The notes under the pieces: model-generated
Seen by the model: the letters and a program-made list of their open reading frames with translations, nothing else
Told to the model about the DNA's origin: nothing
Databases searched by the model: none
Shown: piece by piece, positions 1 through 53,619 of the stretch
How positions within the stretch are numbered: position 1 is the first letter of the stretch
Layout of the letters: each line of letters starts with the position of its first letter
Source: a virus
IMG/VR virus record: IMGVR_UViG_3300042559_002371
Coordinates: 1 to 53,619 of that record
DNA: 53,619 nucleotides
Reading direction: 5' to 3' (one strand)
Made by a program: the position numbers and the translations under genes

Positions 1-1
1 G

Positions 2-412
2 CCCTACGCAGCAGCCAGAGCCTTCATCGAGTGGGCAGTAGATCTCTGGCCTTACGTTAATGGGAAAGCACTTGTGAGCGGGCTGAAACTAGTTGAGATG
101 GATGCGGCTGATATGGTCGACGTCCTTCACTACTATTTTGAGGAAGATTTAAACATTGTTTCTCAAGAACAAGTAGCAGCAAAGTCAGAGTCTCGTTCAG
201 TGATCTACAGAACGTTGTATGGCACGACTTACAAGTACAGAATAGATGCAGGAATTAAATCTTCTAATAACGCATCTAGTTCGCCTTCTTACGATGATCT
301 AGTTCCATTTGATCCATCAAATAACGTAACAAAACCATATGTACCGCCAACAGAGTTTGACCCAGATGCGGCAACTCCGTTTGGCAGAACTCTAGACGCA
401 CCGCTCGGCTAA
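2..412 (+). CDS. Probable tail assembly chaperone, C-terminal part (partial, start outside window)
   Basis: The reading frame is open from the first bases of the window to a TAA stop, so only the C-terminal 136 residues are seen. They contain an acidic, helix-prone stretch (VDVLHYYFEED) followed by a polar, proline- and aspartate-rich tail. No catalytic motif is visible. Its place directly before the tape measure gene is where siphoviruses carry the tail assembly chaperone pair (gpG/gpGT type), in which the second protein is often made by a programmed -1 frameshift. The frameshift site would lie upstream and cannot be checked here. The identification rests mainly on position. An unrelated small tail protein is the alternative. 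Confidence 0.5.
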   Translation, partial: PYAAARAFIEWAVDLWPYVNGKALVSGLKLVEMDAADMVDVLHYYFEEDLNIVSQEQVAAKSESRSVIYRTLYGTTYKYRIDAGIKSSNNASSSPSYDDLVPFDPSNNVTKPYVPPTEFDPDAATPFGRTLDAPLG

Positions 413-419
413 TTGAAAT

Positions 420-429
420 AGGAGGTGAT
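420..429 (+). promoter_or_regulatory. Perfect Shine-Dalgarno of the tape measure gene
   Basis: AGGAGGTGAT is a ten-base exact complement of the bacterial 16S rRNA 3' end and ends five bases before the ATG at 435. It fixes the start of the tape measure gene and implies strong translation. It is the longest anti-SD match noticed in the window. Confidence 0.85.
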
Positions 430-434
430 AGCAC

Positions 435-3400
435 ATGGCAGTAGTAGGTGAAGCGCACGTCATTGTCCGTGCTATTACCAACCGCGTCCGCCCTGATATC
501 CAAAGAGCCTTTGAAGGCTTAGATGGTATTGGTGAAGATGCTGGTCGTAATATTTCTGATTCCTTTTCAAAAGGATTAGCCAGCGGTGGGTCAGAGCGCA
601 ACGGACTTTTTGGCTCTAAATTTAGAAAAGAAGCTGAAGAAGCCCGTCTCAGATTAGATAAATTAATTACTACAGGCTATTTCTTAGCTCCAGCATTTAC
701 TGGACTTGCTGGAGCCGTTGGTGCTCTTGGTGGAGGACTTCTTACACTTGGTGCTACTGCTGCTGCAGTGGGTACTGGTGGTTTAGTCGTATTAGCTGGA
801 AGTCTTAGTGCTGTGGCTCAGGCTGCTATTGTTGCAAAACTTGCCTTCTCTGGGGTTTCGCAAGCGCTAGCTGCTGGACTAAAGACTCAAAAGGCATCTG
901 CTAGCAATGAGAAAGCTATTGCAGCAGCCAAACGTAGAGTAGCTGATGCCTCATTAAAACTTGAGCGCCTACAAACAGAAGCAAAGCCAGAACTTCTTGC
1001 TCAACTAACTCAGCGGCAAGTGGAAGCAGAAGAAAATCTTGCTGATGCAAAAATTTCTGCTTCACGTTCTGAGCGCACCTATAGAGATGCTCAAGAAGCA
1101 GCTAAAAGAACAACAGAGCAGTTAACTAAGGCTCGTGAAGATGCTTTAGAAAAGCTACAGCAACTTAGATTTGAAACAGAAGGCGCTGCTATCTCTGAGA
1201 AGAGGGCCCGTCTTGAATTTATTAAGGCTCGTGATGCGCTTCAGCGTGTTCAAGACCTTCCGCCAAACTCCCGTGCTCGCCAAGAAGCAGAGCTTGCGTT
1301 TGCCGAGGCTGACCTTAACTTGCGTAAAGCAATTGACCGCAACAAGGACCTCAAGAAGGAAGAAAAAGCTGCAACTGCAGCTGGAGTTGAAGGCTCTCAG
1401 GCTGTTAAAGATGCTATTACTGCTCAGCGTAATGCTCAGGAGTCTTTGGTTGATGCTGCAATAGATAAAGCAAAGGCTTTAAAAGCAGTCACAGATGCTG
1501 AAAAGGATGCAGCAAATGCTGCAAGAGAGGCAACTGACGATCCAACTAAGAGCAAAGCAATTCGCGACATCAATCGTCAAATTGCATTAGCTGTTCGAGA
1601 TGTTGCAGATGCAGAGCAAGATTTGGCTGATGCTCAAAAGGGTCCTGGAGCAGATGCGTTTGCTGATGCTCTTGCTGGCCTATCCCCTGAGGCTCAGAAG
1701 TTTGTTAAATACTTAATTAGTATCCAAGATGAGTTTAAAAAGCTTAGAGATGCTGCTGGTGAACTTCTTTTTCCAAAGCTAGAAACTGCAATTCAAAACC
1801 TTGTAGATAATCTTTTCCCAAAGCTTGAACCTTTACTTCGTACCACTGGTGGAATTCTTGGAGATATTGCAATTGGGTTCTCTAATGCAATTACTGAAGC
1901 TAAAAACCTAGAAAATCTTGAATCTATATGGAAGACTAATGACACTCTTCTTTTGAATTTAGGAAAAGCAGCTAACGGTTTCTATGGAGGACTGCTTGCC
2001 ATCCTAGCTGCCGCTGGGCCGCTAATCACTAAGTTCGGCGAGTGGGTTGCAACCCTTGGTGAAACATTCGAAAAGACTATGAAAGCCAAGCAAGCCACAG
2101 GCGAGCTTAAGGATTTCTTTGATGATATTGAAAGAGTTACAAGTGGTCTTGGAGGAGCCTTCAAAAAAGCCTTTAGTGCTTTAGGCGACATTATTGACAA
2201 TGTTATTGCTCCTGGTGGTTCTGCAGACATATTCATTAAGTATTTTGATGATGTCTTCACCAAGTTTAAAAACTTTACTAAGGGTGGAGAAAATAATGAA
2301 GGTCTTACAACCTTCCTCAACGGGCTAACAACTAACTTCACAAAGATTCTTACCCTTGTTGGAAAGATTGGTGAAGGTCTTCTACAAGTTGGAGCTACAC
2401 CTGAGTTTGGTGTTTTTGTTGACAAATTAATTGAAGCAGTAGAGATTTTTAATGGTCTTGGAACTGAACTAGCAAAGAGTTTGCCTTCCTTGGGTGAGTT
2501 AGTAGTTTCTTTTGCAGAGTTTGTGTCACTACTCACCGAGAGCGGCGCTATAAAGATTTTCTTCGACACCTTAAACGGAATCTTTACGGTCTTTAATAAC
2601 TTCCTCAAGCTTCCAGGCGTCTCAACGATTCTTGCCTATGCTGCTGGTGCATTTGCCTTTATTAGAGCATTCCGACTTGCATTTAAAGCTGTCTCATTCT
2701 TTGGTAAGGCTGTTGCTGGAAACGTCATGGCTGTTAAAACTTTGGGAGGAAGACTCTATAGTTTGGGTATTAGAGCAACCTCAACGGCTATGGCTATGGA
2801 TAAAACAAGCATCGCTGCAAAACTTAAGGCTGGCGCATTGCGTGGTGTTGGAGTAGCTGCACGATTTGCTGGAAGAGCTTTATCTCTTATTGGTGGTCCT
2901 GTTGGACTTCTTCTTCTTTTAGTTCCGCTTATCATCGAAAACTGGGACAAGATTATTGGCTTCTTTAAAGAGTTTGGTCCAAAAATTCTTGGATTCTTTA
3001 AAGATTTTGGTAGCAAAATAGGTACTTGGTTTAGCGAGCTATTTACAAAAGTTTCCTCATGGTTTACAGAAACTTTGGTTCCATTCTTAGTCAGTCTTCC
3101 TGGAAAGTACATCAAACTTGTAGCTGGCTTCTGGCTGTGGATTTTTGACTTACTAGGAACTCTCTTTACAAAAATTGGTAGTTGGTTTACCAACACTCTT
3201 GTTCCATTCTTGATATCTATTCCTGCAACTTATATCAAACTGGTATCTGGATTCTGGCTATGGATTTTTGACTTACTAGGAGGTCTCTTCACAAAGATTG
3301 GAGACTGGTTCAGTAAGACACTTTTGCCTTATTTAATCGACACCCCAAAGAGATTTATCACTAATGTATCCAATTTCTGGAGCTGGATTACCGACCTTCT

Positions 3401-4031
3401 AAGTAAGGCATTTACAGCTATTAGTGACTACTTCACAAAAACAATTGCACCATTTATTTCAGGAATCCCGAAGAAATTTGCAGATGGAGCAAAAGCCGCT
3501 TGGGACTTCCTAAGTGGTGGAGTGAAGACTGCTTGGACAGCTGTCACTGATTTCTTCACAAAAGACATTCCTGCTTTCTTAAAGACTCTCCCAAAGAAAT
3601 TTAAAGATGGAGCAGGTAATATTTTTGGATTCTTGTTTGACGGTGTTAAGTCAGGGTTTGAAGAGGCAAAAAACTGGTGGAACACCAATGCTGCTGGAAA
3701 GGGATTTACTCTTGGTGGCGGAACATTCTTAGGTAAACAAGTACCTAAACTCGATTTTAGAATTCCAAGACTTGCTCTAGGTGGAGTTGTTATGCCATCT
3801 GCAGGAGGCACAATTGCTCAGATTGCAGAAGCTGGTAAACCAGAACGTGTAGAACCACTAGATCCAAACGGTCTATCAAAGCGTGATAAAGCAATGATTG
3901 ACTACTTAAGCGGCGGCAGTGGTAAGGGCGTAACTGTGAATGTTTACCCGTCTGCTGGTATGGATGAACGTGAGCTTGCATCTCTTGTTTCACGTCAGCT
4001 TGCTTATCAAATGAGAAGAGGAGCTGCATAA
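435..4031 (+). CDS. Tail tape measure protein
   Basis: At 1198 residues this is the longest plus-strand gene, with the usual tape measure composition. An Ala/Gly-rich hydrophobic segment lies at about 75-150. A long Ala/Lys/Glu-rich coiled coil covers about 155-400, and further hydrophobic stretches lie near 500-540 and 700-840. At about 855-1070 there are tandem Trp-rich repeats of roughly 40 residues (FWLWIFDLLG..LFTKIG), two of them nearly identical in DNA as well. Tape measure proteins fill the tail tube, set its length and help DNA entry. With the usual relation of about 0.15 nm per residue the tail would be near 180 nm (inference). The start is fixed by a perfect SD. The next gene begins one base after the stop. 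No lysozyme or peptidase motif was recognised. Confidence 0.93.
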   Translation: MAVVGEAHVIVRAITNRVRPDIQRAFEGLDGIGEDAGRNISDSFSKGLASGGSERNGLFGSKFRKEAEEARLRLDKLITTGYFLAPAFTGLAGAVGALGGGLLTLGATAAAVGTGGLVVLAGSLSAVAQAAIVAKLAFSGVSQALAAGLKTQKASASNEKAIAAAKRRVADASLKLERLQTEAKPELLAQLTQRQVEAEENLADAKISASRSERTYRDAQEAAKRTTEQLTKAREDALEKLQQLRFETEGAAISEKRARLEFIKARDALQRVQDLPPNSRARQEAELAFAEADLNLRKAIDRNKDLKKEEKAATAAGVEGSQAVKDAITAQRNAQESLVDAAIDKAKALKAVTDAEKDAANAAREATDDPTKSKAIRDINRQIALAVRDVADAEQDLADAQKGPGADAFADALAGLSPEAQKFVKYLISIQDEFKKLRDAAGELLFPKLETAIQNLVDNLFPKLEPLLRTTGGILGDIAIGFSNAITEAKNLENLESIWKTNDTLLLNLGKAANGFYGGLLAILAAAGPLITKFGEWVATLGETFEKTMKAKQATGELKDFFDDIERVTSGLGGAFKKAFSALGDIIDNVIAPGGSADIFIKYFDDVFTKFKNFTKGGENNEGLTTFLNGLTTNFTKILTLVGKIGEGLLQVGATPEFGVFVDKLIEAVEIFNGLGTELAKSLPSLGELVVSFAEFVSLLTESGAIKIFFDTLNGIFTVFNNFLKLPGVSTILAYAAGAFAFIRAFRLAFKAVSFFGKAVAGNVMAVKTLGGRLYSLGIRATSTAMAMDKTSIAAKLKAGALRGVGVAARFAGRALSLIGGPVGLLLLLVPLIIENWDKIIGFFKEFGPKILGFFKDFGSKIGTWFSELFTKVSSWFTETLVPFLVSLPGKYIKLVAGFWLWIFDLLGTLFTKIGSWFTNTLVPFLISIPATYIKLVSGFWLWIFDLLGGLFTKIGDWFSKTLLPYLIDTPKRFITNVSNFWSWITDLLSKAFTAISDYFTKTIAPFISGIPKKFADGAKAAWDFLSGGVKTAWTAVTDFFTKDIPAFLKTLPKKFKDGAGNIFGFLFDGVKSGFEEAKNWWNTNAAGKGFTLGGGTFLGKQVPKLDFRIPRLALGGVVMPSAGGTIAQIAEAGKPERVEPLDPNGLSKRDKAMIDYLSGGSGKGVTVNVYPSAGMDERELASLVSRQLAYQMRRGAA

Positions 4032-4032
4032 A

Positions 4033-6360
4033 ATGGCTGCTTATAACCAAGGACAAGAAAACTTTTATGTAGATAGAGGATTAACCCCATTACAACCTGA
4101 CTACATTGAAAAATTAAAACTTCAAGCAAACATTATTCTTGGAGACTTTATTTTTAATACGATTGATGACGAAGGTGTTGTTTGGGTAATTACCGACATT
4201 GAAGGCTGGTGGACTATGCCATCTGCTGAAATGCCTGATATCCCTCGTGGTTTTGGAGACGGTTCTTATGATGTACAAGGCAGATATAACGCTAGAGATC
4301 TTGTAATAAAAGGCGTATACCTAGTTCAAAATCCTTCCCAAGTAGAATCAGCCCGAGATAGGCTTGTAGCCGCTTGCGACTTGGTTTACAAAGGAGCATG
4401 GCTTAAAACTGGTAACGACCCAATTCGAGCATCTTTTGTTCGCTTAAGTGGTTCTGTAGAGATTGACACAAGAAATGCTCGTGGAAGAACAGAGTTTGAG
4501 ATTGGACTTCGTGCCGCAGACCCAATTAAATACTCTTGGAACGATGCAAGCCCAGATGGTTACAACGTAGGTGAAGTTCCTGTAAAAAATAACGAGGCGG
4601 GTTATAACGGTGTTGGTGCTGTTCAGAACATTGGAAACTACCCTGTCCCATGTATTTTAGAAATTACAGGACCTCTTATTTCTCCTGCTTCTATTTACAA
4701 TAGAACTACAGACAAACTTATGTTGATTACGCAATCTCTAAAGGGAAGTATTGTTCGAGCCATTGTAAATAAGCAGCTTGTTTTTGACACTACAAAACTT
4801 GTAGATGTGGCAACAATGACAACAACAGCAAAGCATGATTTTAGTGTAGGAGATGAAATCTACATCTCAAACGTTGGATTCCCATTTGATGGTCAGCAAT
4901 TGATTACTTCTACTCCTACAGACACCACTTTTACTTTTGAAACAGAATCAGCCGTTATCAATGATGTTGTAACAAAGTCTTTACAGAGTAGTGTTGCAAG
5001 ACTTGAAACAGCAGCCGCGCATGGTTTTGGTACAAATGATTCGATAACTGTTACTGGAGTTGACAGTCTTTTTGATGGAACATACACAATCACAGGAGTC
5101 CCAAACGCAACTACATTTACATATGCCAAAACCCGTGTTCCGCCTAAAGCTGTTACAGGCAAGGTAGTTGTCTCTAATATTGCAACTTTAACTACCGCAG
5201 ATGAGCATCAATTTATTATTGGTGATACTGTCACTGTTTCAAATACTGGCATACCATTTGATGGTTCTTACACAATTACGGCAACAACTTCTAATACTTT
5301 TAGCTATGCTGCAACTCGTACAAACGCTAAAGAAATAATTAGTAAAGAATTAAACCTAAACGTAGCAACTCTTGTCACTAGTGCTGCTCATGGGTTTATT
5401 ATTGGTGAGCCTGTTTCTATTACAAATGTTGACGCATACTTTAATGGAACGTACACAATCACAGACATTCCTACCTCAACAAGCTTTAAATTTAAGAGAG
5501 CCTCTTCTAATGAAAGAAGTATTTCGATTAGATCAGCTTCTTCAAACACTGTAGTTCTTACGACTAGCACTCCTCACAACTACGTTGTTGGCGAGAAAGT
5601 AGTAATTTCTGGCGTAGACCCTAGCTATGACGGAACATTTACAATCACCGCAGTGCCTAGTACAACAACCTTTGCCTACACAAAGAGTGTTGCTAACTTA
5701 ATTCCGACATCTGTGACCGCTGGTTTTGTTGAGCCTTCCTCAAGAAAAGTTAAGTCTTATCTACGAACTGGAAATATTGTCACCATAACAACAGTTAGTT
5801 CCCACGGGCTTTACACAGGAGCAGAGCTTACCTTTACTGGGACTACCCCCTTTGGTGGTGGAGTCAGGTCTGTTGCATCTGTTTTAACTGCTAACTCTTT
5901 TACAATGGTTATTTCTGGAACCGATATTCCAAACACAGAGGTGACAACCGTATTTATCGAGTTACTCGGTATTGCAACATCTGTACCAGTGACCCCAAGT
6001 GGAATTGCTACAGTTTCTGGAAGCCTCCCATTCTCTGGTGCAAATGGAGTTGCCAGCGTTTCTGACACTATTCCAAAAACTTTAGCAAGCGGAAAAGCGA
6101 TTAAAAAGAATGACGTTATATTTACTCCAGGTATTGCTAATGCAACTGCAACTCTTAGTGCAGACGTATTAGAAATTGACACAAAAAATCGAGAAGTTGC
6201 TTTTAATGGTGTAGTTGATGGCGCTCGGGGAAGAATTGACGTTCTAGCAGATTTTATTGAACTAGCTCCAGGAAATAACGAAATTGAGTTTATTGACGGT
6301 GGAGATACAAATGGAGATGCTAGTCTTCGCATCTACTATCGATCTGGTTGGCTTGGATAA
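4033..6360 (+). CDS. Distal-tail (Dit-like) minor tail protein with repeated beta modules
   Basis: The first ~185 residues look like a phage distal tail protein of actinophages (pattern MPDIPRGFGDGSYDVQGRY, then RNARGRTEFEIGLRAADP), which joins tail tube to tip. From about residue 255 to 635 follow six degenerate modules of about 45-60 residues with the pattern V-A-T-L-T-T-x-x-H-G-F-x-x-G ... F-D-G-T-Y-T-I-T-x-V-P-x-x-T-x-F-x-Y. They are probably small beta-sandwich or Ig-like decorations. The last ~130 residues resume a compact domain ending in WLG. The length of 775 residues is far above a plain Dit (about 250-300), so the modules are an insertion or extension. GAGGAG lies ten bases before the ATG. 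The same module recurs in the next gene and in the minus-strand fibre genes. Confidence 0.75.
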   Translation: MAAYNQGQENFYVDRGLTPLQPDYIEKLKLQANIILGDFIFNTIDDEGVVWVITDIEGWWTMPSAEMPDIPRGFGDGSYDVQGRYNARDLVIKGVYLVQNPSQVESARDRLVAACDLVYKGAWLKTGNDPIRASFVRLSGSVEIDTRNARGRTEFEIGLRAADPIKYSWNDASPDGYNVGEVPVKNNEAGYNGVGAVQNIGNYPVPCILEITGPLISPASIYNRTTDKLMLITQSLKGSIVRAIVNKQLVFDTTKLVDVATMTTTAKHDFSVGDEIYISNVGFPFDGQQLITSTPTDTTFTFETESAVINDVVTKSLQSSVARLETAAAHGFGTNDSITVTGVDSLFDGTYTITGVPNATTFTYAKTRVPPKAVTGKVVVSNIATLTTADEHQFIIGDTVTVSNTGIPFDGSYTITATTSNTFSYAATRTNAKEIISKELNLNVATLVTSAAHGFIIGEPVSITNVDAYFNGTYTITDIPTSTSFKFKRASSNERSISIRSASSNTVVLTTSTPHNYVVGEKVVISGVDPSYDGTFTITAVPSTTTFAYTKSVANLIPTSVTAGFVEPSSRKVKSYLRTGNIVTITTVSSHGLYTGAELTFTGTTPFGGGVRSVASVLTANSFTMVISGTDIPNTEVTTVFIELLGIATSVPVTPSGIATVSGSLPFSGANGVASVSDTIPKTLASGKAIKKNDVIFTPGIANATATLSADVLEIDTKNREVAFNGVVDGARGRIDVLADFIELAPGNNEIEFIDGGDTNGDASLRIYYRSGWLG

Positions 6361-6374
6361 AAAGGACTCCTCTA

Positions 6375-8390
6375 GTGACACTACAGACTAATGTCGAATA
6401 CCGATACTACTTAACAGATTTATTGACTAATACTGTTATTTCCGAGGTTCCTTTTAAGAATGTTTCTTATGAGAGAGTAAATAGAAAAGCTGGTGCTTTT
6501 TCTGGGACTATCCCATTTATTGAAACTACAAAAGCCTTAGATTTATATGAAGCAACAATGCCGGGCAGAACTGGTATCTACATTATGCGCAACGGCGTCT
6601 GCGTCTGGGGTGGAATTATTTGGTCTCGCAGCTATGATGTTCGGAGTCAAGAATTAACAGTAGATGGAGCCGAATTTATCAGCTATCTCTACCATAGAAA
6701 TATTTGGCAAACTATTGTTTACGGCTCTGAGTTTATTGGAGTTACTAACTATTCTGTCTCTAATGGTGTAGGAACAATAACTACAGATGGGCCTCACGGG
6801 TTTGCAAAAGGTCAAAATATAAGCATTAGCACAGTTAACCCTGCAGTAAATGGGACTCATGAGATTACAAATATCACTGCTTCAAATCAATTTCAATATC
6901 TGAGCACTTCAGCTAACACCTCAGGAACTAGCACTTCTGGTGCTTGTAGATTATTAGCAGATACTTTTGATGTTGCTCGTGATTTGGTCTATAGAATTAA
7001 CACAGATTTGGGAGGAATTAATTTTGCTAATGAAGCTATTAGACCTGCCAAAGATTATGATGTTCCAGTAGTTAAAAAAGAGCGCTCTGCAAACGTAGTG
7101 ACTATTACTACAGAAAAAGAGCACGACATTATTGTTGGACAAGAAGTATCTTTATACGAGATTGGTTCAAATTTAGAGGGCACTCACTTTGTAACTGAAG
7201 TTCCCACTCCAACAACTTTTAGATATGTATTGAACGGTCCAGATGTTCCAGCTAGTGCCGTTGGAGGACTTCAAACTTATAACGTAGTGTCTAGATCAAT
7301 GGACAATGTTGGTGTAGCAGAGCTTACATTAGATAGAACACATAACTCGATTGTTGGTTCTTCTGTTGTTGTAAAAGGCGTTGATTCGTTTTTTGCAGGG
7401 GTTCTAGATACTACTTATGACGGTCGTCAAGTTATCAGTAGTGTCCCAGCAACTAATAAAATTAGATACGTAACTGGTGCCGTATTGACAGATTTTAGGC
7501 CAGTGTCTGGCGGTACAGTGACAATGGGTGCCAAAGTAAGTTATGGTGACTTTGGAAGTTATCTTGCAAATTCTGACATTGGTATTGCTCTTGATAGTTC
7601 AATTAAAAGTGGCTACTACAGAGATACTCTTACTTTTAGAGGGTATCAAAATAAAACAGTTGGAGAAATTTTAGAAGATTATTCAAACTCTGTAGAAGGC
7701 GCTTTTGAGTACCGCATCGATTGCGACTACGACTACGACACTGTCAGCTTTACAAGAAAGTTTGAAGTTTTCTCTGCAGACATTGAATTTGAGCCAGCTA
7801 ATGGTGATTACTACACCGCAGAAGAAGTTGGCGCTGATAAATTAGTTTTTGAGTATCCAGGAAATATTCTTACATTTACTGTTGAAGAATCTGCAGAAGA
7901 GTCCGCTACTCGATTCTTTGTGGTGGGTCGTATAGAAGATATGAACGATGACGCTAGTCAGCCATATGCTGGAGCAGCTGTCCGCGGCTACCTTTCTAAT
8001 ACAGAGGGTAGAAGTTGGCCTCTTTTAGACCAAGTAGAACAGATAGACGAAGTTGAAGATGAAAATGCTCTCTTTGAGTACGCTCAGGATTATCTTTACG
8101 AATCCCTGCCTCCAATAGGCACCTACAACATTCAAGTCAATGGCTCTCTATCCCCACTTATTGGTTCTTACAACCCAGGTAATTGGTGCTCAATTATTAT
8201 TGATGATGAGTTCATACGACAAAGACTTGGTAATGATCAAGAACCCCGTGACGATTTAATTATTAGAAAAATCGAGTCCTATAAAGTGTCTGTCCCAGAC
8301 AGTCCTACATTCCCTGAAACGGTAGATTTAGTCTTAGTTCCCGACTGGAAAGTTGACAAAAAGAGAAAGATAAAAACAATTGGCGAGTAG
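6375..8390 (+). CDS. Tail tip / baseplate hub-like protein (Gp37-like minor tail protein)
   Basis: The N-terminal ~100 residues (pattern YRYYLTDLLTN ... GAFSGTIPF ... GVCVWGGIIWSRSYD) and the C-terminal part (LPPIGTYNIQVNGSLSP ... GNWCSIIIDDEFIR) resemble the ReqiPepy6 Gp37-like tail family, which takes the hub position after Dit in actinophages. Between them at least three copies of the 50-residue H-G-F..G module found in the preceding gene have been inserted. I chose the GTG at 6375 because AAAGGA lies eight bases before it. A TTG at 6348 would add nine residues and overlap the previous gene by 13 bases, but has no SD. The end overlaps the next gene by eleven bases. No peptidase domain is visible. 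Confidence 0.68.
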   Translation: MTLQTNVEYRYYLTDLLTNTVISEVPFKNVSYERVNRKAGAFSGTIPFIETTKALDLYEATMPGRTGIYIMRNGVCVWGGIIWSRSYDVRSQELTVDGAEFISYLYHRNIWQTIVYGSEFIGVTNYSVSNGVGTITTDGPHGFAKGQNISISTVNPAVNGTHEITNITASNQFQYLSTSANTSGTSTSGACRLLADTFDVARDLVYRINTDLGGINFANEAIRPAKDYDVPVVKKERSANVVTITTEKEHDIIVGQEVSLYEIGSNLEGTHFVTEVPTPTTFRYVLNGPDVPASAVGGLQTYNVVSRSMDNVGVAELTLDRTHNSIVGSSVVVKGVDSFFAGVLDTTYDGRQVISSVPATNKIRYVTGAVLTDFRPVSGGTVTMGAKVSYGDFGSYLANSDIGIALDSSIKSGYYRDTLTFRGYQNKTVGEILEDYSNSVEGAFEYRIDCDYDYDTVSFTRKFEVFSADIEFEPANGDYYTAEEVGADKLVFEYPGNILTFTVEESAEESATRFFVVGRIEDMNDDASQPYAGAAVRGYLSNTEGRSWPLLDQVEQIDEVEDENALFEYAQDYLYESLPPIGTYNIQVNGSLSPLIGSYNPGNWCSIIIDDEFIRQRLGNDQEPRDDLIIRKIESYKVSVPDSPTFPETVDLVLVPDWKVDKKRKIKTIGE

Positions 8391-9951
8391 AAGAAGAAGT
8401 AGAAATAGAACAATCACTGGCTCTATTTCCGATGTTCAGCGCAGAATTAAGTATCTAGAGAGTAGACCATCACCTTCTAGACTAGGCAATTTTGCTGTTG
8501 ATGAAAACAACCTTGCTCCAAGAGTTGTCAGCACAGACAAAATCATGGTTCAGTCAATTACAAGAGAGCTTGTTTCTGATTCTGCTATAAGTAGTTCGCA
8601 GCTTGATGTCGATTCTGTGGGATCTTCAGAAATTGCAACAGATGCTGTAGGTTCTGCGGAAATTGCAGGAGACTCTGTAAGCACCAGCGAGTTATCAGTT
8701 GATGCTGTTTACCGAGAAAATATTCTTACCGACGCTGTTGGAAATGATGAAGTAGCTACCGACGCTATTGGGTCTTCCGAAATTTCACAGGATTCAGTTG
8801 GTGCTTCTGAATTAGGCGTAGACGCCGCTGCTTCAGAAAACCTTCAGACTGACTCTGTAGGAAACAGCGAGATTGCTTCAGATGCTGTCAACTCATCGGA
8901 AATCGCAGCTGACGCTGTTGGTTCTTCAGAGATAGGTGCCGAGGTTGTAGGCAGCTCTGAGATTGCCTTAGATGCTGTAGGAAATTCAGAGCTTGCTGCT
9001 AACGCAGTTGGTACAGAAAATATCCAAGATAATGCAATAACAAGCGCAAAAATATTTCCAAGTACAATTCAAGGCGTAGATATTGCTGCAAAAACTATTC
9101 AAGGAAATCTACATATTCAAGATAGTTCTATTCTTACTGAGCAAATTGTTAATGGACAAATTACAAGTGATAAGTTGGCAGTAGGAGCAGTCACTAACAT
9201 TAGAGTAGCTGCAGACATATCTGCAAGTAAAATTACTTCTGGAACTTTTGATGCCGCAAGAATTCCAAATTTAGATGCAGGTAAAATTACTACTGGTGCT
9301 TTTTCTACTGCAAGAATTCCAGACCTATCAACTGCAAAAATTACAAATGGTATTTTTTCCGATGCAAGAATTCCGCAAATTTCTGCAGCAAAAATTGATA
9401 GTGGTACTCTCAACATAGCTCGTATTCCAACTGGTACTGGCTCTAACCAAGTTGCTCTTGGAAACCACACCCACAGCGGTGGAACAGTTCCAGCTCACAG
9501 CCACTCATTTACAGGCGGTAGTATTACAACGGCTTCTGGTCCACTTTCAGGTCACAGCCACTTAGGTAGAGACGGTAGCCACCTTCACGGTGTTCAGGTG
9601 TCAGGTATTGTTGGTGGAGTATCTACTTCAAGTAAGCTCTTCAAAAAAGAAATTACAGATTATGAAGTAGACCCTAAGAAAATTTTAAATCTTAAGCTAA
9701 AAAGATATAAATACAAAGATTTGGTTAATCAAGACCAACAAGCTCTTAATCGAGAGTGGATGTACGGATATATTGCTGAAGAAGTTCTTGAAACAGGCAT
9801 TGAAGAGATAGTTGCATATAATGAAAAACAAGAGCCAATTGCTCTAAATTACGGCCTCCTTTCGACACTTGCTATAGAACTCCTAAAATCCCAACAAGCT
9901 GAGATAGACTTCCTCAAAGAAGAAGTACAACGACTAAAGGATGCAAAATGA
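8380..9951 (+). CDS. Tail fibre with decapeptide and 18-mer repeats, HxH metal-site region and S74 chaperone domain
   Basis: The fibre has 523 residues and starts at TTG. Residues ~78-217 are fourteen copies of a ten-residue repeat D-(A/S)-V-G-x-S-E-I-A-x. Residues ~284-355 hold four 18-residue repeats KIT-x-G-x-F-x-x-ARIP. Both are regular enough for a trimeric beta-helical shaft. Near 363-408 lie HTH, HSH, HSH and HLH motifs, like the metal-binding tips of T4-type long fibres. From ~415 to the end is a Peptidase_S74 intramolecular chaperone: the SxxxxK dyad (SSKLFKKEI) aligns with the Ser-Lys pair used for self-cleavage, then KRYKYKD, YGYIAEEV and a terminal coiled coil. The domain trimerises the fibre and is normally released after folding. 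The last bases overlap the next gene (ATGA). Confidence 0.88.
   Translation: MASRRRSRNRTITGSISDVQRRIKYLESRPSPSRLGNFAVDENNLAPRVVSTDKIMVQSITRELVSDSAISSSQLDVDSVGSSEIATDAVGSAEIAGDSVSTSELSVDAVYRENILTDAVGNDEVATDAIGSSEISQDSVGASELGVDAAASENLQTDSVGNSEIASDAVNSSEIAADAVGSSEIGAEVVGSSEIALDAVGNSELAANAVGTENIQDNAITSAKIFPSTIQGVDIAAKTIQGNLHIQDSSILTEQIVNGQITSDKLAVGAVTNIRVAADISASKITSGTFDAARIPNLDAGKITTGAFSTARIPDLSTAKITNGIFSDARIPQISAAKIDSGTLNIARIPTGTGSNQVALGNHTHSGGTVPAHSHSFTGGSITTASGPLSGHSHLGRDGSHLHGVQVSGIVGGVSTSSKLFKKEITDYEVDPKKILNLKLKRYKYKDLVNQDQQALNREWMYGYIAEEVLETGIEEIVAYNEKQEPIALNYGLLSTLAIELLKSQQAEIDFLKEEVQRLKDAK
8611..9030 (+). repeat. Fourteen in-frame 30-bp degenerate repeats (fibre decapeptide)
   Basis: Each 30-base unit encodes D-(A/S)-V-G-x-S-E-I-A-x or a close variant, without gaps. 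Units differ at many third positions, so the array is old or under diversifying drift rather than a fresh expansion. Confidence 0.85.
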
Positions 9952-10427
9952 TAGAATACGTTCCAAACTTCTATGAAGCAGAAAAACGTCCTGTCATCTG
10001 TAAAAAATTTGTTGCAGAAAGCGGAGAAGAATCTCACACTGTAATTAATGTGGGTAACGAGAGTGAGCTACCTTCTATCCCTGCAGAAGTTATTTACAGC
10101 CACATGGACAATGTTCTTAAATACCTTGATGCAAAAATGGACACTATGACTTTAGTCCAATTAAATGAATTTAATCATGCAGAACCTTGGCCTGTAAAGG
10201 GTTGGTCAGAAGTTGAATGGTGTCAAAATGAAATTGTTTTGTGGTGGAACTACATCTACTACAAAGACTTTGACGAAAGAGTAAAAGTAATGCTAGAAGC
10301 TGACTATGATGCAGCAGTAGCTGAGTTTATTCACGAGCATGGTGATGAGACACAGGATCACACTCATGACCCAGAAACGGGCGAAGCAGTCCCTAACGAA
10401 CCTACTCCAGAGGGGACACAGCCGTAA
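9948..10427 (+). CDS. Hypothetical protein following the S74 fibre
   Basis: An unrecognised 159-residue acidic protein. It begins with an ATGA overlap on the fibre gene, so it is probably translationally coupled to it. Trp- and Tyr-rich segments lie in the middle (EPWPVKGWSEVEW, VLWWNYIYY), and the C terminus is disordered and rich in Glu, Asp, His and Pro. No transmembrane segment, signal peptide or known motif is seen. Position and coupling would suit a fibre chaperone or small tail-tip protein, but that is inference only. Confidence 0.65.
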   Translation: MIEYVPNFYEAEKRPVICKKFVAESGEESHTVINVGNESELPSIPAEVIYSHMDNVLKYLDAKMDTMTLVQLNEFNHAEPWPVKGWSEVEWCQNEIVLWWNYIYYKDFDERVKVMLEADYDAAVAEFIHEHGDETQDHTHDPETGEAVPNEPTPEGTQP

Positions 10428-10897
10428 TGTATGAAGTAAAGGACGGTTCTCGTACCCTCCAATTCAGTGGTCGTCTTTTAGGTGAGTCGTCTTCTTGGCG
10501 TCGTGGCTCTACTCGATGGATTGAGTTTAAACTTTACAAAACAGAAAATGGCTCATATATTCTTTCTAGAGTTGGAGTTTCATTAGTTTTTCATGGGGCA
10601 GCTTGTCCACTAGTGAAGCGATATGCACTTGTAGAAGCCTCCTCGGAAGAGCTAAAAACAGACTCTCTACCATGCGAAGAGTGCTACCCAAGTAAGAACC
10701 TTCCTATCATTTTCCCAGAAAAAGACCGCACTTGGGCTCAAGTCTCAGAAGACCCTGAACCTGTGCTAGATGCTCTTTACAAGTATGATGCTGGTGGGGC
10801 AAGATATCTAACTCATGTAGCTCAGCGGCTTCTAGAACAAGCAGCTAAGTATGATGAAAAAATAGAATCAATCTATAGAATAGAGATGATTCCTTAA
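10427..10897 (+). CDS. Hypothetical protein with possible metal-binding cysteines
   Basis: An unrecognised 156-residue protein whose ATG overlaps the previous stop by one base (TAATG). The N-terminal half looks beta-rich (FSGRLLGESSSWRRGSTRW). A cluster C-P-L ... PCEECYP in the middle could bind a metal. The C terminus is helical (LTHVAQRLLEQAAKYDEK). It lies at the junction between tail genes and replication genes, so context favours neither role. Confidence 0.65.
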   Translation: MYEVKDGSRTLQFSGRLLGESSSWRRGSTRWIEFKLYKTENGSYILSRVGVSLVFHGAACPLVKRYALVEASSEELKTDSLPCEECYPSKNLPIIFPEKDRTWAQVSEDPEPVLDALYKYDAGGARYLTHVAQRLLEQAAKYDEKIESIYRIEMIP

Positions 10898-10911
10898 CAG
10901 AGAGACTGTAA

Positions 10912-12738
10912 GTGACTGAGAGACGAGATTTAACAGGAGTTCAACTAAAGCTTGTTGATACTGTAGAAAAAGCGCAGGAGTTTCTTCACTGGCTAGGTGA
11001 GCGACGTCCATATAACGCTATTGCAATTGACACTGAAACTGGTGAACTTCCAGGAGGGCAGCGTAAAGATGCCCTATCTCCTTGGCATGGTCAATTAAGA
11101 CTTGTTCAAGTAGGAGATGGAATGACTGGTTGGTCTATCCCTTGGGATGAATGGAACGGTGTCTTCTACGAAGCAATGAATCGTTTTGACGGTCCAATCG
11201 TCTGTCACAACATTGCGTTTGAAGCTCGTTGGTTTGAGATTAAATCTAAGTGGCGTATCCCTTGGGACCGTGCACATGACACGATGATTATGGCTCACAT
11301 TGTCGATCCACTTGGGTCAGGAGCATTGAAAGAACTTTCCGCTCAGCACATCGACCCTTACGCTGCACATCTACAAAGCAAACTTGATGAAGAGCTTGCT
11401 GCAAATGGGTGGACTTGGGGAACAGTTCCTATTTCATTTGAACCATTCTGGTCTTATGGAGCACTCGACACTGTTCTAACAATGCGTCTTTGGGAAATGT
11501 TTTGGGAAAAGTGTGGTCCAAATGGTCCTTACAACCGAGCATATGAACTTGAAATGGGTGCAAGAAAAGTTGTTACCCGTATGGAGATAAATGGCGCTCG
11601 AGTTGATGTCGACTATTCCAAAAAGAAATACGAAGAACTTTTGGATTACACAGAAAAAACTAAACTATGGGCTTTTAACAGATACGGCGGTTCTATAACA
11701 AGCAATCAGCAACTTGTAAGAATGATAGAAGAGCTTGGTGGAGAGATTACCGAGTTCACCGCATCTGGGCAAAAATCTGCTGCAAAAGACCAACTAGACA
11801 AATTGGCTATTAATAGTAATCCTGAAGTAAAAGAGTTAGCCGAAATAGTTCTTCAAGTTCGCAAGGCTGAAAAACTAGCTAGCACTTATTTCTTAAATTT
11901 CATTAACATGAACATAGATGGAGTTCTACATCCATCTATCAAAACTGTTGCTGCTAGAACATCCCGTATGTCTATTACCGACCCAGCGTTGCAGACTCTT
12001 CCAAAGGGAGATGCAACTGTGCGTCGAGCATTTATACCTAAAGACCCAGACCATGTAATCATCACTTCCGACCTTGATCAGGTTGAGTTCCGTATGTTTG
12101 CATCGCTCTCAGGGGATGAGAATCTCATCAACCTGTTTAACATGGCCGATGCAACTGGCTCAGACCCGTTCACCGAAATTGGTCGTCAGGTTTATCAAGA
12201 CCCAACTATGCAAAAGTCGGACAAGCGTCGTAATCTCATCAAGGGTGTTGTTTATGGACGACTCTACGGAGCGGGAGTAGCAAAGCAAGCTCTAACTGCT
12301 GGAGTGCCTGAGCCTCAGATGCGTTTGGTATCCGATTCTTTTGATATCAACTATCCAGGCATGATGGCTTTCCAAAAACAAATAGATAATATCGGTCAAG
12401 AAAGATTAAGAACCGAAGGTCAAGGCTATGTTCACACTTGGACTGGTCGTCGCATTCCTTGTGATGAGGAGCGCACTTACACCTTGGTCAACTATTTAAT
12501 TCAAGGTGGTGCAGCTGAGGTATTTAAATCAAATCTACTTAAGCTTGACCAAGCAGATTTAACAGATTATTTGATTGTTCCTGTACATGATGAAATTGTT
12601 TTGCAAGCTCCTAAGGGAGAAGCTGAAGAAATTAAACAAGTAGTTAAGGAATGTATGACAACAAGAGAAGGCTGGGCAGTACCGCTCACTGCAGATGTTG
12701 AGGGCCCACTTAATAACTGGGGGGAGAAGTACGAATAA
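10912..12738 (+). CDS. polA: DNA polymerase I, family A (3'-5' exonuclease plus polymerase)
   Basis: This is the replicative phage DNA polymerase, 608 residues from a GTG start. The proofreading domain is intact: ExoI IAIDTETG (D40, E42), ExoII CHNIAFEARW near 103, and ExoIII YGALDT near 185. The polymerase domain has motif A SDLDQVEFR (near 385), motif B RNLIKGVVYG (near 438) and motif C VPVHDEIVL (near 557). The 5'-3' exonuclease domain of bacterial Pol I is absent, as is usual in actinophage enzymes of about 600 residues. The next gene starts within its stop codon (TAATG), which indicates one transcript with the resolvase. Confidence 0.95.
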   Translation: MTERRDLTGVQLKLVDTVEKAQEFLHWLGERRPYNAIAIDTETGELPGGQRKDALSPWHGQLRLVQVGDGMTGWSIPWDEWNGVFYEAMNRFDGPIVCHNIAFEARWFEIKSKWRIPWDRAHDTMIMAHIVDPLGSGALKELSAQHIDPYAAHLQSKLDEELAANGWTWGTVPISFEPFWSYGALDTVLTMRLWEMFWEKCGPNGPYNRAYELEMGARKVVTRMEINGARVDVDYSKKKYEELLDYTEKTKLWAFNRYGGSITSNQQLVRMIEELGGEITEFTASGQKSAAKDQLDKLAINSNPEVKELAEIVLQVRKAEKLASTYFLNFINMNIDGVLHPSIKTVAARTSRMSITDPALQTLPKGDATVRRAFIPKDPDHVIITSDLDQVEFRMFASLSGDENLINLFNMADATGSDPFTEIGRQVYQDPTMQKSDKRRNLIKGVVYGRLYGAGVAKQALTAGVPEPQMRLVSDSFDINYPGMMAFQKQIDNIGQERLRTEGQGYVHTWTGRRIPCDEERTYTLVNYLIQGGAAEVFKSNLLKLDQADLTDYLIVPVHDEIVLQAPKGEAEEIKQVVKECMTTREGWAVPLTADVEGPLNNWGEKYE

Positions 12739-13214
12739 TGTATGCGGTTTTATCTGTAGACCCAGGTAAGGCAACTGGCATAGCTCTACTTACGTGGAGC
12801 GGTGGGTCCGATGATTTGCCAGTAAAGGTTTACTCGATGGAGTCTCAGCCTGAAGATTTTGCTGCCGATATTCGGGCTGTAATGGCTCAGTTTAAAAATG
12901 CACCATCGTTTAAAGTCGTTTGTGAACGTTTTATTATAAATGCTGCGACTGTGCGAAATAGTCAAGCTCCCTACTCCTTGGAGCAGATAGGTGTCCTCAA
13001 GCATCTCTGTAGGGAGGAAGGCTACTCAGTAGATGGGATTTGGATGCAAAACCCCGTTGATGCCAAGAACATGTTCCCCAACGATGCCCTCAAAAAGATT
13101 GGGACTTGGCACGTTGGCGGAGAAGGTCATGCTAATGATGCAATACGACACGCCTTGTTAGCCCTAACTAAACAAAAATGGGTACCTCGTGTACTCTTAG
13201 ACAAAGAAAAATAA
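12738..13214 (+). CDS. RuvC-like Holliday junction resolvase / RNase H-fold endonuclease
   Basis: The 158-residue protein has the three acidic signatures of the RuvC fold: LSVDPGKATG (Asp8), VVCERFI (Glu63) and GHANDAIRHALLAL (Asp134 with a preceding His). RuvC-type enzymes cut four-way junctions made during recombination and replication. Phage copies often also debranch DNA before packaging. It is coupled to the polymerase gene by a one-base overlap. The spacing of acidic residues fits, but phage RuvC-like proteins are diverse, so the substrate is inferred. Confidence 0.78.
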   Translation: MYAVLSVDPGKATGIALLTWSGGSDDLPVKVYSMESQPEDFAADIRAVMAQFKNAPSFKVVCERFIINAATVRNSQAPYSLEQIGVLKHLCREEGYSVDGIWMQNPVDAKNMFPNDALKKIGTWHVGGEGHANDAIRHALLALTKQKWVPRVLLDKEK

Positions 13215-13254
13215 CTATCAAGAAATAAAAAGTTTTTTAATTTTTCATGATAGT
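13214..13254 (+). terminator. Imperfect A/T-rich inverted repeat after the resolvase gene
   Basis: ACTATCA and TGATAGT form the outer stem. Between them an A-rich run faces a T-rich run, so a longer, weak hairpin is possible. It lies in one of the few gaps of the replication block. It could be a weak terminator or attenuator, or a protein-binding site. TTGACA at 13259 follows but has no convincing -10 partner. Confidence 0.35.
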
Positions 13255-13283
13255 ATGTTTGACATAGTGACAGGAAGTAATAA

Positions 13284-15083
13284 ATGCCAGTAATTGTGGA
13301 GTTAGACGCTCAAAAAAGCCATATAGTCATTCAAGCTGAGTGGCGATATAAAGACCTATGCAAGTCTATTCCAGGCTCTAAATGGTCTACTGAAGACCAA
13401 CTGTGGAGACTACCTCTGAGCTGGTCTAGCTGCCTTGCATTACGCTCTACATTCCTCAATGACCTACAAATAGGCCCTGCCCTTAATGATTGGGCAGCTA
13501 ATGAATTAAGCACCCGTATAGGCCCTGCAATGGCCCTCAGAGAGGTTTTAGAGGCCGATGGGGATGAAGACTTGTTCCCGCATCAAAGAGCTGGCGTACA
13601 GTTCCTTAGCACGGCTAAAAGGGCTCTTTTAGCTGATGAGCCGGGTCTAGGTAAGACTGCCCAAGCTATCCGTGCCCTAAAGAAAATCCAAGAGCAGGGT
13701 GAACCAGTATTCCCAGCCTTGATTGTCTGCCCTAACACCCTAAAAAAGAACTGGGCTAGAGAGTTTGAAAAATGGTGGCCTGAAGTAAGCACACAGGTGG
13801 TTAAAGGGACGGCTGTTCAACGAAAGAAACAATTTGATGTTCAAGCAGACGTTTATATCCTCAACTGGGAAGCCCTTAGGGGTCATTCAAAACTAGCTCC
13901 TTACGGCTCTGTAGCTTTAACTAGATGCTCCGATTGTGGAGGTCACGACGAGTCTGTCAGTGCCAACCGCTGTGAAGTGCACCGTAGAGAGTTAAACGAG
14001 ATTGACTTTAAAGCTGTTGTTGCAGATGAGATTCACCGCTCCAAAGAACCTAAGAGTAAACAAACTCGCGCTCTGTGGGCTGCTACAGGAGATGCCAACA
14101 TTCGATTTGCTTTAACAGGAACTCCAATTGCAAAAGACGTTGTAGATCTTTGGGCAATCTTGCATTGGCTATCTCCAAAAGATTGGCCTTCAAAGACTCG
14201 TTGGATTGAACGCATGGTTGACACAATGCTTAATGCTTTTGGTGGGATGTTGGTTCTTGGTGTGAAGCCACATATGCAAACAGAGTTTGATAAAGCAGTG
14301 CAACCAGTTATGCGAAGAATGCTTAAGTCTGTAGTGTTGCCTTGGCTTCCAGAGGTAATTAACGAGCGTCGTGATATTGAAATGTCACCTAAGCAAAAGA
14401 AGGCTTACGAGCAGATGCGTGACACCATGATTGCTGAACTTGAAAATGGTGACGCTCTAACTGCTCCAAGTGTTTTGACTCAGACGTTGAGATTAATTCA
14501 GTTTGCTAGTTCATCTGCTGTATTAGAAACAGATGAGCAAACAGGAGAGGTTGCTGTTTATTTGACAGAGCCATCTTGTAAAGTTGATGCATTGATGGAT
14601 GATATTGAAAGTGGAGACTTTGGAGATGACTCTGTAGCAGTGTGTGCTGTGTCTAGACAATTAATTGATTTAGCTAGCGACGCTATGACAAAGAAAAACA
14701 TCCCTCATGGTCTAATCACTGGTGCTCAGACAGAAGATGAGCGACAGAAAGCAATTGATGATTTTCAATCTGGTAAGACAAAGTGGATTCTTTTCACTGC
14801 TCAAGCTGGTGGTGTGGGTGTGACTCTTACCGCTGCTCGTCGCTTGATTATGCTTCAACGCCCATGGTCACTTGTTGACCATAAGCAAGCGTTGGACCGT
14901 GTGCACCGCATCGGGTCAGAAATTCATGACTCAATCATCATCACGGATTATGTAACAGAAGGAAGCATTGAAGAACGAGTCATTAATGTTCTTGATAAGA
15001 AAGCGCAGAACTTTGAAGATATTGTTCAAGACCAAGCACAACTATTAAAACTACTCAAAGACGATAAGGCAGGGTTACTATGA
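13284..15083 (+). CDS. SNF2-family DEAD-like helicase with HARP-like N terminus
   Basis: A 599-residue superfamily 2 ATPase. Walker A is LLADEPGLGKT (about 113-123), motif II is DEIH (near 248), motif III is ALTGTPIA, and the second RecA lobe carries GGVGVTLTAA and the arginine-finger motif QALDRVHRIGS (near 530-540). Together these are diagnostic of SNF2/SMARCAL1-type translocases. The first ~60 residues (WRYKDLC..IPGSKWS..DQLWRLP) resemble the HARP domain used in annealing and fork regression. A Cys-rich insert (CSDCGG ... C.VH) before motif II may bind zinc. The start has AGGAAG seven bases upstream. The stop overlaps the nuclease gene (ATGA). A role in fork remodelling or annealing is inferred. 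Confidence 0.9.
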   Translation: MPVIVELDAQKSHIVIQAEWRYKDLCKSIPGSKWSTEDQLWRLPLSWSSCLALRSTFLNDLQIGPALNDWAANELSTRIGPAMALREVLEADGDEDLFPHQRAGVQFLSTAKRALLADEPGLGKTAQAIRALKKIQEQGEPVFPALIVCPNTLKKNWAREFEKWWPEVSTQVVKGTAVQRKKQFDVQADVYILNWEALRGHSKLAPYGSVALTRCSDCGGHDESVSANRCEVHRRELNEIDFKAVVADEIHRSKEPKSKQTRALWAATGDANIRFALTGTPIAKDVVDLWAILHWLSPKDWPSKTRWIERMVDTMLNAFGGMLVLGVKPHMQTEFDKAVQPVMRRMLKSVVLPWLPEVINERRDIEMSPKQKKAYEQMRDTMIAELENGDALTAPSVLTQTLRLIQFASSSAVLETDEQTGEVAVYLTEPSCKVDALMDDIESGDFGDDSVAVCAVSRQLIDLASDAMTKKNIPHGLITGAQTEDERQKAIDDFQSGKTKWILFTAQAGGVGVTLTAARRLIMLQRPWSLVDHKQALDRVHRIGSEIHDSIIITDYVTEGSIEERVINVLDKKAQNFEDIVQDQAQLLKLLKDDKAGLL

Positions 15084-16009
15084 GCGAAGTAGTCAGAATC
15101 TCCAACAGCGAGATTCAAACATTTAAAGATTGCCGTCGCAAGTGGTGGCTCACCTACTACCGCAGACTCCAACCTAAGTATCGTGATGCCACAGGTGCGC
15201 TTGCTTTGGGTACACGAATCCACGCTGCGCTAGATGATTACTACGCTAACGGAACCCCGCTACTACAGTCACATACGAAGCTTTTAAATGCAGAGAAAGA
15301 ACTACTTCTTGCAGAATTTAAAGATGTTTCAGAGCTCGAGAAAGAAGGAGAGCTTGGGCACATCATGCTTGAGGGATATCTTCAATGGGTTGAAGAAAAC
15401 GGTGTTGATGCAGAGTTAGAGATGATCTCTACCGAAGAAGTAATCACAGCCCCACTCTTTAACGGAGAAGTTGAGCTGACAGGAAAGCTTGATATGCGTG
15501 TGCGTCGTAAAGGCGATGGAGTTCGCATGTTTCGTGACTTTAAAACAGTAGGTGGCTCTCTTAGTGAGTTTGCAAACCTAGCTCCAATGAATGAACAGAT
15601 TTTGACATACATGCTCTTGGAATCCACCAAGAAGGATGAGTCAGAACGCTCAGACGGTGGCATCTTCACAATGTTGAAGAAAGTTCGTCGTTCTGCAGCG
15701 GCACGTCCGCCGTTCTACGACCAAATCGAGGTACGGCACAACATCTTTACCCTACGCTCCTTCTGGGACCGTCTACACGGCACTATTGCCGACATGATGC
15801 GTGTTAGAAAAGCATTGGATGAAGGTGAAAGTCCAGCATTCCATGCGTACCCACGGCCAAGCCGTGATTGCAAGTGGAAGTGCCCATTCTTCACTGTTTG
15901 CACACTTGTTGATGACGGCAGTGCCGCAGAACAAGCAATCAGTGATAGCTTCGTAGTAGCAGATCCATATGCTTACTATGGTCAAGAAGAAACTAAAGGA
16001 AATGAGTGA
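15080..16009 (+). CDS. Cas4/RecB-like PD-(D/E)XK nuclease with probable Fe-S cluster
   Basis: A 309-residue exonuclease-like protein. The core shows SNSEIQTFKDCRRKW near the N terminus, LGTRIHAALDDY, the GKLDM loop (Asp near 137) and RDFKT (Asp and Lys near 153-155), then the QILTYMLLE helix. Four cysteines, C18 and C264/C268/C274 (DCKWKCPFFTVC), match the split arrangement that holds a 4Fe-4S cluster in Cas4 and AddB nucleases. It probably resects DNA ends for the Sak4 recombinase encoded next. There is no CRISPR array or other Cas protein, so a recombination role is more likely than spacer acquisition. Confidence 0.87.
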   Translation: MSEVVRISNSEIQTFKDCRRKWWLTYYRRLQPKYRDATGALALGTRIHAALDDYYANGTPLLQSHTKLLNAEKELLLAEFKDVSELEKEGELGHIMLEGYLQWVEENGVDAELEMISTEEVITAPLFNGEVELTGKLDMRVRRKGDGVRMFRDFKTVGGSLSEFANLAPMNEQILTYMLLESTKKDESERSDGGIFTMLKKVRRSAAARPPFYDQIEVRHNIFTLRSFWDRLHGTIADMMRVRKALDEGESPAFHAYPRPSRDCKWKCPFFTVCTLVDDGSAAEQAISDSFVVADPYAYYGQEETKGNE

Positions 16010-16012
16010 CGC

Positions 16013-16801
16013 ATGAGTGAAATCCAACGGTCATTGACCGTAATGGTTTACGGAGAATCAAAGGTTGGTAAATCAACTTTTGCCGTAACCGCACCATATC
16101 CAAGACTCATGCTTGACGTTGAAGGCGGACACAGATTCTTGCCTATCGTCGTTAAGTATTGGGACCCTTTGCGAGAGGAACCACCTGTTGCAGACGGTAC
16201 TTGGGATACCTGCGTAGTCACAGTTCGTGACTATGACACGGTTATCAAAACATATCAGTGGCTTCAACTAGGTAAACACCAGTTCAAGTCTTTGATTATT
16301 GACTCCATTTCGGAGTTGCAAGTTAAGTGTATGGACAGCATCGCTGGAAATGAGCAGATGAAGATGCAACAGTGGGGCGAACTACTTCGTCACATGGGTG
16401 GCCTTCTACGTGACCTCCGCGACCTAACTATGCACCCAACAAACCCACTCGAGGCTGTTGTACTAACAGCAATGTCTCGTGTGACTCAGGATGGGAAGCA
16501 CCGTCCTTACCTACAAGGACAGCTCGCTATTCAAGCACCATATTTTTACGACATTCTTGGTGCTTTGACTATTGAGTCTTTCCCGAACCCTGACCCACTA
16601 TCACCTCCTTACAAAGTTCGACGTATGTATGTTGAACGCACTAACGAGTATGAAGCGGGAGAGCGAGTCCAAGGCCGATTGGGCTCGATTGTTGAGCAGG
16701 ATAAATTGTCAATTGATGTCATGCTCGACACTATTTTCGGACCAAAACAAGTTCCACAAGCAGAACAATCCACCACTACGAAGAAAGAAGCTAACGCATG
16801 A
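16013..16801 (+). CDS. Sak4-like single-strand annealing ATPase / recombinase
   Basis: A 262-residue RecA-core ATPase with Walker A GESKVGKST (14-22), LMLDVEGGHRF after the first strand, and Walker B SLIIDS (93-98). It lacks the extra domains of cellular RecA, as in Sak4/AAA_24 phage proteins that anneal DNA together with a phage SSB. The neighbours support this: a Cas4-like nuclease just upstream and an ssDNA-binding protein whose start overlaps its stop (ATGA). Confidence 0.85.
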   Translation: MSEIQRSLTVMVYGESKVGKSTFAVTAPYPRLMLDVEGGHRFLPIVVKYWDPLREEPPVADGTWDTCVVTVRDYDTVIKTYQWLQLGKHQFKSLIIDSISELQVKCMDSIAGNEQMKMQQWGELLRHMGGLLRDLRDLTMHPTNPLEAVVLTAMSRVTQDGKHRPYLQGQLAIQAPYFYDILGALTIESFPNPDPLSPPYKVRRMYVERTNEYEAGERVQGRLGSIVEQDKLSIDVMLDTIFGPKQVPQAEQSTTTKKEANA

Positions 16802-17322
16802 GCACTCTTAATTGGGCAGACCTCATTAAAAACGCAGGAGAATCAAACTCCTACGAACCACTACCAGATGGCGACTATGACCTTGCTGTTGTAGAAGCAA
16901 CTGCAAAAGTTGCGCAATCAGGTAAAACAATGTTCTCACTAAAGGCACAGGTCGAAACAGGTGCTTTTGCAAAGCGTCTTGTTTGGGACAACCTAACAAT
17001 TTCGCCTGAGAATCCAACCGCTCTCGGAATCTTTTTCCGTAAGATGAGCGCTCTAGGTCTTACAAAAGACTTTTTTGATCGTGCACCATCAAATGCACAG
17101 ATTGAAGCTGCTATGCAGGGTCGTAAGTTCCGTGCTCAGATTGGTCAGAAGACTTATCAGGGCAACAAGAAGAACGAAATTAAGAACTACTACCCAGCGG
17201 CAGGTGGAGCAACTGCAGGAGCTGCTGTACCACCAGCACCTGCTGCAGCAGCAGCACCAGCGCCAGCACCAGCTCCCGCTCCTGCACCAGCTCCAGCGGC
17301 GGCACCAGCAGCACCGTTCTAA
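16798..17322 (+). CDS. Single-stranded DNA-binding protein (DUF669/SSB-like)
   Basis: A 174-residue protein. Residues 1-140 look like the OB-fold proteins paired with phage recombinases (EPLPDGDYDLAVVEATAKV, KRLVWDNLTISPENPTALGIF, KMSALGL). The C terminus is a flexible Ala-Pro tract of about 40 residues ending in PF. Cellular SSB ends in an acidic DDDIPF-like tip that recruits partners. Here the final PF is kept but the acids are missing, which suggests altered or absent docking. It is coupled to the Sak4 gene and followed by a hairpin. Confidence 0.75.
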   Translation: MSTLNWADLIKNAGESNSYEPLPDGDYDLAVVEATAKVAQSGKTMFSLKAQVETGAFAKRLVWDNLTISPENPTALGIFFRKMSALGLTKDFFDRAPSNAQIEAAMQGRKFRAQIGQKTYQGNKKNEIKNYYPAAGGATAGAAVPPAPAAAAAPAPAPAPAPAPAPAAAPAAPF

Positions 17323-17335
17323 ATCACGTTGTGTT

Positions 17336-17368
17336 AGAGCCGCCCAACAAAAACTGTTGGGTGGCTCT
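17336..17368 (+). terminator. Strong hairpin ending the replication-recombination block
   Basis: Arms AGAGCCGCCCAACA and TGTTGGGTGGCTCT pair over 14 bp (one G-T wobble) around a five-base A-rich loop. No T-run follows, so it may act as an intrinsic terminator with a weak tail, or as an mRNA-stabilising or attenuating structure. It starts 14 bases after the SSB stop and lies upstream of the accessory genes. Confidence 0.7.
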
Positions 17369-17391
17369 TCACATAAATTGAAAGAGACACT

Positions 17392-18405
17392 ATGAAAGTT
17401 CTAATAACTGGATGTACAGCCCAACAAGCTTCTCGAAAGCATGCAGAGAGAACTCCTACATTTAGTAATTTGTTGGCGCAGAGTTTTAAAAATGCTGAAG
17501 TTGACGTAACTTATGCATCTCCTAACATCTCTTGGGACGAGTCGGATTTAGAAAAATATGATTTAGTGATTGTTGGAATCTCACCTACTACAAGTATTTC
17601 TGCTAATAAAATTTACCCTGCCTTTGTGGCCGCAAATAAATGCAGAAAAATAGGAAACCTATCTCTTTTAATTGATGCCCCTGAAAGTTTTAAAATTCCG
17701 CCATCTCTAAATGCTTGGTCTAATGAAGCTTCAACTTTTAAAAGTTTTTACGACAGAAGAAGAAATTATTTTGATGTTGTGGAGTCCCCTGAGCTTAAAT
17801 CTGAAGTTCAAGGTTTTGTTGAGTATCTAAGTACTGAAAAATGGCCTACGACTTTTTACCCTTCGTTTCCTTGGAGCAATACTGACCTTTTGACCAAATA
17901 TCTTCCGAATCTTTCTGCAGAAAATTTGGTAGGGGTTAACGTAGATTCATACATAATCCTTCAACCAGAGCAAACTAAAAATTATTATATGACTGATGAG
18001 TATTGGGTTTGTGATACTTTCAACTCATCAACTAAGCCCCACAGTCAAATGTTGACAAAAAAGATAATCCCCCCAAAGGAACATGTCTGGGAATCCGAAT
18101 CAGAAACATTGTCAAGAATTCGTCATTCAATTGGAACTATTATTTCTACATATAGAAATGGTGAGTCTTGGTGGTCACCTGTCTTTGCTCAGTCTCTTTC
18201 TCAGGGAGTTCCTGTTGTCCATGACTGGAGGATTACAGGTTATATGGGAGAAGAGTGGACCCATCTACCCACTAGCATTGAATTGATGGATTACGTAGAA
18301 AGAACAGAGTTGGCTTTTGCTCAAAAACAATCATATCTAAATCAGCTGCCTACTCAAGATGATATAAAAGAAAAGCTAACTAAAACACTAAAACACTTAG
18401 TTTAA
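17392..18405 (+). CDS. Possible GT-B glycosyltransferase-like protein
   Basis: A 337-residue protein, not confidently recognised. The N-terminal half reads like a Rossmann-type lobe (KVLITGCTA, DVTYASPNISWD, YDLVIVGISPT). The C-terminal half has an acceptor-lobe pattern NGESWWSPVFAQSLSQGVPVV, similar to the E-x7-E loop region of GT-B glycosyltransferases where EALxxGxPVI is common. Clear nucleotide-sugar residues are not evident. It is the first gene after the hairpin and is separated by 50 bases from the next. A sugar or nucleotide-modifying role is plausible. A non-enzymatic homologue is equally possible. Confidence 0.42.
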   Translation: MKVLITGCTAQQASRKHAERTPTFSNLLAQSFKNAEVDVTYASPNISWDESDLEKYDLVIVGISPTTSISANKIYPAFVAANKCRKIGNLSLLIDAPESFKIPPSLNAWSNEASTFKSFYDRRRNYFDVVESPELKSEVQGFVEYLSTEKWPTTFYPSFPWSNTDLLTKYLPNLSAENLVGVNVDSYIILQPEQTKNYYMTDEYWVCDTFNSSTKPHSQMLTKKIIPPKEHVWESESETLSRIRHSIGTIISTYRNGESWWSPVFAQSLSQGVPVVHDWRITGYMGEEWTHLPTSIELMDYVERTELAFAQKQSYLNQLPTQDDIKEKLTKTLKHLV

Positions 18406-18408
18406 ATC

Positions 18409-18437
18409 TTTACTAAATAAGTAAAAACCAATAGAAT
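18409..18437 (+). promoter_or_regulatory. Candidate promoter for the small accessory genes
   Basis: TTTACT (18409-18414) and TAGAAT (18432-18437) are 17 bases apart, and GGGAGG lies between the expected transcription start and the ATG at 18456. The fit to a sigma-70/SigA promoter is moderate and found by eye only. Confidence 0.4.
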
Positions 18438-18455
18438 TAAAAGAAGGGAGGTCAA

Positions 18456-18878
18456 ATGTCAAACTTAGACATGGATTGGGTTAAATCCCAATTACAGGCA
18501 GCTAAGGTAAGAAAGCCAGTTGGTGATGCAACAATGAAGTTGATTGAACTAATTGAGTCTTTAGACCTTACTCCTGAATTTAGAACCAAAGCAATTGATA
18601 TGTTTGCAACTCTAGCAAAAGGTCATGTTGTTGCTAAAGAAAATAAAAATGAAACATGGATTCCAGTGCAAGCAGGTTTTATTAAAGTAGCTGAACAGGT
18701 ACGAGTAAAACACGATGCTTTTGATGGTGAACTTGGAACAATACACAACGGGCGTAGAGGAGTTGTTGTCGGAGTAAGGTACGGAGACGTCATTATAAAA
18801 AGTAATGATGGTAAAGAACCTCTTCTTGACGGTGCTCACTACCCACCAGCAAAACTAGAGAAGCTGGTTTTAACATGA
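18456..18878 (+). CDS. Hypothetical protein with SH3/KOW-like C-terminal domain
   Basis: A 140-residue protein with a strong GGGAGG ribosome site. The first ~75 residues are predicted helical (MDWVKSQLQAAKV, TMKLIELIESLDL). The rest reads as a small beta barrel (VRVKHDAF, GTIHNGRRGVVVGVRYGDV, PPAKLEKLV), with the Gly-rich turn pattern of KOW or SH3-like modules that bind RNA or protein. No function is assigned. Its last bases overlap the next start (ATGA). Confidence 0.65.
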   Translation: MSNLDMDWVKSQLQAAKVRKPVGDATMKLIELIESLDLTPEFRTKAIDMFATLAKGHVVAKENKNETWIPVQAGFIKVAEQVRVKHDAFDGELGTIHNGRRGVVVGVRYGDVIIKSNDGKEPLLDGAHYPPAKLEKLVLT

Positions 18879-19126
18879 AAAGTATTACCTTGAATCTAAC
18901 GGTTCAAGGTGATAGCTATGAAGAACTTCGAGAGAAGGCAGATATAGCTATTGCAAAATTTTTAGGGACTAATGATGAAGTTGACGACTTTTTTTCTGAA
19001 GAAGACCCAGCGGAAAATTTTCAACAAGTTAATTATGAACTAATAGTTTCTCAAAAAGAAGATATTACATCTGAATACGAATATTCTGCACAAGTGATTG
19101 CGAAGGTAAAAGATGTCAGAAAATAA
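18875..19126 (+). CDS. Small acidic hypothetical protein
   Basis: An unrecognised 83-residue protein, rich in Glu and Asp, with an alternating beta pattern at both ends (SITLNLTV, YSAQVIAKV). It is coupled to both neighbours: ATGA overlap at the start and a 14-base overlap with the following gene. No motif, signal peptide or membrane segment. Confidence 0.6.
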   Translation: MKSITLNLTVQGDSYEELREKADIAIAKFLGTNDEVDDFFSEEDPAENFQQVNYELIVSQKEDITSEYEYSAQVIAKVKDVRK

Positions 19127-19424
19127 TGAAGTAACTCCTCCAAGAATTGAAGCTTTACGGGAAGCTGCTCGTATTATTTCAACTGAAAGAAATATGAACT
19201 ATGGTGACCCAGAAGATAATTTTGATAGAACCAGAAAAATATGGTCAACTATTCTCGGTGTTGACATTTCTAACGAAGATGTAGCCATGATGATGATCGG
19301 ATTGAAAATGGCTCGCTACGCTAATAAGGGAGATTTCCAACCTGATACTTGGATTGACATTGCTGGCTACGCTGGCTGTGGTTATGAAGTAGGGATTAAA
19401 GAAGAGAAAAACAAGAAAGGTTAG
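19113..19424 (+). CDS. DUF6378-like protein
   Basis: The 103-residue protein has the recognisable core of a small phage family: RNMNYGDPEDNFDRTRKIW, then DVAMMMIGLKMAR and WIDIAGYAG. This is the DUF6378 pattern common in actinophages. The all-helical layout with conserved Asp/Glu recalls MazG-like nucleotide pyrophosphohydrolases, but the E-x2-E ... E-x2-D metal site is not clearly present, so activity is not claimed. It precedes a WhiB-like gene by five bases. Confidence 0.7.
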   Translation: MSENNEVTPPRIEALREAARIISTERNMNYGDPEDNFDRTRKIWSTILGVDISNEDVAMMMIGLKMARYANKGDFQPDTWIDIAGYAGCGYEVGIKEEKNKKG

Positions 19425-19429
19425 CAACA

Positions 19430-19714
19430 GTGGAAAATGTTCGCCCACCTTGGCAATATGAAGACCCACTTTGTGCTCAGGTAGGAGGCAACTTATTTTT
19501 TGCTGACGACAGAGACGAACCTGGACTTGTAGCAACTCCTGAAGTAAATTACGAAGGAGCAAGAAGGGTTTGTAGAAGCTGTTCTCACCTTATTGAGTGC
19601 GCCCTTTGGGGTTTGAATAACGAAGAGTTTGGCTTATGGGGCGGACTAAGTCCTGTAGATAGAAAACATATAAAAAGCAAACGTAAGCCATTCCCTTATA
19701 AGAAAACAGCGTAG
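19430..19714 (+). CDS. WhiB-family Fe-S transcription factor
   Basis: A 94-residue protein from a GTG start with all WhiB hallmarks: four cysteines C15, C48, C51, C57 (C ... C-x2-C-x5-C) for a 4Fe-4S cluster, the turn GLWGGL (68-73), and a basic C terminus (KSKRKPFPYKK) that contacts DNA. Cellular WhiB proteins bind domain 4 of the primary sigma factor and redirect transcription. Phage copies can act as dominant repressors of host WhiB2-type genes. The family is confined to actinobacteria and their phages, which makes this gene the best host indicator in the window. Confidence 0.93.
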   Translation: MENVRPPWQYEDPLCAQVGGNLFFADDRDEPGLVATPEVNYEGARRVCRSCSHLIECALWGLNNEEFGLWGGLSPVDRKHIKSKRKPFPYKKTA

Positions 19715-19717
19715 AAT
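19712..19717 (+). promoter_or_regulatory. Candidate -10 element for a leaderless transcript
   Basis: TAGAAT (the TANNNT pattern of actinobacterial -10 elements) is followed by six bases and then the ATG at 19724, so transcription would start at or next to the start codon. No SD precedes that ATG. No -35 match is seen. Confidence 0.4.
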
Positions 19718-19723
19718 TTATAT

Positions 19724-20044
19724 ATGAGCGGTGGACCAATAGTCACTCCCGTACCAGTTTGCGAACAATGCTGGTTGAAGGAACATGCCCGCTGGGAGCC
19801 ACATAGTATGGATGACCATGGCAATATAAAGATGGCTTTATCGGGGGTGGATGTCCCTCAAAAGATAAATACAGGGGCGGTAGAAACTTGCTCTGTCTGT
19901 GGCAAGATTACTATTGCTGGTATTTTTAACGTCAAAGAACACAAGATTGTATTCACAACAGAGTCAGAAGAGGCTCAGGCGTACGATCAATATGAAGACC
20001 ACGAAGATGAGTTTGGTGGCTACTACGGAGAAGACAGAGAGTAG
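19724..20044 (+). CDS. Zinc-ribbon-like hypothetical protein
   Basis: A 106-residue protein with two CxxC knuckles, C13-x2-C16 and C56-x2-C59, that could form one zinc ribbon, plus an acidic, Tyr-rich tail (YDQYEDHEDEFGGYYGED). It lacks an SD and sits just after a TANNNT element, so leaderless translation is likely. It could be a nucleic-acid- or polymerase-binding regulator, but nothing beyond the zinc ligands supports that. Confidence 0.65.
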   Translation: MSGGPIVTPVPVCEQCWLKEHARWEPHSMDDHGNIKMALSGVDVPQKINTGAVETCSVCGKITIAGIFNVKEHKIVFTTESEEAQAYDQYEDHEDEFGGYYGEDRE

Positions 20045-20046
20045 CT

Positions 20047-20385
20047 ATGAAGGATAAAAGAGTTGGAGAGTCTCTTTGGATTCATTGGGATGGTGAGGGC
20101 TACCCCCAACAAAAAATATTTACAGATGTAATTTATTATACTCAAGCTTATGTTGAATTAGAGAACGAGATAGTTCGTAGGGCTTTAGCTTCGACTCTTC
20201 AAAGAGATGGTGTAGCAGACTCTCTAGCAGATGGCTTTAATTTAATTACTGATGCTCACATTGAAACTGGTTGGGCAGGTATTATAGAAGGCGAAAATAA
20301 CTACACATTCTGCGATGCAAATGGTGAAACAGAATATGGAGAGTATGTTGAAGAGCCTTTTGAGTTCACTTGGGTTGAATTATAA
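20047..20385 (+). CDS. Hypothetical protein
   Basis: An unrecognised 112-residue acidic protein beginning two bases after the previous stop. Trp/Tyr-containing beta segments (SLWIHWDGEGY, PFEFTWVEL) flank a helical middle part. No cysteine cluster, membrane segment or catalytic motif. It lies between two Cys-rich regulator-like genes. Confidence 0.6.
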   Translation: MKDKRVGESLWIHWDGEGYPQQKIFTDVIYYTQAYVELENEIVRRALASTLQRDGVADSLADGFNLITDAHIETGWAGIIEGENNYTFCDANGETEYGEYVEEPFEFTWVEL

Positions 20386-20433
20386 TTTTATAGTTTATAG
20401 TGTGTTACTTACTTATTTTTTAGTTTTATAGTA

Positions 20434-20439
20434 TATAGT
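20434..20439 (+). promoter_or_regulatory. Candidate -10 element for a leaderless WhiB transcript
   Basis: The 61-base gap before the second WhiB gene is A/T-rich and contains repeated TATAG strings. TATAGT at 20434-20439 is seven bases before the GTG at 20447, the normal distance from a -10 element to the transcription start, and no SD is present. Confidence 0.5.
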
Positions 20440-20446
20440 CTAATAT

Positions 20447-20998
20447 GTGTGGAAACCAGCTAACAACCTAGAATGGCAGTCTGAGGCACTTTGCGCCCTC
20501 CCAAAAAATAATCATTATAGAGACTGGTTTTTCTCAAAAGACCCTCAAGAAAAGTACAAAGCAAAAAACCTTTGTTATGAGTGCCCAGTCAGAGCTCAGT
20601 GTCTTCAGTGGGCGCTAGAGCACAGACAAGTTTGGGGTACGTGGGGCGGTAAAGATGAAAGTGAAATGCGTCGAGCTTTATCTGTTTCATATAAAGGTGA
20701 AGAGATAAAAAGACGTCGTTACCCTCACTGCCCTTATTGCTCAGCTCGTCCTTCTAAATTAGAAACTAGTTCACAAGAAATTCCTGGTGGTGGGAGATGG
20801 ACTGTCGCCAAGATAGTTACATGTACGGTATGTAACTTCTCTTGGCGCAGTCGAACTAGTGTTAACGCAATTGAAGCTTATAAACAGGATCGAATAGACA
20901 AATCTGAAAAGAGAGCTCGCATTCGTGAAAAGAAAGCTTTAAAGCTTGAAAAAAAGCGGTTGGCTAAAAAATTAAAAGCAAAATCAAAAATTAAGTAG
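20447..20998 (+). CDS. WhiB-like protein fused to a zinc ribbon and basic tail
   Basis: A 183-residue protein, nearly twice the usual WhiB length. Residues 10-75 carry the WhiB set: C16, C43, C46, C52 and the turn GTWGGKD (64-70). A second cysteine group, HCPYC (C95, C98) and TCTVC (C126, C129), makes a probable zinc ribbon. The last ~45 residues are an uninterrupted Lys/Arg/Glu-rich helix suited to nucleic acid binding. The GTG start fits a leaderless transcript. The gene ends tail-to-tail with the halogenase gene, overlapping it by eight bases. It is likely an Fe-S regulator with an extra DNA- or RNA-binding module. Confidence 0.87.
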   Translation: MWKPANNLEWQSEALCALPKNNHYRDWFFSKDPQEKYKAKNLCYECPVRAQCLQWALEHRQVWGTWGGKDESEMRRALSVSYKGEEIKRRRYPHCPYCSARPSKLETSSQEIPGGGRWTVAKIVTCTVCNFSWRSRTSVNAIEAYKQDRIDKSEKRARIREKKALKLEKKRLAKKLKAKSKIK

Positions 20999-22496
20999 TG
21001 CTTTTAACTTCTACTTCAAACGGCGGTCTATTAGCTAGGGCTTTTCTCATATCGTTTCTAAACGATTGATAGTGCCCTTGAGCGTATTCAAATTGTTGAA
21101 ACTGGATTAGCTCATCCATTGCTTGTTCTCTTGATATATATCCAAGACCAGCTAAGCTCCACTTCCATAAAGCATCTACCCCCCAGAAATCCATAAAGTG
21201 CATAACAGAAGGAATTCTGCTCTTTGAGCGTTCAATGTAGTTTTCTACTGCAGGAGAGGTAATTTTGTCGAACTTAATAGTTCTCCAAAATTCCGAATCT
21301 TCCCTACCACCTTGATAATGAAAAACTGTAAAATCTTTGTAGTATTCATACATTTTTGATGTTTTAGCATTGTATTTTTCAATAGATGCTTTATTTAGTG
21401 TTTTCTCTTTGGTAGAAGATAAATATTCTTGACAAAAAGTAAATATTTGCATGATAGTAGCATGAATGCTTGTTGCTTCTAGAGGTTCAATAAAAGAGCT
21501 TGCAAGTCCAGTAACTAGAACATTACCTTTCCAAAACTCTTTCAATCTTCCTGATTCATACTTAATATGTTTGATTGGCTCTATAGGATGTCCCATAATT
21601 TTTTCGGCCTCAGCTTGCGCCTCATCATCAGAGATAAAAGCACTGCTATAAACATAGCCGCATCCCCTACGACCGCCTGTTGGAGTTCTCCACATCCACC
21701 CTGAAGACAATGCCTCTGCAACTGTAACTGGTTGTACTTTTTCTCCCCCCTCTTTGTAGGGTATAAGAAATGGCATAGCTCTGTCTACAAGAAGTTCATT
21801 TTTGTAGTCAATCCAACCTATGTCTAGCTTATTAGCTAGTAGCCTATGGAATCCTGTCGCATCGATAAAAAAATCACCTTCAATGATTTCACCAGATTCA
21901 AGCACAACACTGTCGACAATTCCATTACTTGAAACTTTTACATCTTTGATTATAGAATCAATATGTTTTGTATTGGTAGTTTTTGTTATATGCTCTCTAA
22001 AATATTTTGCAACTTTTGGAGCATTAAATTGAAAACCATATCCTCCTTGAGGAGGCATTTTATTTAAATCATAAGCTTGACCAATTGTTGAAGATAGGTA
22101 AGCTTTTTCTGGACCAAACTCCGATATAACATAATTAAATAAATGATCTGGAGACCTTTTTGATGTCTCAGATCCATTAATTGGAGCCCAGTAATGGCCT
22201 TTTTCTTTCGCCCAATTAATATGCTTTAAAGCGTACTTTGGGACAGCATCTACTTTTTCTACAAAATCATTAAAATCAAATTTAATTCTATTTGGATTTA
22301 AAAATTCATTATTACTAAAAAGAGTAGCACCATCTAACAAATCATATAAAAATCCGCTTGTAGCTTCTCCAGCTCCAATAATCCCAATCGATTCTGATTC
22401 AATTACGATTACTTCGTGTGTATTGGGGTTTGAAGCGTGGATAGTAAAAGCAGAAACCCATCCAGCGGTACCTCCACCACAAACTACAAATTTCAT
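20991..22496 (-). CDS. Flavin-dependent halogenase, tryptophan halogenase family
   Basis: The 501-residue protein has the family's FAD-binding start GGGTAGW (7-13), a second FAD motif IDATG (211-215), and GWMWRTP (266-272) in place of the signature GWxWxIP. The catalytic pair is apparently kept: Lys87 in AVPKYALKHINW aligns with the Lys that carries the haloamine or directs hypohalous acid (K79 in PrnA/RebH), and Glu340 in FIEPLEAT aligns with the active-site Glu (E346/E357). Such enzymes need FADH2 from a reductase, which is not encoded here. Substrate unknown; free tryptophan is not implied. The gene is the last of the minus-strand run and overlaps the glycosyltransferase stop (ATGA). Cyanophages carry related enzymes such as VirX1. 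Confidence 0.85.
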   Translation of the reverse strand: MKFVVCGGGTAGWVSAFTIHASNPNTHEVIVIESESIGIIGAGEATSGFLYDLLDGATLFSNNEFLNPNRIKFDFNDFVEKVDAVPKYALKHINWAKEKGHYWAPINGSETSKRSPDHLFNYVISEFGPEKAYLSSTIGQAYDLNKMPPQGGYGFQFNAPKVAKYFREHITKTTNTKHIDSIIKDVKVSSNGIVDSVVLESGEIIEGDFFIDATGFHRLLANKLDIGWIDYKNELLVDRAMPFLIPYKEGGEKVQPVTVAEALSSGWMWRTPTGGRRGCGYVYSSAFISDDEAQAEAEKIMGHPIEPIKHIKYESGRLKEFWKGNVLVTGLASSFIEPLEATSIHATIMQIFTFCQEYLSSTKEKTLNKASIEKYNAKTSKMYEYYKDFTVFHYQGGREDSEFWRTIKFDKITSPAVENYIERSKSRIPSVMHFMDFWGVDALWKWSLAGLGYISREQAMDELIQFQQFEYAQGHYQSFRNDMRKALANRPPFEVEVKSTT

Positions 22497-23572
22497 TTAG
22501 TGGCCTCTTCTTCTGGGTTTAATGCCTTTAAACAAAATTTAAGATTGTCGGCTAATCTCTGATTATCTGGTTCAAGACTAAAAGCATTAGTTGCATGCTC
22601 GACTGCTTCTTCAAATTTACCTAAATTAAAAGCAGCAATGGCAGCAAAATCATGAGGAGCAGCTCCCCAAGCTTTTGCTTCACACAAATACTCAAGAGGT
22701 TTTTCAACAATTGCTAAAGCATCTTTAGAAGCCTCGTAACACTTCTCCCAGTCTTTGCGTTGATAATAAATCTCTGCTAAATCAACAAACGGTTCGCGGC
22801 GGCCGGGAGCTTGATCGATTGCTCTACGAAACCAAATCTCTGCTTCTAATGGAAGACTCTTACCGATAAAACGCATAGAGGCAGCACGCTCAGGTGCCCA
22901 ACGGGCTGTAGGCAGATCTAAGTGACGCTTAAGCTCTACTGCTGCTTCTTGGTATCGACCATAGAAGTAGAGCTCACGTCCATAGTAAAAAGCATTTCTA
23001 TCGTTGTATGGATCTTCTTGAACAGATAAGGCAAGCAAAGGTAGATACTGAGAGCGAGATTTTGTTGGGTCAGGGTGGTGGTGAGTTTGAATTTCTTCAA
23101 TCCACTCTTGAACTTCTTCGCGACCATAAACATACAAACACTCATGCACTGGGTGACGCCAACGATAGTTTTTTCGAGCATGAATGTGGTCGTAGCTGAA
23201 TTCAAGACCTGGAGTCCCGTCATCATTCCATGACCAGATGTGCTTATATCTAGGTCTTGTTACCCCACGCTGCCACGCTTTCTCGAGGGGACCTCTCCAA
23301 TTAGGAGTGATTACTTCATCCATATCGAGAGAAATACACATATCAATATCAATTGGAAGTGCGGCCATTGCTGCGTTTCGAGCATCATCAAATCTCCATG
23401 GGGAGATTCGGACATCTACAACATTAATTCCTAATTCTTTAGCACGCTCGACGGTTCCATCGGTAGAGCCCGTGTCAGCTATCAGCAAGTAATCAGCATC
23501 TTTTGCGGCTTCATACCATGTGTCAACAAATTGTCTTTCGTTTAATGCAATTGTGTATATAGCTACTTTCAT
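22493..23572 (-). CDS. Family 2 glycosyltransferase with C-terminal TPR repeats
   Basis: The 359-residue protein begins with a GT-A fold: YTIALNERQF, ADTGSTDGT (33-40) and the metal-binding DxD SLDMDEVI (83-86). Residues ~170-350 are helical repeats of TPR type (for example AAFNLGKFEEAVEHATNAFSL). It would transfer a sugar from a nucleotide donor onto a protein or glycan, with the TPR part binding the acceptor. The start has AGGA at suitable distance. It is coupled by ATGA to the halogenase and follows a methyltransferase, so the three probably act on one product or in one phase. Acceptor unknown: fibre protein or host surface glycan. Confidence 0.88.
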   Translation of the reverse strand: MKVAIYTIALNERQFVDTWYEAAKDADYLLIADTGSTDGTVERAKELGINVVDVRISPWRFDDARNAAMAALPIDIDMCISLDMDEVITPNWRGPLEKAWQRGVTRPRYKHIWSWNDDGTPGLEFSYDHIHARKNYRWRHPVHECLYVYGREEVQEWIEEIQTHHHPDPTKSRSQYLPLLALSVQEDPYNDRNAFYYGRELYFYGRYQEAAVELKRHLDLPTARWAPERAASMRFIGKSLPLEAEIWFRRAIDQAPGRREPFVDLAEIYYQRKDWEKCYEASKDALAIVEKPLEYLCEAKAWGAAPHDFAAIAAFNLGKFEEAVEHATNAFSLEPDNQRLADNLKFCLKALNPEEEATK

Positions 23573-23581
23573 GTGAGCATC

Positions 23582-24157
23582 CTACCTTGTCTTCTTGTAC
23601 CAGCGCTGATAGCCATCAACTAAAATTTCTAAACGGTCATAATAAACAGCATGAAAAGCTTCAATAGCCAACCTTGGCTCATTTAAGTACCCAAGACCAG
23701 CTGACCACTGATAATCATCAAAACCTATTATTCCATTTACATTTAAACATTCGTATGCATTAATTGCGTCTTTTATAACACCATAAGAAGTGTGGTCCCC
23801 ATCTACATAAATAAAGTCATATTTTTCTAGATTGTTTTTAAAAAACCAATCGCTAGTTGACTTTACTTTTACTATTTTTTTAGATTGTTGGCCAGCCTCT
23901 GTCTTTACATCATAAAACTGTTCAACTGATTCCCAATTCATTTGATGATGAGAAGGCTCATCTGAACCTTCCCAAGTATCTACATCAACTAGGACTGACT
24001 CGCTATTGTATTTTAAAATATTGTCATACAGCCAAAGAGATGCGTCCCCTGTATATGCACCAATTTGGAGCATGCGAACAGGTTTATTTAAAAACTGCAT
24101 CAGATGGTTTTTAAAGTTTTCTTGACCATCATTTTCAAACCAATTGGGATATGTCAT
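23582..24157 (-). CDS. Class I SAM-dependent methyltransferase
   Basis: A 191-residue protein with the Rossmann-type SAM site: motif I MLQIGAYTGDAS (29-40), an acidic residue after strand two (VDVDTW, 58-62), and FIYVDGDHTSYG (115-126), followed by GIIGFDDY. This layout fits the Methyltransf_24 group, often found beside glycosyltransferases in glycan-modification clusters. AGGA precedes the ATG. It lies directly downstream of the fibre genes and ten bases before the glycosyltransferase. Target (sugar or protein side chain) is not evident. Confidence 0.82.
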   Translation of the reverse strand: MTYPNWFENDGQENFKNHLMQFLNKPVRMLQIGAYTGDASLWLYDNILKYNSESVLVDVDTWEGSDEPSHHQMNWESVEQFYDVKTEAGQQSKKIVKVKSTSDWFFKNNLEKYDFIYVDGDHTSYGVIKDAINAYECLNVNGIIGFDDYQWSAGLGYLNEPRLAIEAFHAVYYDRLEILVDGYQRWYKKTR

Positions 24158-24191
24158 TTTCGTCCTTTCTTAGAGATAAGCCTACCTTAAA

Positions 24192-24821
24192 TCACACGTA
24201 TGGGGTAGCACCACTGTAACTTGAATGAGGAACTCCAGTCCAAAATCCCCCTGATGAGCCATCAAAATAGGTGCCTACAGTAGGAGTTCTCTCTGCCATA
24301 ACACCATCTACATAGAAAACGTCTGTGTTTGAGGCAGAAGTAGTTACTATTCTCATAGCAAAAAAGTTGGCTCCCGACGTCCTCTCAAAAGAACCACTGA
24401 GTCTCACCCATCCGTCGGCCCCTGTAACAGATTGAATTCCTATATTTCCGCTTGAAATAGCTGCTGCAGCACTGGTAGTTGTGTATTGAAGATGGCGTAG
24501 ATAGTAAGTTGCATTGTCGTTTAACGGGTCAAGTTTTATATAAGCACTAATAGTCCAAACATCAGAAGCAGATATAAATGGAACTCTTTCTACAGTCTGA
24601 ACTCCTCCTCCAGAAGTATTAACAACTCTTAGTGATGCTGACCCGTTATTAAACTCATCTGTAGATCTAGATAGGGTTGTCCCATTAAAAGAAGTCCAGT
24701 CAGAGATGTCTACTTCAAAACTTGGATTTTTTATATAATTAACTCTATAACCAAGCCTAAAAGCTTCGGCTGGATTTTTTAAATTACCAGCTCCCGCAAT
24801 ACAACCTACGTTTACTGGCAT
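24192..24821 (-). CDS. Carbohydrate-binding-module-like virion protein
   Basis: The 209-residue protein has a single jelly-roll-like domain of the CBM4/9 type: NYIKNPSFEVDISDW at the start, then NNGSASLRVV, WTISAYIKLD and FYVDGVMAE strands. These domains bind polysaccharide chains. The first ~30 residues (MPVNVGCIAGAG) may be an anchor. I start it at the ATG at 24821, one base after the upstream stop. A TTG at 24869 would add 16 residues that overlap the previous gene. It is the last structural gene of the run. A glycan-binding accessory protein of the tail is likely. Confidence 0.7.
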   Translation of the reverse strand: MPVNVGCIAGAGNLKNPAEAFRLGYRVNYIKNPSFEVDISDWTSFNGTTLSRSTDEFNNGSASLRVVNTSGGGVQTVERVPFISASDVWTISAYIKLDPLNDNATYYLRHLQYTTTSAAAAISSGNIGIQSVTGADGWVRLSGSFERTSGANFFAMRIVTTSASNTDVFYVDGVMAERTPTVGTYFDGSSGGFWTGVPHSSYSGATPYV

Positions 24822-24822
24822 T

Positions 24823-25284
24823 TTAAGATATCGCCAAATCTCCCACAAGAATCCATTCGTTTGTGTCAATCTTTACAGCTGACACAACTGAGTTGGTTGT
24901 TCTTGTTTTATTGGTTGGTGTAGCTCTTAGCGTGACTCCCGTGGCTCCAGCAATGGTTAATTGACCTGCTCCATATTGAATAAAGTCTATTTTTTGACCA
25001 ATTACAAAAGCATGTGAAGCATTAGTAGGTAGAGTGGCAATCATTGCTGCACCGTTGTCACACTTTAAAATTTTTCCAGCGTCTGACAATACAACTCCAA
25101 AAGCAGAGCTCCTTGTTTCAACAACTTGAGCAGTAGACCAGTCGCCTTGAGGTCCAGTTATACCTTGAATGCCTTGTGCACCAGTAGGTCCTAAGATACC
25201 TTGTGGTCCAGTCGGTCCAGTAGCACCAACAGCAATTGGCTCCCAGATACCGCCAGTAGAGTTATATTTCTTGATAATTGGCAT
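24823..25284 (-). CDS. Short collagen-like fibre with beta cap domain
   Basis: The 153-residue protein has an N-terminal segment (MPIIKKYNSTGGIWEPIAVG), about nine GXY triplets ([10 protein letters not shown] type), and a C-terminal ~95-residue beta domain. The ATG at 25284 is chosen because AGGAG stands seven bases upstream; a longer start at 25314 would overlap the preceding gene. The C terminus (AGATGVTLRA ... VVSAVKIDTNEWILVGDL) is clearly related to the C terminus of the 629-residue fibre at 41631-43520, so the two share a cap module. Such caps usually trimerise the collagen stalk or bind receptor. Confidence 0.75.
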   Translation of the reverse strand: MPIIKKYNSTGGIWEPIAVGATGPTGPQGILGPTGAQGIQGITGPQGDWSTAQVVETRSSAFGVVLSDAGKILKCDNGAAMIATLPTNASHAFVIGQKIDFIQYGAGQLTIAGATGVTLRATPTNKTRTTNSVVSAVKIDTNEWILVGDLAIS

Positions 25285-25292
25285 ATATGCTC

Positions 25293-26879
25293 CTATGGAA
25301 TAGCGTGCGTCCAAAGAGCACGGTTAGAGACGGCAATTGATGAAGAAACTACAGAAGACGGTAAATCAGTTTGACCTGATACAAGTCCTGTAACTCTTGG
25401 AGGAAGTGCAAGTATATTGTTTACACCAGTTGAAGCAAGGTGTGCGTGCCCAATAACTGTTGGTAGTGTTTGTGAACTTATAAGCAAAAGACCGTATGCA
25501 TATAGAGTTCCAGCAGTTTTTGACCAAGAGCTAGATAGATTTACTTCATAGCCTGTGTTTGCACTAGCAAATATTGTCGTATCGTTTGCTGTTGAAGCAA
25601 CCAAAGTTAAATCGCCTGTATTTTCATTAACTGAATATACAGCAAATTTAATCAATGAAGGTGTAGCACCTGCAGCAGTACCGCATGCCATAGAAAGTTT
25701 TGTGATTGTTTCTGTTTTAATTGCTCGACGATAGGTTAGTAACATATTTCCTGATGTACCGTAAGCAACACCAGTAAGCGGAGCTTTTCTATCAATACTT
25801 CCTTCACCATTAGTCAAAATATCTATATCACCAAGTCTTGTAGTTAGACCAGTAACTTGACTTGTAGAAATAGTTATTTCATCTCCACCACCAACTGCGT
25901 GAGTTGCTGCATGCAAAAGAATTGCTGACTCTTGAGTAGTGTCTACCCAAATAAGATCTGTATTTGCAGGTGGAATAGCTCCAGAAACTAATCCTGTCGC
26001 ACCTACCGAACCAGTTGCCCCAGTTGGTCCTTCAGGTCCTGTGGCTCCAGTAGGACCTGTGGGTCCAGTAACTCCAGTTGGTCCTACTGGACCAGTTGGA
26101 CCACCAGGAATACCAGCAGGACCTGTGGGTCCTGTTACACCATCTGCTCCACCTGTACCTTGTGGACCAGTAGCACCTGTTGCACCCGTTGGTCCAGTCA
26201 CACCAATTGGACCAACAAGTGCCCATTCTTGGTTTAGATCAGACCATGCATAAACAAATTCTTGAGCAACAACGTATGCGTCACCAATAGCTCCAATTGG
26301 GTTATCAGATTGCAGAAGATTTAAAGTTGCATAAGTTCCAAGAATACGAACACTAGACCCTTGAGGTCCAGTAGGACCAGCAGGACCTGTCGGACCAAAT
26401 GGACCAGCAGGACCTGTTGGACCCGAAGGTGCGATACTAGCTATAGTGTTAAAACCAGAGCCTGTATAAAAACTTACTTCATCAGTATCGGTATCAATCC
26501 AAATATCTCCAACTGAAGGAAATCCTGGTTGATTTGCAGAATAAGTTATATTTGAACGCCCTGCTTGGTCGTACACAATAGTTGAGGAAAAATTAGCAAG
26601 AGAGGTGCTAGATTTAACCCAGATTTGGTCTCCAACATTAAGAGCAAATCTAAAAGTTTCAAAAGATTGACCAACTGCTACCGATAAATTATCTACAATA
26701 TATGCTCGAGTAGCCTCTACTCCCAGTGCTTCCGCAGGTTCGATATAAATAGTTACAAGGGTTGCAACATTGGCGCGATTTGCGACAATAACAGAAGCAA
26801 CACCAGTAACGTCATTTGTAGCTAAAAGGGTAGGAATATTGGAATTAGGAGTCGATAATCCCAGTCGTTTGGTTGCCAT
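25293..26879 (-). CDS. Collagen-like tail fibre, anchor type B
   Basis: A 528-residue protein. Residues 1-105 form a beta-rich anchor ([35 protein letters not shown]), paralogous to the first ~105 residues of the 792-residue fibre. GXY stretches (about 155-180 and 230-300) surround an inserted GDAY...YAW...W domain. The C-terminal ~200 residues are a globular beta domain containing [12 protein letters not shown], often seen in phage fibres. AAGGAG precedes the ATG. The gene lies between the short fibre and the subtilase. Homotrimer expected from the collagen repeats. Confidence 0.8.
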
Positions 26880-26932
26880 TAGTCTCTCCTTACTCCGTCC
26901 ATACTATGCTTCATAATTATACCTTCAACTTA

Positions 26933-28522
26933 CTACACCGTGGCTCTAAAGAAGGAGTATTTCCTCTGTGATGCCATAGGAACATAAGCTATTTTTGTCT
27001 CTCCCCCGTGGACGCTGTGTTGGTTAGTATAATCATTATTTTGTCCACTTGTATAGAGAGCTGGGAGGGCTCTGCTCTTTATAAAATGAGCTACCTGTCT
27101 TGGTTCCCAATCGGGGTGCATCTGAAAAACTAAAGCAGCTATACCAGCTATTTGAGGGGCTGCCATTGATGTGCCGCTTAAAAGTTGCTGCTTGAAAGAG
27201 CCATTAAGAAAGTATGGATTGTTTGAATTACTATCGTTTGTTTGGCTCATAGCACTGATAATTCTTGAACCTGCCGCATAAACAGAAATTCCTGGCCCTG
27301 AATTACTAAAAGCTGCTTTTCTTTCCTCCCCTTGAGGAGTTGTTTCATGATCCATAGCTCCAACAGTTAGAACAGAATCTCGAGCATTTATGCTAGCGCC
27401 TGGAGTCCCACCTCTATGATAAAAAAAGTTACCAAAATCTGTATTTATAAAGTTGTCGTAATCTAAACCAGATTCAACATCTATTTTTAGATACTCGTTT
27501 CCAGCAGCATTGACAAATAAAATACCCGCTTGAGCACCAGTAACAATGTCAAAATCTACCGATGAAACCCTAAAGGGGTAGAAGTATGTTGAAGGAGCTA
27601 CTAATGCACCAGTGTGTCCTCGAGCAGTAGATAAAGTAGCACCAGTCCAAGGCGTTCCTCTATATGTACCACCATTAATTGCGTAAAGAATTTCTGATTC
27701 ATCAAGACCAAAGGAGAAAGATTCTGAATCGGCTCTATGAAAAATACCAAAGCCCCAGCTGTTTACAACTACCGTAGGTCTTCCATTTGTTTTATTATTG
27801 TGCCAACCGATAAGAACATCAAATGCTGTTGCCACATCTAAACCACCTCCAGTATCTCCTGGACCTTTTAAACCTTCTAATTTGATAGAAAATATTTGAG
27901 AATTTTTTGCCCAACCAAAAGTTTTACCTGCAACAGTAGCTGCTACATGGGTACCGTGACCATCATAGTCTTGATAAAAACCAGGTGGCATGCTTCCAGA
28001 AATCCCGCTGACTTGAAACCAGTCGACTAAATTTACTCTGCTAGCTCCAGAACCATCTAAACTTTGAAACTCTGGATGATTAGCTTGAATACCACTATCA
28101 ATAATTACAACGTCAACATTGCTACCATCAAGAACATAGTCATATGTTCCACCAGGATCGCTTAGACTTGTTCCATAAATATTTGTTGTAAGGGCATGTC
28201 TTAAAAGCCCCCAGTTGGATTTTGGACCAGTTTCTGTAGAGGTTTTATCAAAAGTTCCAACTTGAAAAGCTAATTTTGTAGGCTTAAAAATAGACAAATC
28301 TTGAACATCAGTAACTCTTGAATCCTGACGTAGAAATTCTGCTTCTTTGTCTGTCAACCAATAGGAAGTATTGTGAGGATTGTCTGGTCTTGGATTAGCA
28401 ACTTCTACTTCTCGAATTGGAATAGTTACTAAATTACTTCCATCGCGCAGCAAGTCATCCCACAAAGAGTCTGTTTTTTCAAGACTGTCTGCGGTTACTG
28501 TGTATTCCTTGTATTCACTCAT
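26933..28522 (-). CDS. Subtilisin-like serine protease (S8 family)
   Basis: The 529-residue protein has a complete catalytic triad: Asp142 in VVIIDSGIQANHPEF, His192 in DGHGTHVAATVAG and Ser452 in LLSGTSMAAPQIAG, with oxyanion Asn342 in VNAAGNE. Residues 1-125 look like an inhibitor or propeptide-like domain (strand-helix pattern, LTDKEAEFLRQDSRVTDV). No signal peptide or membrane segment is present, so a virion-bound or intracellular enzyme is more likely than a secreted one. It sits between two collagen-like fibres in the same run. It could mature fibres, degrade host surface proteins, or both. Substrate unknown. Confidence 0.9.
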   Translation of the reverse strand: MSEYKEYTVTADSLEKTDSLWDDLLRDGSNLVTIPIREVEVANPRPDNPHNTSYWLTDKEAEFLRQDSRVTDVQDLSIFKPTKLAFQVGTFDKTSTETGPKSNWGLLRHALTTNIYGTSLSDPGGTYDYVLDGSNVDVVIIDSGIQANHPEFQSLDGSGASRVNLVDWFQVSGISGSMPPGFYQDYDGHGTHVAATVAGKTFGWAKNSQIFSIKLEGLKGPGDTGGGLDVATAFDVLIGWHNNKTNGRPTVVVNSWGFGIFHRADSESFSFGLDESEILYAINGGTYRGTPWTGATLSTARGHTGALVAPSTYFYPFRVSSVDFDIVTGAQAGILFVNAAGNEYLKIDVESGLDYDNFINTDFGNFFYHRGGTPGASINARDSVLTVGAMDHETTPQGEERKAAFSNSGPGISVYAAGSRIISAMSQTNDSNSNNPYFLNGSFKQQLLSGTSMAAPQIAGIAALVFQMHPDWEPRQVAHFIKSRALPALYTSGQNNDYTNQHSVHGGETKIAYVPMASQRKYSFFRATV

Positions 28523-28534
28523 ATACCAGTCCTA

Positions 28535-30913
28535 TTAAATGGTTGATATATCTTTAATAATAATAGTGTTACCCATAGCTGGATGTGATAAGCATTGATA
28601 TCTATATCCTCCAGTTATGTTTTGACGAATTCTCCAATACAAGGTTCCAGATGTTTTACCTTGTGCATTTGAAGCAGTGCTTATAATTCCGTTAGTGTCT
28701 ACGTGAACAAGACCTTCGCTGAAGTTGTTTCCATCGGCTGTTTGAATAGCAAACGGGTGTCCAGCATTAGCAAGATTAAATGCAATTGTTGTTCCAGAAA
28801 TTGCATAAACAACTGGATTATTAGATAATCCGTAATGACTAGTAAATCTATACGCTGTTGTTCCTTGATTAGATACTGCTAACGTCGCTATAGCTGACTC
28901 ATAAATTTCATCTACTGTAACTGATGCAGATGTAATATCGTTGAGCGATCCAAAATTTGTAGTTCCAGCAGGACCAGTCGCACCAGTCGCACCAGTTGGG
29001 CCTGTAACTCCCGGACCAGTTGGACCAGTGATACCTTGAGGCCCCGTTACTGCAGGTCCTGTGGCTCCAGTTGGTCCTGTAGGACCTTGAGGACCAGTAG
29101 GTCCACCAGATGGGCCAGTAGGTCCTGTAGCACCTGTAGGACCTTGACCAGTTCCCTCAATCTCAACCCATTGAGTGCCGTTGTAGTAGTACAACTGAGA
29201 ACCAATAGGTGCATCACTAACATAAATAATTGCACCAGCACTTGCTGTAACTGATGAAAGATTAGCTACAGTAGTGCTATAAAGTTTTAGAGGAGAGTTT
29301 GCAATAACTTCTGTTGTAGCAGCTAAAGTAAGTGTTGTAGGAGAGCTAACAGTAAAAGTACCTAATCCTGAGCTAGGAGGTAAAATTTGTGAGCTTTCAA
29401 TTTGAGTTACTTTTAGTGTTTGTGTTGAAGCATCAAACTGAATTCCTTCATTGGTAACTCCGCCTTGAACTCCTTGAATATTTTCGTATAATCCAACAAA
29501 TGTTGTTGCGTCTAAAGTTTGAACAACAGCAACATTTGAAGCTCCAGCTTGTCCTTGAGGCCCTACAGGACCAGTAGCTCCCGTCGGACCAGTTGGGCCG
29601 CCAGAAGGGCCTGTTGGACCTGCTGGACCAGTTGACCCTGTAGAACCTGTTGGTCCGACTGGACCAGAAATTGCTCCAAGATTTATCCAAGTAGAGCCAG
29701 TCCAAAAATAAGTATCTCCTGTATCAAGAGTTACATATGCATCAGCTGTTGTATTTCCACTTGAAGGTAGAGATGCAAAATCAACAACACTTCCCTTAAT
29801 AGTGATATTTGTTCCAGCTGGACCTTGAACACCTGTCGGTCCTGTAGGTCCTGTAGGTCCTGCAACAGTGCTTGCGGCACCAGTTGCACCTGTAGGTCCT
29901 GTACTTCCTGTTGGTCCTGGAATAACTGAAGGGTCTCCCTGTGGACCAGTAGTTCCACGAGGTCCTGTTGCACCCGTTGGTCCAGTTGGACCCTGCACAG
30001 TTGATGCGGCACCTGTCGCACCTGTGGCTCCAGTTGGACCAGTTGCTCCATAAATAGGACCAACATTTGACCACTCAGAGCCAGTCCAAACATAAACATC
30101 TTTTGTATCAAGAGTTACATACGCATCCCCAGTCGTGTTCCCACTGGATGGCAATGCAGCAAAATTAGCTACCCCGCCCTTTAAATCAAGACTAGTTGCC
30201 TGAGGCCCAGCTGGGCCAGCAGGACCTGTAGGACCAGAAGGTCCAATATCTCCACCAATTCCAGCAGGGCCTGTCGCACCTGTTGGACCGACGGAACCTG
30301 TTGGTCCTGTAGGTCCACCAGATGGACCAGTAGCACCTGTAGCACCTGCAGGACCTGTAGCACCCGTTGGCCCAGAAGTAACTCCTGTACCAACAATTTC
30401 CCAACCTGTGGTTGTTTTTTGTTCTAGGGCGCCTCTTCCAGAGTTAAGCTCTGTGTTAAATCGAATATAGCCAACTTCAGCTGTAGACCTTCTATCTGCT
30501 GTAGGACCAGCATCTACATAGATAGTGTTGTACAAACCTCTAATCTCTTTATTAGTAAAAGTTTGTGACAAATTTTCAGGTAACGCCGAGTCCTCTTGAG
30601 CGATACCTACGCAGCTAAATGAAGCATTAGGAGTGCTTGAACGTACCCAAAGTGTGTCACCTGGATTTATAGCAAATCTAAATGTTTCAAAAGAAGCCCC
30701 GATAGGGATATCAAGATTAAAAGCAATGTAAGCAAAGTTGGACTGTTGAACAGCATTTGCTGGTGCAATCCAAATACTAACCTTACATGCTGGTACTGCT
30801 ACTACACCTCTATTTGCGACAATGACTGAAACAAGATGTGCATCAGAAAATGTAGCAAGAACTGTGTCAGTATTACCCGTTGGGTTTGATATCCCAAGTC
30901 GCTGAATTGGCAT
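28535..30913 (-). CDS. Collagen-like tail fibre with C-terminal cupredoxin-like domain, anchor type B
   Basis: A 792-residue protein. Residues 1-105 are the same anchor type as in the 528-residue fibre ([38 protein letters not shown]). Several GXY stretches alternate with two inserted [18 protein letters not shown] domains and a beta segment near 500-590. The last ~140 residues look like a cupredoxin: a GHPFAIQ strand and [15 protein letters not shown], which align with the His and Cys-x2-His of plastocyanin and pseudoazurin. The axial Met position seems to be Asn. Copper binding is possible, but the domain may be purely structural. Confidence 0.8.
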
Positions 30914-30922
30914 GTGTCTCTC

Positions 30923-33900
30923 CTACGCCTGAGCTTCTGCCCATGACATCTTCGCTGAAGTTAGTGTAGAGTTACCAGTCAATCTTGACACAGCTACTGT
31001 CAAAATATCTGGACCGTCTGGGAAGATAGAGTCTCCACCAAGAATCGAGTTTGAAAGCTCGAACAAGGTTGATACGTCCACCACGGTGGTGTCTTCTGCA
31101 CCAGCAGCTCCACCAGCGGCACGGAAGTTGTAAACCTGAACTCCACCTGAAACAGTGTCTTGAGCAGTGTGCTCAACAATCTGAGTCAAGGAAGGTGAGT
31201 CTACACCTACGAAGTTCAAGTTGTTCAAACGTGGGTTCAAAAGAACCTTAACGTCGACAAGCTGTGTTGTAGATACACCAATTTCTTGTAGGCGTAGCTG
31301 CATTCGGTTAAGAACATCTCGGTCACCAAGCTTACCTGTCAAACCTTCAGATACTGAAGGAGAGAGACGGATTGAAAGCAATGGCTGGTAGTTAGGACCA
31401 GAAGTATTGTTCAATGAGCCGTTTGGATATAGGAAGTAGGTGTACTGAGTATTACCTTGTGAAGTGAAGTTAATAACTTCAGAGATAATGATGTTTGGAT
31501 CATTAGCAGCGGTCACAGGGGTAGTAACGTTAGTTGCTTGATATGTAAACACTGTGTCACTTGTTCTAGTTACATAGAACGGACCATTTGGTACACGACT
31601 AGAACCATAAATACCAGCATACATACCAGTAGTTAGACCGTGTGGCAGTGTTGTTGTGATAGTTACTGTAGTTCCACTTTGAGCACTCTGAATGGTCTGA
31701 GGATTAATAGAGTATCCAGTGCCACGGCTAATTGTTACGTTAGGTGGAGTCAAGTGAATCAAGTTTGGTGAGTTAACCAAAACTCCATACAACCCATCGT
31801 TTGTCAAGTTTGCACGAGTATTTGAACCAACAATTTGAGTTGCTGGGTTCAAAGTATTAGTACCTGGGAACCCGTTAGTTGCAATTGACTGGAACTGTAG
31901 GATGTCACCAGTAGCAAAACCGTGACTTTGAACAGTAAACAAGTCAGTTGTTAGGTTGATACCAGATGAAGCAAATGACTTAGCTGTGGTTCCACGAACA
32001 TCCAAGGTCTGGCTTGAACCAGTGAACAAGTACGCGTTGTCGTCGTCAAATCGACCATCCATGATGACCGATGTACCCCAGTGGAACAAGTAAGGAATGT
32101 AAGTTGGGTTCTCGTAAGTTACAACTTCGTAACGAGCTGGCAAGTTACCAGAGCGGAAGTATGACTCAAAGAGGTTGTTGTTGTGGACAAACTCGTGGAC
32201 ATATTGAACCTGACCGTCTACAGTCTTGAATCCAAAACGAATCTTACCTGCACCGTACCAAGAGTAGTCGATGTAGGCCATTTGAATACGAGAGATGTCG
32301 AGGTTATAACCAGTTGGTCCAGAGCCATCACAAATATCAATATTCCACTGACTTTGTGGTACACGAGTGTCTACAGTCTTTGTGATAACAATACCTGACT
32401 TAGCAGGTACAAATGAGTGAACTGTAGTTGTTCCTGTTGTAGACAAATCTACGTTAACTTCTGAATCTGGGTCAGCAAGAAGCATAAAACTGTTGTTGTT
32501 AATTAAATCAACGTAGTAAGTACGACCGTTAATCATTCCACCAACAGGCTCACCATCGATTGAGTTATAAATAACTGGCAAACGGTCTGAGAAACCGTGA
32601 CCAATAATACTAAATACGTTAGTAGTTGTATTTACTTGAGTCTGTGGATTAAATTCTTTCTCAGTTCCAGAAGATCCCTTATATTCAGGGCGGATTGCCA
32701 TACGTGTATCAGACTCAATTTCAGCAATTCTATAAGACTGACCACGCATTACAATAAAGTCACCAACAGTAAGTTGCGCTTCAAAGCTTGTGTTTGATCC
32801 AAATACAAGTTCTGAACCTTGTAGACATGATGCTGTTCCAGCAAGCTGCTGAGTAGAAGAGCGACGGACTGCATAGATATCTTGACCATCAAACTCAAAG
32901 AAAGCACCGTTCTGGAAGTCAAACATACCTTCACGAACAGCACCATTTGACCACTCACGGACATAGAACTGAGGGAATCCGTAGGCACGGTTCTCTACAA
33001 TTGGCTCTAATGCCGTAAAGCGGAAGGTAGTTAAGTCAACAACTGTTACTTGGAACTCACCGTTATATACCGTGCTTGTATTTCCATAAGAATCTTCAGC
33101 AGCATTGACAACAATAAACAAACCTGACACAAGACCGTGTGGACGTCTAGTCTTACACTCAATTTGAAGTGATGAGAACTGCTTCATGCTCTCAAGGTCA
33201 ATTGAAGGTTGGAAGTTAACACCGCAAGAAGACTGAATACCCTTACCTGACTGGTAACGGAAGTACTTACGTGTTTGACGAACAATCTGACCAAACGATG
33301 TCTTAGATCCCACTGACATCTCAACGCCACCGTCGAATGGACGGTGTAGTGAGTAACCTTGTGGACGAACATATACGAAGGTTGGATACGAATAGGAAAC
33401 AGCGCTGTATGCATTTGCATATGGACGGTCAACCGTAATCTGAGTGTCACCACCGATAGCAGTGATACGACGAATGATTGGTCCGACTGGGATTGTGTTT
33501 GTTAAAGTAAACCCTGTACCAGTACCTTGAGTGCTGAAGTCAACAGCTTGAAGGTTGTTTTGAGCGTCACTCAGTGTTGAGTGAAGGGTAACTTCTGTGT
33601 TAGAAACTGCACGAACGTAGTAGTAGTAACCATCAACTAGAGGAGCTGGTGGTACACCGCCATTTGCCGCAAACTTGACCACATCTCCAGTTGCAAAGTT
33701 GTGGCTATCTAGAATTCGATTGTTGGTTGTGTTTACATCTACGTCAGCAAATGTCTTTGAAACATTTGAGATAGAGAAGTTAGTTCCAGTACCTGTAGTT
33801 GTGATGTCAATAATATTTGTATTATTAGTAGCATCAGTTGCTGTTGGGTGTAGGCTCATAGTTGAACCAGCAGAAACAGCTCTTACAAAGTAAGTAGCAC

Positions 33901-36900
33901 CTTCTACAAGAGGCGCTGGGGCAGTTCCACCACCAGCAGAGAAAACAACCTGTGTACCAGTTGTAAAAGTGTTGCTCTTAGTGATGAGATTAGTTGATGC
34001 GTTAACATCTGCAGCAGCAAAAACCATAGTTCCATGCTGCTTAATTGTGTTAGGTGGGAAGAGGCGGAAACGGTCTCCCACCTTTAGAATCTTAGAGAAC
34101 GCAGTACCAGAACCGTTAACAAGAACAGAACCTGAGGTAACGCTTACAGTTCCAGAACCAGTAACGTTACCGTTAATTTGGTCAGTAATAAGCTTGTGAC
34201 CTACACCAGTTCCCCAGTCGGTAATATTGAGAGTGATACCAGATGCAGCATTTTCTGCAGAAGTTGCTAAGCGTAGGTAGTCTCGGTTAATTGCAACAAC
34301 GTAGTAATCTGTGTTGTTTGTTAAACCACCAATATCAGTAGCTGCATCTCCTTGGTCATATGTAACTTTTGTTCCAGTAGTGAAACCATGAGATTGAATC
34401 AAGAATGTGTTTAATTCAAGATCTACAGCGCCACGAGGGTTAAATACCTTTGTAATAATTGGAACGTTACCAGCAGCTTCTACAGTAAATGTGTCTGGAG
34501 AAGGTGTTGAAGTGATTGTGTAAATGCCGTCTGGAGTCTTAGACAAAGAACGTAGAGTGTGTCGACCAACACCAACTGGGCTTGCAGTCAAATCTACTGC
34601 AGTACCTGCATCAGCATTTTCAGGGGTAGTTGCCAACTTAATGTTGTCACCATCTACGAAAATCACATAATAAGGAGTAGCTGTAGTTAGACCATTTACA
34701 ACTGTTTGACCCTTTGAGTCATACTCAACAAGTTCGCCCTGTAAGAATCCGTGGTTAGGCAAGGTGATTGTGTCTGTTGTGTAATCAAGAGAGGTGATGA
34801 ACAAGGAGTGAGTACCTGTTGCTGGCCAAGGATCTTGGTTTGTGATGTTAGCAATTGTAGTCAAAGCTCTGTTAGTAGCTAGTCGAACAATGCTGTTGTC
34901 AACCTTAACAATAAAGTAGGTAGTGTTATCTGTTAAACCAGGAATTACAACGTTGGCTGTAATACCCTTTGAATAGCGAATAGCCTGACCAGAAACAAGA
35001 CCATGGTTAGGAATATACAAAGTATCTTCAAGAGCATTAACAGTCAAGAAGATAAAGCTGTGACCAGTTCCAGTTCCAGCACTAGTGAAGTTAATATATG
35101 TTGGAGAGTTCAAAGAAGACTTCAAACGAATTTGGTTAGCGTTTAGAACCTCAGCAACATAGTAAGTAGCTTGGTCAATAAGAGGTGCGATTGCTGTTCC
35201 GTCACCAACTTGATATCTCAACGGCTGATCAACCAAGAAACCGTGGTTACTAATAGTCAAGGTATCTGTGGCTACGTTTACAACAACTCTACTAATCTTT
35301 GCTGTAGTAGCAACTTCTCTTGAAGATGGATTTGTAAGGTTAATATTTGTGAATGAAGGAGAAGGAGTTGTGCTCAAACGATAGCTGAACGCATTCACAG
35401 TGTTTACATAATAAATAGCGTTATTTGTAATTCCTGTTGGAGGAACTCCATTAAAGGTTACTTGAATTGCTTCACCATTGGTAAGCGTGTGAGCTGCAGG
35501 ACTGTGAATTTGATCGTTCTGTGTATCAAAGTTAATTGGAACAAATGAGTGGAATGAAGTACCAGCAGCAGCAATAGCAATTGCGTTAGTCCCATTTTCT
35601 GCATCTTGTGCCGTAGGGTGAATACTGTTACCAGTGGTAAAGCTAGAAATTAGTGTTACTGTAACTTGACCTTCACCAGTGTTATAGGCAGAAATGTTTG
35701 CAATAGGTGAGCCGTTAAATGTATTAGCGCCATCAAACAAACCTGTAGATGTTCCTACGTTTGTAGCAGTAGATACGATAAATGAACCACCACCACCACC
35801 TGAATGGTTTGCAGTTGTGGAGCGAGCACCGCCACCACCAGAGTAACCACCACCACCACCAGATTGACCTACACGCTGGCCGTCTGACTGACCACCACCA
35901 CCAAATCCACCGTATCCACCAATACGAGTGTTGGTTCCCATGGTCAAGCCGTCAAGGAATGAACCTCCACCAAATGTAGGCTCTGAAGTAAAACTACCGT
36001 TCTGTCCGCGAGAGAAGAAACCACCACCAGCAGCAGAGTAACCAAAAGGACTCTGAGCACGACCACCAAAACCTACAGCTCCACCAGCTTGCTGATTGTT
36101 AGTAGAAGTTCCACCAAGTCTTGTTAAAACACCATCTCGTCCAGCACCAGTGTTTGGCTCACCTGCACCACCACCAGCAACAAACAAAGGCTCGTTACCA
36201 GTTTTACGAACAACAAATGTTCCACCACCAGAACCACCCCAAACTCCACCTGAAGTTGGAGCGTCTCCTCGTTGTCCAACAGCAATAGTGATAACTTCAC
36301 CCTTGGTTAGAGCAATACGACCTTCAACAATTGCTCCACGACCAACAGAGCCCGCTCCTCCACCATCAAAACCAGAAGCACCACGGACGTTAAAGCTATA
36401 AATACCAGAAACAGGAACTGTCCAGTCTTGGTAGCCTTGGAAGGCACCTTGAGAAATGTATAGGTCATCCCACGTTGTGCTGTATGAGTTTCTCATTTCA
36501 GTTTGAGTAGGACCTACTCGACCAGTTTTTCCACAAGTGGTAAATGTGTGGGATGTGAATGCGTATAAAGCTTGAGAACCAGCAAACTCAGAAATTGAAA
36601 CGTTCTTTAGGAAGTACGTGTCACCGCTAGTTAGTCCTGTAAGAGGTGTTCCATTTGTAAAATATTTAACAGCTTGATTTGTAGGGGTTGAAGCGTCAAT
36701 ATTGAGCTTATTTGCAAAAACAACAGGAGTGTTAAATTTAATAGTTCCAGCAGTGCTCTCTGTAATGTTGATTGCAGTACCGTTAAAAGTTGTACTAAAT
36801 TTTAGTTTTTTAGGTTCTGTTGTAGTTACATATACAAGACCGTTTTCAGTGAAACCAGTAAGAGAACCAATACCAGAAGTGTAAAGAAAAGCAACTCCCG

Positions 36901-37030
36901 GAGCCAAAGCAGCAGGAATTACATCAGGAGAAGTGTTCTTAAAGTAGATGAAATCTTCATCAAGATTAACATTTACACGAGAAAAAGAGTGAGTACCTGC
37001 TGCACCCGCAGCGGTTACGTCAATTGGCAT
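30923..37030 (-). CDS. Giant tail/adhesin protein with ALK-like glycine-rich domain and repeated beta modules
   Basis: The second longest gene of the window, 2035 residues. Residues ~190-465 form a glycine-rich domain (WTVPVSGIYSFNVRGASG ... LTKGEVITIAVGQRG ... VAGGGAGEP, then GGYGGFGGGG runs) of the ALK/LTK and phage-adhesin type, in which polyglycine-II helices pack together. From ~490 to 1130 come many ~75-residue repeats (NHGFLVDQPLRY ... YYVAEV ... QIRLKS). The C-terminal ~850 residues include GYSLHRPFDGGVEM, KYFRYQSGKGIQSS and DYSWYGAGKIRFGF, patterns I associate with large structural proteins of cyanophages and other aquatic phages. It is likely a receptor-binding structural protein. 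Confidence 0.78.
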   Translation of the reverse strand: MPIDVTAAGAAGTHSFSRVNVNLDEDFIYFKNTSPDVIPAALAPGVAFLYTSGIGSLTGFTENGLVYVTTTEPKKLKFSTTFNGTAINITESTAGTIKFNTPVVFANKLNIDASTPTNQAVKYFTNGTPLTGLTSGDTYFLKNVSISEFAGSQALYAFTSHTFTTCGKTGRVGPTQTEMRNSYSTTWDDLYISQGAFQGYQDWTVPVSGIYSFNVRGASGFDGGGAGSVGRGAIVEGRIALTKGEVITIAVGQRGDAPTSGGVWGGSGGGTFVVRKTGNEPLFVAGGGAGEPNTGAGRDGVLTRLGGTSTNNQQAGGAVGFGGRAQSPFGYSAAGGGFFSRGQNGSFTSEPTFGGGSFLDGLTMGTNTRIGGYGGFGGGGQSDGQRVGQSGGGGGYSGGGGARSTTANHSGGGGGSFIVSTATNVGTSTGLFDGANTFNGSPIANISAYNTGEGQVTVTLISSFTTGNSIHPTAQDAENGTNAIAIAAAGTSFHSFVPINFDTQNDQIHSPAAHTLTNGEAIQVTFNGVPPTGITNNAIYYVNTVNAFSYRLSTTPSPSFTNINLTNPSSREVATTAKISRVVVNVATDTLTISNHGFLVDQPLRYQVGDGTAIAPLIDQATYYVAEVLNANQIRLKSSLNSPTYINFTSAGTGTGHSFIFLTVNALEDTLYIPNHGLVSGQAIRYSKGITANVVIPGLTDNTTYFIVKVDNSIVRLATNRALTTIANITNQDPWPATGTHSLFITSLDYTTDTITLPNHGFLQGELVEYDSKGQTVVNGLTTATPYYVIFVDGDNIKLATTPENADAGTAVDLTASPVGVGRHTLRSLSKTPDGIYTITSTPSPDTFTVEAAGNVPIITKVFNPRGAVDLELNTFLIQSHGFTTGTKVTYDQGDAATDIGGLTNNTDYYVVAINRDYLRLATSAENAASGITLNITDWGTGVGHKLITDQINGNVTGSGTVSVTSGSVLVNGSGTAFSKILKVGDRFRLFPPNTIKQHGTMVFAAADVNASTNLITKSNTFTTGTQVVFSAGGGTAPAPLVEGATYFVRAVSAGSTMSLHPTATDATNNTNIIDITTTGTGTNFSISNVSKTFADVDVNTTNNRILDSHNFATGDVVKFAANGGVPPAPLVDGYYYYVRAVSNTEVTLHSTLSDAQNNLQAVDFSTQGTGTGFTLTNTIPVGPIIRRITAIGGDTQITVDRPYANAYSAVSYSYPTFVYVRPQGYSLHRPFDGGVEMSVGSKTSFGQIVRQTRKYFRYQSGKGIQSSCGVNFQPSIDLESMKQFSSLQIECKTRRPHGLVSGLFIVVNAAEDSYGNTSTVYNGEFQVTVVDLTTFRFTALEPIVENRAYGFPQFYVREWSNGAVREGMFDFQNGAFFEFDGQDIYAVRRSSTQQLAGTASCLQGSELVFGSNTSFEAQLTVGDFIVMRGQSYRIAEIESDTRMAIRPEYKGSSGTEKEFNPQTQVNTTTNVFSIIGHGFSDRLPVIYNSIDGEPVGGMINGRTYYVDLINNNSFMLLADPDSEVNVDLSTTGTTTVHSFVPAKSGIVITKTVDTRVPQSQWNIDICDGSGPTGYNLDISRIQMAYIDYSWYGAGKIRFGFKTVDGQVQYVHEFVHNNNLFESYFRSGNLPARYEVVTYENPTYIPYLFHWGTSVIMDGRFDDDNAYLFTGSSQTLDVRGTTAKSFASSGINLTTDLFTVQSHGFATGDILQFQSIATNGFPGTNTLNPATQIVGSNTRANLTNDGLYGVLVNSPNLIHLTPPNVTISRGTGYSINPQTIQSAQSGTTVTITTTLPHGLTTGMYAGIYGSSRVPNGPFYVTRTSDTVFTYQATNVTTPVTAANDPNIIISEVINFTSQGNTQYTYFLYPNGSLNNTSGPNYQPLLSIRLSPSVSEGLTGKLGDRDVLNRMQLRLQEIGVSTTQLVDVKVLLNPRLNNLNFVGVDSPSLTQIVEHTAQDTVSGGVQVYNFRAAGGAAGAEDTTVVDVSTLFELSNSILGGDSIFPDGPDILTVAVSRLTGNSTLTSAKMSWAEAQA

Positions 37031-37048
37031 TTATATTCTCCTTTTCCT

Positions 37049-39733
37049 TTACAGCCTAGTAATGGTGATTTGACCATTACCTGAGCTTTCAACTTCGCCA
37101 CTAGATTGGTTAGTTCCAACGTTGTATGAACCAGCGCCAGCACCATTAGCTGACCAATATGCACCTGGACCACCATTGAAGCCACCGCCACCGCCAGCGC
37201 CTCCAGCCCAACCGCGAGGTGCGCCACCGCCACCAAATCCACCGTGACTTGAGTAGTTTCCACCGTAAGCACCATTTACGAATGAAGTACCTGGACCTGC
37301 CCAGCCTCCACCGTTACCGTAGAAGCCACCGCCTCCACCAAATGAATCACCGTTACCGCCGTTACCTCCTGAGGCACCGCCCCAGTTATTAGAACCGCGA
37401 GAAGACCAACCAGTAGTTGCATCTGCATATCCATACCAACCTGGAGATGCTCCACCACCACCACCAGCAACGAGAAGTGGCGTATTGTTTTCAAGAGCTA
37501 CATAACTTCCACCACCGCCGCCGCCGTTGTCACCCATACCACCACCAGCTTGACCAACAACCATTTTAATTCTGTCGCCAAGATTCCACTGGAAATCTCC
37601 ACGCATACGAACTCCGTAACCACCACGGTTACCCCAGTTGCTAGCCCATCCGCCAGCAGCTCCATAAGCTTCTACGCGATAAGTTGCTACTTCAGGAACT
37701 GTCCATACAAATGTTCCAGTATTGCCTGGCATTTCAATGTAAGTGTTACCCCAAGATGGGTTTCCTGCTCCAGAGCGAACTTGTGAAAGGTTAGGACCAC
37801 CAGAACCACCAGCACCACCTGGAGTGAATGTAACGCTTGAGAAAGAGTACAAAGCAGGTGGTTGGTCAAACTGATATGTGTGTGTTTGGAATGCAGAGAT
37901 TCCGTCTACGTCAGTTGCAGTAATAATAACTGTACGACCTGGAACTGCAATATTTTCTAGAGGTGTACCAGATACAACACCAGTAGAAGTATTTAGAGTA
38001 AGACCGTTAGGCAAAGTTCCACTTGTGACTGCGTAAGTAATAGGAGCAGTCATACCGATAGCAGTTACTGTTGTCGGAGTAATTGCATATCTAGAGAACC
38101 CAGTGCGACTAATAGTCTGAGGGCTTAGCTCACCAACAGTTTGGTTTAGCGTGAAATTATGCTGATCAAGAACCTGAGCTACAAAGTAGAAGTTTTTAAC
38201 TTGATCAGAAGAAACTACAGCAAAAGCGCCATTTTCTGGCTTTTCATAGCGCAGCATGTCGAATCGAGCATACTGATGGTCTTTTACGTGGAAGATGTTT
38301 CTATCAAGAGATACACCAATTTGCTTAAAAGTCTGAGTACCAGTTCCTCCTGAAACAGAAGTAATTGCTGCTCCTGTAGGAGTTGGTTTTAGAGTAAATG
38401 CATACTGAAAAGTTCCAGCATTTACTGTAATAAAAGTATCAACAAAATATGTAGTGTTGTTTGTAAGTCCGTTTGCAGCAGTACCTGTGGTTGAGTAGAA
38501 GACCATAGACCCTGAGTACCATGTAAGCGGTACAGCTTGCGCTGAAGTTACGTTTACAAGAGAGCCACTATAAGAAGTTACTTGACCTACTTGAATAGAG
38601 CTATTTGACCCATCAAATTCTTTTGGTAAATCTTTAATAATCTGAACTGATACTTCAGTACTCGCATTTATGTTATTTCCAGCAAAAGTACGAGCTTGAT
38701 TAGCTAGCTGGAAAGTTCCAGTCATTGTTGTTGGAATCTCAATAACATCGCCGTCTGGTACAGCAGAAACTTGGAATGTAGATGTTGAAGTTCCAAGGGA
38801 TGTTGCGGTCTTTAAGAAAACAACTCCGCGAGGGTTAGTGGCAAAATACCCACCGCCAGAGACAACATCGTAATAAAAAGGGGTTCCAATAACTCTATTT
38901 GCAAAATTTTCAGTTCCATGAGCAACAGTAATTGTGTTGTTAACAAGGTTCTGCGCATTCATATTTACAGTGCTAGTGACACCAGCAACTGTTGCAGAGT
39001 TAGACCAATCAATATTGATTTGAGAAAGTGTGTTTGAGCCGTCAAATGTCTGCGCAGTTGCAGAGTTAGAAGCATCAAAAGACTTAGCTTCATTGTTATT
39101 TGCAGGAAATTCTTGAGAAATAGTTGAGTTCAGGTTCAAGAAGTAGAACGGAGTATCTACATAAAAACCGTGGGTCGAGCCAGTAGTTACTGTAAGCGTA
39201 GAAATTGACTCACCGTCAGTTGTAATACCTGCCGCATCTGCTAGGCGAAGCTGAGAACCTTGAAAAAATTCTCCAGTAATAACTGAAGAATACAAATCCT
39301 CAATCGAGTTGTTTCCAAGCTGAATATCTCTACATAGGTAAGTAAACTTTGTAGCATTTGGAATGGAGTTGATGATGTAAGCACCATCAGCTGTAATTGA
39401 CTTAGTACCAGTTACGTTAATAGGGATACCGACTGCTAACCCGTGTGGGAGGCCAGTAGTAACGGTAATTTCTCGAGTGCCATCGTTTGTAGTGATAGCC
39501 GTAATATTTGGGATTGTGGTATCACCAGATTTAGAAAAGAACGACGGTGTGTTGTTGATAAGTTCAACAGTTTCCCACTTGGTAGGCTGAAGACCATACT
39601 CAAAGTCGGTATCGATGAGGTTTTGCGGTTCGCTGACGCGAAGCTTAGTTACTGGATCGATAAATTCTTTAGGAAAAGAAATCTCTCCGCCAGTACCGCT
39701 TGAGCCTGAGCTACCACCTAAAAAGCCGGGCAT
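37049..39733 (-). CDS. Tail/adhesin protein with putative Ig (He_PIG) and C-terminal glycine-rich domain
   Basis: An 894-residue protein. The N terminus (FIDPVTKLRVSEPQNLIDTD, FEYGLQPTKWETVELIN) is a pattern I associate with cyanophage tail structural proteins. Copies of the HGL/HGF..G beta module follow. Residues ~560-610 form a He_PIG-type Ig domain (LPNGLTLNTSTGVVSGTP). The last ~240 residues are a second ALK-like glycine-rich domain (FVWTVPEVATYRVEAYGAAGG, PLLVAGGGGG, GGNGGNGDSFGGGGGF). GAGAGAGG-like SD precedes the ATG. It is followed, 18 bases later, by the 2035-residue protein that carries a related glycine-rich domain, so the two probably work together. Confidence 0.78.
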   Translation of the reverse strand: MPGFLGGSSGSSGTGGEISFPKEFIDPVTKLRVSEPQNLIDTDFEYGLQPTKWETVELINNTPSFFSKSGDTTIPNITAITTNDGTREITVTTGLPHGLAVGIPINVTGTKSITADGAYIINSIPNATKFTYLCRDIQLGNNSIEDLYSSVITGEFFQGSQLRLADAAGITTDGESISTLTVTTGSTHGFYVDTPFYFLNLNSTISQEFPANNNEAKSFDASNSATAQTFDGSNTLSQINIDWSNSATVAGVTSTVNMNAQNLVNNTITVAHGTENFANRVIGTPFYYDVVSGGGYFATNPRGVVFLKTATSLGTSTSTFQVSAVPDGDVIEIPTTMTGTFQLANQARTFAGNNINASTEVSVQIIKDLPKEFDGSNSSIQVGQVTSYSGSLVNVTSAQAVPLTWYSGSMVFYSTTGTAANGLTNNTTYFVDTFITVNAGTFQYAFTLKPTPTGAAITSVSGGTGTQTFKQIGVSLDRNIFHVKDHQYARFDMLRYEKPENGAFAVVSSDQVKNFYFVAQVLDQHNFTLNQTVGELSPQTISRTGFSRYAITPTTVTAIGMTAPITYAVTSGTLPNGLTLNTSTGVVSGTPLENIAVPGRTVIITATDVDGISAFQTHTYQFDQPPALYSFSSVTFTPGGAGGSGGPNLSQVRSGAGNPSWGNTYIEMPGNTGTFVWTVPEVATYRVEAYGAAGGWASNWGNRGGYGVRMRGDFQWNLGDRIKMVVGQAGGGMGDNGGGGGGSYVALENNTPLLVAGGGGGASPGWYGYADATTGWSSRGSNNWGGASGGNGGNGDSFGGGGGFYGNGGGWAGPGTSFVNGAYGGNYSSHGGFGGGGAPRGWAGGAGGGGGFNGGPGAYWSANGAGAGSYNVGTNQSSGEVESSGNGQITITRL

Positions 39734-39827
39734 TATTTATTACCTCTCTCACCACACACGAGATCTGTTAGTAGAATACCACTGCTACAAATCTTTGATT
39801 TTAAAAAAGTGCTTGTGTTTTGCATTT

Positions 39828-40478
39828 TTATGTACCTAGCCACCAACTTGTTGTAACACCTAGAGAGCCCATTGGACCTGTAGGACCAGCAGGACCTGTA
39901 GATCCACCCTGAGTTTCAATAAATACTCCATTATAAAAAACGTAAGTAATAGCAGTGTTTGTGTTAAACCATGCATCACCATTTACAGATGTCAGTAAGT
40001 CAGGCGGATTTGGGCTGGCAGTGAACTTACCTACTGGACCAGTAGGACCTGTAGGACCAGGAACTTCAGACTGGGCACCTGTAGGTCCTGTGGGACCAGT
40101 AGTTCCACGAGGTCCTGTTGGACCTTGTGGACCAGTTACAGTTGAATCTGCACCTGTAGGGCCAGTAAAACCTCTAGGTCCTTGCTCTCCTTGCAATCCT
40201 TGTGGACCAGTCGGACCTTGAGGTCCAGTTGGACCGATAGGACCACTTGGACCTGCTACATCAGAAACAGGACCAGTTGGACCCTGAATACCCTGAGCAC
40301 CTGTTGCACCAGTGGCTCCTGTAGCACCAGTAGGTCCTTGAATACCTTGTGGACCCGTTGGACCTGTAGGAGTTACACGCTTAGCTTCCCAAACTAATCC
40401 AGTCCAGACCCAGGTTTGACCGCCAGCGGTGAACTCTTCTCCAACCACTACGGGTGTTGGAAAGTCAATTGCTGCCAC
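39828..40478 (-). CDS. Short collagen-like fibre, anchor type A
   Basis: The 216-residue protein has a GTG start with AGGAG upstream. Residues 1-35 are anchor type A ([29 protein letters not shown]), shared with two other fibres of the cluster. Residues ~37-150 are almost pure GXY triplets rich in GPTGPQG and GATGATG. One [20 protein letters not shown] insert follows, then a short GXY stretch and a small tip ending in SWWLGT. There is no large C-terminal receptor domain, unlike the other fibres. It may be a linker or a shortened fibre. Confidence 0.78.
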
Positions 40479-40526
40479 TTTGCTTGCTCCTCTCTGGACT
40501 AACTATCTATTCTACTTTGAGAATCT

Positions 40527-40703
40527 TTACCCAACTTGTGGTTCTGCTTGATTTGAATTTTTTAACCCAACATATGCTTCTGCCCAAGTGGTTGCTGACT
40601 CGATAGACTCCCAAGGGCCACTCTCGTCAATAACATTAGAACCATCCAAAATTTCTACCATTGGCCCTCTTGGATTGCTGGTTGTTAAGTTGTAACTAAA
40701 CAT
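40527..40703 (-). CDS. Small protein (58 residues) in the fibre cluster
   Basis: A short gene with a very good ribosome site (GGGAGG five bases before the ATG), beginning three bases after the beta-propeller stop. The protein begins MFSYNLTTSNP and contains PWESIESATTWAEAYV, an amphipathic helix with two Trp. The end is polar. Unrecognised. Its SD and tight spacing argue that it is real rather than chance. It may be a small tail component or a chaperone for a neighbouring fibre. Confidence 0.6.
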   Translation of the reverse strand: MFSYNLTTSNPRGPMVEILDGSNVIDESGPWESIESATTWAEAYVGLKNSNQAEPQVG

Positions 40704-40705
40704 CT

Positions 40706-41629
40706 TTATCCTCCCGAGTAGGCAATCTTGCCACCATTTGCAACAGCAATTGCTAGCGAATCATCAAAATAGACATCATTTACGTTAGATATCCCTAAAC
40801 CAGAGTTTCTTTGAATCCATTGAGTGGAGTCTGTTGAAGTCGCCACTTTTCCAGCTGTTCCTCCAGCTAAGTAGTAATTCTCGCTGTTAGCTGCAACAGA
40901 CCTAATTTGAGATGACCCGAAGCTGCTAGCTGGAAACGATTGAATCCAAGTTAGTCCATTTGTTGAACTAGCAATTTTTCCTGAGTCTCCAACGGCAATG
41001 TACTTATCTCTTGTTGGATTTCCCGCTACTGAAAATATTGTACTTGATATAAAAGAAGAACCACGTTGAGTCCAACTAATTCCATTTGTTGAAGTAGCTA
41101 GTTTTCCATCATAACCAACAGCAATAATAAGACTTGAATCAGAATAAACATTATTGATAAAAGAAGTTCCAAAAGAGGAAAGTCTTTGAGTCCACTCAAT
41201 TCCATCAATTGAAGTAGCCAATTTTCCTGAACCACCAACTGCAATCCAAAGACTTGCTGATTGAGAGTATGTAATTCCCAAAATGGCGCTGGCACCAAAA
41301 GAAGATGAGCGTAAAGTCCAATTTATGCCGTCTGTTGAAGTAGCCAATTTTCCAGAGCTACCCCCAATAACATAAATATCATCTCCATACGCAACTGAAT
41401 AGATGTTACTTCCAGCAAACCCAGAAACACGCTGAGTCCATGAAGATGAGACATCATTAGAAGTAGCAAGCTTTCCAGAACTACCAACTGCTACAAATTG
41501 GCCCATACCATTTGTAGCAATTGAATTTATGTTTGTGCTTCCGAAAGAGGTATTTGTGACAAGAGACCAAAGGGTAGGCAAAAAAGCTACTGGCAAAGTA
41601 GAATGCATCGCATGGGTGGCTATCAGCAT
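40706..41629 (-). CDS. Beta-propeller protein with Asp-box-like repeats
   Basis: The 307-residue protein is built from six or seven ~42-residue repeats: (F/Y)-V-A-V-G-x-S-G-K-L-A-T-S-T-D-G-x-x-W-T-Q-R. The S-x-D/N-G-x-x-W element is the Asp-box of sialidase and Ycf48-like propellers. No sialidase Arg triad was recognised, so it is probably a binding propeller rather than an enzyme. Residues 1-20 are hydrophobic (VAFLPTLWSLV), but the protein starts one base after the upstream fibre and likely stays in the virion. An internal ATG at 41608 is an alternative start. Carbohydrate binding at the tail is plausible. Confidence 0.75.
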   Translation of the reverse strand: MLIATHAMHSTLPVAFLPTLWSLVTNTSFGSTNINSIATNGMGQFVAVGSSGKLATSNDVSSSWTQRVSGFAGSNIYSVAYGDDIYVIGGSSGKLATSTDGINWTLRSSSFGASAILGITYSQSASLWIAVGGSGKLATSIDGIEWTQRLSSFGTSFINNVYSDSSLIIAVGYDGKLATSTNGISWTQRGSSFISSTIFSVAGNPTRDKYIAVGDSGKIASSTNGLTWIQSFPASSFGSSQIRSVAANSENYYLAGGTAGKVATSTDSTQWIQRNSGLGISNVNDVYFDDSLAIAVANGGKIAYSGG

Positions 41630-41630
41630 A

Positions 41631-43520
41631 TTACGCCTGTAGGTTTCCGCTCAAAAGCCATGAATTAGCTCCAAGCTTTATTAAAGAAGCTACTGCATAA
41701 CGCTGTTTACTTGTATAACGGCTTCCTTCGCTTAAAACACTCACTCCAGCTGCTCCAGTAACACTAAACACGGCGCTTCCCAATTGAGTAAGGACAATTT
41801 GAGATCCTGTGTCAAATGTATATCCGCCAGTTCCATCTGCTGGAACAGTTACAACAGTAGGAGAAGAGCTGTTTAACTTAACTAAAGAAGCGTTGTCGTT
41901 AGCAGTAAGAGTTACAGAAGATAGATATTGAGGACCAGTTAGGTTGAAGAAGGCAGGTCCTGTTGGTCCTGTAATACCTTGAACACCTTGTGAACCTTGA
42001 GAACCTGTTGGTCCTGTAGGGCCAGGAACTGTAGAAGCTGAACCAGTCGCACCTGTTGGTCCTACTGGCCCTTGAATTCCCTGAGAACCTGTTGCACCTG
42101 TTGGCCCGACAATACGTCCAGTATTCTGCCAAATAGTTCCGTTCCAAACCCACAAGTCTCCTGTTGCGGTAATAACATAAGCATCGTTGATTTGGTTTCC
42201 AGTTGCTGGAAGGTTTACATCTTGGGCAACAGTACCTTTAAATTTAATTGATGCACCTTGAGGACCAGTAGGGCCAGTAGGTCCAATTTCACCAGCACCG
42301 AGGAGCAATCTCCAACTTGCATATGTATTACCCTCGCCATTTATTTTGTCTACATCCATGGTGATTGTTGTTCCCACGATTGTAGTGATAATGCCTTCCA
42401 TATAATCTGTCGGGAAGGTAGCGCTGGCTAAACGAGCTCTTGTTCCAACAGCAAAAGCATCAACTTTATTGACAATAAAGTTTTCAGAACCAAGAGAAAT
42501 TGAAAGATTGCTTGTAGAAGTTACTCCAGCAAAACTTGCACCCGCTGGACCACTAGCACCAGTAGGACCAGTAACAGCAGGACCTGTTGGTCCTGTAGGG
42601 CCAGGAATAGTTGAAGCAGCACCAGTAGGACCAGTAACAGCAGGACCTGTTGGTCCTGTAGGGCCAGGAATAGTTGAAGCTGCACCTGTTGCACCTGTAG
42701 CACCTGTCGCACCACGAAGACCTGCTAGACCTTGCTCACCTTGAGGACCTGTTGGGCCAGTAGAACCAGTTGGACCTATTGGACCACCAGCAGGACCTGT
42801 TGCACCTTGAGCACCTGTTGCACCAGTTGGGCCAGTGACAGATGGACCAGTAGCACCTACTGGACCAGTAGGTCCTACGAATCCACGAGCTCCAGTTGGA
42901 CCCTGAGGACCTTGTAGACCTTGCGCACCAGTTGGACCAGTTACACCTTCTTCACCCTGAGGACCAGTAGGTCCAAGAGCGCCAACTGGACCAGTAGGTC
43001 CACGTTGACCTTCAGGGCCAGTTGCACCTTGAGCACCAGTAGGACCAGCAGGTCCTGTTGGGCCAGTTATATCAAAACCACGAGGACCAGACGGTCCAGT
43101 GTTTCCTTGTGGCCCTGTAGGACCAGTAGAACCTTGTGGACCAGTAGGACCAAGAGCCGTACTCTGAGGACCAGTTGCACCCGTTGGTCCAGTTGGACCT
43201 TCACTACCACTTAAACTTGAAGCAGATTCAACCCAGTAGTCATCAAAATAAACATAAATTTTTCCTGTAGCGGTGTTAAGCCAAGCATCACCTGCAGAAG
43301 CTCCAGTTGGTGGAGTTTCTGAGGCTAATAAAACAGTTCCACGAGAGCCAGTTGGTCCTGTAACTGTGCTTGCAGCACCAGTTGGTCCTTGAGGCCCAGT
43401 AGGGCCTACAACTTGAGAAATAACTAAATTCCAAGAAGTTCCATCCCAACGCCAAGTCTGAGTGCCTGATGTAAATAAATCATTTACTGTAGGAGAATTA
43501 GGAAAATCAATAGCTGCCAT
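41631..43520 (-). CDS. Collagen-like tail fibre, anchor type A, with beta cap
   Basis: A 629-residue protein. The start has GGGAGGAGAT upstream. Residues 1-35 are anchor type A ([28 protein letters not shown]). Long GXY stretches (about 38-60, 105-330, 425-435, 480-530) are broken by one GDAWLN...YVYFDDYW insert, one beta domain ([15 protein letters not shown] ... GRLL) and one [20 protein letters not shown] insert. The C-terminal ~105 residues are the cap shared with the 153-residue fibre ([11 protein letters not shown] ... [12 protein letters not shown]). A perfect 63-base tandem duplication lies in the stalk. Expected to be a trimeric fibre. Confidence 0.82.
42555..42680. repeat. Perfect tandem duplication, two 63-bp units
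   Basis: Units 42555-42617 and 42618-42680 are identical base for base and encode two copies of a 21-residue GXY segment ([21 protein letters not shown] on the minus strand). Absence of synonymous differences indicates a recent in-frame duplication, which changes stalk length by 21 residues. Confidence 0.95.
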
Positions 43521-43534
43521 TTTTCATCTCCTCC

Positions 43535-44236
43535 CTATAGCTGTGACTCGTATGTAAATTGAATAAAAATTTTGTCATTTCCAGAAAACAAAAACGGAGT
43601 GCTTTCTGTAACTGCCACACCTTCATCAAATGTTGCGGACTGAGAATGCATAAATAGTTCTACGCGGTTTGTAAAGTTGTTGTTGAAAATTGCTGTACCA
43701 AAATAGTTAATTCCTGGACCTTCGTCACGCATAACAACTTGTCCTACTGGTTGATAGTTTGCAACAATTCCAGCGGATGGAAGACTTAAAGAATAAGTAC
43801 CACTACCTCTGTTAAATCCAGATGTACCAGCTTGAATTCTTATCTCACCAAAAATAGTTGCACCTACGTTTGTATATCTTCCTACAATACTTCCATTTCC
43901 AATTTGAGGATTAGTTGTACTGCCATACCAGACAGGTGTGTATAGAGTCCAAGGAGTGATTGCAAAAGATCCTGTAGCACCAGTTGGGCCAGTAGCACCA
44001 GGAATCAGAGAAGGAGCACCAGTTGGACCTGTTGGACCTTCCAATCCTGCTGGACCTGTAGGACCAGTTGCTCCAATAGCTGTCGAGTCTGCACCAGCTG
44101 GACCTGTAGGGCCAGTCGGACCCTGAGCACTAGTACGAACTAGTCGCCAAGCAGTACCATCCCAGAAATAGGTATTAACTCCATTTGTGTAGACCTGATT
44201 TAGCGTCGGGTTATTTGGAAAATCAATCGCTGGCAT
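43535..44236 (-). CDS. Short collagen-like fibre, anchor type A, with beta-sandwich tip
   Basis: The 233-residue protein has anchor type A in a variant form ([29 protein letters not shown]). About 18 GXY triplets follow, then a ~145-residue C-terminal domain ([45 protein letters not shown]). The pattern YTPVW ... G.Y.LSLP is common in phage fibre tips and capsid spikes. It lies between the giant collagen-like protein and the 629-residue fibre, with small gaps and AGAGGAGATAA upstream of the start. Confidence 0.78.
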
Positions 44237-44261
44237 GTTATCTCCTCTCTATTCCTAGTTC

Positions 44262-50123
<5,862 letters not shown>

Positions 50124-50229
50124 TAGCGGTGCTCCAGGTCTCGATAGCAAGCGACGGAATCTGCACAGGCAAGCAGACTCCTAGACTGTTCTCTATTGTA
50201 CGCTCTTATAGACATGGCTATGTCTGAAA

Positions 50230-51447
50230 TTATGCAGACCTAGACACTGATAAAACGCTTATATCCCTTCTTGGGTTGTAACCATCGCCAACTACCAAAG
50301 TTAGAACTCCTGGAGGCGACTCAAGACCATGACGGTCCCTAAACCACGCACTTCCGGGGTCAGTTGTTGGGGCTTGAAGCCATAGACGGTTACCTATATC
50401 CATACTCTTAAATGAGTGATAATGCCCAGAAATCCACACATCACAAGCGCCTAAAGGTGTTTGACCAGCGCTTTGCTCAGACAAATACTTGACCACATCT
50501 CTTCCTGTCTGGTGCCCATGGAAAAGTCCAAGCATCACACCAGAAACATTGACTGCCAAAGTCTGATGTTGTTTTTCAGGGAATCTAAATTCCACATGAG
50601 ATAAGTTTTCATTCTCTGCGCAAGCGTCTTGTACAGCACTAGCAATTTCAACATTCCATCCATCTGACGGGTCAGCAGAAACCTGACGAGTTACCTCGTC
50701 GTGATTACCATTGACTACTGGCACAACAATGCGTTCTGCAAATGGAGCAAAAGCTTTAATTTGAGCTAAAAGAAGACGTCTAGCAACTCTAGTTTGTTCT
50801 GTAAGCCCTAAATCAGAGGCTGCAAGTCCTTGAAGCTTTCCATTCTGGCTTACATTTCCCTCAACATGGTCGCCTGGAAGTGGGATCACAACGGTTCCAA
50901 TTGACCTACCAATTTTTCTGAGTTCGTGGAGTCTATGAACTCCCATCTCCGTCAAAGTTAAAAGTCTTGAGACTGTTGAATCCGTCCCTATGTCCCCCTG
51001 CTTTTTACCAATTTGTTGGTCGCTTGGAGCAAATATGTATGACAAATCTCCTGTAATTTTTTGAGAGACTTTTGAAGGTCGCCATTTTGAAACTTCTTGT
51101 AATAATTTTTCTAAATCAAAATCAAGTTCTGAATTACGATGTGCAACTGTAGGAACTAAACTTGCTCGAAAAGCTTCAAGCCAGTCACCTTTATGATTTT
51201 GCCATCTAGATTTTCTTATTGCCGTGATTGTCCAATCATCTGGACTTAAATCAAATTCTTTTAATAATTCAGTGCCATCAGGACTATTTCCTGCTGGTCT
51301 AGGAGTGGAGACAAAATAACCTTCACCCTTTTCTGGGTCTATCTCGAGGCGAGGTCTCCAAGACTCAGGGGTATTAGTCGCTCTTATATCCGAACCGCTG
51401 GGGCCAGGAGAAATTAGCTCGGTCAGCTTGTCGGTTAAAGACGACAT
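50230..51447 (-). CDS. Calcineurin-like metallophosphoesterase
   Basis: The 405-residue protein carries a dinuclear phosphoesterase core: SDQQIG (143-145) at motif I, PGDHVEG (GD 192-193), VNGNHDE (247-250), LFHGH (310-312) and SGHYH (341-344). In motif I the usual D-x-H is D-x-Q, which removes one standard metal ligand. Residues 1-130 are an extra N-terminal region, including LSPDDWTITAIRKSRWQN. Actinophages often encode such proteins; proposed substrates are nucleic acid ends or nucleotides, and none is certain. Its start overlaps the HTH gene by one base (TAATG). Confidence 0.85.
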   Translation of the reverse strand: MSSLTDKLTELISPGPSGSDIRATNTPESWRPRLEIDPEKGEGYFVSTPRPAGNSPDGTELLKEFDLSPDDWTITAIRKSRWQNHKGDWLEAFRASLVPTVAHRNSELDFDLEKLLQEVSKWRPSKVSQKITGDLSYIFAPSDQQIGKKQGDIGTDSTVSRLLTLTEMGVHRLHELRKIGRSIGTVVIPLPGDHVEGNVSQNGKLQGLAASDLGLTEQTRVARRLLLAQIKAFAPFAERIVVPVVNGNHDEVTRQVSADPSDGWNVEIASAVQDACAENENLSHVEFRFPEKQHQTLAVNVSGVMLGLFHGHQTGRDVVKYLSEQSAGQTPLGACDVWISGHYHSFKSMDIGNRLWLQAPTTDPGSAWFRDRHGLESPPGVLTLVVGDGYNPRRDISVLSVSRSA

Positions 51448-51722
51448 TAGTTCTCCTTATGTGCCAAGTCTCGACTGGTGTAACAGCGACACTGTTTACG
51501 TCGATGAAGTGTGATAGAAGCAAATGCAATTTCATATCCTTCCTCAAGAAGGATTTTGTGTACTTGTCTATTTGAGACTGTTCCAGATACGGAACGAGTA
51601 GAAAATATAATTTCCAAGGCTTCTTTATCTTCGCCTTGCAGCTGTGTTAAAAGCTTGCCAACACCGCAAGGGAGGCCTGGTTGGCTACGAGTCGCACTCT
51701 TTAATTTCTCAGCTAAACTCAT
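51447..51722 (-). CDS. Small helix-turn-helix protein
   Basis: The 91-residue protein has a C-terminal helix-turn-helix pattern (VSNRQVHKILLEEGYEIAFASITLHRR) followed by CRCYTSRD. The order helix, turn, then HRR..C.C is one I associate with small DNA-binding proteins of actinophages, some annotated as regulators or terminase small subunit-like. AGGAGG-type SD lies upstream. A palindrome stands 27 bases before the start and could be its own operator. Function is inferred from the fold only. Confidence 0.62.
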   Translation of the reverse strand: MSLAEKLKSATRSQPGLPCGVGKLLTQLQGEDKEALEIIFSTRSVSGTVSNRQVHKILLEEGYEIAFASITLHRRKQCRCYTSRDLAHKEN

Positions 51723-51748
51723 GCTAATCCTCCAGTTTTATTGTCTAT

Positions 51749-51777
51749 AGAGTTACCGTAAACCTTACAGTTACTCT
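51749..51777. promoter_or_regulatory. Palindrome, possible operator
   Basis: Arms AGAGTTACCGTAA and TTACAGTTACTCT are inverted copies (11 of 13 positions, one of the differences a G-T wobble) around ACC. The site lies between the membrane protein gene and the HTH gene, just upstream of the latter. It could bind a dimeric regulator or form an RNA hairpin. No T-run follows on either strand. Confidence 0.5.
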
Positions 51778-51860
51778 ACGCATCAGGATAGCAGTCAAGA
51801 TATAAAAATGAAATAATTATGTACTTTCGGCGTGTCATAAATATCGCCAAAAAAGTGTTT

Positions 51861-52259
51861 CTAAGAAGAGCTAGACTTACGGCTCTTTCGCTTCACAGGT
51901 GGTTCAGCCATTGGCACAGTGTCTGGAATTACTACTGACTGAGCTAGGACTTTTATCAACAAGTCCTTGGTTTCTAAGTTATCTTTATGCATCTCGGTGA
52001 GCTGCTCTTCTAGCTTATTGGCTTTTCGTGCCACATCTGCTAGACTGAGCCCTCCATTTGCGGAAGGATGGATTGGCTGCGTAGCCACTTCTATCTCTTC
52101 GCGAATGATTCGACGGAGTAGCTTTAACCAAAACCTAGTTACCGCAAAGAAAGCGCCTGTAAGGGTAATCAAAAAGACTAGAATTGCTGAGACATCGCCG
52201 ATGTCTAAGAAATTTGGGGTACCTGGTTCCCACCATTCGCTGGCGAAGGGTATGGACAT
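51861..52259 (-). CDS. Single-pass membrane protein (DUF2746/holin-like)
   Basis: The 132-residue protein has one transmembrane segment at about 22-45 (VSAILVFLITLTGAFFAV), followed by a basic stretch (KLLRRIIREE), the element HPSANGGLSLADVARK, a coiled coil (KLEEQLTEMHKDNLE) and a Lys/Ser-rich tail. Small phage membrane proteins with N-G-G-x-S-L-x-D-x-V are common in actinophages (DUF2746-like). A holin or lysis-regulator role is possible, but no endolysin gene is nearby in this window. It is the first gene of the minus-strand run, opposite the divergent promoter. Confidence 0.62.
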   Translation of the reverse strand: MSIPFASEWWEPGTPNFLDIGDVSAILVFLITLTGAFFAVTRFWLKLLRRIIREEIEVATQPIHPSANGGLSLADVARKANKLEEQLTEMHKDNLETKDLLIKVLAQSVVIPDTVPMAEPPVKRKSRKSSSS

Positions 52260-52439
52260 TTGGGTACCGACTTCCGAAATAGGGAACTATAGACATAGTT
52301 TATAGTAAAACTTAGTTGGTTAGTTTTGCCTAGCCTTAAGCGGATTTGTTTTTTGCTACACGCTGGATAAAAATAGGATTTCCTCTTGACTCTTATTGTA
52401 GAGTTGGGATAACTTGGGTTTCATGACGACGGAGGTTTT
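52260..52439. other. Divergent intergenic region
   Basis: These 180 bases separate the minus-strand run from the plus-strand primase gene. The primase promoter is recognisable. For the minus strand there are TATAGT-like strings (complement of 52286-52291) and TATAAA-like strings (52299-52304), but no -35 partner that I would trust. No gene or RNA was found in it. Confidence 0.5.
52386..52415 (+). promoter_or_regulatory. Promoter of the primase gene
   Basis: TTGACT (52386-52391) and TAACTT (52410-52415) are 18 bases apart. Transcription would start near 52422, leaving a short leader with GGAGG at 52431-52435 before the ATG at 52440. The position in a divergent gap supports it. Confidence 0.55.
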
Positions 52440-53619
52440 ATGAGCGACGACTCCGCTGAGCGCCTTTCCAAAGGTGCAAGGTTCTATGCGAGTATTGGTT
52501 GGAATATTCATCCCTGCCACGGAATTATTGATGGTCGTTGTACATGTAGTAAACCCCACGGTGAACCAAAAGAAGTTGGTAAGCATCCAGCATTAAATGA
52601 GTGGAATGTTTTGTCCACAAGTAATGCCGAAACAGTAGACAAGTGGTGGACAGATAACCCTAACTACAACATTGGTGTTCACTGTCAAAAATCTGGATTT
52701 TTTGTAATTGATATTGACCCTCGTTCTGGTGGTCCAGATTCATTTATTAAATTTGAAGAATTAGTTGAAGGAGCACTTCCGCCAACAGTTGAAGCTTTGA
52801 CTGGTGTGTACACCAATGATCGTGGTGTTGCTACTCGTGGGCGTCACATTTTTTATCGTTGCGATGATTCAGAAGGACTTATCGGAAATCTTTCTAAGAT
52901 GGGTCTTAGTGGAATTGATATTAAGCACAACGGCTATGTTCTTATTAATCCAAGTAAGCACTTCTCTGGAGTTAGTTACGAATGGGTTGCTGGAAAAGCT
53001 CCATGGGAAATTGAAATGGCAGAAGCTCCAGAAGAGCTACTTGCTGCGCTTCGGAAAAGAACAAAGAGAACTAATTTCACTTTAGAGTCTGGCGATTGGG
53101 ACGATCTAGAGTATGAAAAAGTAGACATTTCTGGAATTCTTGAAAAAGGTATTGACGAAGGTGCTCGTGCTGTAGATGTTTACAAACTAGCTTGCGCTCT
53201 TGCAAATAAGTTTGGAACTGGTAAAGATGCCCGACGAATGATTGAGTCGGACATGATTCGATTTAATGCAACAAAAATTAGACCACCTCTACACATAGAC
53301 GGAACTAATGGTCTTCTACACCACGTACATAGAGCAATTGATTTTGTCGCCTCAAATCCAAAACTTGGATTCATTTCGCCAGAAACAGCTACATGGCAAA
53401 AAGAGCAAGCAGACCGCTTATCTAAGCAACAAAATGAACTCAAGCCTTTAACTGGAGTCGTCCAACCTGTTAAACAACCAACAATGTTTCCAATGGGCAC
53501 TGGTCCTATATCAAGTACAGTTATGGCTGGCATTGAAGATGGAGACTCCATCGAAGAGGCCACATCTCTAACTAACATCAATGTACCTAAGGACCCAGAT
53601 GCTCTACGAATCGAAGACG
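52440..53619 (+). CDS. Bifunctional primase-polymerase (Prim-Pol), partial at window end
   Basis: The frame is open from the ATG to the last base, 393 codons, so the C terminus is missing. Residues 15-190 are a Prim-Pol (AEP) domain: zinc-like C26, C34, C36 (GRCTCSKPHG), GKHP (48-51), catalytic FVIDIDPRSGG (Asp91, Asp93), GRHIFYR (135-140) and the Asp160-containing GIDIKHNGYVLINPSKH. Residues ~205-300 are helical (EKGIDEGARAVDVYKLACAL), as in the linker before a helicase. A DnaB- or SF3-type helicase domain may follow outside the window. It would prime phage DNA replication with the family A polymerase. Confidence 0.9.
   Translation, partial: MSDDSAERLSKGARFYASIGWNIHPCHGIIDGRCTCSKPHGEPKEVGKHPALNEWNVLSTSNAETVDKWWTDNPNYNIGVHCQKSGFFVIDIDPRSGGPDSFIKFEELVEGALPPTVEALTGVYTNDRGVATRGRHIFYRCDDSEGLIGNLSKMGLSGIDIKHNGYVLINPSKHFSGVSYEWVAGKAPWEIEMAEAPEELLAALRKRTKRTNFTLESGDWDDLEYEKVDISGILEKGIDEGARAVDVYKLACALANKFGTGKDARRMIESDMIRFNATKIRPPLHIDGTNGLLHHVHRAIDFVASNPKLGFISPETATWQKEQADRLSKQQNELKPLTGVVQPVKQPTMFPMGTGPISSTVMAGIEDGDSIEEATSLTNINVPKDPDALRIED

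Follow-up and report, generated by a model that had tools for sequence, protein, structure and literature searches.

Introduction

Bacterial glycosyltransferases with peptide or protein substrates include the S-glycosyltransferases SunS and ThuS, which act on the cysteine of a bacteriocin peptide, and GmaR, which acts on flagellin. SgtA of Clostridioides difficile adds beta-O-GlcNAc to threonine in the Gly-Pro-Thr repeats of the collagen-like surface protein BclA3, and its gene adjoins bclA3 (PMC7157674).

Flavin-dependent halogenases that act on peptides are known, such as MibH and SrpI, and VirX1 of cyanophage Syn10 (PDB 6qgm) has been reported to iodinate small aromatics. We know of no native substrate for VirX1 and, to our knowledge, halogenation as a post-translational modification of virions is without precedent. 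Free-tryptophan halogenases of the PrnA, RebH and PyrH groups are recognized by the Trp1 (ATIP/ATVP/ATFS) and Trp4 motifs (PMC8269204), while FX[DE]PX[EFL] and Fx.Px.Sx.G have been described as a tunnel motif (PMC8407142). The halogenase of the Actinomycetia phage DSL-LC01 was presented by its authors as an auxiliary metabolic gene (PMC10611076).

Organization and conservation of the locus

The window, meaning the whole stretch of 53,619 nucleotides analysed here (IMG/VR record IMGVR_UViG_3300042559_002371), comes from a probable actinobacterial virus. A methyltransferase (MT), a glycosyltransferase (GT) and a halogenase (HAL) follow one another in that order on the minus strand, downstream of a fibre run of about 26 kb (24192-50150) in which profile searches recognized collagen-like proteins, one subtilase-like protein and one Ig-like protein. 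The preliminary description of three open reading frames, ordered in this way on one strand after the fibre genes, is borne out by their coordinates, and the ATGA by which it coupled HAL to GT is seen in the sequence, where the GT stop overlaps the HAL start. The module and its convergent neighbour are as follows.

20447..20998, plus strand: WhiB-like regulator, convergent neighbour (PF02467 E 7e-17; cluster c1)
20991..22496, minus strand: HAL, flavin-dependent halogenase, 501 aa (PF04820 E 5e-80; phrog_2928 E 4.5e-90); accessory gene
22493..23572, minus strand: GT, GT2-TPR glycosyltransferase, 359 aa (Glycos_transf_2 and TPR; phrog_13126 E 1.7e-119); core gene
23582..24157, minus strand: MT, SAM-dependent methyltransferase, 191 aa (Methyltransf_24 E 9e-13); core gene

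The WhiB-like gene, which overlaps the 3' end of HAL, bounds the module from the opposite strand at nearly all related loci. HAL, GT and MT are all under purifying selection, with omega between 0.03 and 0.09 where dS was measurable. NCBIfam supplied no name above its cut-off for any of the three, and the Methyltransf_24 match of MT scored 49.5 bits, the cut-off being 26.3. Sites found in a promoter scan were no more numerous than in shuffles, and the terminator-like sites (11 observed, 5.7 expected) are uninformative because they lie mostly within genes.

Among 67 relatives of GT in viral contigs, MT was present at 58 loci and a halogenase at 30; after dereplication, a halogenase accompanied 11 of 24 MT-GT loci and was absent from about half. 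MT and GT form the core, and HAL is an optional accessory whose position within related MT-GT loci varies, which rules out a fixed three-gene cassette. The joining of the three genes, as first described, thus holds in related viruses as a linkage but not as a fixed unit. The halogenases at these loci belong to two separate clades, and a single origin was rejected by AU tests (p 0.0067 and 4e-6); judged from these trees, related viruses gained a halogenase at the MT-GT locus more than once.

The glycosyltransferase and collagen-like proteins

GT consists of a Glycos_transf_2 domain followed by TPR, with helices at residues 173-351 of its model. The nearest folds to the model are the SunS and ThuS peptide glycosyltransferases, and the TPR part resembles OGT and GmaR. 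Bacterial relatives with 36-53% identity were found in Mesorhizobium, Bradyrhizobium, Dongia, Bacilli and Actinomycetota. At 37 of 44 bacterial loci, a Gly-X-Thr collagen-like gene lies at most 8 kb from the GT relative, and Gly-X-Thr arrays are present in 19 of the 23 whole genomes of bacterial GT carriers. For the seven genomes with listed array positions, the arrays lie at the GT locus in six and partly on a second contig in the seventh; of seven genomes inspected, six gave no Gly-X-Thr repeat gene other than the one beside GT. The association was also examined in reverse, in 120 stretches of viral sequence where ten Gly-X-Thr codon sets stand in tandem. Such a GT was found in 20 of these stretches, compared with 0 of 80 control loci, while 100 showed none within the stretch examined; a halogenase occurred in none of the 120.

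The fibres of the window contain 498 collagen triplets in total, 54% of them with threonine in the third place. The proteins of the run that bear on the substrate of GT or lie next to the module are listed below.

24192..24869, minus strand: fibre-type protein directly upstream of MT (weak Laminin_G_3/ConA-like match), kept at many related loci (cluster c9)
24823..25314, minus strand: short collagen-like fibre protein (10 Gly-X-Y triplets, 4 with Thr), co-occurring with the window-type HAL lineage (cluster c12)
25293..26879, minus strand: collagen-like fibre protein, candidate substrate (PF01391 E 6e-11; Gly-X-Thr 18/32 triplets)
28535..30913, minus strand: collagen-like fibre protein, candidate substrate (PF01391 E 7e-16; Gly-X-Thr 43/71 triplets)
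39828..40478, minus strand: collagen-like protein, candidate substrate (PF01391 E 3e-14; Gly-X-Thr 19/40 triplets)
41631..43520, minus strand: collagen-like fibre protein, candidate substrate (PF01391 E 2e-28; Gly-X-Thr 39/85 triplets)
43535..44236, minus strand: collagen-like protein, candidate substrate (PF01391 E 5e-5, weak and under the cut-off; Gly-X-Thr 9/15 triplets)
44262..50150, minus strand: giant collagen-like fibre protein, 1962 aa, main candidate substrate (PF01391 E 3e-71, 9 stretches; Gly-X-Thr 139/245 triplets)

The link to fibres, which the preliminary description drew from position only, is now also carried by the bacterial neighbourhoods of GT and Gly-X-Thr genes together with the Gly-X-Thr-rich fibres of the window, and GT is proposed, with good support, to be a Gly-X-Thr fibre glycosyltransferase. 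The MT family also adjoins GT and a collagen-like gene at two bacterial loci (L194 and L225), and MT is proposed to be a sugar O-methyltransferase.

The halogenase and its phage relatives

The PF04820 match spans residues 2-457 of HAL, and the best PDB folds for its model (pLDDT 89.6) are Thal, RebH and PrnA, with a TM of about 0.84 (Foldseek against Thal: E 5e-39, TM 0.84). K87, E340, W267, W269 and GGGTAGW, the GxGxxG motif for FAD, are invariant in 18 relatives with identity down to 28%, and in an alignment with VirX1, K87 and E340 fall on its lysine and glutamate positions. The Lys87/Glu340 pair that had been read as apparently intact is thus upheld by alignment with known catalytic residues. 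FxEPLE is likewise intact and invariant in the window clade; its form in HAL, FIEPLE, fits FX[DE]PX[EFL], and alanine replaces serine in Fx.Px.Sx.G. The WxWxIP motif reads WMWRTP, with both tryptophans and the proline kept and isoleucine changed to threonine; some relatives carry WMWKIP at this site. At the free-tryptophan binding motifs, Trp1 reads ATSG in HAL, and Trp4 was found in none of the phage halogenases examined. A flavin reductase was not identified near HAL.

Of 71 loci with a VirX1-type halogenase, 65 have this gene placed after Gly-rich fibre genes. In the tree, the window clade stands apart from the VirX1 relatives, both groups having 100% support, which rules out HAL as a member of the VirX1 clade. 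The halogenases of S-PM2, Syn1, P-SSM2 and HTVC008M do not adjoin fibre genes, and among other copies, that of locus L183 sits on the endolysin side and those of L185 and L186 on the replication side. S-PM2 and Syn1 have glutamine where the catalytic glutamate is expected; DSL-LC01 has aspartate at this position and is missing the second tryptophan, and no close relatives of its halogenase were found in viral contigs.

Proposed function and alternatives

The best explanation, to which a probability of roughly 55% is assigned, is a late virion-decoration module. After late expression, GT would add a sugar, by analogy with SgtA possibly GlcNAc, to threonine of the Gly-X-Thr repeats in collagen-like fibres; MT would O-methylate this sugar; and HAL, with FADH2, O2 and halide as its reactants, would put a halogen on an exposed Trp or Tyr side chain of a fibre protein. 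The fibre surface may thereby be altered in adhesion, stability or recognition, presumably to the benefit of the virus. Fibre decoration was among the options first offered, and the association of GT with Gly-X-Thr genes and the fibre content now make it the likeliest role. The genes suggest a chemical decoration of the virion, not an accessory function in metabolism.

The absence of HAL from about half of MT-GT loci means that it is not needed for glycosylation, and its position weakly suggests that it halogenates a fibre aromatic residue. Counting toward this step are the recruitment of two halogenase clades to the MT-GT locus, the placement of the VirX1 type after fibre genes, the missing free-tryptophan binding motifs and the precedent of flavin halogenases that act on peptides; a search of neighbouring fibres for Trp or Tyr positions tracking halogenase presence gave none convincing, with kinship as a confounder. 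Also counting against the explanation are the phage halogenases that do not adjoin fibre genes, the lack of such a GT in most and of a halogenase in all of the Gly-X-Thr viral stretches examined, and the failure to identify a flavin reductase near HAL. Tentatively, and with the odds against it, at least three phage halogenase clades (the window, MT-HAL-GT and VirX1 types) can be read as virion-fibre protein halogenases; just as tentatively, the ends of fibre operons would have taken them up several times, next to enzymes of glycosylation or oxygenases.

GT and MT might instead glycosylate fibres while HAL is independent cargo that makes a halogenated small molecule in the infected cell, such as a halo-indole, a halo-tryptophan or another aromatic, the end of the fibre operon being merely a tolerant insertion site. 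HAL is an optional gene that is gained and lost, phrog_7084 (for which a profile search found no relative of known structure) and other unrelated genes occupy its slot at some related loci, the halogenases of S-PM2, Syn1 and P-SSM2 lie among metabolic genes, and phage halogenases have been annotated in print as metabolic or antibiotic genes, all of which would agree with such cargo. It is nevertheless unlikely, since two separate halogenase clades settled at one MT-GT locus, the VirX1 clade of another phage lineage also lies after fibre genes, HAL is without the free-tryptophan binding motifs, and no other small-molecule biosynthesis gene was recognized beside it.

That GT, MT and HAL act during infection on the host surface, either on a collagen-like protein or on a molecule of the envelope, for example to block superinfection, is improbable given the phage's own abundant Gly-X-Thr substrates just upstream on the same strand and the end-of-structural-run position of the module, which is conserved across related loci. 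A host substrate is conceivable, since L194, a MAG of a freshwater actinobacterium, encodes a Gly-X-Thr protein of its own beside GT and MT, and phage glycosyltransferases have been explained in this way before (PMC10202952). Least probable is that HAL has lost halogenation and acts on fibre proteins in another way, as a flavin monooxygenase or a source of oxidant, a reading that the altered WxWxIP and Fx.Px.Sx.G motifs and the replaced residues of the related S-PM2, Syn1 and DSL-LC01 enzymes would allow, but that the intact lysine, glutamate, tryptophans and FxEPLE of the window clade and the strong purifying selection speak against.

With virion decoration as the preferred reading, a large unnamed family of phage and bacterial glycosyltransferases (phrog_13126 type) gains a testable function, the glycosylation of Gly-X-Thr collagen-like proteins, and the usual view of phage halogenases as metabolic genes is called into question. 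Should fibres that are both halogenated and glycosylated be found, the surface chemistry of phages would be of an unexpected kind. The fibre proteins next to VirX1, an enzyme of use for iodination, would then be a place to look for its native substrate.

Comparison with known systems

The preliminary description knew of no actinophage that joins all three genes. Actinophage DSL-LC01 (OQ999401) already pairs a halogenase with a GT, adjacent with a 4-base overlap, downstream of collagen-like genes and followed by a convergent WhiB gene; this unit lacks MT. Its gene order is the reverse of that in the window, and its halogenase is only about 20% identical to HAL.

HAL has the fold (TM about 0.84) and the catalytic lysine and glutamate of PrnA, RebH and Thal but differs from them in lacking the Trp1 and Trp4 substrate-binding motifs and a surrounding biosynthetic cluster. 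With VirX1 it shares the fold family and catalytic positions, and as the VirX1 gene directly follows Gly-rich fibre-type genes, HAL likewise ends a fibre run; the neighbours of VirX1 are 2OG-Fe oxygenases and phrog_7084, whereas those of HAL are MT and GT.

SunS and ThuS, like GT, combine GT2 with a helical or TPR part, at only about 14% identity, and the TPR part of GmaR, a flagellin glycosyltransferase and antirepressor, is among the nearest structures to GT. The SgtA-BclA3 pair of Clostridioides difficile concerns a spore protein rather than the virion substrate proposed here, and the available part of its report mentions no halogenase partner (PMC7157674); in the domain order and length given there, GT (359 aa) matches SgtA (358 aa, GT-A with C-terminal TPR).

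Gene arrangement in the window

The three open reading frames of the preliminary description, encoding a methyltransferase (MT), a glycosyltransferase (GT) and a flavin-dependent halogenase (HAL), were confirmed in the sequence on the minus strand, together with the ATGA overlap of GT and HAL and the preceding fibre genes, which run from 50150 down to 24192.

Features of the window
24157-23582, minus: MT, small Methyltransf_24 protein
23572-22493, minus: GT, GT2 plus TPR, 359 aa
22496-20991, minus: HAL, Trp_halogenase, full-length match (E 5e-80)
20447-20998, plus: WhiB gene, entering the module from the opposite side (convergent)
24823-25314: short collagen-like ORF within the fibre run
26933-28522: subtilase-family (S8) protein within the fibre run
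50230-51447: calcineurin-like phosphoesterase match, start of the minus-strand run

Pfam collagen matches occur in six fibre-run proteins, one below cut-off, alongside an Ig-like protein and the subtilase-like protein, which may serve as a virion protease or in the maturation of fibres. The left part carries genes for tape measure, minor tail, polymerase and helicase proteins. Two WhiB genes and kinship with the published actinophage DSL-LC01 point to an actinobacterial phage, of which the 53.6-kb IMG/VR record is possibly a fragment.

A conserved core with added halogenases

Scanning viral contigs for GT yielded 67 loci, 58 of them with MT and 30 with a halogenase; in a stricter set of 24 loci (flanks of 2.5 kb or more on each side, dereplicated at 95%), the counts were 22 and 11. 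Linkage in related phages thus held for MT-GT, while the halogenase proved optional and variably placed. The module nearly always closes a fibre run and meets a convergent WhiB gene, with the halogenase after GT as in the window, between MT and GT (loci L040, L041, L043-L046), or one gene further on (L038). On the GT tree, about seven changes are required to explain where halogenases are present and in which position; strongly supported branches make four of them unavoidable. Window-type and MT-HAL-GT-type halogenases form separate clades, and their union as one group was rejected (AU, p 0.0067; 4e-6 with DSL-LC01 included). Because presence and position vary and a single grouping is rejected, MT-GT is the core, and halogenases joined it on at least two occasions.

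Three phage contigs carry a second halogenase elsewhere. The actinophage IMGVR_UViG_3300042294_004068 (loci L012 and L183) has two different ones about 60 kb apart, the second (L183) adjoining endolysin-like genes, and the contigs behind L006 and L016 likewise have two. The family phrog_7084, weakly similar to DUF6065, adjoins halogenases in unrelated phages (L090:11072-11860; L183:7270-7974; L038:11077-11787; L020:616-1359) and may be a halogenase partner. In cyanophage Syn10 it comes immediately after the halogenase VirX1, and it is present at 59/80 VirX1-type loci; in one actinophage it immediately precedes the second halogenase, and in L038 it separates GT from HAL.

Probable glycosylation of Gly-X-Thr repeats

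By sequence, the best solved relatives of GT are GmaR, designed TPR proteins and SunS; its nearest folds are the peptide S-glycosyltransferases SunS and ThuS, and the TPR part resembles OGT and GmaR. Omega is 0.03-0.09 for HAL, GT and MT where dS is measurable.

Fibre decoration had been proposed by position only, and for GT the evidence now goes beyond position, since a GT-profile scan of bacterial genomes (44 loci, 36-53% identity) found a Gly-X-Thr-rich collagen-like gene within the 8-kb flank at 37, immediately before GT in L195 and L196. A whole-genome pattern of six tandem Gly-X-Thr codon sets was found in 19 of 23 bacterial GT-carrying genomes, and the same pattern read backward almost never matches. 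Among seven genomes with listed positions, six have all listed arrays at the GT locus; in the seventh, some fall on another contig, which may carry the remainder of a gene split during assembly. A freshwater Actinomycetota MAG (L194) shows the order collagen-like gene, two other genes, GT, MT, GT, its MT belonging to the window MT family (E 1.7e-73), and the gene after GT in Mesorhizobium encodes a protein with a fused Methyltransf_24 domain.

The window fibres contain 498 Gly-X-Y triplets with Thr third in 54%, and related phage loci have Thr third in 2458 of 4086. Conversely, GT occurred in 20/120 viral stretches with long Gly-X-Thr arrays, a lower bound because these stretches are short, versus 0/80 control loci. 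This linkage in bacteria and phages, with the likeness to SgtA of C. difficile, therefore points to GT as the enzyme that glycosylates the Gly-X-Thr repeats of the fibres, the sugar unspecified (probability about 0.8).

At L202:4210-8004 and 25 related rhizobial loci, a large multi-domain glycosyltransferase of about 1264 aa precedes GT near a Gly-X-Thr gene. The Mesorhizobium/Bradyrhizobium loci appear to be a collagen-like glycoprotein locus, of which we know no earlier description. Additional glycosyltransferases of the protein type occur at other phage GT loci, a PF11397 GlcNAc transferase and a Fringe-like one (L066:7880-9322; L061:9279-9968), that of L061 adjoining a collagen-like gene.

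The halogenase and its substrate

The predicted HAL structure (pLDDT 89.6) matches Thal, RebH and PrnA with TM about 0.84. The catalytic pair K87/E340, described earlier as apparently intact, aligns with the VirX1 positions and is invariant in 18 relatives (identity down to 28%), as are W267, W269, the GGGTAGW loop and FxEPLE. Of the motifs described in PMC8407142, HAL has WMWRTP for WxWxIP, and Ala replaces Ser in Fx.Px.Sx.G. Free tryptophan would not be an expected substrate, because HAL lacks the Trp1 and Trp4 motifs characteristic of free-tryptophan halogenases (PMC8269204). The halogenases of S-PM2 and Syn1 (L086, L087), which group with the window clade with moderate support, may not halogenate, because Gln replaces the catalytic Glu (EPLQ).

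Halogenation of a fibre protein by HAL, judged as a claim by itself, we place a little short of even odds, the substrate being inferred. Halogenases were repeatedly recruited to the MT-GT locus, Gly-rich genes precede VirX1 in Syn10, a Gly-rich gene lies at most four genes upstream at 65/71 VirX1-type loci, and peptide-acting flavin halogenases are known; however, several phage halogenases lie elsewhere in the genome, half of the MT-GT loci have none, and no fibre residue compared tracks halogenase presence. 2OG-Fe oxygenases lie downstream of VirX1-type halogenases in both phages checked (Syn10, S-CREM1).

Relation to known systems

The literature interprets the S-CREM1 halogenase as chlorotryptophan-making, and our text searches, which reached few subscription journals, did not retrieve any publication that connects phage halogenases with the modification of fibres. 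The module parts are of known kinds, and the earlier statement that no described actinophage module joining these three was known must partly be corrected: DSL-LC01 already carries, next to GT, a halogenase, which its authors, in the excerpted text of PMC10611076, treat alone, as a secondary-metabolism gene. SgtA has the same architecture as the window GT; its gene adjoins a Gly-Pro-Thr gene, that of its substrate BclA3, and it attaches beta-O-GlcNAc to Thr (PMC7157674).
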